The notes below the pieces were generated by a model. The model ran no database searches and was not told where the DNA came from. It saw nothing but the letters and a program-made list of their open reading frames with translations. A DNA stretch of 32,584 nt from Calothrix rhizosoleniae SC01 (GTDB taxonomy: Bacteria > Cyanobacteriota > Cyanobacteriia > Cyanobacteriales > Nostocaceae): NCBI RefSeq assembly GCF_900185595.1, contig NZ_FYBH01000341.1, positions 1 through 32,584 on the forward strand, given 5' to 3'. Position 1 is the stretch's first letter. Each line of letters begins with the position of its first letter. Position numbers and translations under genes: made by a program. Of this stretch, positions 1 through 32,584 are shown in pieces.

Positions 1-944
1 ATTGTAAATAAACTCGATTCTCTTTGCAGGGAAAAACTACTACCAATTCCCTGGACTAACTGACGCTCCTCTCGCAAATCATTGACTAAACGCGAAGTCC
101 GTCCTTCCCCTAACAATACTGACAATAAATCTAAACCGTGGGCACTGGGTAACTCATCTACTCCCGGCCCTATCCATGCCATCATTAACCGTGAATGTTC
201 TAGCCTTGGTAAGTATAATTCCTGACGCTGAACCCCAACTATTTCCGACTGAGTAATTTCAACTGATGGTGGACAATTGTCAGGCTCACAAAAATTAGCG
301 AAAGTGCGATTAACTAATTCCCAACCAGTTTCTTTTCCTACTCCCCCCACCAATACTACTGTCATATTTTCTGGCTGGTAGTGAGTGTGATGAAAACTAC
401 GCATAGCTTCTGGAGAATGCTGCATTAATTCTTCTCGCGTACCCAATATAGAACGCCCATAAGGATGATTTTGGTATACACTTTGCAACAGTGATTGAAA
501 TCCGACCCAATCAGGATCATCATAGGATTGAAGGATTTCTTCTAACACTACATCCCGTTCTCTGACAAATTCTGACTGAGGAATTGCTGCATTTAGTAAT
601 AATTCCCCTAACTGGGGTAGGGTTTCTGGCAAATAATCCCTAGCTGTAGTTAAGGAATAATGAGCATAATCATAACTAGTTGCGGCATTAGTCACACCAC
701 CCCGGTTTTCAACTTCTCTGTCAAATACTCCAGGAGCAAGATTGACTGTGCCTTTAAAAATCATGTGTTCTAAAAAGTGCGCCATCCCACACCATGATTC
801 TGGCTCTCTTGTGACACCTGCACTCACCCATACATCAGCTGCAACTACGGGAGTATGGGGAATTTCTTGATGAATGAAGGTTAAACCATTATCTAGCTGG
901 GAGACAGAGGCGGGAAACACAGTGTCAAGTGGTGTTTTGATCAA
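1..944 (-). CDS. M16 family zinc metallopeptidase (insulinase/PqqL type), 3' part outside window
   Basis: Reading the minus strand from 944 to base 1 gives one open frame of about 314 codons that leaves the window. About 50 residues in it carries HFLEH, the inverted zinc motif HxxEH of M16 peptidases, followed by IFKGT and a GGVTNAATSYDYAHY segment typical of the family. The first in-frame start is TTG at 944, two codons after a TAG stop at 951-953, so translation probably begins MIKTPLDTVFPASVSQLDNG. No ATG lies between the stop and the motif. M16 enzymes cleave peptides in the periplasm or cytoplasm, often as two-domain proteins of about 420-500 residues per half. Only the N-terminal half is visible, so the exact subfamily cannot be given. 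No signal peptide is evident. Confidence 0.88.
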   Translation of the reverse strand, partial: MIKTPLDTVFPASVSQLDNGLTFIHQEIPHTPVVAADVWVSAGVTREPESWCGMAHFLEHMIFKGTVNLAPGVFDREVENRGGVTNAATSYDYAHYSLTTARDYLPETLPQLGELLLNAAIPQSEFVRERDVVLEEILQSYDDPDWVGFQSLLQSVYQNHPYGRSILGTREELMQHSPEAMRSFHHTHYQPENMTVVLVGGVGKETGWELVNRTFANFCEPDNCPPSVEITQSEIVGVQRQELYLPRLEHSRLMMAWIGPGVDELPSAHGLDLLSVLLGEGRTSRLVNDLREERQLVQGIGSSFSLQRESSLFT

Positions 945-1180
945 TTTTATCTAAAGATTGGGCACAGTCCAACATTACTGTAATAATCCTAACTTTTACA
1001 AATACGAAAATTAGCATCAGTTGATACAGTTTTTTATTAGTTTTTATGCATATAGGATTACTATTTGATTTTTGTTGGCGTAGCCTGCGCTTGCGCTTAA
1101 AAATCTCAGTACACTTTCTGTTCCCTGTTCCCCGTTCCCTATCTCTACGAGTGATTCAGGAATCAAATCGGATTGCTATA

Positions 1181-1315
1181 ATACCAATTCAAATAATGTT
1201 TGCAATATATAAATTCTTCGTAAGGGCACGGCATCCACAATCTTTACATGTATAAAAGTATCTTACCGATGCCGTGCCCCTACCCATCTGTCCCATTCTT
1301 TTTTCAAAATGGTAT
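1181..1315. repeat. MITE-like element with ATACCAATT/AATGGTAT ends and an internal palindrome
   Basis: The element begins ATACCAATTCAAA and ends in the near-inverse TTTTCAAAATGGTAT. Inside are the inverted arms GGGCACGGCATC (from about 1226) and GATGCCGTGCCC (from about 1268), enclosing about 30 bp. The same outer flanks occur in opposite orientation at 7543-7673, and fragments occur at 3911, 4987 and 27747. It has no coding capacity, so it would be a non-autonomous mobile repeat. Confidence 0.7.
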
Positions 1316-1453
1316 AACCCCTACTTTCAAGCTAGTCCCCCACGAAAAAATCCCACAACCAAGGATAAAAATACTTCCTTCACTCTTTCACTCCTTCCCT
1401 CCCTCACTCCTTCCCTCCCTATTTTCCAGCTAGTGAAGGAATATAAATTAAAA
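1316..1453. other. Non-coding spacer with a CT-rich tract
   Basis: Only a pyrimidine-rich low-complexity run (TCCCTCCCTCACTCCTTCCC and similar, about 1377-1427) is visible. No gene or clear regulatory site was found. Confidence 0.6.
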
Positions 1454-1483
1454 GCTCCCTAGTCATCAAGACTCTAGGAGCTA
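1445..1483 (-). terminator. Rho-independent terminator of the putative 6S RNA
   Basis: On the minus strand AGCTCCTAG and CTAGGGAGCT form a stem with one bulge around a 9-11 nt loop. The stem is followed directly by TTTTAATTTA. It lies at the 3' end of the structured RNA region. Confidence 0.6.
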
Positions 1484-1489
1484 ATAATT

Positions 1490-1680
1490 TTAGTTTACCG
1501 CAACGCCGTTTTACCTAAGTTTATGACCTGGTTAAACCAGGTGGGCACCGACATCGTTCGTTTAAAGTTTCCGGGTACATGCCCGGTTTACTGCCACGAA
1601 TAATAATTAATAGGTTCCCTTATTCTTAAAGACAAGATCAAAAAACTTAGTATGGCAGTCACCAACGTCGTAGTAGAACT
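1490..1680 (-). ncRNA. ssrS: Structured RNA downstream of purK, probable 6S RNA
   Basis: About 190 non-coding bases on the minus strand have a promoter and can form a long rod-like fold. Near the closing end CUAAGUUU (5' side) pairs with AAACUUAG (3' side). The upper arm can close with GUGGCA against UGCCCAC and contains CCGGG-CAUGUA-CCCGG. On the 3' side of the presumed central bubble is a strong local hairpin, ACCUGGUU-U-AACCAGGU. Cyanobacterial 6S RNA, which binds RNA polymerase and mimics an open promoter, is usually encoded beside purK, and that synteny is the main reason for the name. I did not recognise the primary sequence itself. The 5' and 3' ends are estimates from the -10 box and the terminator. 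Confidence 0.6.
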
Positions 1681-1685
1681 TCCTT

Positions 1686-1691
1686 ATTATA
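1686..1691 (-). promoter_or_regulatory. -10 box TATAAT of the putative 6S RNA
   Basis: A perfect TATAAT lies on the minus strand about 7 nt before the estimated RNA start near 1680. No convincing -35 box was seen. Confidence 0.55.
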
Positions 1692-1750
1692 GCTCTTAAA
1701 AATAATGTTGTGTATATCCCAGCTAATTTATTTTGATTGATTTTTGAATC

Positions 1751-2920
1751 TTAGCTTGGGTACCAAATTGTTTCTATTTGATCAGCTATCCCCATTGCTT
1801 TGTGGCGATCGCAAATGTCTAATAAAGCTGTTACATGAGCCATCTTCCGACCGACTCTAGATTCACTTTTACCATACCAATAAAGGTGGGTTTGGGCAAT
1901 CTTTTGGATTTCTTTACGTTTGTGAATATGTTGATCCTGAGATTTTTCGTAGCCTAATAAGTTTACCATAATAGCACATGGATAAGTTAATTGAGAATTG
2001 CCCAAAGGTAAACGACACACTGCCCGTAGCTGCTGTTCAAATTGAGAAGTTTTACAAGCATCTAAGGAAAAATGTCCGGAGTTGTGAGTGCGAGGGGCGA
2101 TTTCATTCACTAATACTTTGTCATCCCTCGTGAGGAATAATTCAATGCCTAAAACTCCAACATAACCAAGTTGATGGAGAAGAGTAGCAGCTATATGATT
2201 AATTTCGGCTGATACTGTAGGGGTGATATCAGCTGGTGCAATGACTCGCCGACAAACTTGTTGTTTTTGTTGGGTTTCTACCACTGGATAGGTAACAATA
2301 TCCCCGTTGACAGAACGGGCTGCAATTACTGCTAATTCTTTCTGAAAGGGAACAAATTCCTCAACTAAAAACAAATGAGGTTGAATCTGGGAAAAAGTTA
2401 CTTTTGATTGTAAATCATCAATATTTTTAACAATAAAAGTTCCCTGACCATCATATCCATGACGGCGAACTTTGATCACTAATGGGAAACCTAGTTTCTG
2501 ACAGGAAACAGAATTAGATAAATCTTTAACAGAGCCAATGTGAGCTAATTCTTCTTCTAAAGCAAAAAATTGGGGTGTAGGTAAACCTAATTTTTGTAAA
2601 TAGCAACGTTGATCATATTTATCTAATAAAAGTTCTAAGGCTGGTAGGTGGGGATGGAAACAAACCCCTTGTTGTGCTAAGAGGGATAATTTTTCTAAAT
2701 CAACAAATTCATTTTCAAAGGTGATGACATCACATTTTTTTGCTAATTTTTCTGTAGCGATCGCATCATCAACGGCGGCAAGAATAGTATCATTAGCGAT
2801 ACTTACGGCAGGATCTGCTTGATTGGGTGTCTGTACTATTAACTCCAAACCCAATTTCTTTGCAGCACTCCCCATCATCCAAGCAAGTTGTCCACCACCA
2901 ATTACACCAACACGCTTCAT
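1751..2920 (-). CDS. purK: N5-carboxyaminoimidazole ribonucleotide synthase PurK
   Basis: This is an ATP-grasp enzyme of purine synthesis. It carboxylates aminoimidazole ribonucleotide to N5-CAIR with ATP and bicarbonate, in the cytoplasm. The 389-aa product has the family length. It begins MKRVGVIGGGQLAWMM, the N-terminal nucleotide-like fold. It has the ATP-grasp glycine-rich loop RRHGYDGQGTF near residue 155 and ends its catalytic domain with the metal/phosphate-binding segment NEIAPRTHNSGHF near residue 275. The ATG at 2920 is followed directly by the conserved N-terminus, so the start is secure. A probable 6S RNA follows 70 bp downstream on the same strand with its own promoter. Upstream lies a MITE. 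Nothing looks broken. Confidence 0.97.
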   Translation of the reverse strand: MKRVGVIGGGQLAWMMGSAAKKLGLELIVQTPNQADPAVSIANDTILAAVDDAIATEKLAKKCDVITFENEFVDLEKLSLLAQQGVCFHPHLPALELLLDKYDQRCYLQKLGLPTPQFFALEEELAHIGSVKDLSNSVSCQKLGFPLVIKVRRHGYDGQGTFIVKNIDDLQSKVTFSQIQPHLFLVEEFVPFQKELAVIAARSVNGDIVTYPVVETQQKQQVCRRVIAPADITPTVSAEINHIAATLLHQLGYVGVLGIELFLTRDDKVLVNEIAPRTHNSGHFSLDACKTSQFEQQLRAVCRLPLGNSQLTYPCAIMVNLLGYEKSQDQHIHKRKEIQKIAQTHLYWYGKSESRVGRKMAHVTALLDICDRHKAMGIADQIETIWYPS

Positions 2921-2974
2921 TATGCACCCACCCTAGTCACAATAGGGAATAATATCTTACCAGAAACATTAGGG

Positions 2975-3105
2975 TAAGTAGATCGGCGTAAAAAATTATC
3001 GTTTGGATAAGGCAGGGGGCAGGGAGCAGGGAGCAGGGGGAACAAGGATTTTAGGCTTATTTACTTTTCTTCACATAGTTTGGTTTTATTGTGCCGACTT
3101 ACTTA
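2975..3105 (+). mobile_element. 131-bp MITE, copy 1 (TA-flanked, Tc1/IS630-like ends)
   Basis: The element has inverted ends (TAAGTAGATCGGCGTAAAA and TTTTATTGTGCCGACTTACTTA) and a core containing a short GGGAGCA heptamer run. An inverted copy of identical length lies inside moxR at 17941-18071. By eye they differ at about four positions. The TA at each outer end fits a TA target duplication. It encodes no protein. Confidence 0.8.
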
Positions 3106-3297
3106 ATAACATTTTGGATTGTGAAACAACCACTGGTTGAAGGAGGAAGGAGGCATCAGGAGAGGGAAAGATTTTTGCGATTGCTAAATATCTATCCTTG
3201 TGTTTCTTAGTTAAAACGCTTATAGATTCATGAAGTATTAATTCATACGACTTTTATATGTGAGTCTTGGTTGTATATGATATTTCTGAAGATAAGA

Positions 3298-3337
3298 GAC
3301 GAAAGAAGTTATCCACAGACGAAAGAAGTTATCCACA
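3298..3337 (+). repeat. 20-bp tandem duplication carrying two perfect DnaA boxes
   Basis: GACGAAAGAAGTTATCCACA occurs twice head to tail (3298-3317 and 3318-3337). Each copy ends in TTATCCACA, the consensus DnaA box. The surrounding 2921-3420 has no convincing gene. Confidence 0.8.
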
Positions 3338-3418
3338 TTGGTAGCAAAGAAGCATCTGCACCGCCAAAGCATTATGCAATATAGGTTGTAGAAATTTAAG
3401 GAGGATTTGGTAACATGA

Positions 3419-3604
3419 CCATCGACACATCTCGCAAAATCGCCCAAATGCCTATTCTTTCCTTGAGATGTGTCGATTGCTTGCGGGGTAAGAATTTGAG
3501 GGGTGTGTTTGACGTGATTTCTGAGAACATTTATCATGTTTTTTGGAGATGCGTCGATTTAGGCGCTGAAACCCTTACTGGGCAAAGCCTCCTGAACGAA
3601 CTCC
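3419..3604 (+). promoter_or_regulatory. Leader-like region of the CRISPR array
   Basis: This non-coding stretch precedes the first CRISPR repeat. It holds a perfect 13-bp inverted repeat, ATCGACACATCTC (3421-3433) and GAGATGTGTCGAT (3465-3477). A third near-copy, GAGATGCGTCGAT (3546-3558), lies about 45 bp before the array. The role is inferred from position: the array degenerates at the other end, where a terminator follows. Confidence 0.5.
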
Positions 3605-3852
3605 CTACCGATTGGGTTAAATCGGATTAGTTGGAAACCTTGCAGGCTAGTAGCATAACGCAGTGGCCATGCAGACCCTACCGATTGGGTTAAATTGGAT
3701 TAGTTGGAAACAAGTTGTGCCAATTCCCTTCTCTGGCTCATAAAGTGCACTACCGATTGGGTTAAATCGGATTAATTGGAAACTTTCGTGAAGGCTAGAA
3801 AGATACGCACGCTCAGCCCTACCGATTGAGTTAAATCGGATTAATTGGAAAC
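3605..3852 (+). CRISPR. CRISPR array, four repeats and three spacers, no cas genes in window
   Basis: Four copies of a 34-nt repeat (36 nt if a preceding CC is included) lie at 3605-3638, 3678-3711, 3750-3783 and 3819-3852. The repeat starts CTACCGATTGGG and ends ATTGGAAAC or GTTGGAAAC. Inside it CCGATT and AATCGG can form a 6-bp hairpin. Spacers are 3639-3677, 3712-3749 and 3784-3818 (39, 38 and 35 nt). Transcription is probably on the plus strand: the leader-like DNA is on the left, the last repeat carries an extra change (GATTGAG for GATTGGG), and a terminator follows. Repeat differences are C/T at one position and G/A in the tail. The subtype cannot be fixed without cas genes. Confidence 0.9.
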
Positions 3853-3854
3853 TA

Positions 3855-3896
3855 ATGAAAAAATCCTCCCAGTAGGAAATAGGAGGGTTTTTATTT
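3855..3896 (+). terminator. Terminator directly after the CRISPR array
   Basis: AAAAAATCCTCC and GGAGGGTTTTT form a strong stem around a roughly 14-nt loop, followed by more Ts. It begins a few bases after the last repeat. Confidence 0.8.
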
Positions 3897-3910
3897 TGTA
3901 TATTGGCTTT

Positions 3911-4011
3911 GAAAAAAGAATGGGACAGATGGGTAGAGAACATCCACAATCTTTTGGTATATAAAATTATCTTACTGGTGCCGTGCCCTTACAAAAAATG
4001 TATGTGTCACT
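3911..4011. repeat. Truncated copy of the MITE-like family
   Basis: The segment runs from AAAGAATGGGACAGATGGG through ACATCCACAATCTTTTGG to GGTGCCGTGCCCTTAC and ATGTATGTGTC. It is nearly identical to 7551-7652 but lacks the terminal ATACC/GGTAT ends. Confidence 0.75.
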
Positions 4012-4549
4012 TCAGTTATCAGTTATCCCATCGATAAATCCGGGGGCTTGTATCCAGTCTATTTTTTGTTCACAAAGAGCCAGGGGAGCAGGGAACAGAA
4101 ATAAAATTAATAATTTTCAAATTTGTGGACAAGGTTATTAAGGGTAAAGATGCTGTATTCATAAACCTTTATAACACTACAAAATTAGGTTAGGACATTT
4201 ATAAATTCTAAAACTCTTTGATAACTAGCTGTTCCCTATTCCCTATTCCCTATTCCCTAGGGCGTAGCGCTATATCTATAGCCTAAAGTTTAAAGCTGAT
4301 ATTATTTCTAAATATTTTGTAGTGATTACTTACTCATTAATTAACAATATTTAATATTATCCATCTGCAAGTAAAGTTTGTTTTCTTTTGGCAGAAAAAC
4401 CAAATTCATGCTGTTAGCCTGTTAATCAAGGAAAGAGTTTTATCCACCTCACTATATATATGTCGCCTAATTCAAACTTTTAATTTATTCAATATTCACA
4501 AGTTCAACTTAAGTAATTATTCAAGTAATTGCAACTATTCTCAATATTT
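4012..4549. other. AT-rich intergenic region with a short heptamer run
   Basis: It contains a dispersed GGGGGCTTGTATCC motif near 4041 and a TTCCCTA run at 4229-4259 (about four units). I see no coding region. Confidence 0.6.
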
Positions 4550-4927
4550 ATGACGAATCACTTCACAAATATACAGAACATGGTAAGTAAAATTCTGCCC
4601 CTCAAAATCAAGCATTACTGCGATACATGGATTGAAGAATGGTGTGAGGACAATGGCTGGACAGATCTATTTATGGAGCGTTACAACAACTATTGGGCTT
4701 TCCCTCCAGGAGCAGTAATGCCCGAGCCAATTCCCACACAAGTATTAAGATTGATTAAGCTAGAAAAAGGTTTTACAGGTGAAGAGAAAATTCGGTTAAC
4801 GGTAGCAGTGGTAGGTACAGTTTTTGCGATCGCTTCCAGTTTTCTGATGAAATGTCCCATGCCTTTGGTCTTTGCCTTTGCCTTTAGCGCAGTCACGATG
4901 GCACAGTTGGAAGTCGAAGATGCCTAG
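4550..4927 (+). CDS. Conserved hypothetical small membrane protein
   Basis: I do not recognise a named family. The 125-aa product has a charged N-terminal half (WIEEWCEDNGWTDLF, then NNYWAFPPGAVMPEPIP) and two hydrophobic stretches near the C-terminus, LTVAVVGTVFAIASSFLM and PLVFAFAFSAVTMAQ. It would sit in a membrane with both segments at the end. The frame also opens at a TTG at 4529. I chose ATG 4550; ATG 4580 (MVSKILPLK) is an equally plausible start, and none has a strong ribosome-binding site. The conserved look of the Trp/Pro-rich middle and the lack of overlap with other frames argue that it is real. It is a single gene between non-coding regions. Confidence 0.7.
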   Translation: MTNHFTNIQNMVSKILPLKIKHYCDTWIEEWCEDNGWTDLFMERYNNYWAFPPGAVMPEPIPTQVLRLIKLEKGFTGEEKIRLTVAVVGTVFAIASSFLMKCPMPLVFAFAFSAVTMAQLEVEDA

Positions 4928-5232
4928 GTATCAAACTGGCAAGGTGAAGAAAGCAACAAAAAACAATCCATCTTCCTATAAGAGGTACGGCGCTAGCAAG
5001 CTAGTTCTACAAAATGATCAAGTTTGTAGATGCCGTGCCCTTATCTTTAGCTATATTTTTTCTTTTAATTTTTTATTATTTTAAATAGGCAATTTCTAAT
5101 ACCACATTACAAGTATTCAAGTCAATGAATATAATTAATTTGTAACATTGAAAAGAAGAGAATTTGAGGCTGGAATTGATATACTAAAAATTGGCAAGAC
5201 TTCCATGTTTACCTGTGGTTGAACAGTAGGAT
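4928..5232. other. Spacer with a partial MITE-like palindrome
   Basis: At about 4987-5048 a GTACGGCGCTAGC arm and a GATGCCGTGCCC arm resemble the element at 1181, with a different interior. The rest is AT-rich and shows nothing recognisable. Confidence 0.55.
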
Positions 5233-5541
5233 TCATACCAACCATTCGGAAGCCCTATCGCCCAAATCTAAGGGAATACTGACAGCTTTACCCAAACGGG
5301 GACGCTCCCTAGTTTCTTGGATAAAAGTTTGTACTTTATCCACACCACCCATTGCATGTAAATAATTGGTAACAGTATCCAGGTGTTCTTGATACTCCGC
5401 TTCACTTAAAGGAAAAGAAGCCTGCTCTAGGTATTTCCACATCACCTGTAAAAATATCTTTCCCTGGGTACGGCGTAGCTGGACATCATAAGAATGTCCC
5501 CATTTATCACACAATAGTTGCTGTAATTCTCTTCCTGTCAT
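5233..5541 (-). CDS. DUF3067 family protein
   Basis: The 102-aa soluble protein matches the cyanobacterial and plastid DUF3067 family in length and in its N-terminal pattern (TGRELQQLLCDKWGHSYDVQL, then WKYLEQASFPLSEAEYQEHL). The C-terminal GKAVSIPLDLGDRASEWLV is also typical. There is no signal peptide or membrane helix. It is transcribed divergently from petC, with about 230 bp between the two starts. A link to cytochrome b6f biogenesis is suggested by this neighbourhood but is not shown by the sequence. The ATG at 5541 begins the conserved region, so the start is sound. Confidence 0.85.
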   Translation of the reverse strand: MTGRELQQLLCDKWGHSYDVQLRRTQGKIFLQVMWKYLEQASFPLSEAEYQEHLDTVTNYLHAMGGVDKVQTFIQETRERPRLGKAVSIPLDLGDRASEWLV

Positions 5542-5770
5542 AGGTTATCTCAACTATATTTTACATTTAGTTATAAAGTTAAGTCCGGTCATTCAAGTAT
5601 GATAGGAATATAAAGAAATGTAATGCTATCAAAAAAGATGCTGGCAATATCTAGAAAAAGATAATACTGGCATAATTATGGGTCATAGCATCTCGAACCA
5701 GAAAAGAGTTTCTCAAATTATGAGGCTCAGGTCAAACTCGTAAACCAAATGTACAAAGAACCCGTAGATT

Positions 5771-6310
5771 ATGGCTCAATATTCTGAATCAATGGACGTG
5801 CCCGATATGGGGCGACGTCAGTTTATGAATCTTCTGACTTTTGGAACAGTTACTGGAGTTGCTCTGGGAGTACTGTATCCCTTTACTAAATATTTTCTGC
5901 CACCTGCTAGTGGTGGTGCTGGTGGTGGAGCCACAGCCAAAGACGAACTAGGCAATGATGTCAGCGTTGCTAACTTTTTGGATAGCCATAATACCGGGGC
6001 TCGCGTTCTCGTTCAGGGACTCAAGGGCGATCCTACCTACATTGTGGTAGAAAACAAAGAAGCAATTAGCGATTACGGTATTAATGCCATTTGTACCCAC
6101 TTGGGTTGTGTTGTGCCTTGGAATGCTGCGGAGAACAAATTCAAGTGTCCTTGTCACGGTTCCCAATACGCTGCAACGGGTAAAGTTGTTCGTGGTCCTG
6201 CACCTCGCTCTTTGGCTCTGAGTCATGTCAAGGTAGAAGACGACAAAATGGTCATCACTCCTTGGACTGAAACAGACTTCCGCACTGGTGAAGAACCCTG
6301 GTGGGCATAA
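5771..6310 (+). CDS. petC: Cytochrome b6f complex Rieske iron-sulfur protein
   Basis: PetC carries electrons from plastoquinol to cytochrome f in the thylakoid membrane. The 179-aa product has a Tat-like membrane anchor: GRRQF near residue 14, then a hydrophobic segment at about 20-43. A flexible GGAGGGAT hinge follows, then the Rieske domain. The 2Fe-2S ligands are C108 and H110 in CTHLGC and C126 and H129 in CPCHG. The length is normal for the major cyanobacterial Rieske protein. petA follows 139 bp downstream on the same strand, the classic petCA operon. The ATG at 5771 gives the canonical N-terminus [20 protein letters not shown]. Confidence 0.98.
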
Positions 6311-6449
6311 TTCAGTATCTCACCAGAGATAGCTGTATATATGCTCTAGGAAAATTCCTAAAAATGTGCTGAGTCACTAGTCCCCTGGCTATTGACCATC
6401 AAGTATTAACTATTGACTAATTATTCAGAGAACCCTTGTCCTTACAGAG

Positions 6450-7451
6450 ATGAGAAATCCTTGTACCACAACGAGTTTAACTCGTATTTCCAGAGCAATA
6501 ACCAAAATTTTGCTTGTTGCGATCGCTACTTTGACTTTTTTCTTCACTAGCGATTTGACTCTACCCCAATCTGCTGCGGCTTATCCCTTCTGGGCACAGG
6601 CGACCTATCCGGAAACCCCCCGTGAACCTACAGGAAGAATTGTTTGCGCTAACTGTCACCTAGCCCAAAAGGTTACAGACGTGGAAGTTCCCCAGTCTGT
6701 GCTACCGGATACTGTTTTCAAAGCGGTGGTGAAAGTTCCCTACGACACGAGCGTCAAGCAAGTAGGTGCTGACGGTTCTAAAGTCGGCTTAAATGTTGGT
6801 GCAGTACTAATGTTACCCGAAGGTTTCAAGATAGCTCCTGAGGAGCGGATTCCTGAGGAAATGAAAGAAGAAATTGGAGACGTTTACTTCCAAAACTATA
6901 CAGACGATACAGAAAACGTCATCCTTGTTGGTCCTTTACCTGGGGATGAGTATCAAGAAATTGTCTTCCCCGTTCTTTCTCCTAACCCAGCAACTGATAA
7001 AAACATCCATTTTGGTAAGTATGGAGTTTATGCAGGTGGTAATCGGGGACGAGGACAGATTTATCCCACCGGTGAAAAGAGCAACAACAACACTTATAAC
7101 GCCCCTGCTGCTGGAACAATTAGCCAGATTGCCAAGGAAGCAGATAGCGATGGTAATGTGAAATATACAGTTAGCATTCAAACCGAATCTGGGGAAACTG
7201 TTAGCGAGGAAATTCCCGTAGGTTTGGAACTGATTGTATCTGAAGGACAAGTAGTTGCTTCTGGAGAAGCTTTAACCAATAATCCCAATGTTGGTGGTTT
7301 TGGTCAAAAGGATACAGAAATTGTCCTCCAAAGTTCTGGTAGAGTTGCAGGATTAGTCGCCTTTATTTGTTTGACAATGTTGGCACAAACTATGCTTGTA
7401 CTCAAAAAGAAACAGGTTGAGAAGGTTCAAGCTGCGGAAATGAACTTCTAA
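6450..7451 (+). CDS. petA: Apocytochrome f
   Basis: Cytochrome f is the c-type heme subunit of the b6f complex and passes electrons to plastocyanin or cytochrome c6 in the lumen. The 333-aa precursor starts with a signal peptide ending SAAA just before Y45 of YPFWAQ, the mature N-terminus whose amino group ligates heme iron. The heme motif is CANCH at residues 66-70. The C-terminus has one membrane anchor (about 297-318, [18 protein letters not shown]) and a short KKKQVEKVQ stromal-side tail. The length is normal. It follows petC, and a terminator hairpin follows it. The ATG at 6450 gives a normal-length leader. Confidence 0.98.
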
Positions 7452-7482
7452 ATCTGAGTTGGAATTGAATTGATTCACACAA

Positions 7483-7510
7483 AGGCGGGCTCAATAGCCT
7501 GTCTTTTTTT
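7483..7510 (+). terminator. Terminator of petCA
   Basis: GGCGGGCT and AGCCTGTC form an 8-bp stem with two G-T pairs around CAAT, followed by seven or more Ts. It lies about 30 bp after the petA stop codon. Confidence 0.8.
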
Positions 7511-7542
7511 GTAGATATAGGGCTAGGTGCAAGTAATAAGTA

Positions 7543-7673
7543 ATACCATTAAAAAAAAAGAATGGGACAGATGGGTAGGGAACATCCACAATCTTTTGGC
7601 ATATAAAATTACCTTACAGGTGCCGTGCCCTTACGAAAAATGTATGTGTCGCCAACATTATTTGAATTGGTAT
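7543..7673. repeat. MITE-like element, flipped-interior copy
   Basis: The ends are ATACCATT and AATTGGTAT. Its outer segments match the inverse of 1181-1315, but the interior (CATCCACAATCTTTTGG to GGTGCCGTGCCC) is in the same orientation as in that copy. The interior is therefore inverted relative to the flanks. Confidence 0.75.
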
Positions 7674-8020
7674 AAGCAGCCTGCAGGTGAATGAGGTATA
7701 TTTTCTCCTGACCGAAAAAGAAAAGGATACAAGCCCCCAAATTTATTTATGGAAAAATTAGAAATAATTGTGCCGCGATGCATAAGCACTCTTTCTCAAT
7801 AACTCCTTTCTTGATGCAGTCGCTCATGGGGGAGACCCCCTTTCTGCGCGCTGCTCTCTACATTCATGTATGGGGTTTCTCCCCTGCTCCCTGCCTTCTG
7901 CCTCAAAGGTTCGGCATACTCTACCACCATTACCGGTTAGCACACCACGCTCAAATTAGAAATACTTGTTATATTAATTTACATAAAGCAATAAAAGTTA
8001 AAGAAAAGGAATTAATACTT

Positions 8021-8251
8021 ATGTTTGGTATCTTGATTGCACTATTCGTTATAGGTTGGGTTACTGCGGCGCTAATTGGTACTCAGGCTTACTTCTTGGG
8101 TGAACAAAGGAAGCCCATCCACGAACGTAACTGGGGTTCTGACTCCTTTGATAAATTAGCGAAGTCCATTACAGGAAGAGAAACAAGTTATGGCGATCGC
8201 GAACCTGGATATAGAATAGGTGCTTATGCTAGCAATGGTATATCCAACTAA
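8021..8251 (+). CDS. Small single-helix thylakoid-type protein, possibly Psb35-like
   Basis: The 76-aa product has one N-terminal membrane helix (FGILIALFVIGWVTAALIG, residues 2-20). A conserved TQAYFLGEQRKPIHERNW segment follows, with a polar tail to the end. Small cyanobacterial proteins with this pattern are associated with photosystem II assembly, and Psb35 is my best match from memory, so the name is tentative. The open frame extends upstream to 7778, but that extension is low-complexity spacer. ATG 8021 is preceded by AAAAGGA at about 8004-8010 and begins directly at the helix, so I use that start. A strong terminator follows 30 bp after the stop, so it is a monocistronic unit. Confidence 0.8.
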   Translation: MFGILIALFVIGWVTAALIGTQAYFLGEQRKPIHERNWGSDSFDKLAKSITGRETSYGDREPGYRIGAYASNGISN

Positions 8252-8280
8252 GCAAAATTTGGAAAAAGGACAGGTTTTTA

Positions 8281-8308
8281 GCCCCCGGCTATTTGCTGGG
8301 GGTTTTTT
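8281..8308 (+). terminator. Rho-independent terminator
   Basis: CCCCCGGC and GCTGGGGG pair around a short TATTT loop, followed by TTTTTT. It ends the small membrane protein gene. Confidence 0.9.
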
Positions 8309-8435
8309 CATGGATATTTTGTGAACAAGAAGCATGGGGAATATCTCGTCTTTCCTACCGTGGATTGAAGGGTCACAAGGATCACAATCTCCACAACATC
8401 CCCCTGCTCCCCTTCCCCCTGCTATCCTGCCTCTT

Positions 8436-10025
8436 TTACAGGGGACGATAAACGCGATAATTGACTTGAGGGAAGATATTATCTATGTATTCGACCTTTT
8501 CTAACCAACCACTATCAATTTTGCCAATTTTAATATCTTCATACAGTTTATTAAACCGCATTAAGTGCGATCGCGTGCGTCTAACTGCATAGGGAACCAT
8601 AGTTCCAGTACGCATAATAAAAGCCCAGTCAGAAGATTGTGCTAAAAGTAATTCCCTGGCTGCTTGGTTGAGAGCCTTCAATTCCAAATCATCTGCGGCT
8701 TCCCGTTGAGATATTTCAATCATTCGTTCTGCCGCTTTATGGAGATGGGGGTAAACCCATGTATTCGTCTCATTTAACCAATACTCATGAAAACCCTTGT
8801 AACCCCAACTAGATTGAGAAGGACGACAGACTTGCTGACTGGTATTACCACGTAAATAATCCGCTAAATGGGTCATATCGTATGTACCTTGGTCATACCA
8901 AGACTTGCGGAACAGATAATCAATAAACCAAGGTCCTTCATACCACCAATGTCCAAATAATTCCGCATCATAGGGCGACACAATAATTGGTGGACGCTGC
9001 ATTACATGATGGAGATGCTCAACTTGACGTTCCCGATTATACATAAAGTTGGCAGCGTGCTCCGCAGATTTTTCCTTTGCCCAATAGGGGTCATACAGAG
9101 CTTTGTCAGCTAAACCTAAACCACGACCAGTAATTTTATGATACTTAATCCCCGTATTTTTACGCTGGCCATTAGGCATAATGTAGGGCTTAATGTATTC
9201 GTATTCAGCTTCCCAACCCAAGTCTTTATAAAATTCCCGATATTCAGCAGCACCAGGATAACCCACTTCCGATGACCATACCTGCTGAGAAGATTCATGA
9301 TCCCTCCCGAAAGCTGCTACCCCTGTTTCCGTAAATATAGGGGCATAGGTGCCAAATCGGGGACGAGGACGGGCATAAAGAATACCATGTCCGTCGGTGA
9401 GGAAATAGCGCAAACCTGCATCGGCTAGCATTCTCTCCAATTCTTCATAATAAGCACATTCTGGTAGCCAAATTCCCCTTGGTGGTATCCCAAAAGTTTG
9501 CTCGTAGTGTTCACAGGCTACCTGAATTTGTGCCCACACAGCTTGGGGATACATCTTCATCAGTGGTAAGTAGCCGTGGGTTGCGCCGCAGGTAATAATT
9601 TCTAGGTTATTCGAGTCTTGGAATCTCTTAAAAGCTGTAACCAAGTCCCCTTGATAACGCTCCCACATTTTTCTGGTGGTATTAAATTCGGAAGCGTAAT
9701 GTTCTGCTAAGTATTTGAGATGACCATTTTGAGCATGATGTTCAATTTCTAATTCTGTAAGTTCTTCCAGTTTTGATAAATGTTCACTGTACCGTTCTTG
9801 CAGCAGAGGATCGCGCAGCATGGACACTAGGGGTGGTGTCATGCTCATGGTAATTTTAAAGTCAATTCCGTCTCGTTTTAACCCCTCAAATACCTGTAGT
9901 AAAGGTATATAAGTTTCTGTAATTGCTTCATAAAGCCATTCTTCCTCCAACACATAGTCACTTTCTGGGTGACGAACAAAGGGTAGATGTGCGTGGAGTA
10001 CAAGCGCAAGGTAGCCTATAGCCAT
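8436..10025 (-). CDS. GH57 family 1,4-alpha-glucan branching enzyme
   Basis: The 529-aa product has the hallmarks of glycoside hydrolase family 57 branching enzymes, which create alpha-1,6 branches in glycogen. Conserved region 1 is HAHLPF at residues 11-16. The expected nucleophile is E189 in GIWLPECAYY, and the expected acid is D353 in SPYDAELFGHWWYEGP. The C-terminal helical part includes WGYKGFHEYWLNETNTWVYP. The length fits the Thermus/Thermococcus-type branching enzymes. It is a soluble cytoplasmic enzyme. The ATG at 10025 gives MAIGYLALVLHAHLPF, with the catalytic barrel starting at once. It stands alone: downstream is a heptamer-rich spacer, and upstream a 360-bp spacer holds another repeat. 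A related GH57 amylase activity cannot be excluded from sequence alone. Confidence 0.88.
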   Translation of the reverse strand: MAIGYLALVLHAHLPFVRHPESDYVLEEEWLYEAITETYIPLLQVFEGLKRDGIDFKITMSMTPPLVSMLRDPLLQERYSEHLSKLEELTELEIEHHAQNGHLKYLAEHYASEFNTTRKMWERYQGDLVTAFKRFQDSNNLEIITCGATHGYLPLMKMYPQAVWAQIQVACEHYEQTFGIPPRGIWLPECAYYEELERMLADAGLRYFLTDGHGILYARPRPRFGTYAPIFTETGVAAFGRDHESSQQVWSSEVGYPGAAEYREFYKDLGWEAEYEYIKPYIMPNGQRKNTGIKYHKITGRGLGLADKALYDPYWAKEKSAEHAANFMYNRERQVEHLHHVMQRPPIIVSPYDAELFGHWWYEGPWFIDYLFRKSWYDQGTYDMTHLADYLRGNTSQQVCRPSQSSWGYKGFHEYWLNETNTWVYPHLHKAAERMIEISQREAADDLELKALNQAARELLLAQSSDWAFIMRTGTMVPYAVRRTRSHLMRFNKLYEDIKIGKIDSGWLEKVEYIDNIFPQVNYRVYRPL

Positions 10026-10387
10026 AGTAATTCCGAGATAGTACCGTATTAAATTGAAATTTGGGGGTTAGCCAGAAATTAACAATATTTTAAGACTTTC
10101 TGGGAATAGTAGCGGGATGTGAATCAACATATTTCGGGACTTTGATTTCAAAAAGTAACCAATCCCTTAGGAATGGAGGCTCACAAGGGTAATACCATTT
10201 TAGATTTTAGATTTTAAATTTTGGATTGTGAAAGAGTTACTACATAAGCTTTTATTTCTTTCCATCTGTGGCAATCATTTTCCAAATTGGTATAAGTTTT
10301 TAACATTTCGGTTGAGGCTAGACTTGGGAGATGGGAAGACGGTAGGAAGATAGACTATTACCAATTAGACCTTATTTTTGTCAGATA
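10026..10387. other. Intergenic region with a third repeat bearing ATACCATT/AATTGGTAT ends
   Basis: Positions 10192-10293 start ATACCATTTTAGATTTT and end CCAAATTGGTAT, matching the termini of the elements at 1181 and 7543. The interior is different (TTTTGGATTGTGAAAG). Divergent promoters for the genes on both sides must lie here, but I cannot point to boxes. Confidence 0.55.
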
Positions 10388-13300
10388 ATGGCTAAACAAA
10401 TAAATTCCCATCCCAAGTTATATGGTTTACTGATTGGTATTGATTGCTATCCACCCCATCTCTTGTCATTGGCAGGGAGTGTAAGTGATATTAACTATGT
10501 AGAAGAATTTCTCCTGCGTCAACCCCAAAAACCCACAAAGATTTTTAAATTAACCGCTTCTAATCCAAATCCAGATACACTGCAACCTGGTGAAGTACCG
10601 AAGCCCACGGAAGCAGAATCACAGTTACCCACTTACAAGAATATTGTCACCCAGTTCCATAAACTTACAGAAACCGCAGCACCAGGGGACTTAGTATATA
10701 TCCAATATTCAGGTCATGGAGGTCGTGCTAAAACGAATTATCCCCATATTAAGGGAGAAAATGACATTGATGAAGGACTTATTCCCGTTGATATTGGTAC
10801 TAGTGAAGGACAATATCTGCGTGATTTGGAATTAGCAACACTGCTCAAAAGAATGGTGGATAAGGGGTTAGTTGTTACCCTGGTGTTGGATTGCTGTCAT
10901 TCTGGTGGTACAGTGCGAGGAAAATACGCAGACATTCGCGGTTTAGATACCATTGATCAAATTCCCAGACCACTATCAAACCTGGTGGCTTCTCAGTCAG
11001 AATTAGCTGCAAATTGGTTGTCTTTAAAACCAAAAGAGGTAAAAAATGCAGTCATCACTCGTAAGGCAACAGCTGTTGCAAGTATGCTACCAGAAGTCAA
11101 AGGATATGTATTATTAGCTGCTTGTAGACCTTCGGAATCTGCTTGGGAATATACTATTGATGGCAAACAACGTAATGGTGCCCTGACTTATTGGTTGTTG
11201 GATACTTTAAATCAACCAATGCCGGGAATGACCTACAAAATGGTACACGATCGCATTAGTGCCAAAATCAAAACTCTGTTTCCCCAACAAACACCCATGC
11301 TTATGGGTGAAGGCGATCGCGTAGTATTTGGTAACCAATATGTCCACACTGAATATGCAGTTAATGTCATGCAGGTGAAGGTGAAGGGAAACATCACTAA
11401 AGTAGAGTTGGATGCTGGACAAGCACAGGGTCTGCGTAAAGGTGCAGAATTGGCGATTTATCCTCGTGGTTTAACTAGTTTTCGCAATACTCAGGAACGA
11501 TTGGCTCTAGTAGAAATTACGGAGTTAAAGGGAGCAAATTGTTGGGCAGACGTAACCACAATGCTGCAACCTGAATCAGTAATTGAACAAGGAGCCCAGG
11601 CTGTACTAACCTCTGCACCAGTCAAGTTGGTGAAGAAAGTACAGTTACTACAAGATCAGGATTTACCCTTAGAAAGAAATGCAGCTTTGCAAGCTGTGCA
11701 GGTGGCATTAACTGGTAACGGTTGGCTGGAATTAGTGGGTCTAGAGGAAGCTGCTGATTATCAGATAGATGTGAAAAAAATTACTTCCATCACAGATGCA
11801 GAAACATATCGTGTAGGGATTGACGAGGTAATTTATGAAATATGCGATCGCACCGGTGCACCTATTGTCCTTCGACCTGTGATCAGGGTGAGAGACAACA
11901 ATGCAGCTGAAACGGTAGTCAAGCGGTTAGTACATTTGGCTAAGTATCAAGGGATACAGGAATTGGATAACCATGATGGTAGTTCACCTTTGAGGGGGAA
12001 AGTAGTCATCGAATTGCTGGGGACACAGAAAGATTATGCATCAGGAGACGCAATTCAACCAGAGCCATTTGCTGACCTCAATGATCCAGAAATGAAAGCA
12101 GGGGAGCACTTATTCCTGAAAATTCACAACAACTATTCCGATATAATTAATGTTGCAGTCCTAGATTTGGGATCTGATTGGGCTATAGAACAAATATCCC
12201 CCCAAACTAGCCAGTTCACAGCTATCGACCCCGGACAAGAGGAATTCATCCCGATGAATATGAGCCTTCTTGAGGGAGAATATGAAGGAGAGGATATTTT
12301 CAAGGTTTTTGCAACCATTGGAATGGCTAACTTCCGTTGGTTGGAATTACCACCCCTAGACCAACCGATTCTTCCACCAGAAGCGAGAGGGGTATCAAGA
12401 AGCGATGGTGCTTTAGATAAATTATTGATGATGTTTGCTGCGGAACAGCCACCCACTCGCAAAGCTAACCCAATGGCTTTTCCCAGTCGTGAGTGGACGA
12501 CAGTGCAAGTTAGAGTTAGGGTGAAGGGCGATGAACCAACTGAGGGTAAACCCAACCAATCAAGCTCCTCAACTCGTGAGAAAATCCTCATTTTGATAGC
12601 CAATCCCCAAAGGAATTTCCAGCTATCCTCGAAAACAAGTGATATTGCTGGAAAAATATGGCGTTCAGCCAGCAGCGATAAATTTCAACTGGAACAAAGA
12701 GAAGTTGTAAGTACCCAAGATGTGCAAAACATTTTGTCAGAAGTGCAGCCCAGGATTGTTCATTTTTGCGGACAAGGAAATGGGAGTCAGGGACTACTTT
12801 TGCAGGATAATGAGGGACAACTAGTAAGTAGGGAAGCGATCGCAAACTTATTTCAGCAGTTTGCCAATGGGGTAGAGTGTGTACTGTTTAATGGTTGCTA
12901 TTCTCAAGTACAGACTGAAGCCCTTGGACAATATATCAACTATGTGATTAGTATGGGTGAGGATTTTCGAGGTGATGCTGCGATCGCTTTTACAGTTGGT
13001 TTTTATCAAGCACTAGGTTCTGGAAAGACAATCGAATCTGCTTACAAATTGGGTTGCGATTGTATTCAATTAGAAATTAAGTTAAGGACACCAACATTAC
13101 CTGAGGAATACAAACCTGTGTGGCTGAAAAAACCGGATTCAGAGCTAACATGGGAAGAATTTATTCAGAAGTTAGTACAGATTGAGGAATTGGTAAATTC
13201 AGCCTCGGAATTACCAGCAGCAACAAAAGACAAGTCACTCAGGTATTTGTTAGCTGCACAGGAAGAAGCACAGGCTACTGAACCAGATAAAGAGTTTGCA

Positions 13301-13435
13301 GCCTCTAATCTCAAACGGGTGGCTGAAACATTAAAAAATGTTACCGAAACCGTGACTTCAACTCAGACTTTATGGGGAAATGTGGAGCCAATATTATTAC
13401 AATTGAATAATTGGCTAAAGGTTGATGTATCTTAG
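10388..13435 (+). CDS. Orthocaspase (C14-type) with DUF4384-like and degenerate CHAT-like domains
   Basis: This is a 1015-aa multidomain protease. The caspase-like domain covers about residues 10-315: KLYGLLIGIDCY, the catalytic His H110 in YSGHGGR, and the catalytic Cys in LDCCHSGG (C170 by analogy with metacaspase DSCHSG). The middle, about 575-650, contains HLFLKIHNNYSDIINVAVLDLGSDW, which looks like DUF4384. A second caspase-like/CHAT-like domain spans about 735-900 (KILILIANPQRNF, VHFCGQG, LFNGCYS, AIAFTVGFYQAL). There the usual GHG histidine is Gln at residue 796, while the NGC cysteine C837 remains, so this domain is probably inactive as a protease. A roughly 60-residue helical tail (ATEPDKEFAASNLKRVAETL) ends the protein. 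Such proteins cleave after basic residues and are linked to stress and conflict responses. No partner gene is adjacent. Confidence 0.85.
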   Translation: MAKQINSHPKLYGLLIGIDCYPPHLLSLAGSVSDINYVEEFLLRQPQKPTKIFKLTASNPNPDTLQPGEVPKPTEAESQLPTYKNIVTQFHKLTETAAPGDLVYIQYSGHGGRAKTNYPHIKGENDIDEGLIPVDIGTSEGQYLRDLELATLLKRMVDKGLVVTLVLDCCHSGGTVRGKYADIRGLDTIDQIPRPLSNLVASQSELAANWLSLKPKEVKNAVITRKATAVASMLPEVKGYVLLAACRPSESAWEYTIDGKQRNGALTYWLLDTLNQPMPGMTYKMVHDRISAKIKTLFPQQTPMLMGEGDRVVFGNQYVHTEYAVNVMQVKVKGNITKVELDAGQAQGLRKGAELAIYPRGLTSFRNTQERLALVEITELKGANCWADVTTMLQPESVIEQGAQAVLTSAPVKLVKKVQLLQDQDLPLERNAALQAVQVALTGNGWLELVGLEEAADYQIDVKKITSITDAETYRVGIDEVIYEICDRTGAPIVLRPVIRVRDNNAAETVVKRLVHLAKYQGIQELDNHDGSSPLRGKVVIELLGTQKDYASGDAIQPEPFADLNDPEMKAGEHLFLKIHNNYSDIINVAVLDLGSDWAIEQISPQTSQFTAIDPGQEEFIPMNMSLLEGEYEGEDIFKVFATIGMANFRWLELPPLDQPILPPEARGVSRSDGALDKLLMMFAAEQPPTRKANPMAFPSREWTTVQVRVRVKGDEPTEGKPNQSSSSTREKILILIANPQRNFQLSSKTSDIAGKIWRSASSDKFQLEQREVVSTQDVQNILSEVQPRIVHFCGQGNGSQGLLLQDNEGQLVSREAIANLFQQFANGVECVLFNGCYSQVQTEALGQYINYVISMGEDFRGDAAIAFTVGFYQALGSGKTIESAYKLGCDCIQLEIKLRTPTLPEEYKPVWLKKPDSELTWEEFIQKLVQIEELVNSASELPAATKDKSLRYLLAAQEEAQATEPDKEFAASNLKRVAETLKNVTETVTSTQTLWGNVEPILLQLNNWLKVDVS

Positions 13436-13502
13436 ATTGTGACTCAGAAGTTCAAGCCCAAGCGATCGTTAAACATATTCCCTCACCTTGGGGGCTGTAT
13501 CT

Positions 13503-13838
13503 TTAACTAACCGCATAAGGGGTAAATTGGCGTTTAAAAGAGGAATGAAAACCCAGAACTATATCTGAAGTTGGCACACCTATCTCCACCAACCTTTCGG
13601 CTATAGAGTCTTCAGTCCCATTATATTGAATCCAAATTTTGCCATCTTGAATATCAAAGTGCATCACAGGACCAAATACCCGCTTATCTCCTTGCCAACC
13701 AACATAAGCCAGTTGATAATGGTCATGTTCCCTATCAAATATTAGCTCTGCCTTCACTGTATCCGTGGTAGTTGCTATTTGAGCGTGTTCTGTCAAAATT
13801 TGCTTGACAAATTGCCGATATTGTTCTATTCGATCCAT
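13503..13838 (-). CDS. xisI: XisI family protein
   Basis: The 111-aa product has the XisI pattern: MDRIEQYRQFVKQILTEHA, then DREHDHYQLAYVGWQGDKRVFGPVMHFDI, IWIQYNGTEDSIAERLVEIGVP and DIVLGFHSSFKR. XisI and XisH were first found as factors controlling excision of the fdxN element during heterocyst development in Anabaena. Many genomic copies are unlinked to any such element, and their role is unknown. The gene overlaps the end of xisH by 13 bp, the usual arrangement. The start at 13838 gives a normal-length protein. It looks intact, unlike its partner. Confidence 0.9.
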   Translation of the reverse strand: MDRIEQYRQFVKQILTEHAQIATTTDTVKAELIFDREHDHYQLAYVGWQGDKRVFGPVMHFDIQDGKIWIQYNGTEDSIAERLVEIGVPTSDIVLGFHSSFKRQFTPYAVS

Positions 13839-14252
13839 TGCTTAATCTCCTCCAATTTAGGATCGTAAATCATCAATTTGACTTGGTAACGTCTAAGAGC
13901 GCGTTGGATGAAATCAAGCTGAAAAAAATCCTGATAGGTTTCAGTGGGAATGGCTAAGTAAACAATTCGGTCTGGTTCTTGTTCTTCAAGTGCTTGATTA
14001 TAGTTGAGATATTGCCCCAGTGCAGTATGAAATGCGCTGATATCTGAGTCTCCAATAAAGCTTTTAATTTCTACAGCAATTTTTTCTGAATCTCGTTCTG
14101 CGGCGATGGCACTTTCAGCAGCCAAATCAATTTGTAATTTCACTGCTGAGCTAATGCGTATTGTGAGAGGATGTGAGAGGATCATGAGTGATCTTCCATC
14201 CTTCTTTTATTAAAGCATTTTTAACCTGTTGATGGAAAACGTCTTTAGCCAT
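13826..14252 (-). pseudogene. xisH: xisH disrupted by a 10-bp tandem duplication
   Basis: XisH is a nuclease-fold partner of XisI. The natural start appears to be ATG 14252, giving MAKDVFHQQVKNALIKEGWK then ITHDPLT. The frame then breaks: TCCTCTCACA (minus strand) is present twice in tandem at 14162-14181, and the original frame reaches a stop 6 codons later. Removing one copy restores HDPLTIRISSAVKLQIDLAAE and the whole family pattern, including IAVEIKSFIGDSDISAFHTALGQY, with 138 residues in total. The 3' part can still be read from an ATG at 14185 as a 119-aa product lacking the first helix. Whether that product works is unknown. A sequencing error is possible, but a precise 10-bp tandem duplication looks like replication slippage. 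Confidence 0.85.
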
Positions 14253-14443
14253 TGTGGATGCTTTTCATCCAGATTGTAGTTAATTTTATTATATTGTCCT
14301 GATCATGGTTTTTGCATTGTGCAGTTTCCCCTACTCCTCTTGATTGAGGGAGACACTAGAATAAAAATGTAAAATATATTTGATACCCTTCTTTCCCCTT
14401 AACTCCTAGCAATCTATTTTCAAGCTCCTATTGAAATAAAACC

Positions 14444-14947
14444 ATGACTAATTTTGCTAATGATGGCATCCGTTCCTATAGCCAAGAAGATGTGCAGCAA
14501 ATTCTCCAATTAGCGATCGCTCGCCAAGCTAATGATACAGATAAAGAGTTTTCTTATCAACAGCTGTTAGAAATTGCCACTGAGTTAAATATTCCTCTAG
14601 ATTCTCTACAAATAGCAGAAAGGGAATGGGTAGATCAACGGGGAGAAATGCAAAAACGCCAGGAATTTAACTCACATCGTGTGGGAAGCTTTAAAAAGCG
14701 GTTGGGTAAATATGCGATCGTCAATACCTTACTGCTAGTGCTAGATTTGATTGGTGGTGGCGGACTTTCTTGGTCCCTCTATGTTCTCATAATTTGGGGT
14801 ATTGGGGTCGGTTTAGATGCTTGGAACAGCCTACAAACCCAAGGAGAAGACTATGAAATGGCTTTTCAGAAATGGAATCGCAACCGTCAAATTAAAAGTT
14901 CATTCAACAACTTAGTAGATAAATTCCTGAAAGCAACTTCAACCTAG
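14444..14947 (+). CDS. 2TM domain protein
   Basis: The 167-aa product has a soluble, helical N-terminus (about 1-80: SYSQEDVQQILQLAIARQA, then FSYQQLLEIATELNI). Two close membrane helices follow at about 88-123 (YAIVNTLLLVLDLIGGGG and WSLYVLIIWGIGVGL), with a basic C-terminal region after them. This matches small cyanobacterial proteins with a 2TM domain. The function is unknown. The N-terminal helix pattern could bind a partner or nucleic acid, but that is speculation. It stands alone between spacers. The ATG at 14444 lies about 10 bp after AATAAAACC, with no strong ribosome-binding site. Confidence 0.75.
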   Translation: MTNFANDGIRSYSQEDVQQILQLAIARQANDTDKEFSYQQLLEIATELNIPLDSLQIAEREWVDQRGEMQKRQEFNSHRVGSFKKRLGKYAIVNTLLLVLDLIGGGGLSWSLYVLIIWGIGVGLDAWNSLQTQGEDYEMAFQKWNRNRQIKSSFNNLVDKFLKATST

Positions 14948-14984
14948 ATCATGGATTTCCGGATGACACGGTTCTGTGTAATCT

Positions 14985-15062
14985 GTGACTGAAAAAGCAA
15001 AGGATACAAGCCCCCAAATTTATTTGTCTCAGCTCCCCTTTCCCCCTTGCTCCCTGCTCCCC
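14985..15062. repeat. Dispersed GGATACAAGCCCCC motif followed by a CCCTGCT heptamer run
   Basis: GGATACAAGCCCCCAAATTT begins near 15002 and is followed by a C-rich heptamer tract. The same junction in reverse ends the window at about 32540-32584. Related motifs lie near 4041, 7727 and 29350. Confidence 0.6.
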
Positions 15063-15070
15063 TGCTTCCT

Positions 15071-15403
15071 TTACACGTATCTGTGCAATCTGTGTAATCG
15101 GTACAATCTGTGATAGACGACTGCTCCGGTATTAATCAGCAAGCAAGTCATTGCTAGGGATAACAAAATGAATGTGGGAGCCATCACCACCCCAACTGCA
15201 AACCAGCTATATACGTGCAACACCATCACAAATGCAAAAATACAAGCAATCCGGGCTGCTTGACATATTTGATGAAATGGGCGACGCAGCACTACTAAAA
15301 TCATCGTCACCAATGTCGTAATTAAATTTGCTGGTACCAGAAAGGCACAAATAGCAATACAGTTGGAACGGGAAAATTCAGCTAAGGCGTTGAATTCGAG
15401 CAT
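15071..15403 (-). CDS. Hypothetical small membrane protein
   Basis: I do not recognise the family. The 110-aa product has three hydrophobic segments (about 15-38, 50-68 and 70-93; for example IACIFAFVMVLHVYSWFAVGV). It ends in an odd YHRLYRLHRLHRYV tail, coded by imperfect short repeats at 15073-15115. The N-terminus MLEFNALAEFSRSNC is not a signal peptide. The tail may be a recent extension caused by repeat drift. It is a single gene pointing towards the 2TM gene. Confidence 0.6.
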   Translation of the reverse strand: MLEFNALAEFSRSNCIAICAFLVPANLITTLVTMILVVLRRPFHQICQAARIACIFAFVMVLHVYSWFAVGVVMAPTFILLSLAMTCLLINTGAVVYHRLYRLHRLHRYV

Positions 15404-15692
15404 TTATAGTTTCAGTAATTTGCCAAATCTTATTAGTTTTTTTATCGTATTATTAAACAATTAAACATTAATCATCATATTACTTTAAAAACAGAATTAT
15501 AAATTAACAAATTAAAGAATTAAAAATATGTACCAATCATTAATGCTATTTGGGATCACCTGATCGCCACTATTGGACTTATTTATTTACGGTAAACCGA
15601 CTGTTAAGAGTACGTAAAAACCCTGCCAGCCCCAGTTTTATCTTGTTATAATAGGGGCATATAAGGAAATATATATACTGAAATTCAACTAT
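15404..15692. other. AT-rich intergenic region
   Basis: No gene is seen between the two minus-strand genes. Several TATAAT-like stretches are present but cannot be assigned. Confidence 0.5.
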
Positions 15693-15734
15693 GAAATTCC
15701 GCCTTGGATGTATTCACTCCAAGGCGGTAATTTT
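15693..15734 (-). terminator. Terminator of the DUF58 gene
   Basis: A perfect 10-bp stem, CCGCCTTGGA and TCCAAGGCGG, surrounds TGTATTCAC. AT-rich arms extend it (AAATT/AATTT). It sits directly after the stop of the minus-strand DUF58 gene. Confidence 0.75.
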
Positions 15735-15735
15735 G

Positions 15736-17061
15736 TTAAAGTAAATTTCTCGCCTTGAGTTGCAAATATTTATCTACTAATCCGTCAGAAATTTGATTGG
15801 CTGGTGCATCTATTACTAATACACCCTTTTGCTTTAACTGGGCAAAAGCCACTTGTCTTTGTGCTAGTAAATCTAAGGCTACTGCACGGCTATAGGCTTC
15901 TGTGATATCTGCGGTAAAAGTATGTGCTATCTGATCCACTAAAGGATCCCGTAAGGTGACGCAGAAGGGTAAGTAACGGGGTGTAAGTCTGGAAAGTGCT
16001 GCTAATAGTGACGCAGAAGCCGTTGCATCAACTATATCGGTAATAATTACTACTAAGGCTCGCCGGGTTTGCTGTTGGACAACATGAGTTACCGCCCCTA
16101 AATAGTCAGATTCCAATAGCACTGGTTGAATAGGTGTCAAGCGATCTATAAGGCTTGTTAAATGGTGTTCTCCCTTATCTGGGGGGAGCCAAGCGTGCAT
16201 TTGCCGATCAAATATACCCAAACCGACGTGATCGCCCCTTCTCATGCCTGTCATTGCCAAGGATAAAGCAGCATTCAGTCCCCAGTCAAATCTCTGTAAG
16301 CCATGTACCCTGGCTGTCATTAATCTGCCTCGATCCAGCAAAATTAATAAGGTTTGCTCTTGTTCTGGCTCTAGCACCCTAACTAGTGGGAGGGTATTAG
16401 TAGCACTGACTCGACGAGCAGTAGCTTTCCAATCTACAAATCGTAAATCATCACCGATTCGGTAGTTACGTAGTTCCGCAAACTCTGTTCCAATACCCAA
16501 TTGGCGGCGAAATTGACGCATGGCACCAGATGATTGTAATGTCAAACGGATAGACAGCGATCGCAATCCCACTAAATCTGGATACACCCAAACTTTCAAA
16601 CTCTGGGGAATCTGGCGATCGTCCCAGGCTAACCCCCAACTACCCAATTGTCTTACTTGAATATCTCCCCAAGGAAACTCTCCCCGTTTGGTTGGGTGGA
16701 CTGTATAATCTAATTCTTGAGTGCTATTACTGGGTACTGTAGCTGATAATACTGGTGTAGACACATTAAAACTACTGGGATAATAGTCACTGATTTGGAT
16801 AATGGCATTGGTATTAGCCGATTTTACTCGCAACACAACCAAGTTATCCCTACCAATGGATAATCGCGGTAGCAATTCCCTAGTTATCTCAACTCGATTG
16901 CGCCTCACCAACAGACCATCTACCACCATTAATATGAGTACTATGCCATCAAAAACCAGAGTTAAGTTGATACTGGTGGAAATATCAAAGAAAATAGCTG
17001 TAACCGGAGCGATCGCAATTCCCAATATCAATAAAAAATAAACTCGTATTGCTGGGATCAT
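15736..17061 (-). CDS. DUF58 domain protein (vWA-like, membrane-anchored)
   Basis: The product is about 441 aa. Two N-terminal membrane helices (VYFLLILGIAIAPVTAIFF and LTLVFDGIVLILMVVDGLL) precede a beta-rich region. The DUF58 signature RIGDDLRFVDWKATAR lies near residue 205, followed by a vWA-like LLILLDRGRLM segment. DUF58 proteins act with MoxR ATPases, encoded next to them, in chaperone-like complexes. Here the moxR upstream on the same strand is broken, so the protein may have lost its partner. A TTG at 17065-17067 could also start the frame; I prefer ATG 17061, which gives MIPAIRVYF. Confidence 0.88.
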   Translation of the reverse strand: MIPAIRVYFLLILGIAIAPVTAIFFDISTSINLTLVFDGIVLILMVVDGLLVRRNRVEITRELLPRLSIGRDNLVVLRVKSANTNAIIQISDYYPSSFNVSTPVLSATVPSNSTQELDYTVHPTKRGEFPWGDIQVRQLGSWGLAWDDRQIPQSLKVWVYPDLVGLRSLSIRLTLQSSGAMRQFRRQLGIGTEFAELRNYRIGDDLRFVDWKATARRVSATNTLPLVRVLEPEQEQTLLILLDRGRLMTARVHGLQRFDWGLNAALSLAMTGMRRGDHVGLGIFDRQMHAWLPPDKGEHHLTSLIDRLTPIQPVLLESDYLGAVTHVVQQQTRRALVVIITDIVDATASASLLAALSRLTPRYLPFCVTLRDPLVDQIAHTFTADITEAYSRAVALDLLAQRQVAFAQLKQKGVLVIDAPANQISDGLVDKYLQLKARNLL

Positions 17062-17251
17062 AATCAATTTTAATATTTATTAGGACTCATTATGAATACA
17101 TAAACTAATAGGAAAAAATCAGGTAAACCTCATCTACCTTGAGAACCGTAGTTTACTAACATGAATTTGGGATTGCTTCCTTACGTCGCAATGACACATC
17201 CAAATAATCATCAACTCCAGGTTTCAACATGGACGGGGTTTATTATTATTT

Positions 17252-18331
17252 TTACCGAGGAACCGGAACTTTATTCAGTATCGATGCAATTACCGCCTCT
17301 ATTTGTAAACCATCTAACATTGCCTCTGGTTTGAGTATGAGTCGATGGCGTAATAATGGGGGTGCAACTGTCTTCACATCATCGGGTGTCACAAAATCTC
17401 TACCTGCTAAATATGCCGAGGCTTGGGATGTAACGAACCAAGCACCAGCAGCACGAGGAGAAGCACCCAAGGCTAAATCTGGATGTTGGCGGGATGTTTT
17501 CACTAAAGCCAGGATATAGTCAATAATTGCTTCAGAAACTTTTATTTGTTGGACTGCTTGTCTTGCTTGTAAAATTTCCTCTACAGCAGTTACAGTTTGC
17601 AAGCGAGCAATATCTAAACGCCTTGCAGCAAAGCCTGCTTGACGGTTGAGTAACATTTGTTTTTCTGCGGCTTCATCGGGATAATCCACCACCAATTTGA
17701 AAAGAAATCGATCTAACTGTGCTTCTGGTAAGGGATAAGTTCCCTCAAACTCTAAGGGGTTTTGGGTAGCAATTACCCAGAATAAATCTGGTAAAGGTAA
17801 GCTTTCTCCATCCAGTGTCACCTGCATTTCTTCCATCGCCTCTAAGAGGGCTGCTTGGGTTTTGGGGGGAGTGCGGTTAATTTCATCTGCTAGCAGTACT
17901 TCAGTAAATAATGGTCCCTTTTTGAGGCTGAATTGACGGGTAAGTAAGTCGGCACAATAAAACCAAACTATGTGAAGAATAGTAAATAAGCCTAAAACCC
18001 TTGTTCCCCCTGCTCCCTGCTCCCTGCCCCCTGCCTTATCCAAACGATAATTTTTTACGCCAACCTACTTATTCAAATCAAAAATGTTCGTACCAGTAAT
18101 ATCTGCTGGTAAAACATCTGGTGTTAGTTGTATCCGACTAAACTCAGCCTGAATAGATTGTGCCAGTACTTTTACTAATAAAGTTTTACCTGTACCGGGT
18201 ACACCTTCTAAAATAATGTGTCCCCCTGCAAGTAAGGCGATTAACAACTGATGGATGATATGAGATTGTCCAACTATGACTTGGTTAATTGCTTTACTAA
18301 GTCGATTTAATATCGGGTTAATGTCACTCAT
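17252..18331 (-). pseudogene. moxR (AAA+ ATPase) interrupted by a 131-bp MITE
   Basis: The 5' part (18331-18072) encodes about 86 family residues, including the Walker A EGVPGTGKT, and ends at NIFDLN. The 3' part (17940-17252) resumes at RQFSLKKGPLFTEVLLADEI with Walker B, sensor 1 IATQNPLE and the C-terminal lid. Between them is the MITE at 17941-18071, which brings an in-frame TAG and a shift of frame. Joining the flanks across one TA gives NIFDLNTRQFSLKKGP, a normal MoxR sequence. Any 3' product would have to start inside the MITE (TTG at 18043) and would lack Walker A. The gene is therefore almost surely inactive. It belongs with the DUF58 gene 190 bp downstream. A separate, intact MoxR is in the island at 22225. 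Confidence 0.92.
17941..18071 (-). mobile_element. 131-bp MITE, copy 2, inside moxR
   Basis: It has the same length and orientation-reversed sequence as 2975-3105, with about four differences by eye. The inverted ends are TAAGTAGGTTGGCG and CCGACTTACTTA (minus-strand reading). The insertion point in moxR fits a TA target duplicated to both sides, as for Tc1/IS630-type transposition. It includes a GGGAGCAGGGAGCA heptamer run. Confidence 0.88.
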
Positions 18332-18533
18332 GCATTACCTGGATAGATGTATTCTGTTCGCGCCAAAATTGTAAAACAAAAAGTCTTAAGGTGTAGCCAC
18401 TAACACAAAAAACTTTGTGGTACTCTTCATGAATACCATCACACAAGGGTCTATCCTCATACTACAATACATCTAAGTATTACTTAGATTAAACAGAATT
18501 GAAAATGTAGCTTGTAATTCTCAGTATAACAGT
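18332..18533. other. Spacer between moxR and the accessory island
   Basis: The only structure seen is the palindrome at 18471-18489. Promoters for moxR (minus) and the island (plus) should lie here. Confidence 0.5.
18471..18489. promoter_or_regulatory. Perfect palindrome, possible operator
   Basis: ATCTAAGT-ATT-ACTTAGAT lies 45 bp before the start of a broken ribbon-helix-helix gene. Such regulators often bind palindromes in front of their own operon. This is an inference from position. Confidence 0.45.
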
Positions 18534-18720
18534 ATGGGTAAACCTCAAATCGCCATCAGAATTCCCCCATCTCTCCTGGAAGAACTCAACGGCTATGTTG
18601 AGCGAGCTGGTACGTCAAGGACAGTATCTCGGCTGTCAGGAAGACATCTCGTTACATCAGAGGATGGTTGAGTTGGAACAAAGACTCACCGAAGTAGAAA
18701 CTAAGCTAAATATTATTTAA
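18534..18720 (+). pseudogene. Frameshifted ribbon-helix-helix (CopG-like) regulator
   Basis: ATG 18534 opens MGKPQIAIRIPPSLLEELNG followed by YVERAGTSRT, a typical ribbon-helix-helix start: a beta strand, then a helix. After TSRT the frame is lost, and it stops near 18671. A different frame resumes as GCQEDISLHQRMVELEQRLT and then EVETKLNII, ending at TAA 18720, the expected coiled C-terminus. The second helix of the DNA-binding fold is missing or scrambled, so at least one deletion with a frameshift has occurred. The remnant lies 11 bp before the first island gene, so it may once have controlled the island. Confidence 0.7.
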
Positions 18721-18731
18721 CAATCAAAATA

Positions 18732-19661
18732 ATGACTAATAATGAATTTAATCTCCCTAACTTTGATAATGCAGAAGATTTACTGAATGACTTATTTGAA
18801 GAAGTAAAAAGCAAAGAAAGTGAATTAGCAGGTGGAGATACTCAAGATTTAACAAGAGGAGCAACTGCAATTCAAAGATTGAAGGAAACTACAGTCACAT
18901 TTGGAGATCCTCGTAGTAGATTAATTCCTCTTACCTTAGAAGGTTTTAAAGCAAAGGGAGTGGAATTAAGCTACGAAATTAAGCAATTAATGAATCAATA
19001 TGATTTTTATTCTATGGTTGTTAGTGTTGATCTAAAACCGCAATCTAGTGTTTTAATTTCCAAGTTAGAATGTCAGCTTGATTTTGGTTCAAAAGGTAAT
19101 CAGCAACCAATAGTACATCGCATTATCCCAGACAGTAAATGGCAAACGCTACTTAATGCGGGAGTAAGCCTGAATATGGGATTAGATGCCAATTTAGATG
19201 TTGGTATTGAGGTTGATGCTTCTGAATTAACTAAAATTGCTAATCTTCCTGATTATGATAAGTTTAAAGCTAGTGTAGGGACTAAGGATAAATTCAAAGC
19301 ATTTATTGTCTTAGATGGCTTAAATTATCAATGTGGTCATTTTAATATTTTTGCTCAAGGGGAAGATAATTCTCGGTGCTATTGGCGAATTGAAGAGCCA
19401 GAAATCCAGGATAAATCCACAGTAAAATTTGACATTATTTTCAAAGTTCCTAAAGGATTAGAGTCTATTGATTTAATTGGTAATGTCTGGATTGAACCGA
19501 GTATTGATTGGTTGTGCGGTGAAGTATCTCACGTAACACAAGCTTTACCTGGTTATTTAAAAAGTTTGTTTGGGAGTAAAGAGAAAGCAGCTAAAAGCTT
19601 TGCTGTTGGGAGAAAAGAAGAATGGGTTAATGAACAACAAATTATCTTACCTAAATCATAG
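18732..19661 (+). CDS. Unknown 309-aa protein, first gene of the island
   Basis: I do not recognise a family. The acidic N-terminus (about 1-45, FDNAEDLLNDLFEEVKSKES) looks helical or disordered. Residues about 55-290 are predicted mostly beta: alternating patterns such as YSMVVSVDLKPQSSVLISKLECQLDF, WQTLLNAGVSLNMGLDANLD, FKAFIVLDGLNYQ and KSTVKFDIIFKVP. There is no signal peptide or membrane helix. The C-terminus is KKEEWVNEQQIILPKS-like and basic to neutral. It is 67 bp before the CHAT gene and on the same strand, so it is probably co-transcribed. A sensor, a protease substrate or a pore-type effector released by the CHAT protease are all possible, and the sequence does not decide. Confidence 0.75.
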   Translation: MTNNEFNLPNFDNAEDLLNDLFEEVKSKESELAGGDTQDLTRGATAIQRLKETTVTFGDPRSRLIPLTLEGFKAKGVELSYEIKQLMNQYDFYSMVVSVDLKPQSSVLISKLECQLDFGSKGNQQPIVHRIIPDSKWQTLLNAGVSLNMGLDANLDVGIEVDASELTKIANLPDYDKFKASVGTKDKFKAFIVLDGLNYQCGHFNIFAQGEDNSRCYWRIEEPEIQDKSTVKFDIIFKVPKGLESIDLIGNVWIEPSIDWLCGEVSHVTQALPGYLKSLFGSKEKAAKSFAVGRKEEWVNEQQIILPKS

Positions 19662-19728
19662 AGTATTGACTCATTTGTTTTTATTGAGTTTTTGAAATTT
19701 GTCAATTTTATATTTAAATTTTATAAAG

Positions 19729-21087
19729 ATGAGTCAATATTCTTACCATATTATTGTCCCTAATGAGAATACTGTTAAAATAAAAAAATTGACTACTCAG
19801 TCAACACAAATAGAACAGTTAACTGGGAAATTAAGTCTTGATAAAATAACCAGTAATATTCAAGAAACTATCAGAAATACTGCTAACTTAAAAGATGAAC
19901 AAATTCATAAAGTAGGAGAAGCTTTATTTGAGGCTTTATTTGATAGTCAATTAAGAGAAGATTTTTTATATTTTTATACAGAAGTTACCAAGAAGCAAAA
20001 ACAGACATTGCAAGTTATTTTAGAAATTAATGAAATAGCGATGCCTGAAGTGGTAGCTTATCCTTGGGAGTTAATCTGTTTACCCCAGAAATATAATCAA
20101 AGGGATATTCATTTTGCAACTAACCGAAAATTAAGCTTTTTTCGTTGTCGATATCAATTAGAAGAAGAAGCAAAGCTATCCATTAAAGTTAATGAGGGTG
20201 AACAGCTAAAGATTGCTTTAGTTGTCTCTAAACCTACGGCTGAACCTCGATTAAGTAATGTAGAATATCAGGAAGTACAGCAGTATTTAAGAAGTTTAGA
20301 TAGTCAATATAATCAAGTCAAATTTCTACCCGTTATGGATTCTCTGAATTCTTATAATATTTTAGAAAGATTAGAGGAAGATGAGCCAGATATTTTTCAT
20401 TTTATTGGTCATGGTCAATTAATTGAAGAAAATGGAGAAGATATAGGACAAATTGCTTTTGTCAATGATTCAGGAAAAGCGGATTGGAAAGACGCTAAAA
20501 TGTTCAGTCAATTATTTAATGGTCATACTCCAAAAATTGTCATTTTACAAGCTTGTGAAACTGGAAAACAATCTGAAACTAATGCTTTTAGTAGTGTAGC
20601 TTCTCGTTTAATGCTGCAAGGAATTCCTGTAGTAATAGCTATGCAATATAAAGTTTCTAACCAAATAGCCAGTACTTTTGTGAAAGAATTTTATTCACAA
20701 ATAATCAAAGGTAATTCTGTTGATATTGCAGTCCAAAGAGCTAGATCCAGAATTGTTATTGAAAATGGGTTTAATCAACGAGATTTTGCTATTCCGGTGA
20801 TTTATATGAATGCTTCTGATGGCTATTTATGCATTACAGAAATAGAACAAAATCCAGCTATTCCAAATAATCCTAGATTAAAATCTTTACAAAACCGAAA
20901 AGAGCAAATCAAGTCTCAAATAGTAGAACTCGAAAAGCTTAGTAATATATATACTCAATACATTAAAGCAGAATATGATGGAGCTAGAAGAAGTCGGCTT
21001 AATCGGCAAATAGATAACTATTCACAAGAAATTGATGAACTATACGATAAGCTTGATAATATTGAAGATAAAATTAAAGAAATTTAA
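19729..21087 (+). CDS. CHAT domain protease with C-terminal coiled-coil module
   Basis: The 452-aa product is a caspase-like CHAT protease. The N-terminal part (about 1-140) includes EVVAYPWELICLP, a usual CHAT-associated motif. The catalytic domain has the histidine H228 in HFIGHG and the cysteine C276 in LQACETG, with ASRLMLQGIPVVIAMQYKVS after it. Both residues expected for activity are present. From about residue 383 a charged coiled coil follows (LKSLQNRKEQIKSQIVELEK, then QIDNYSQEIDELYDKLDNIE). This same module opens the next protein, which suggests that the two bind through it. A TTG at 19699 extends the frame by ten residues. ATG 19729, MSQYSYHIIVPNE, is the natural start. In defence systems CHAT proteases act as effectors that cleave partner proteins. 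Confidence 0.9.
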   Translation: MSQYSYHIIVPNENTVKIKKLTTQSTQIEQLTGKLSLDKITSNIQETIRNTANLKDEQIHKVGEALFEALFDSQLREDFLYFYTEVTKKQKQTLQVILEINEIAMPEVVAYPWELICLPQKYNQRDIHFATNRKLSFFRCRYQLEEEAKLSIKVNEGEQLKIALVVSKPTAEPRLSNVEYQEVQQYLRSLDSQYNQVKFLPVMDSLNSYNILERLEEDEPDIFHFIGHGQLIEENGEDIGQIAFVNDSGKADWKDAKMFSQLFNGHTPKIVILQACETGKQSETNAFSSVASRLMLQGIPVVIAMQYKVSNQIASTFVKEFYSQIIKGNSVDIAVQRARSRIVIENGFNQRDFAIPVIYMNASDGYLCITEIEQNPAIPNNPRLKSLQNRKEQIKSQIVELEKLSNIYTQYIKAEYDGARRSRLNRQIDNYSQEIDELYDKLDNIEDKIKEI

Positions 21088-21126
21088 ATTTACTAGTTAT
21101 ATAAATGATTAGATTCAGATCCGAAA

Positions 21127-22206
21127 ATGTCATCTAGTGGAAAATTACAAACTTTAGAAAATCGTCGAGAACGAATTGAATCTCAAATAGCAGAACTCGA
21201 CAAACTTAGTAATAAATGTACTCAAGATATTAAAGCAGAAACTAATGGAGCTAGAAGAAGTCAGCTTAATCTACAAATAGATAACTATTCACAAGAAATT
21301 GATGAACTATACGATAAGCTTGACAATATTGAAGATAAAATCAATAATCTTAAATCCTCCTCACCTGAGTTAAGCTTAAATAATCACTTAGATAATCCCA
21401 AGAATCAGCAAGAATTAAGTATTGATGAATCCTTACATTATATAGATTTCAAAAAAGCTTTAGATACTTTTAACAAAATACAGTCTAAATTTAATAAAGA
21501 TGGAGATGTTGCATTATTTTTCATGGAAGAACATTTAATTAAGAGTGGAAATTTATGTTTACAAAGACTAAGAGATGAAATAGCTCCAAATACTTCTAAT
21601 TTTTACAGGCAACATTTTCGTTACTGTCATGTGAAATATACTTCAGGAAATTTAGAAGCAGTAATGCAAGGAATAGGTAAATTTTTTGAAGTGAAACAAG
21701 AAGAAGTTACTATTGAATTACTTATTCAAAAAATAGGTAATTCTTTACAAAATAATTCGGTTTTGTTTATAGAAATTAATTGTGATATTAGTGATGCCAG
21801 TGAAATTGAGCCGTTAATACCTTGGTTTATTAATTGTTTTTGGCAACCTTTAAAAACAAAAGTTGATACGGCAACTAAGGATTATAGAGGAATTAAAGTT
21901 GTAGCTGTAATCATTTCTGACATTTTACTGAATCCCATATTATCAACAGATAAATTATCTTTCTATTTTGATGACGATCATAATTGCTTTGACAGAAATA
22001 AATTAATTAAAATTCCTTTAGATAATTGGACAAAAGATGATATTGAAAATTGGCTGGTTAATTATGGTAATCCTAGTTTGAAAAAACTAGAAACAAATAA
22101 AATAGCTCAGAAAATTTATAACACAACCCAAGGATTCCCTAATGCTGTCTGTCTTAAATTACAACAAGAATGGCAAACTTTAATTAATACACCTACTTCT
22201 TGTTAA
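21127..22206 (+). CDS. Coiled-coil adaptor with an inactive-STAND-like domain
   Basis: The 359-aa product has two parts. Residues 1-75 are a coiled coil almost the same as the end of the CHAT protease (LENRRERIESQIAELDKLSN, then ARRSQLNLQIDNYSQEID). After a Ser/Pro/Asn-rich linker, residues about 105-355 form a domain that begins with a helix and a hydrophobic strand, DVALFFMEEHLIKSGNLCLQ. The order of elements resembles the P-loop region of a STAND NTPase, but without a GxxxxGK[ST] motif. Further on are SVLFIEINCDI and VVAVIISDILL strands and a final helical part. I therefore read it as an inactive STAND-type adaptor of the kind found with MoxR/vWA conflict systems; that assignment is tentative. 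The gene is 39 bp from the CHAT gene and 18 bp from the MoxR gene. Confidence 0.7.
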   Translation: MSSSGKLQTLENRRERIESQIAELDKLSNKCTQDIKAETNGARRSQLNLQIDNYSQEIDELYDKLDNIEDKINNLKSSSPELSLNNHLDNPKNQQELSIDESLHYIDFKKALDTFNKIQSKFNKDGDVALFFMEEHLIKSGNLCLQRLRDEIAPNTSNFYRQHFRYCHVKYTSGNLEAVMQGIGKFFEVKQEEVTIELLIQKIGNSLQNNSVLFIEINCDISDASEIEPLIPWFINCFWQPLKTKVDTATKDYRGIKVVAVIISDILLNPILSTDKLSFYFDDDHNCFDRNKLIKIPLDNWTKDDIENWLVNYGNPSLKKLETNKIAQKIYNTTQGFPNAVCLKLQQEWQTLINTPTSC

Positions 22207-22224
22207 TCAATTATAGATTCAATC

Positions 22225-23208
22225 ATGACTTATAAATTTGAAAACAAACCCAAAAAACGACCTTCTATCCCTCATCCTGATTCACCCAAAAAGATTGAAC
22301 CTTATATTGCACCTGATGAATTAATCGATGCCGTTAATTTAGCTATTTTCTTGCGTCGTCCACTATTATTAGAAGGAGAAGCAGGTTGTGGAAAAACTAG
22401 ATTAGCACTCGCAGTTGCTTATGAATTAGGATTACCCTTTTATCGTTGGGATATTCGCTCAACAACTAAAGCTCAAGAGGGTTTATATGAATATGATGCT
22501 ATCCTCAGACTTCATGATGTTCAAACTCAAAAAGCAAAATTAGAAAATAATAATCAATATAAAGGTAATACTAAAAACCCTGATATTCCTGAAGATTATC
22601 TAACTTTTGGAGCAATTGGTAAAGCTTTTAGGTCAGATGAACGTGCGGTAGTATTAATTGATGAAATAGATAAAGCAGATATCGATTTTCCCAACGATTT
22701 ACTAACAGTTTTAGATGAACCTTGGGAGTTTAAAATTAGGGAAACAGGAGAGACTATTACTGCTAAATCAGACTGTCAACCAATCGTCATTATTACCAGT
22801 AATAAGGAAAAAGGTAATTTACCTGCTCCTTTTTTACGTCGTTGTATTTATTATTATGTCAAGTTTCCTAATAATCCTGATGCACTTCAAAAAATTGTTG
22901 ACATCCATTATCAACATAAGCAAGATGTTAAAGAAAATATCAATCCTCCCCATAGTGAATTAGTCAAAAAAACAGCTGAACTCTTTATTAAAATTCGAGA
23001 TGATAAAGGATTGTTTAAAATTCCCGGTACGAGTGAATTTTTAGACTGGCTAGATGCACTTTACTGTTGTCAGTCGAAACAAAATCCCCAACCTCCTTAT
23101 CCTGTTAATAAGTTAAAAGCAGGGGAGTTAATTCCTTCTCGAGAGTTGATTTTTAAAATTCGTCAAGATTGGCAAAAAAATACATCTTTCTCTCAACCAA
23201 GTCCGTAA
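22225..23208 (+). CDS. MoxR-type AAA+ ATPase of the island
   Basis: The 327-aa product has Walker A GEAGCGKT at residues 51-58 (K57), a WDIRSTTKAQEGLYEYDA segment, Walker B AVVLIDEIDKAD, sensor 1 VIITSNKEK and an arginine-finger region APFLRRCIYYYVKFP. A C-terminal lid follows. The family remodels protein complexes, usually with a vWA partner, and the vWA gene is next (63-bp gap). This ATPase keeps every motif, unlike the broken moxR at 17252, and it differs strongly from that one in sequence. It is likely the regulated switch of the system. The ATG at 22225 follows the previous stop by 18 bp. Confidence 0.93.
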   Translation: MTYKFENKPKKRPSIPHPDSPKKIEPYIAPDELIDAVNLAIFLRRPLLLEGEAGCGKTRLALAVAYELGLPFYRWDIRSTTKAQEGLYEYDAILRLHDVQTQKAKLENNNQYKGNTKNPDIPEDYLTFGAIGKAFRSDERAVVLIDEIDKADIDFPNDLLTVLDEPWEFKIRETGETITAKSDCQPIVIITSNKEKGNLPAPFLRRCIYYYVKFPNNPDALQKIVDIHYQHKQDVKENINPPHSELVKKTAELFIKIRDDKGLFKIPGTSEFLDWLDALYCCQSKQNPQPPYPVNKLKAGELIPSRELIFKIRQDWQKNTSFSQPSP

Positions 23209-23271
23209 GATTGCTATTGTAAAAATTAGTTAATTTGATATTCTTATTGCAGAGCAGATTTCCAATCACTA

Positions 23272-24339
23272 ATGTTTAAACCTGAGCCTTATTTAATAAC
23301 TCTTTTTTACCGTTTGCGTGAAGACGGTTTTAATTTGAGTATCAGGGAATATTTTTCTGCTTTAGACGCAATTAAAAAAAGTTGGGGAACTCAAAATAAA
23401 GAAGACTTTAAAAAACTCCTACGCTTGTTATGGTGTAACTCTTTAGAACAACAAGATCATCTGGATTTGATCTTTGATACCATTGTCATTGAATCTGAAG
23501 AAACTGAGAAACAAACCACAAATCAACCTAGAGACACCAGAAAACCTACAAATCAAGACCAATTTGACTCAGATTCATCACAAGTTGTTTCTTCCAACAC
23601 CTCAATAGAAACCCCTTCAACAGTAACAACCAAACCAGCGACTCAGGATTTATCACCATTACCCATTAGCACTCCCCAACCAATACAGGAATATGAGGAT
23701 GATGATGAATTTAATACTCATTACCCCATTTCTCGCCGTTTTATGGTTTATAGTTGGCGTTATTTACGTCGTCCTATTGCTGACGGAATCAAGGATGTTT
23801 TAGATATCAAGATGACTGTAGAAGAAGTCACTAAACAAGGATTTTTCTTACAACCTGTCTATCGTCGCCGAGAAAAAAATCATGCTCATTTACTGATTTT
23901 AGTCGATCAAGAAGGCTCGATGACTCCTTTTCATCATTTTAGTCAAGATTTAGTCGAAACTGCCCAATATGAAAGTTCTATAGAAAAAGTAGATGTTGCT
24001 TATTTTCATAATCTTCCAGCAGAATACATTTATCTAGACCGTTTTTTAACCGATAAAATTTCTTTAGAAACGGTTTTAAGTAAATGTGATAGTGAAACTA
24101 GAGTATTAATCGTTAGTGATGCAGGTGCAGCCAGAGGATACCGTCACAGAGAAAGAGTTTCAGCTACAACTGAAGTAATTTGGGAAATTCAACAACATAC
24201 TAATTTAATTGCATGGCTCAATCCTGTTCCTAAACCAAGGTGGAATAGTACCACAGCTAAAATTATCACTCATTTAGTACCGATGTTTCCCATGAATCAG
24301 GAGGGTTTAGTACAGTCAATTTCAACACTGCAAAGGTAA
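23272..24339 (+). CDS. vWA domain protein, partner of the island MoxR
   Basis: The 355-aa product has an N-terminal helical region (about 1-75, LITLFYRLREDGFNLSIREY, as in CoxE/vWA partners). A low-complexity Thr/Gln/Pro/Ser linker follows at about 80-140, then a vWA domain. The metal site is imperfect: D212-Q-E-G-S216 replaces DxSxS, with Glu at the middle position. A later VSDAGAARG segment could supply the last ligand. This DQxGSM form may be normal for this subfamily. Spacing to the next gene is 9 bp, which implies translational coupling. vWA proteins bind partners through the metal site, so it probably links the MoxR ring to the lectin-fold protein or to the effector. Confidence 0.88.
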   Translation: MFKPEPYLITLFYRLREDGFNLSIREYFSALDAIKKSWGTQNKEDFKKLLRLLWCNSLEQQDHLDLIFDTIVIESEETEKQTTNQPRDTRKPTNQDQFDSDSSQVVSSNTSIETPSTVTTKPATQDLSPLPISTPQPIQEYEDDDEFNTHYPISRRFMVYSWRYLRRPIADGIKDVLDIKMTVEEVTKQGFFLQPVYRRREKNHAHLLILVDQEGSMTPFHHFSQDLVETAQYESSIEKVDVAYFHNLPAEYIYLDRFLTDKISLETVLSKCDSETRVLIVSDAGAARGYRHRERVSATTEVIWEIQQHTNLIAWLNPVPKPRWNSTTAKIITHLVPMFPMNQEGLVQSISTLQR

Positions 24340-24348
24340 AAAAAATAC

Positions 24349-25956
24349 ATGAATCAAATAACAGATAAAATCATAGCCCAGAATAAAGTTGAGCGATTTG
24401 TCAGTCGCTTTGAATCTTCTTATCATTTGTTAGCTTGTCATGCTGCTTTACCTTTAGTATTAACTCCAGAATTAGTCAATTATCTCAGAGTCCAGTTTCT
24501 CAAAAGTGAAGGAGTACCTTGGATTGCTGAAGCTGATTTATTGCTGTCTGATTTGTGTCGTCCAGTGGGTTATGAACTTTATGTAATGGATGAAGCTGTG
24601 AGAACTTATTTATTACATAAATTAGAACAAGATAAAAGATTTGGTGAGAAAAGAATTAAGGATATTGCTCGTTTATTATTGAACTATGTTAAACATTTAG
24701 CTAAAAAAAATCCTTTTCTGAGCCGGAAAGAGTTAAAAACTCAGGAATGGGGCGCAATGTTATATTTAGATACAGAGCAAACTGTGAGAGAAATAGCAAG
24801 AGCTATTTGTGAATGTGTAGATCAAGCAGAAATAGCTCGTTTACTCAAAATTAGTAAAGACTTTAAACAACAAATAGCTTCATCAGGGCAATTTCAGGAT
24901 TTTTTAGATTATGCTCAACTTGTTAATGATGCACTTAGAAACCGCGAACAAGTTAGTTTAGAAGCAATGACAAGCTCTCATGTGGTGGCTGGTGATGAGT
25001 TAACTGTACCAAAAAGTTTAGTTAATTCTTTTACAACCTTTAAAGTAGCAACCATCAAAATCACAGAAACCCACACCTTTGAGTTTACTATAGCCACCTT
25101 AGAACGTCAGTCAGGCAAAGGTAAAGGTAGAAATAAATGGGTGATTAACCGTCAACAAAGCCAAGCAGAGGGCATTATTGAGATACTAGGAGAAGGAATT
25201 GAACTCGAACTGATGAAAATTCCCACAGGGACATTCTGGATGGGTGCGCCGAAAAGTGAATTAAAAAGTCGAAACAGTGAAAGACCACAACACCAAGTAA
25301 CAGTTCCATCCTTCTTTATGGGCAAATATCCTGTCACTCAAGCACAGTATGAGACAATTATGGGTAAAAATCCTTCTCGCTTCAAAGGAGATAAAAAAAG
25401 ACCTGTAGAACAAGTTTCCTGGTACGATGCAGTTGAGTTTTGCGATTACTTATCCCAATATACAGGTAGACAATATCGCCTTCCCAGTGAAGCAGAATGG
25501 GAATATGCTTGTCGTGGGGGAACTACTACGCCATTTCACTTTGGTGAGACAATTATATCTGAATTGGTAAACTATAAGGCTAAACAAACTTATGATGCTG
25601 GTTCCAAAGGAAAATATAGTAAAGAAACAACACCTGTGGGTAGTTTTGAGGTAGCTAATGTCTTTGGGCTGTATGACATGCATGGGAACGTTTGGGAATG
25701 GTGTGTTGACCATTGGCATGGTAACTATGAAAATGTGCCCACCAACGGCAGTGCATGGTTAAACAAAGATAAGAATGAGAATCGTTCTCATGTGCTGCGG
25801 GGTGGTTCATGGGCCAGCGATCCTTCCTACTGTCGCAGTGCCTATCGCAGCAATAACTACTCAACCCTCCGCTTCAGCTATTTCGGGCTGCGGGTTGTGT
25901 GTGTGATTGGTGGCTCGCCCACGACTCTTAAGTTCACCAATCAGAAATGGGAATAA
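24349..25956 (+). CDS. Helical-domain fusion to a formylglycine-generating-enzyme-fold (C-type-lectin-like) domain
   Basis: The 535-aa product has a helical N-terminus (about 1-215: YHLLACHAALPLVLTPELVN, then GVPWIAEADLLLSDLCRPVG). This region is common in cyanobacterial proteins of these conflict operons. A short linker follows, then the FGE-sulfatase/CLec fold at about 280-530: MKIPTGTFWMGAP, YPVTQAQYETIMG, VSWYDAVEFCDYLS, RLPSEAEWEYACRGGT, GLYDMHGNVWEWC, RGGSWASDPSYCRSAYR and FGLRVVCV. True FGEs have two active-site cysteines in the GGS segment. Here only the second (YCRSAYR) is present, so it is unlikely to make formylglycine. The 3' block at 25806-25905 looks like a DGR variable repeat. 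The next gene starts 4 bp after the stop. A role as the third, ligand-sensing subunit of the MoxR/vWA system is my inference. Confidence 0.88.
   Translation: MNQITDKIIAQNKVERFVSRFESSYHLLACHAALPLVLTPELVNYLRVQFLKSEGVPWIAEADLLLSDLCRPVGYELYVMDEAVRTYLLHKLEQDKRFGEKRIKDIARLLLNYVKHLAKKNPFLSRKELKTQEWGAMLYLDTEQTVREIARAICECVDQAEIARLLKISKDFKQQIASSGQFQDFLDYAQLVNDALRNREQVSLEAMTSSHVVAGDELTVPKSLVNSFTTFKVATIKITETHTFEFTIATLERQSGKGKGRNKWVINRQQSQAEGIIEILGEGIELELMKIPTGTFWMGAPKSELKSRNSERPQHQVTVPSFFMGKYPVTQAQYETIMGKNPSRFKGDKKRPVEQVSWYDAVEFCDYLSQYTGRQYRLPSEAEWEYACRGGTTTPFHFGETIISELVNYKAKQTYDAGSKGKYSKETTPVGSFEVANVFGLYDMHGNVWEWCVDHWHGNYENVPTNGSAWLNKDKNENRSHVLRGGSWASDPSYCRSAYRSNNYSTLRFSYFGLRVVCVIGGSPTTLKFTNQKWE
25806..25905 (+). 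other. Candidate DGR variable repeat 1
   Basis: After RGGSW the codons GCC AGC GAT, then TCC TAC, and later AGC AAT AAC TAC, ACC CTC CGC TTC AGC TAT, almost all end in C or T. That is what adenine-directed mutation of AAC/AAT template codons produces. The block ends in a fixed GC-rich segment at 25882-25905 (TTCGGGCTGCGGGTTGTGTG and four more bases) that is identical in the next gene at 26720-26743. Confidence 0.6.
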
Positions 25957-25960
25957 TCCA

Positions 25961-26773
25961 ATGCTAAAAACAAAAACAGTCATTCAATACGAACAAAGGA
26001 CAGCGCAATATTTTATTGAAAACTTGGGGAATGGGGTTGAACTAGAGATGGTGTTGATTTCTAGTGGTAATTTTCCAATGGGCGCACCAGAAGATGAGGA
26101 AGGTCGCAATGAAGGTGAACGTCCCCAACACCCAGTAGCAGTTACATCTTTCTGGATGGGCAAATATCCTGTCACTCAAGGGCAGTATGAGGCAATTATG
26201 GGTAAAAATCCTTCTCACTTCAAAGGAGATAACTTACCTGTAGAAAGAGTTTCTTGGTACGATGCAGTTGAGTTTTGCGATCGCCTATCTCAATATACAG
26301 GTAAACAATATCGCCTTCCCAGTGAAGCAGAATGGGAATATGCTTGTCGTGCGGGAACTACCACTCCATTTCACTTTGGGGAGACAATTATATCTGAACT
26401 AGCAAACTATAAGGCTGAATACACTTACGGTGATGGATCCAAAGGGATTTACCGTGGAGAAACAACACCTGTGGGTAGTTTTGAGGTAGCTAATGCTTTT
26501 GGGCTGTATGACATGCATGGGAACGTTTGGGAATGGTGTGTTGACCATTGGCATGGTAACTATGAAAATGCGCCCACAAACGGCAGTGCATGGGTAGAAC
26601 CTGAAAATAAAGATAAGAATCGTTCTCGAGTGCTGCGGGGTGGTTCGTGGCTCAACAATCCAGAGACCTGCCGCTCCGCCTACCGCCTCTTCAACTCTCC
26701 GGACTACGATCACCTCGCTTTCGGGCTGCGGGTTGTGTGTGTGGTTGGTGGCTCGTCCAGGACTCTTGTGTAG
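25961..26773 (+). CDS. Formylglycine-generating-enzyme-fold (C-type-lectin-like) protein, probable DGR target
   Basis: The 270-aa product is a tandem paralogue of the C-terminal half of the preceding protein and lacks its helical domain. It contains LGNGVELEMVLISSGNFPMG, YPVTQGQYEAIMGKNPS, RLPSEAEWEYACRAGT, GLYDMHGNVWEWC, RVLRGGSWLNNPETCRSAYR and FGLRVVCVVGG. As in the first copy, the first catalytic Cys of true FGEs is missing. Long stretches are identical at the DNA level (for example about 69 bp around 26508), so the duplication is recent or homogenised. Only the block at 26648-26719 differs strongly. The ATG at 25961 is 4 bp after the previous stop. An open frame also extends back to 25907 inside the previous gene, but it is unlikely to be used. 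Two hairpins follow 38 bp after the stop. Confidence 0.88.
   Translation: MLKTKTVIQYEQRTAQYFIENLGNGVELEMVLISSGNFPMGAPEDEEGRNEGERPQHPVAVTSFWMGKYPVTQGQYEAIMGKNPSHFKGDNLPVERVSWYDAVEFCDRLSQYTGKQYRLPSEAEWEYACRAGTTTPFHFGETIISELANYKAEYTYGDGSKGIYRGETTPVGSFEVANAFGLYDMHGNVWEWCVDHWHGNYENAPTNGSAWVEPENKDKNRSRVLRGGSWLNNPETCRSAYRLFNSPDYDHLAFGLRVVCVVGGSSRTLV
26639..26743 (+). other. Candidate DGR variable repeat 2
   Basis: The codons after RGGSW are CTC AAC AAT, then ACC TGC, later TAC CGC CTC TTC AAC TCT, and TAC GAT CAC CTC GCT. The many NNC/NNT codons and the high GC contrast with the AT-rich, A/T-ending codons of the rest of the operon. The 24-bp 3' segment equals that of repeat 1 and would be the site where mutagenic homing initiates. 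No template repeat is in the window. Confidence 0.65.
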
Positions 26774-26810
26774 GCGTAGTATTCCAGCACATTAATTTTG
26801 AGTGGTTGTG

Positions 26811-26856
26811 GCACAGCCATCCTGGCTGTGCAATGGTCAGGCATCCCTGCCTGACC
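26811..26856. repeat. Two adjacent 8-bp-stem hairpins after the last island gene
   Basis: GCACAGCC-ATCCT-GGCTGTGC (26811-26831) is followed by GGTCAGGC-ATCCCT-GCCTGACC (26835-26856). No T-run follows, so they are not normal terminators. Some DGR target genes have GC-rich hairpins just after the variable repeat that aid homing. Similar palindromes also occur as interspersed repeats in cyanobacteria. Confidence 0.75.
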
Positions 26857-26915
26857 CACAAGTAATGATTTTGACCATCAGAACTTGTATATTGAGAAGA
26901 GTAGTATAATTTTTC

Positions 26916-26954
26916 CTTCCCCCTGCTCCCTACTCCCTACTCCCTACTCCCTGC
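26916..26954. repeat. Heptanucleotide tandem repeat (CTCCCTA)
   Basis: About five units of CCCTGCT/CCCTACT type lie in the spacer before the minus-strand cupin gene. Confidence 0.8.
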
Positions 26955-26978
26955 TTAGAAGTCAGACGAGGTTTAGAT

Positions 26979-27251
26979 TCACTCAAAACAATAATGTTTT
27001 TTCACGTCCCTACTAATTTCCCAGGTACAAGACATTCCAGCAGGAAAAGTGACTAAATCTCCTTTACCCATTTGTACTGGCTGTCCCCCTTCTGGAGTCA
27101 CAATCACATCTCCTTCCAGGAAATAACAAGTTTCTTGAGCGTCGTAAGTCCAAGGGAATATGGAGACTTCCTTTTGCCAAATACCCCATTTACTTACTTC
27201 CAGCTGATTGAGGCGTTCTTGACTGGGTTGACGCTCAATTTTGATTTCCAT
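26979..27251 (-). CDS. Cupin domain protein (DUF861/EutQ-like)
   Basis: The 90-aa product is a single small cupin barrel with KWGIWQKEVSIFPWTYDAQE, CYFLEGDVIVTPEGG, GKGDLVTFPAGMSCTWEI and a KKHYCFE end. This is the pattern of the cupin_3 family. The usual metal-binding histidines of the first cupin motif are replaced, as is common in this subfamily, so activity cannot be predicted. The ATG at 27251 gives MEIKIERQPSQERLNQLEV, the family start. The gene lies 21 bp downstream of the next minus-strand gene and may be co-transcribed with it. Confidence 0.85.
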   Translation of the reverse strand: MEIKIERQPSQERLNQLEVSKWGIWQKEVSIFPWTYDAQETCYFLEGDVIVTPEGGQPVQMGKGDLVTFPAGMSCTWEISRDVKKHYCFE

Positions 27252-27272
27252 ATGCTTTTTAGTTGCTCAAGT

Positions 27273-27632
27273 TTAACAGTAGGATTGAATATCCTCTCCA
27301 CACTGATCTACTAAATAACACAACGCCCGAAAACGCAAGCCAACCAATTGCTCATATAGAGGATTGAGTTTGCACATAGGGGGAATCTGAGCAATTTTAT
27401 GACCAAATACCACAATATTACGCTCAAAAGGACACTGAGCAGGAATCAACTTGGCAATTACTTTAGCTGATTTCCGATTCTGAATTTCCAGGGAATCCAA
27501 CCATTGTTGTAGAGGAGCCAAAATGTCAATGGTAGGTAGTTTAAACTGCTGTTTTTTATTTACTTGTTCTTCTTGTTGTGCAGGATTTAAAACAGGAGAA
27601 AAACTAATTTTTTGATATTGTGTGCTAATCAT
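27273..27632 (-). CDS. Mo-dependent nitrogenase C-terminal domain protein
   Basis: The 119-aa product ends with the conserved core CPFERNIVVFGHKIAQIPPM, then CKLNPLYEQLVGLRFRALCY and CGEDIQSYC. This matches the small cyanobacterial family named for a Mo-nitrogenase C-terminal domain (PF06967). The N-terminal 45 residues are polar and variable. Its role is unknown; it has no metal cluster motif of nitrogenase itself. The ATG at 27632 is the only good start. It is likely the first gene of a two-gene unit with the cupin. Confidence 0.85.
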   Translation of the reverse strand: MISTQYQKISFSPVLNPAQQEEQVNKKQQFKLPTIDILAPLQQWLDSLEIQNRKSAKVIAKLIPAQCPFERNIVVFGHKIAQIPPMCKLNPLYEQLVGLRFRALCYLVDQCGEDIQSYC

Positions 27633-28356
27633 CTATTATTTTACCTTTGTATTGATTGTCAATTTACTTTTTTGCTTTGCCAATTTAAACCGCGTCTATC
27701 TTGAAACCCATAGTTTTTGCCTACAACAAATGTTCTATGGGTGAAAGGGCAGGGCAAACATAATATGTGGAAATATTGAATAATCTTACTGATGCCGTGC
27801 CCCTACCAGGAAAACTCCAGTTCTCAATCTAGATTAGGTTTATATTGATGTCACAACTGAGATTTGATACTGGGGAGTAAACACTGAACTGAATCAAAAT
27901 GATTTACTCTCTATTGCCTTAAACTATGTCATCAATAATTTTTATTAAAGCCCACTCTATCCAGGCAAAATGTCCAATCAAATACAAAAACGAAAAAAAA
28001 TATAAAGACTAATGTACATAAAATCTGATTATTGACAGTGAAAGTCCTCAGATATGGGCTTTCTAGGACAATAACAGATAGCTAAAATCAGCTTGAAGAC
28101 ACAGTCGAATTTATCTGCTTCAGGCTGGCTTATCCCTTATTCTGTATAGGTTTTACTAGTTGCACATTCAGATTACAGCTGCTCTTAGACCATTCACAGC
28201 TAGACAAAATGTTAATTCAGTTACATTTATTTACAAATAGAAAAATTTGGGAACCGAAGATCCATAAAATAAGGATAATGTCAACCCATCCTGTTCCCAA
28301 TTCATATTTTTATAGTTAAAATTATCAATAGATTGACATCTAAATAAAAGATATTG
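27633..28356. other. Long AT-rich intergenic region
   Basis: At about 27747-27816 there is a degenerate MITE-like segment (GGGCAGGGCA to GATGCCGTGCCC). At 28247-28300 the inverted repeat TTGGGAAC/GTTCCCAA is separated by about 37 bp. No gene is visible. Confidence 0.55.
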
Positions 28357-28785
28357 TCATAAGTAATCAAAAAATTGTTCTGGTACGAGTCTCAGTTTTC
28401 CAGACTGGAAATGGTTGATATCGACCCATAATGCAACTTTTTCTCGTTTACCTTCTTTAAAGACCAGTTTTTCTAGTTGATAAAACTTAGGATCGACAAA
28501 ATCGCATTGATAAAGTTGAATAATTTCGTGACCAGGTTGACCATTAAAGGTAAATATATTTTCCAAACATCCTAAATGCTGGATATTAGTTAACTCCGCT
28601 TGAATTTCTTCTTGAAACTCTCTTTGTAGAGCGATCAGGCTGGTTTCGCCAAATTCCACGCCACCACCCAGAGCGCGGTAAAAATCGGTTTTTTTGATCG
28701 GGTCGTAACCTTGGGAGAGAAAAATACGTTCGCCATCCCGAATTAATCCTAAAGAAATGAGGCGGATTCGATCTGATTTATGCAT
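28357..28785 (-). CDS. Nudix hydrolase
   Basis: The 142-aa product has the Nudix box GGGVEFGETSLIALQREFQE with EI after it (about residues 40-61). Both the RE and EE metal-binding residues are intact. Nudix enzymes cleave nucleoside diphosphates linked to another group. The substrate cannot be read from the sequence. The N-terminus HKSDRIRLISLGLIRDGERI and the C-terminal REKVALWVDINHFQ are usual for a single-domain member. The gene is 8 bp downstream of the DUF3531 gene on the same strand, so the two form one transcription unit. The start at 28785 is well placed. Confidence 0.93.
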   Translation of the reverse strand: MHKSDRIRLISLGLIRDGERIFLSQGYDPIKKTDFYRALGGGVEFGETSLIALQREFQEEIQAELTNIQHLGCLENIFTFNGQPGHEIIQLYQCDFVDPKFYQLEKLVFKEGKREKVALWVDINHFQSGKLRLVPEQFFDYL

Positions 28786-28793
28786 TATTACTA

Positions 28794-29246
28794 CTAATTA
28801 TCGTAACTAAACGAACGATGACCATTAGTTTCCTCAACGGGCCAATCTGGATTTTCGCCACCAATATAAATTTCTTCCAGAGCGACATATTCTGAAGATA
28901 GCTGTTGCAGGGCATTGATTAAAATATCAAGAGCGATCGCATCAGAAGTTCCCAGATCAAACCAACAACGCCCCCATTCCCTTTCGTATTCAAAGTCACC
29001 CATATTATGCATGAGTGCTAGTAAACTATTGTCATATCCTTGGGAATCGTAATTCATGTAGCTGATTTCTAGTCCAGTTTCCTGTATTTGGAGATTTTCG
29101 GCATTAAACGCCCCTAATTTGCCCAAATAAAACCAGGAGTCGAATAATTCTTCTACATATTGCTTTTCTTGTTGGGAAGGAACAGTAGTGAATTTGAACC
29201 AAATCCACAAATCGAATTGGTTAACTTCCCGGAAATGTATTTCCAT
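28794..29246 (-). CDS. DUF3531 family protein
   Basis: The 150-aa soluble acidic protein matches the cyanobacterial and plastid DUF3531 family: MEIHFREVNQFDLWIWFKF, VEELFDSWFYLGKLGAFNAE, MNYDSQGYDNSLLALMHNMG and EREWGRCWFDLGTSDAIALD. The function is unknown. There is no signal peptide or membrane helix. It comes directly before the Nudix gene, with an 8-bp gap. The ATG at 29246 gives the family N-terminus. Confidence 0.88.
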   Translation of the reverse strand: MEIHFREVNQFDLWIWFKFTTVPSQQEKQYVEELFDSWFYLGKLGAFNAENLQIQETGLEISYMNYDSQGYDNSLLALMHNMGDFEYEREWGRCWFDLGTSDAIALDILINALQQLSSEYVALEEIYIGGENPDWPVEETNGHRSFSYDN

Positions 29247-29318
29247 TCCCTTTATTCATTTAAATTTAGTTTACTAGAACACAATATCTTAATTTTAAGA
29301 AAGATGGGTCAGGAAGAG

Positions 29319-29356
29319 GCGGGGGAGCAGGGAGCAGGGAGCAGGGAGCGGGGGCT
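29319..29356. repeat. Heptanucleotide tandem repeat (GGGAGCA) joined to a GGGGGCTTGTATTC motif
   Basis: GGGAGCA repeats about four times and is followed by the dispersed GGGGGCTTGTAT motif also seen near 4041, 7727, 15002 and 32572. Confidence 0.75.
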
Positions 29357-29428
29357 TGTATTCTTTTACTTCTCGGTCATTTCCGTTCCTTCCCAATTCA
29401 AAAATTAAGAATACACTCCTTCTGTGCT

Positions 29429-30370
29429 TCACTGCTGATTTAGGCTCTTTTTAGCTTTGCGGTGTTCGCGTTTGATTTGTTTCACCATACCAGCAGGTAG
29501 TTGGGATTTCTTGGCTAAGGCTTTATCAAAATGAGCGATCGCTTCTTGCATTAATTCTTGATTTTTACTTCTATTTGCCCGTGCCCGCAGGATTTGAGCT
29601 TTGAGATAATATAGTTCTGGGTTATCAGCAGTTTTCTCTAATGCTCGGTTAGCATACTTGAGGGCTTGATCATACTTTTTCATATCCCGATAAGCCAGGG
29701 CAATACCCCTATCTACCAGATACTGGGGAGCAGCATTTTTTTCCAACCGTTGAATTGCTTGCTCGGGACTAGCAAAAGGCAAATTTACAGCTAACATGAG
29801 ATCCATGTATCCCTTGAATAAATTCAGTTCTGGATCATCCTTGGCAATTGCTTCTGCTTTATCTAGATGATCATAGACTTGACGTAATTTAACTAATGCT
29901 TGGGGTGTACCTTTAATCGTTCCTTCACGCTTTAAATTTAATGCGCCTTCTAGGAAATGACCAACAGCTACATATAAATTTCCCCGTAAGGGATCTTTGG
30001 CTACTAATTTTTTGGCTGTTTCCAGGGTTTTGCGGCTATAAGTATCTAATGCAGTCCAATTTTCACTTGTGTATGCTAAAGAAGCCTTCATTGCATAAGC
30101 TAAAGGCTCACCTACATCCTGAGATATTGCTTGTTTTAAGTAACGTTCAGCTGTGGGATAATTACCCTGTTGAAAAATTGCTTTAAAAGCTTCTTCTGTA
30201 GTGTTCCCTATTTGACGTGTCTGCTGAGTTCGGAATGGATCTGCTGCCAGGGATGGACTTATCCAAACATTGAGCAAAATTGCTACCAAACAAGTAACAT
30301 TGAGGGTATTCGCTAATCTCAAAGACACTAGTGGTTGAAGTAATGAAAAACTTTTAATTATTTTAATCAT
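29429..30370 (-). CDS. Exported TPR-repeat protein
   Basis: The 313-aa product has a signal peptide (hydrophobic LNVTCLVAILLNVWISPSLAA at about 23-43, probable cleavage after LAA). Helical repeats follow through to the end. TPR-like units are visible, such as FKAIFQQGNYPTAERYLKQA, LAYRDMKKYDQALKYANRAL and ELYYLKAQILRARANRSKNQ. The C-terminus is very basic (KQIKREHRKAKKSLNQQ). It probably acts as a protein-binding scaffold in the periplasm or thylakoid lumen; the partner is unknown. Related proteins of this length are common in cyanobacteria. The ATG at 30370 keeps a long but usable N-region before the hydrophobic core. Confidence 0.85.
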   Translation of the reverse strand: MIKIIKSFSLLQPLVSLRLANTLNVTCLVAILLNVWISPSLAADPFRTQQTRQIGNTTEEAFKAIFQQGNYPTAERYLKQAISQDVGEPLAYAMKASLAYTSENWTALDTYSRKTLETAKKLVAKDPLRGNLYVAVGHFLEGALNLKREGTIKGTPQALVKLRQVYDHLDKAEAIAKDDPELNLFKGYMDLMLAVNLPFASPEQAIQRLEKNAAPQYLVDRGIALAYRDMKKYDQALKYANRALEKTADNPELYYLKAQILRARANRSKNQELMQEAIAHFDKALAKKSQLPAGMVKQIKREHRKAKKSLNQQ

Positions 30371-30706
30371 TAGTCCCTTCAGAAAGAATACTGTTGGAGT
30401 CGTTGTGTATATTACTTATAATGCAGGAAAAACATACTAGAATCACAACTATTATTGTTCAACACCTACAAAAAACTTGACTGTGGTAATTGTTCTAAGT
30501 TCCATTTTCTGGGTATCTATTATTTCACAAGTAATTTTGTCACAATAAAAAAAGCATCTTGCTGAATTAAAAATTAATGGTAGTGGTGATCACCTGGCAA
30601 TGTTACCTTATGTAGAAACTGAAATACTTTCGGATTTTTGCGATCGCGCTTGTGTTTACTTAATTAGTGAGTTGCTGACTTTTTATATTTTAGGTAATCT
30701 TAACGA
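30371..30706. other. Divergent intergenic region
   Basis: It separates the TPR gene (minus) from the ABC gene (plus). A HIP1 GCGATCGC lies near 30641. No clear promoter or RNA was seen. Confidence 0.5.
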
Positions 30707-31381
30707 ATGCTTTATCTTAAAGACTTAATTTATCACCCTACAGCTTGTCCCACACCGATTCTCAAATCCATTAACCTAGAATTAACCACCCAGCAGTTAG
30801 GTCTGATTATTGGACCAAGTGGTTCAGGAAAAAGTACTTTATTAGAAATTTTATCTGGGCTAGCGCAACCGACATCAGGTTCGATTTTCTGGCGAGAGCA
30901 ACAGTTAGTACCGGAGCAATTACAACAATTAGCTGGATTAGTGTTTCAGTTTCCTGAACGGCATTTTTGTGGCGCAACCATTTTAGAGGAATTACGTTTA
31001 GGACATCCGGAGTTAGGGACAGAACGGGTGAGACAAGCTTTAAGTGAGGTTGGGTTGGATCATTTGTCTTTGAGTACACCACCCCATGATTTAAGTGGGG
31101 GTCAGCAACGGCGTTTAGCTTTAGCAGTACAATTAATCCGTCAGCCCCATGTATTACTGTTAGATGAGCCGACAGCAGGGTTAGATTGGTCAATTCGTCA
31201 GCAATTGGTAAGCTTATTAGCAAAACTCAAAAAAGATTGGACCTTGTTAGTTGTCACCCATGATGCAGGAGATATGTTAGCGATCGCAGACAAATGTTGG
31301 ACAATCAAACAAGGGGAACTCGAATCCGTAGACCCCATGACCCTAAATCAAAAAATTCAACAACCCCTGACACTAGCATGA
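30707..31381 (+). CDS. ABC transporter ATP-binding protein (ECF/CbiO-like)
   Basis: The 224-aa product is a complete ABC ATPase. It has Walker A GPSGSGKST at residues 36-44, Q-loop GLVFQFPERHF, signature LSGGQQ, Walker B VLLLDEPTAGLD and the switch histidine in VVTHD. The Q-loop form FQFPE is typical of energy-coupling-factor (cobalt, nickel, vitamin) ATPases and of their plastid homologues. The substrate is unknown, because no membrane partner is encoded nearby. ATG 30707 gives MLYLKDLIYHPTACPTPILK, which fits the family. A long heptamer repeat array follows the stop. Confidence 0.93.
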   Translation: MLYLKDLIYHPTACPTPILKSINLELTTQQLGLIIGPSGSGKSTLLEILSGLAQPTSGSIFWREQQLVPEQLQQLAGLVFQFPERHFCGATILEELRLGHPELGTERVRQALSEVGLDHLSLSTPPHDLSGGQQRRLALAVQLIRQPHVLLLDEPTAGLDWSIRQQLVSLLAKLKKDWTLLVVTHDAGDMLAIADKCWTIKQGELESVDPMTLNQKIQQPLTLA

Positions 31382-31471
31382 AATATCTGTTGATAGTTTA
31401 AATTTCTCCACTCTTTCTAGGAGAACACCAAAAAATAAATCTCCAATTTCATCAACTCGAGCTACTTTCTT

Positions 31472-31639
31472 TACTCCCCTACTCCCTACTCCCTACTCCC
31501 TACTCCCTACTCCCCTACTCCCTACTCCCTACTCCCTACTCCCTACTCCCCTATTCCCTACTCCCTACTCCCTACTCCCCTATTCCCTACTCCCTACTCC
31601 CTACTCCCTAATCCCTGCTCCCTACTCCCTGCTCCCTGC
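31472..31639. repeat. Long heptanucleotide tandem repeat array (ACTCCCT)
   Basis: About 23 units of TACTCCC with occasional CTCCCCTA and CTATTCC variants lie between the ABC gene and pcyA. It is the longest such array in the window. Such arrays are common in Nostocales and vary in length by slippage. Confidence 0.95.
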
Positions 31640-31763
31640 ATCCCGAGTGATGATTTTTTATTTGGAAGTCCCTAGGAATGTAAATATATTGCAGGCATCA
31701 TCCAGTAAGACCGAGGTAACTGTAGACTGACAACAAGAGAAGTTTTTCCATTCCATGATGATT

Positions 31764-32561
31764 ATGTCAACTACTTCTAACCTCTCCTTGCGTGAACAAC
31801 AAAATCCTCTAATTCGTCAACTGGCTGATTGTATTGAAGCAGTTTGGCATAAGTATCTTGACTTATCGCCATATGATTTACCTGCGGAATTAGGATACGT
31901 TGAAGGAAAGTTAGAGGGGGAGAAACTCACCATTGAAAATCGCTGCTACCAAACACCCCAATTTCGCAAAATTCACTTGGAATTGGCGAAAGTAGGACCT
32001 GTACTGGATATTTTGCATTGTGTCATGTTTCCCCGTCCGGAATATGACTTACCCATGTTTGGCTGTGATTTAGTGGGTGGTAGGGGTCAAATGAGTGCAG
32101 CGATTGTCGATCTCTCTCCGGTTAATACTGGATATTTACCTGTATCTTATATTAATGCCCTATCTGCTCTCAAACCCTTGGAATTTTCCCAACCCCGTAA
32201 ATTACCTGATTGGGGTGATATTTTTTCGGAGTATTGTACTTTTATCCGTCCTAGTACCCCAGAAGAAGAAACCTTATTTTTGCAGCGGGTGCAGGAATTT
32301 TTAGAAATTCATTGTAGTTTAGCGATCGCTTCTGACCCTGTATCTCCAGAGCAAATGAAGCAGATTCTTGCAGGACAGCTCAATTACTGTACTAAACAAC
32401 AAAAAAATGATAAAACTCGCCGTGTACTAGAAAAAGCTTTTGGTACGGACTGGGCAGAGCACTACATGAATACTGTTCTATTTGATTTACCCACAGAAAA
32501 AGTCGAGGAAGAGGAGAGCAGGGAGCAGGGAGCAGGGAGCAGGGGAGAAAAGGGGAGCTGA
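31764..32561 (+). CDS. pcyA: Phycocyanobilin:ferredoxin oxidoreductase PcyA, with repeat-derived C-terminal tail
   Basis: PcyA reduces biliverdin IXa to phycocyanobilin in two ferredoxin-driven two-electron steps, giving the pigment of phycobilisomes and phytochromes. The 265-aa product has the family core: [40 protein letters not shown] and the active-site region [20 protein letters not shown]. That region holds the catalytic His (HCVM) and Asp (GCD). [20 protein letters not shown] and [18 protein letters not shown] follow. Homologues normally end about there. Here the frame runs on through [20 protein letters not shown], which is translated from a GGGAGCA heptamer run at 32517-32549. The tail is probably a tolerated extension. 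ATG 31755 is also in frame (MMIMSTTS); 31764 fits homologues better. Confidence 0.95.
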
Positions 32562-32584
32562 CACAAATAAATTTGGAGGCTTGT
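32517..32584. repeat. Heptamer run within the pcyA 3' end, followed by the AATTTGGAGGCTTGT motif
   Basis: GGGAGCA repeats about four times inside the coding frame. After the stop, GGGGAGCTGACACAAATAAA leads into the dispersed motif seen in reverse at 15002-15035. Confidence 0.8.

What the first reader, a model, noticed from the sequence alone, without database searches (positions are those of the whole stretch)
25806..26743. Two tandem lectin-fold genes carry candidate diversity-generating-retroelement variable repeats
Seen: the two paralogues are almost identical in long DNA stretches, including about 69 bp around GLYDMHGNVWEWC and 24 bp at the 3' edge of the block. The 70-bp block between RGGSW and FGLRVV differs at most variable codons, with no length change. 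Those codons are nearly all NNC or NNT (CTC, TTC, TAC, GCC, AGC, CGC, GAT), and the block is GC-richer than the AT-rich operon. Known: DGRs mutate adenines of a template repeat and write them into the 3' end of C-type-lectin or FGE-fold genes, and AAC/AAT codons then become NNC/NNT. Inference: both genes are or were DGR targets, served by a reverse transcriptase elsewhere in the genome.
Basis: partly seen in the sequence, partly recalled or inferred. Interest (0 to 1): 0.87.

Follow-up and report, generated by a model that had tools for sequence, protein, structure and literature searches.

The report
Retroelement-written sensor genes, engine apparently lost
Two neighbouring genes of a cyanobacterial conflict (immune-like) operon carry a hypervariable tip of the kind written by a diversity-generating retroelement, but the reverse transcriptase and template that would write it were not found in this genome assembly, only a broken fragment of the machinery.

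Summary
In detail: both FGE/lectin-fold genes end in a GC-rich block of NNC/NNT codons between near-identical flanks. Gene B (25961-26773) is convincingly a DGR variable repeat. Against the template (TR) of same-genus genome G001, 18 of 31 adenines changed but only 7 of 77 other bases. Against paralogue C380, 18 of 31 TR-A columns differ and 3 of 77 others; non-A columns are homogenised (2/71) while the gene upstream differs at 152/582. It keeps the VR-type 3' end AGGACTC. Gene A (24349-25956) is weaker (19/31 vs 14/77, no homogenisation, altered 3' end): probably an older, retired target. I count 13 of the genome's 16 FGE genes with DGR-type ends. No reverse transcriptase or TR was found in the assembly. 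Target C407 is followed by a broken Avd remnant, and same-genus genome G002 has a broken RT. So 'served by an RT elsewhere in the genome' is not supported; loss of the engine is likelier, although the assembly seems to lack contigs under 3 kb. The operon (CHAT protease, iSTAND, MoxR, vWA, FGE, FGE) matches published DGR-diversified conflict systems: a known kind. The apparently frozen repertoire is the interesting part.

The parts
25961..26773 (+). Gene B: FGE/lectin-fold protein, CLec-only target (ATG 25961; the open frame begins at TTG 25907)
   Evidence: PF03781 E=1.5e-55; phmmer to DGR target TvpA 2y3c E=5.6e-25
26651..26719 (+). Variable repeat core of gene B
   Evidence: 18/31 adenine vs 7/77 other mismatches to G001 TR; non-A columns homogenised with C380 2/71 vs 152/582 upstream
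26759..26765 (+). AGGACTC, VR-type 3' end (IMH-like) of gene B
   Evidence: GGA-type end present in 25 of 28 distinct VRs and 0 of 25 distinct TRs taken from relatives
24349..25956 (+). Gene A: N-terminal extension of about 280 aa without a Pfam match + FGE domain
   Evidence: PF03781 E=4.2e-53 over residues 288-517
25813..25881 (+). Variable repeat core of gene A, probably older or retired
   Evidence: 19/31 vs 14/77 mismatches to G001 TR; non-A columns not homogenised with B (13/71)
25921..25927 (+). ACGACTC: altered form of the VR-type 3' end in gene A
23272..24339 (+). vWA (CoxE-like) protein of the operon
   Evidence: PF05762 E=6.2e-9
22225..23208 (+). MoxR-like AAA ATPase (MoxR by operon context; Pfam gives AAA_5/AAA)
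   Evidence: PF07728/PF00004 E about 5e-8
21127..22206 (+). iSTAND protein with N-terminal EAD9-like helical domain
   Evidence: PF19995 E=1.9e-12; EAD9 E=0.0067, below cut-off
19699..21087 (+). CHAT protease with the same EAD-like C-terminus
   Evidence: PF12770 E=2.8e-23; C-terminus 68% identical over 75 aa to the iSTAND N-terminus
18732..19661 (+). 309-aa protein without a Pfam match, 37 bp upstream of CHAT, possibly first gene of the operon
   Evidence: gaps between genes 37, 39, 18, 63, 9, 4 bp

Best explanation
A and B are sensor-type FGE/lectin-fold proteins of an iSTAND-MoxR-vWA conflict operon whose C-terminal ligand-binding tips were rewritten in the past by a trans-acting diversity-generating retroelement (adenine-mutated cDNA copied from an AAC/AAT-rich template into the 3' end of the gene). 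In this strain the engine (Avd, RT, template) appears to have decayed, leaving about 13 of 16 FGE genes with fixed ('frozen') variable tips. Gene B was rewritten relatively recently from the same template as the dispersed paralogues C380 and C407; gene A stopped being rewritten earlier or used another template. SHOWN: the adenine-biased pattern for B, the related template/RT/Avd in G001, no RT or TR found in the held assembly, an Avd remnant with an in-frame stop and a truncation next to target C407, a broken RT in G002. INFERRED: real loss rather than an assembly gap, the order of events for A, and the sensor function.
For: B vs G001 TR: 18/31 A mismatches vs 7/77 others, p=2.5e-7. B vs C380: 18/31 TR-A columns vs 3/77 others, p=1.3e-9. 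Homogenised non-A columns: 2/71 vs 152/582 upstream, p=9e-7. Positive control, the G001 VR beside its RT: 20/31 vs 0/77. Control from the same genome, the ordinary-looking FGE gene L013: 18/31 vs 22/41, p=0.45. G001 has TR, Avd (bAvd PF22296 E=2.8e-22) and RT beside an FGE target. 3' end rule: GGA-type end in 25 of 28 distinct VRs, 0 of 25 distinct TRs from relatives, and B has the VR form. Nine further FGE genes in this genome carry a second, longer VR type (by eye); in the column tally, which took 11 rows (7 from this genome, 4 from G001/G002), columns with three or four different bases fall at codon positions 1 and 2 in 30 of 33 cases. RT not found; TR not found. Avd remnant C407:371-481(-), 59% identical to G001 Avd over 37 aa, stop at codon 8, similarity ends after codon 37, a DUF2887 gene follows at the contig end. 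G002 RT in two fragments with a stop. In the flanks held of the other 15 FGE genes no Avd or RT match better than E=1.5 was seen.
Against: The assembly has 472 contigs; of 20 contigs sampled the three shortest are 3,109-3,163 bp and none is under 3 kb, so short contigs, and with them an RT/TR, may be missing; the two same-genus genomes have 8 and 10 RVT_1 hits against 0 here. Contigs C407 and C225 end about 600 and 70 bp beyond their FGE match, so little flank could be checked there. Avd was searched only in the loci held; the one genome-wide DNA query that included it scored only 40 of 375 candidates and missed even the remnant. Gene A alone is a weak case: 14/77 non-adenine mismatches, core p=0.0065, and its best fit among 21 same-length template rows (20 distinct) still has 12-13 non-A mismatches of 41-46. 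C407, too, has 10/77 non-A mismatches. Two columns (55, 56) were treated as template A after looking at the VRs; the count without them gives the same result for B vs C380. The FGE paralogues L005 and L006, left unassigned, also show A bias (25/31 vs 13/41; 22/31 vs 17/41), so the A-bias test alone does not separate target from non-target.
Confidence: 0.75

Rival explanations
1. The DGR is intact and active, but its RT and template lie on a short or unassembled contig; A and B are live remote targets.
For: No contig under 3 kb among 20 sampled; FGE contigs C407 and C225 end just after the VR; B and C380 are nearly identical at non-A columns, implying recent rewriting; G001 keeps Avd, RT and TR within a few kb of a target.
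Against: Genome rated 99.89% complete; the Avd gene beside target C407 has a stop and is truncated, and other sequence follows it; RT decay also in G002; A has drifted at non-A columns.
Confidence: 0.22
2. Ordinary paralogue divergence of a loop under diversifying selection, with no retroelement; conserved scaffold codons mimic an A-bias.
For: A alone is only modestly A-biased (19/31 vs 14/77; core p=0.0065); L005 and L006, not assigned as targets, show a similar bias; scaffold residues are conserved in FGE proteins.
Against: B vs C380: homogenised non-A columns including third codon positions (2/71) while the gene upstream differs at 26%; an A-rich template of the same design lies beside the RT in G001 and its cis VR differs at 20/31 A and 0/77 other positions; the VR-specific 3' end is conserved; the ordinary-looking FGE gene L013 shows no bias.
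Confidence: 0.03
3. Gene A is not a variable repeat, or was copied from a different template; its shared flanks with B come from gene conversion after duplication.
For: 73-bp and 25-bp identical flanks beside a block that differs at 13/71 non-A columns; A's TGTCGCAGTGC wording occurs in the second G001 TR (L154) and the G003 and G004 TRs; altered 3' end.
Against: 22/23 NNY codons and 12/12 pyrimidines at AAY template codons fit a DGR past; no template of another type fits A clearly better.
Confidence: 0.4

Closest known systems
Nostoc punctiforme DGR locus Npun_F4885-F4892 (PMC12691664, passages read)
   Same: CHAT protein, MoxR, vWA and two neighbouring DGR target genes in one locus; adenine mutation of both targets was detected by resequencing
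   Different: There the RT and putative Avd sit in the locus; in the window nothing of the cassette was found after gene B. Homology was not tested here, only the described order
iSTAND/VMAP MoxR-vWA ternary conflict systems (Kaur et al. 2020, PMC7159879, passages read)
   Same: iSTAND, MoxR, CoxE-like vWA, EAD-type domains, FGE (FGS) domains, DGR association
   Different: The passages read describe DGR association chiefly for VMAP systems with vWA fused to FGS; here the system is iSTAND and FGE is on separate genes
Clade 5A/5E cellular DGRs of multicellular bacteria (Dore et al. 2024, PMC10907252; abstract, section 5, section 11 part 1 and passages read)
   Same: [quoted passage not shown] degenerate loci with missing or pseudogenised machinery are reported
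   Different: In that genome each class keeps one complete locus; here no complete locus was found
Remote variable proteins of cyanobacteria, e.g. Nostoc PCC 7120 all3226 (Vallota-Eastman et al. 2020, PMC7517822, section 6 and passages read)
   Same: Dispersed CLec targets, remnant TR-VR homology without proximal RT; [quoted passage not shown]
   Different: That genome keeps two DGRs; here the whole assembly appears to lack the machinery

Membership tests
Diversity-generating retroelement (complete system) | DGR-type reverse transcriptase in the genome | tested here: not met
   (0 hits; draft assembly, short contigs probably missing)
Diversity-generating retroelement (complete system) | Template repeat in the genome | tested here: not met
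   only VRs and chance matches (same caveat)
Diversity-generating retroelement (complete system) | Accessory Avd protein | tested here: inconclusive
   a broken remnant at C407:371-481(-) in the loci held; no genome-wide Avd protein search was made, and the DNA query that included avd missed even this remnant
DGR variable repeat / target gene (B) | Mismatches concentrated at template adenines | tested here: met
   18/31 vs 7/77 against the G001 TR; 18/31 vs 3/77 against C380
DGR variable repeat / target gene (A) | Mismatches concentrated at template adenines | tested here: inconclusive
   19/31 vs 14/77, no homogenisation
DGR variable repeat / target gene (A and B) | VR at the 3' end of a C-type-lectin/FGE-fold gene | tested here: met
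   PF03781 for both, TvpA 2y3c match for B; fold itself not modelled
DGR variable repeat / target gene (B) | VR-specific 3' end differing from the template's (IMH vs IMH*) | tested here: met
   B AGGACTC as in relatives' VRs
DGR variable repeat / target gene (A) | VR-specific 3' end differing from the template's (IMH vs IMH*) | tested here: not met
   A has ACGACTC, unlike both the VR and the TR form
DGR variable repeat / target gene | Ongoing hypermutation in the population | not testable with these tools
   no reads or sister strains of the same species
iSTAND MoxR-vWA ternary conflict system | iSTAND + MoxR AAA + vWA genes in one operon | tested here: met
   gaps of 18 and 63 bp between the three
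iSTAND MoxR-vWA ternary conflict system | Effector-associated domain shared by iSTAND and a protease effector | tested here: inconclusive
   EAD9 on iSTAND below cut-off; CHAT C-terminus 68% identical to it over 75 aa
iSTAND MoxR-vWA ternary conflict system | Anti-invader function | not testable with these tools
   proposed in the cited papers, not shown

The most novel reading that the evidence does not exclude
A whole set of DGR-written receptor tips (about 13 genes in two VR families: caspase-, CHAT- and NACHT-fused and operonic sensors) has been fixed by genome-wide loss of the retroelement, with separate decay in a same-genus species, so that the DGR acted as a temporary engine whose products are kept as a germline-like frozen receptor repertoire.
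Probability: 0.45. Interest if true: 0.65.

Novelty: new member of a known kind. Interest (0 to 1): 0.48.

Why it matters
If the engine is truly gone, three related genomes (G001 with an intact RT, G002 with a broken one, this one with none found) give a natural series for asking whether DGR-made receptor variants stay useful, and stay under selection, after diversification stops. That bears directly on the untested idea that these targets are antigen sensors of bacterial conflict systems. As a practical point, a search that starts from the RT would miss such genomes: the variable repeats are recognisable from paralogues and from a relative's template.

Tried and rejected
Tried without result: RVT_1 and DGR-RT searches of the own genome; TR search by VR DNA, by pattern and by the G001 TR. 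The 14-kb G001 RT locus and the G002 RT locus as DNA against the own genome gave FGE genes, housekeeping flanks and short repeats, with no row over RT, Avd or TR, but only 40 of 375 and 40 of 558 first-look candidates were scored, and one search missed the Avd remnant that one search found, so these negatives are weak. The C169 hit showed no FGE-like reading frame in the motif scan. The idea that the tandem FGE pairs of G001:C29 and G002:C139 are orthologous to A/B was dropped: similarity of the operon proteins there is only 27-62%, against 75-85% (MoxR, vWA) in Trichodesmium (L135) and Xenococcus (L134) MAGs. A phage-borne close relative of the RT was looked for in viral contigs: the 12 loci confirmed share 28-37% identity, so nothing close was seen with this query. 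No template of another type fits A clearly better than the G001 TR.

A search of 99 genomes for the VR anchor was void: I mistyped the pattern by one N, so it could not match even the window; its zeros mean nothing and it used the last genome search.

I did not model the structure. PADLOC gave only weak or partial matches for the operon proteins.

Full report
WHAT IS THERE. The window is a whole contig (C435) of a 5.97-Mb, 472-contig genome rated 99.89% complete; petC/petA-like genes (5771-7451, recognised by me from the translations) make it a cyanobacterium, whose name I could not establish. Genes A (24349-25956) and B (ATG 25961, end 26773) are the last two of a tight gene row: 309-aa protein, CHAT protease, iSTAND, MoxR-like AAA, vWA, A, B, with gaps of 37, 39, 18, 63, 9 and 4 bp. 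The C-terminus of the CHAT protein and the N-terminus of iSTAND are 68% identical over 75 aa, as expected for paired effector-associated domains. Both A and B have an FGE-sulfatase domain; B matches the DGR target TvpA of Treponema denticola (2y3c, E=5.6e-25), the block aligning with TvpA's C-terminal end (a plain PvdO chain, 5hha, scores higher, E=1.4e-37).

The identical flanks are 73 and 25 bp, the block is gap-free, NNY codons are 22/23 (A) and 20/23 (B), and GC is 0.54-0.59 against 0.35 for the operon. A and B differ at 38 of 108 columns.

IS IT A DGR VARIABLE REPEAT? The genome holds 16 FGE genes above the Pfam cut-off (a 17th match is a sub-cut-off piece of the C380 frame). By eye, 13 end in DGR-type blocks: four of the window type (A, B, C380, C407) and nine of a longer type; L005 and L006 are unclear and L013 is ordinary. 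No template was found in the held assembly, but the same-genus genome G001 has an intact-looking cassette, FGE target - Avd - RT - template, whose template reads RGGSWNNNPENCRSANRNRNNPDNDNNNIGLRVVC. Against it the G001 cis target differs at 20/31 adenines and 0/77 other bases; B at 18/31 and 7/77; C380 at 15/31 and 6/77; C407 at 16/31 and 10/77; A at 19/31 and 14/77. Several of B's non-adenine differences are shared with C380 and C407 and are best read as differences between the two species' templates. B against C380 gives 18/31 at TR-adenine columns and 3/77 elsewhere (p=1.3e-9), and the non-A columns are far more alike (2/71) than the gene upstream (152/582; p=9e-7): this is what copying from a common template leaves behind. 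For A the non-A columns differ from B at 13/71, no less than the upstream gene (95/586, p=0.61) and more than its last 180 columns (16/180, p=0.048). The ordinary-looking paralogue L013 shows no adenine bias (18/31 vs 22/41), but the unassigned L005 and L006 do (25/31 vs 13/41, 22/31 vs 17/41), so the bias alone is not decisive and I lean on the homogenised columns and the 3' end.

THE 3' END. In the RT-bearing loci of relatives and in the same-genus genomes a GGA-type end follows 25 of 28 distinct VRs and 0 of 25 distinct templates that the motif scan caught (the three VRs without it are in L094, L108 and L110). This looks like the IMH/IMH* distinction known for DGRs (recalled). B has AGGACTC, A has ACGACTC; 9 of the 16 FGE genes of this genome have AGGAYT, and C380 and C407 have variants. 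I infer that A may have been retired by this change.

WHERE IS THE ENGINE? RVT_1 gives no hit at E<=10 and the DGR RT of the same-family genome G017 gives no candidate, while 25 of the 98 other genomes searched (G017 itself included) list a hit of at least 62% identity over at least 344 of 357 residues (rows, counted by me; three of the 25 best rows contain a stop). A 37-aa Avd remnant starts 84 bp downstream of target C407's stop codon, has a stop at codon 8, loses similarity after codon 37 and is followed by other sequence and a DUF2887 gene at the contig end. G002 has an RT in two fragments (residues 1-118 and 118-187) with a stop. This favours real loss. Against it, no contig under 3 kb turned up among 20 sampled, three being just above, so short contigs may be missing, and Avd was not searched genome-wide by protein. 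I put loss at roughly three to one.

FUNCTION. Published work proposes that such DGR-diversified FGE proteins are antigen sensors or effectors of MoxR-vWA conflict systems (PMC7159879, passages; PMC10907252, section 11 part 1), and describes a locus of the same layout in N. punctiforme with detected adenine mutation (PMC12691664, passages). Other targets here are fused to caspase (C407), CHAT (C225) and NACHT/GUN4 (C380) domains, and the C409 pair lies in a second gene row with an EAD4 protein and an AAA ATPase. Relatives of the operon with FGE genes whose protein ends look DGR-like (by eye) occur in Trichodesmium and Xenococcus MAGs. Sensor function remains inference.

NOVELTY. Remote and remnant variable proteins and degraded cassettes are in print (PMC7517822 section 6; PMC10907252 section 5). 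In the literature searches (listings) and the passages read I saw no report of a genome keeping a dozen variable repeats without any DGR RT; that is a limited search. Hence a new member of a known kind, with a bolder reading (frozen repertoire) that remains open.

Noticed in passing
G000:C407:331-481 (L009): Avd remnant with stop and truncation 84 bp downstream of a caspase-FGE target, next to a short dispersed repeat and a DUF2887 gene at the contig end.
   Followed up: yes
window 17252-18331 (-): A second MoxR-like ATPase frame appears split in two ORFs by a short insertion containing a dispersed-repeat-like 'REQGAGG' stretch (seen translations).
   Followed up: no
window 10388-13435 (+): 1015-aa caspase (PF00656) protein with a weak CHAT-like C-terminal part, a second conflict-type protein in the same window.
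   Followed up: no
G001 and G002 loci L157, L158, L160, L161, L163, L166, L167: The longer VR type (family 2) also occurs in both same-genus genomes, yet no template of that type came up with the G001 TR query; one copy (L161) has a frame-breaking change in the VR.
   Followed up: partly
G001:C95 (L154): A second template-VR pair about 350 bp apart with no DGR RT listed on that contig: a candidate RT-less cassette served in trans.
   Followed up: no
G000, many contigs (query L124:4157-4198): A roughly 40-bp repeat shared at about 100% identity between G001 and over a dozen places of this genome.
   Followed up: no
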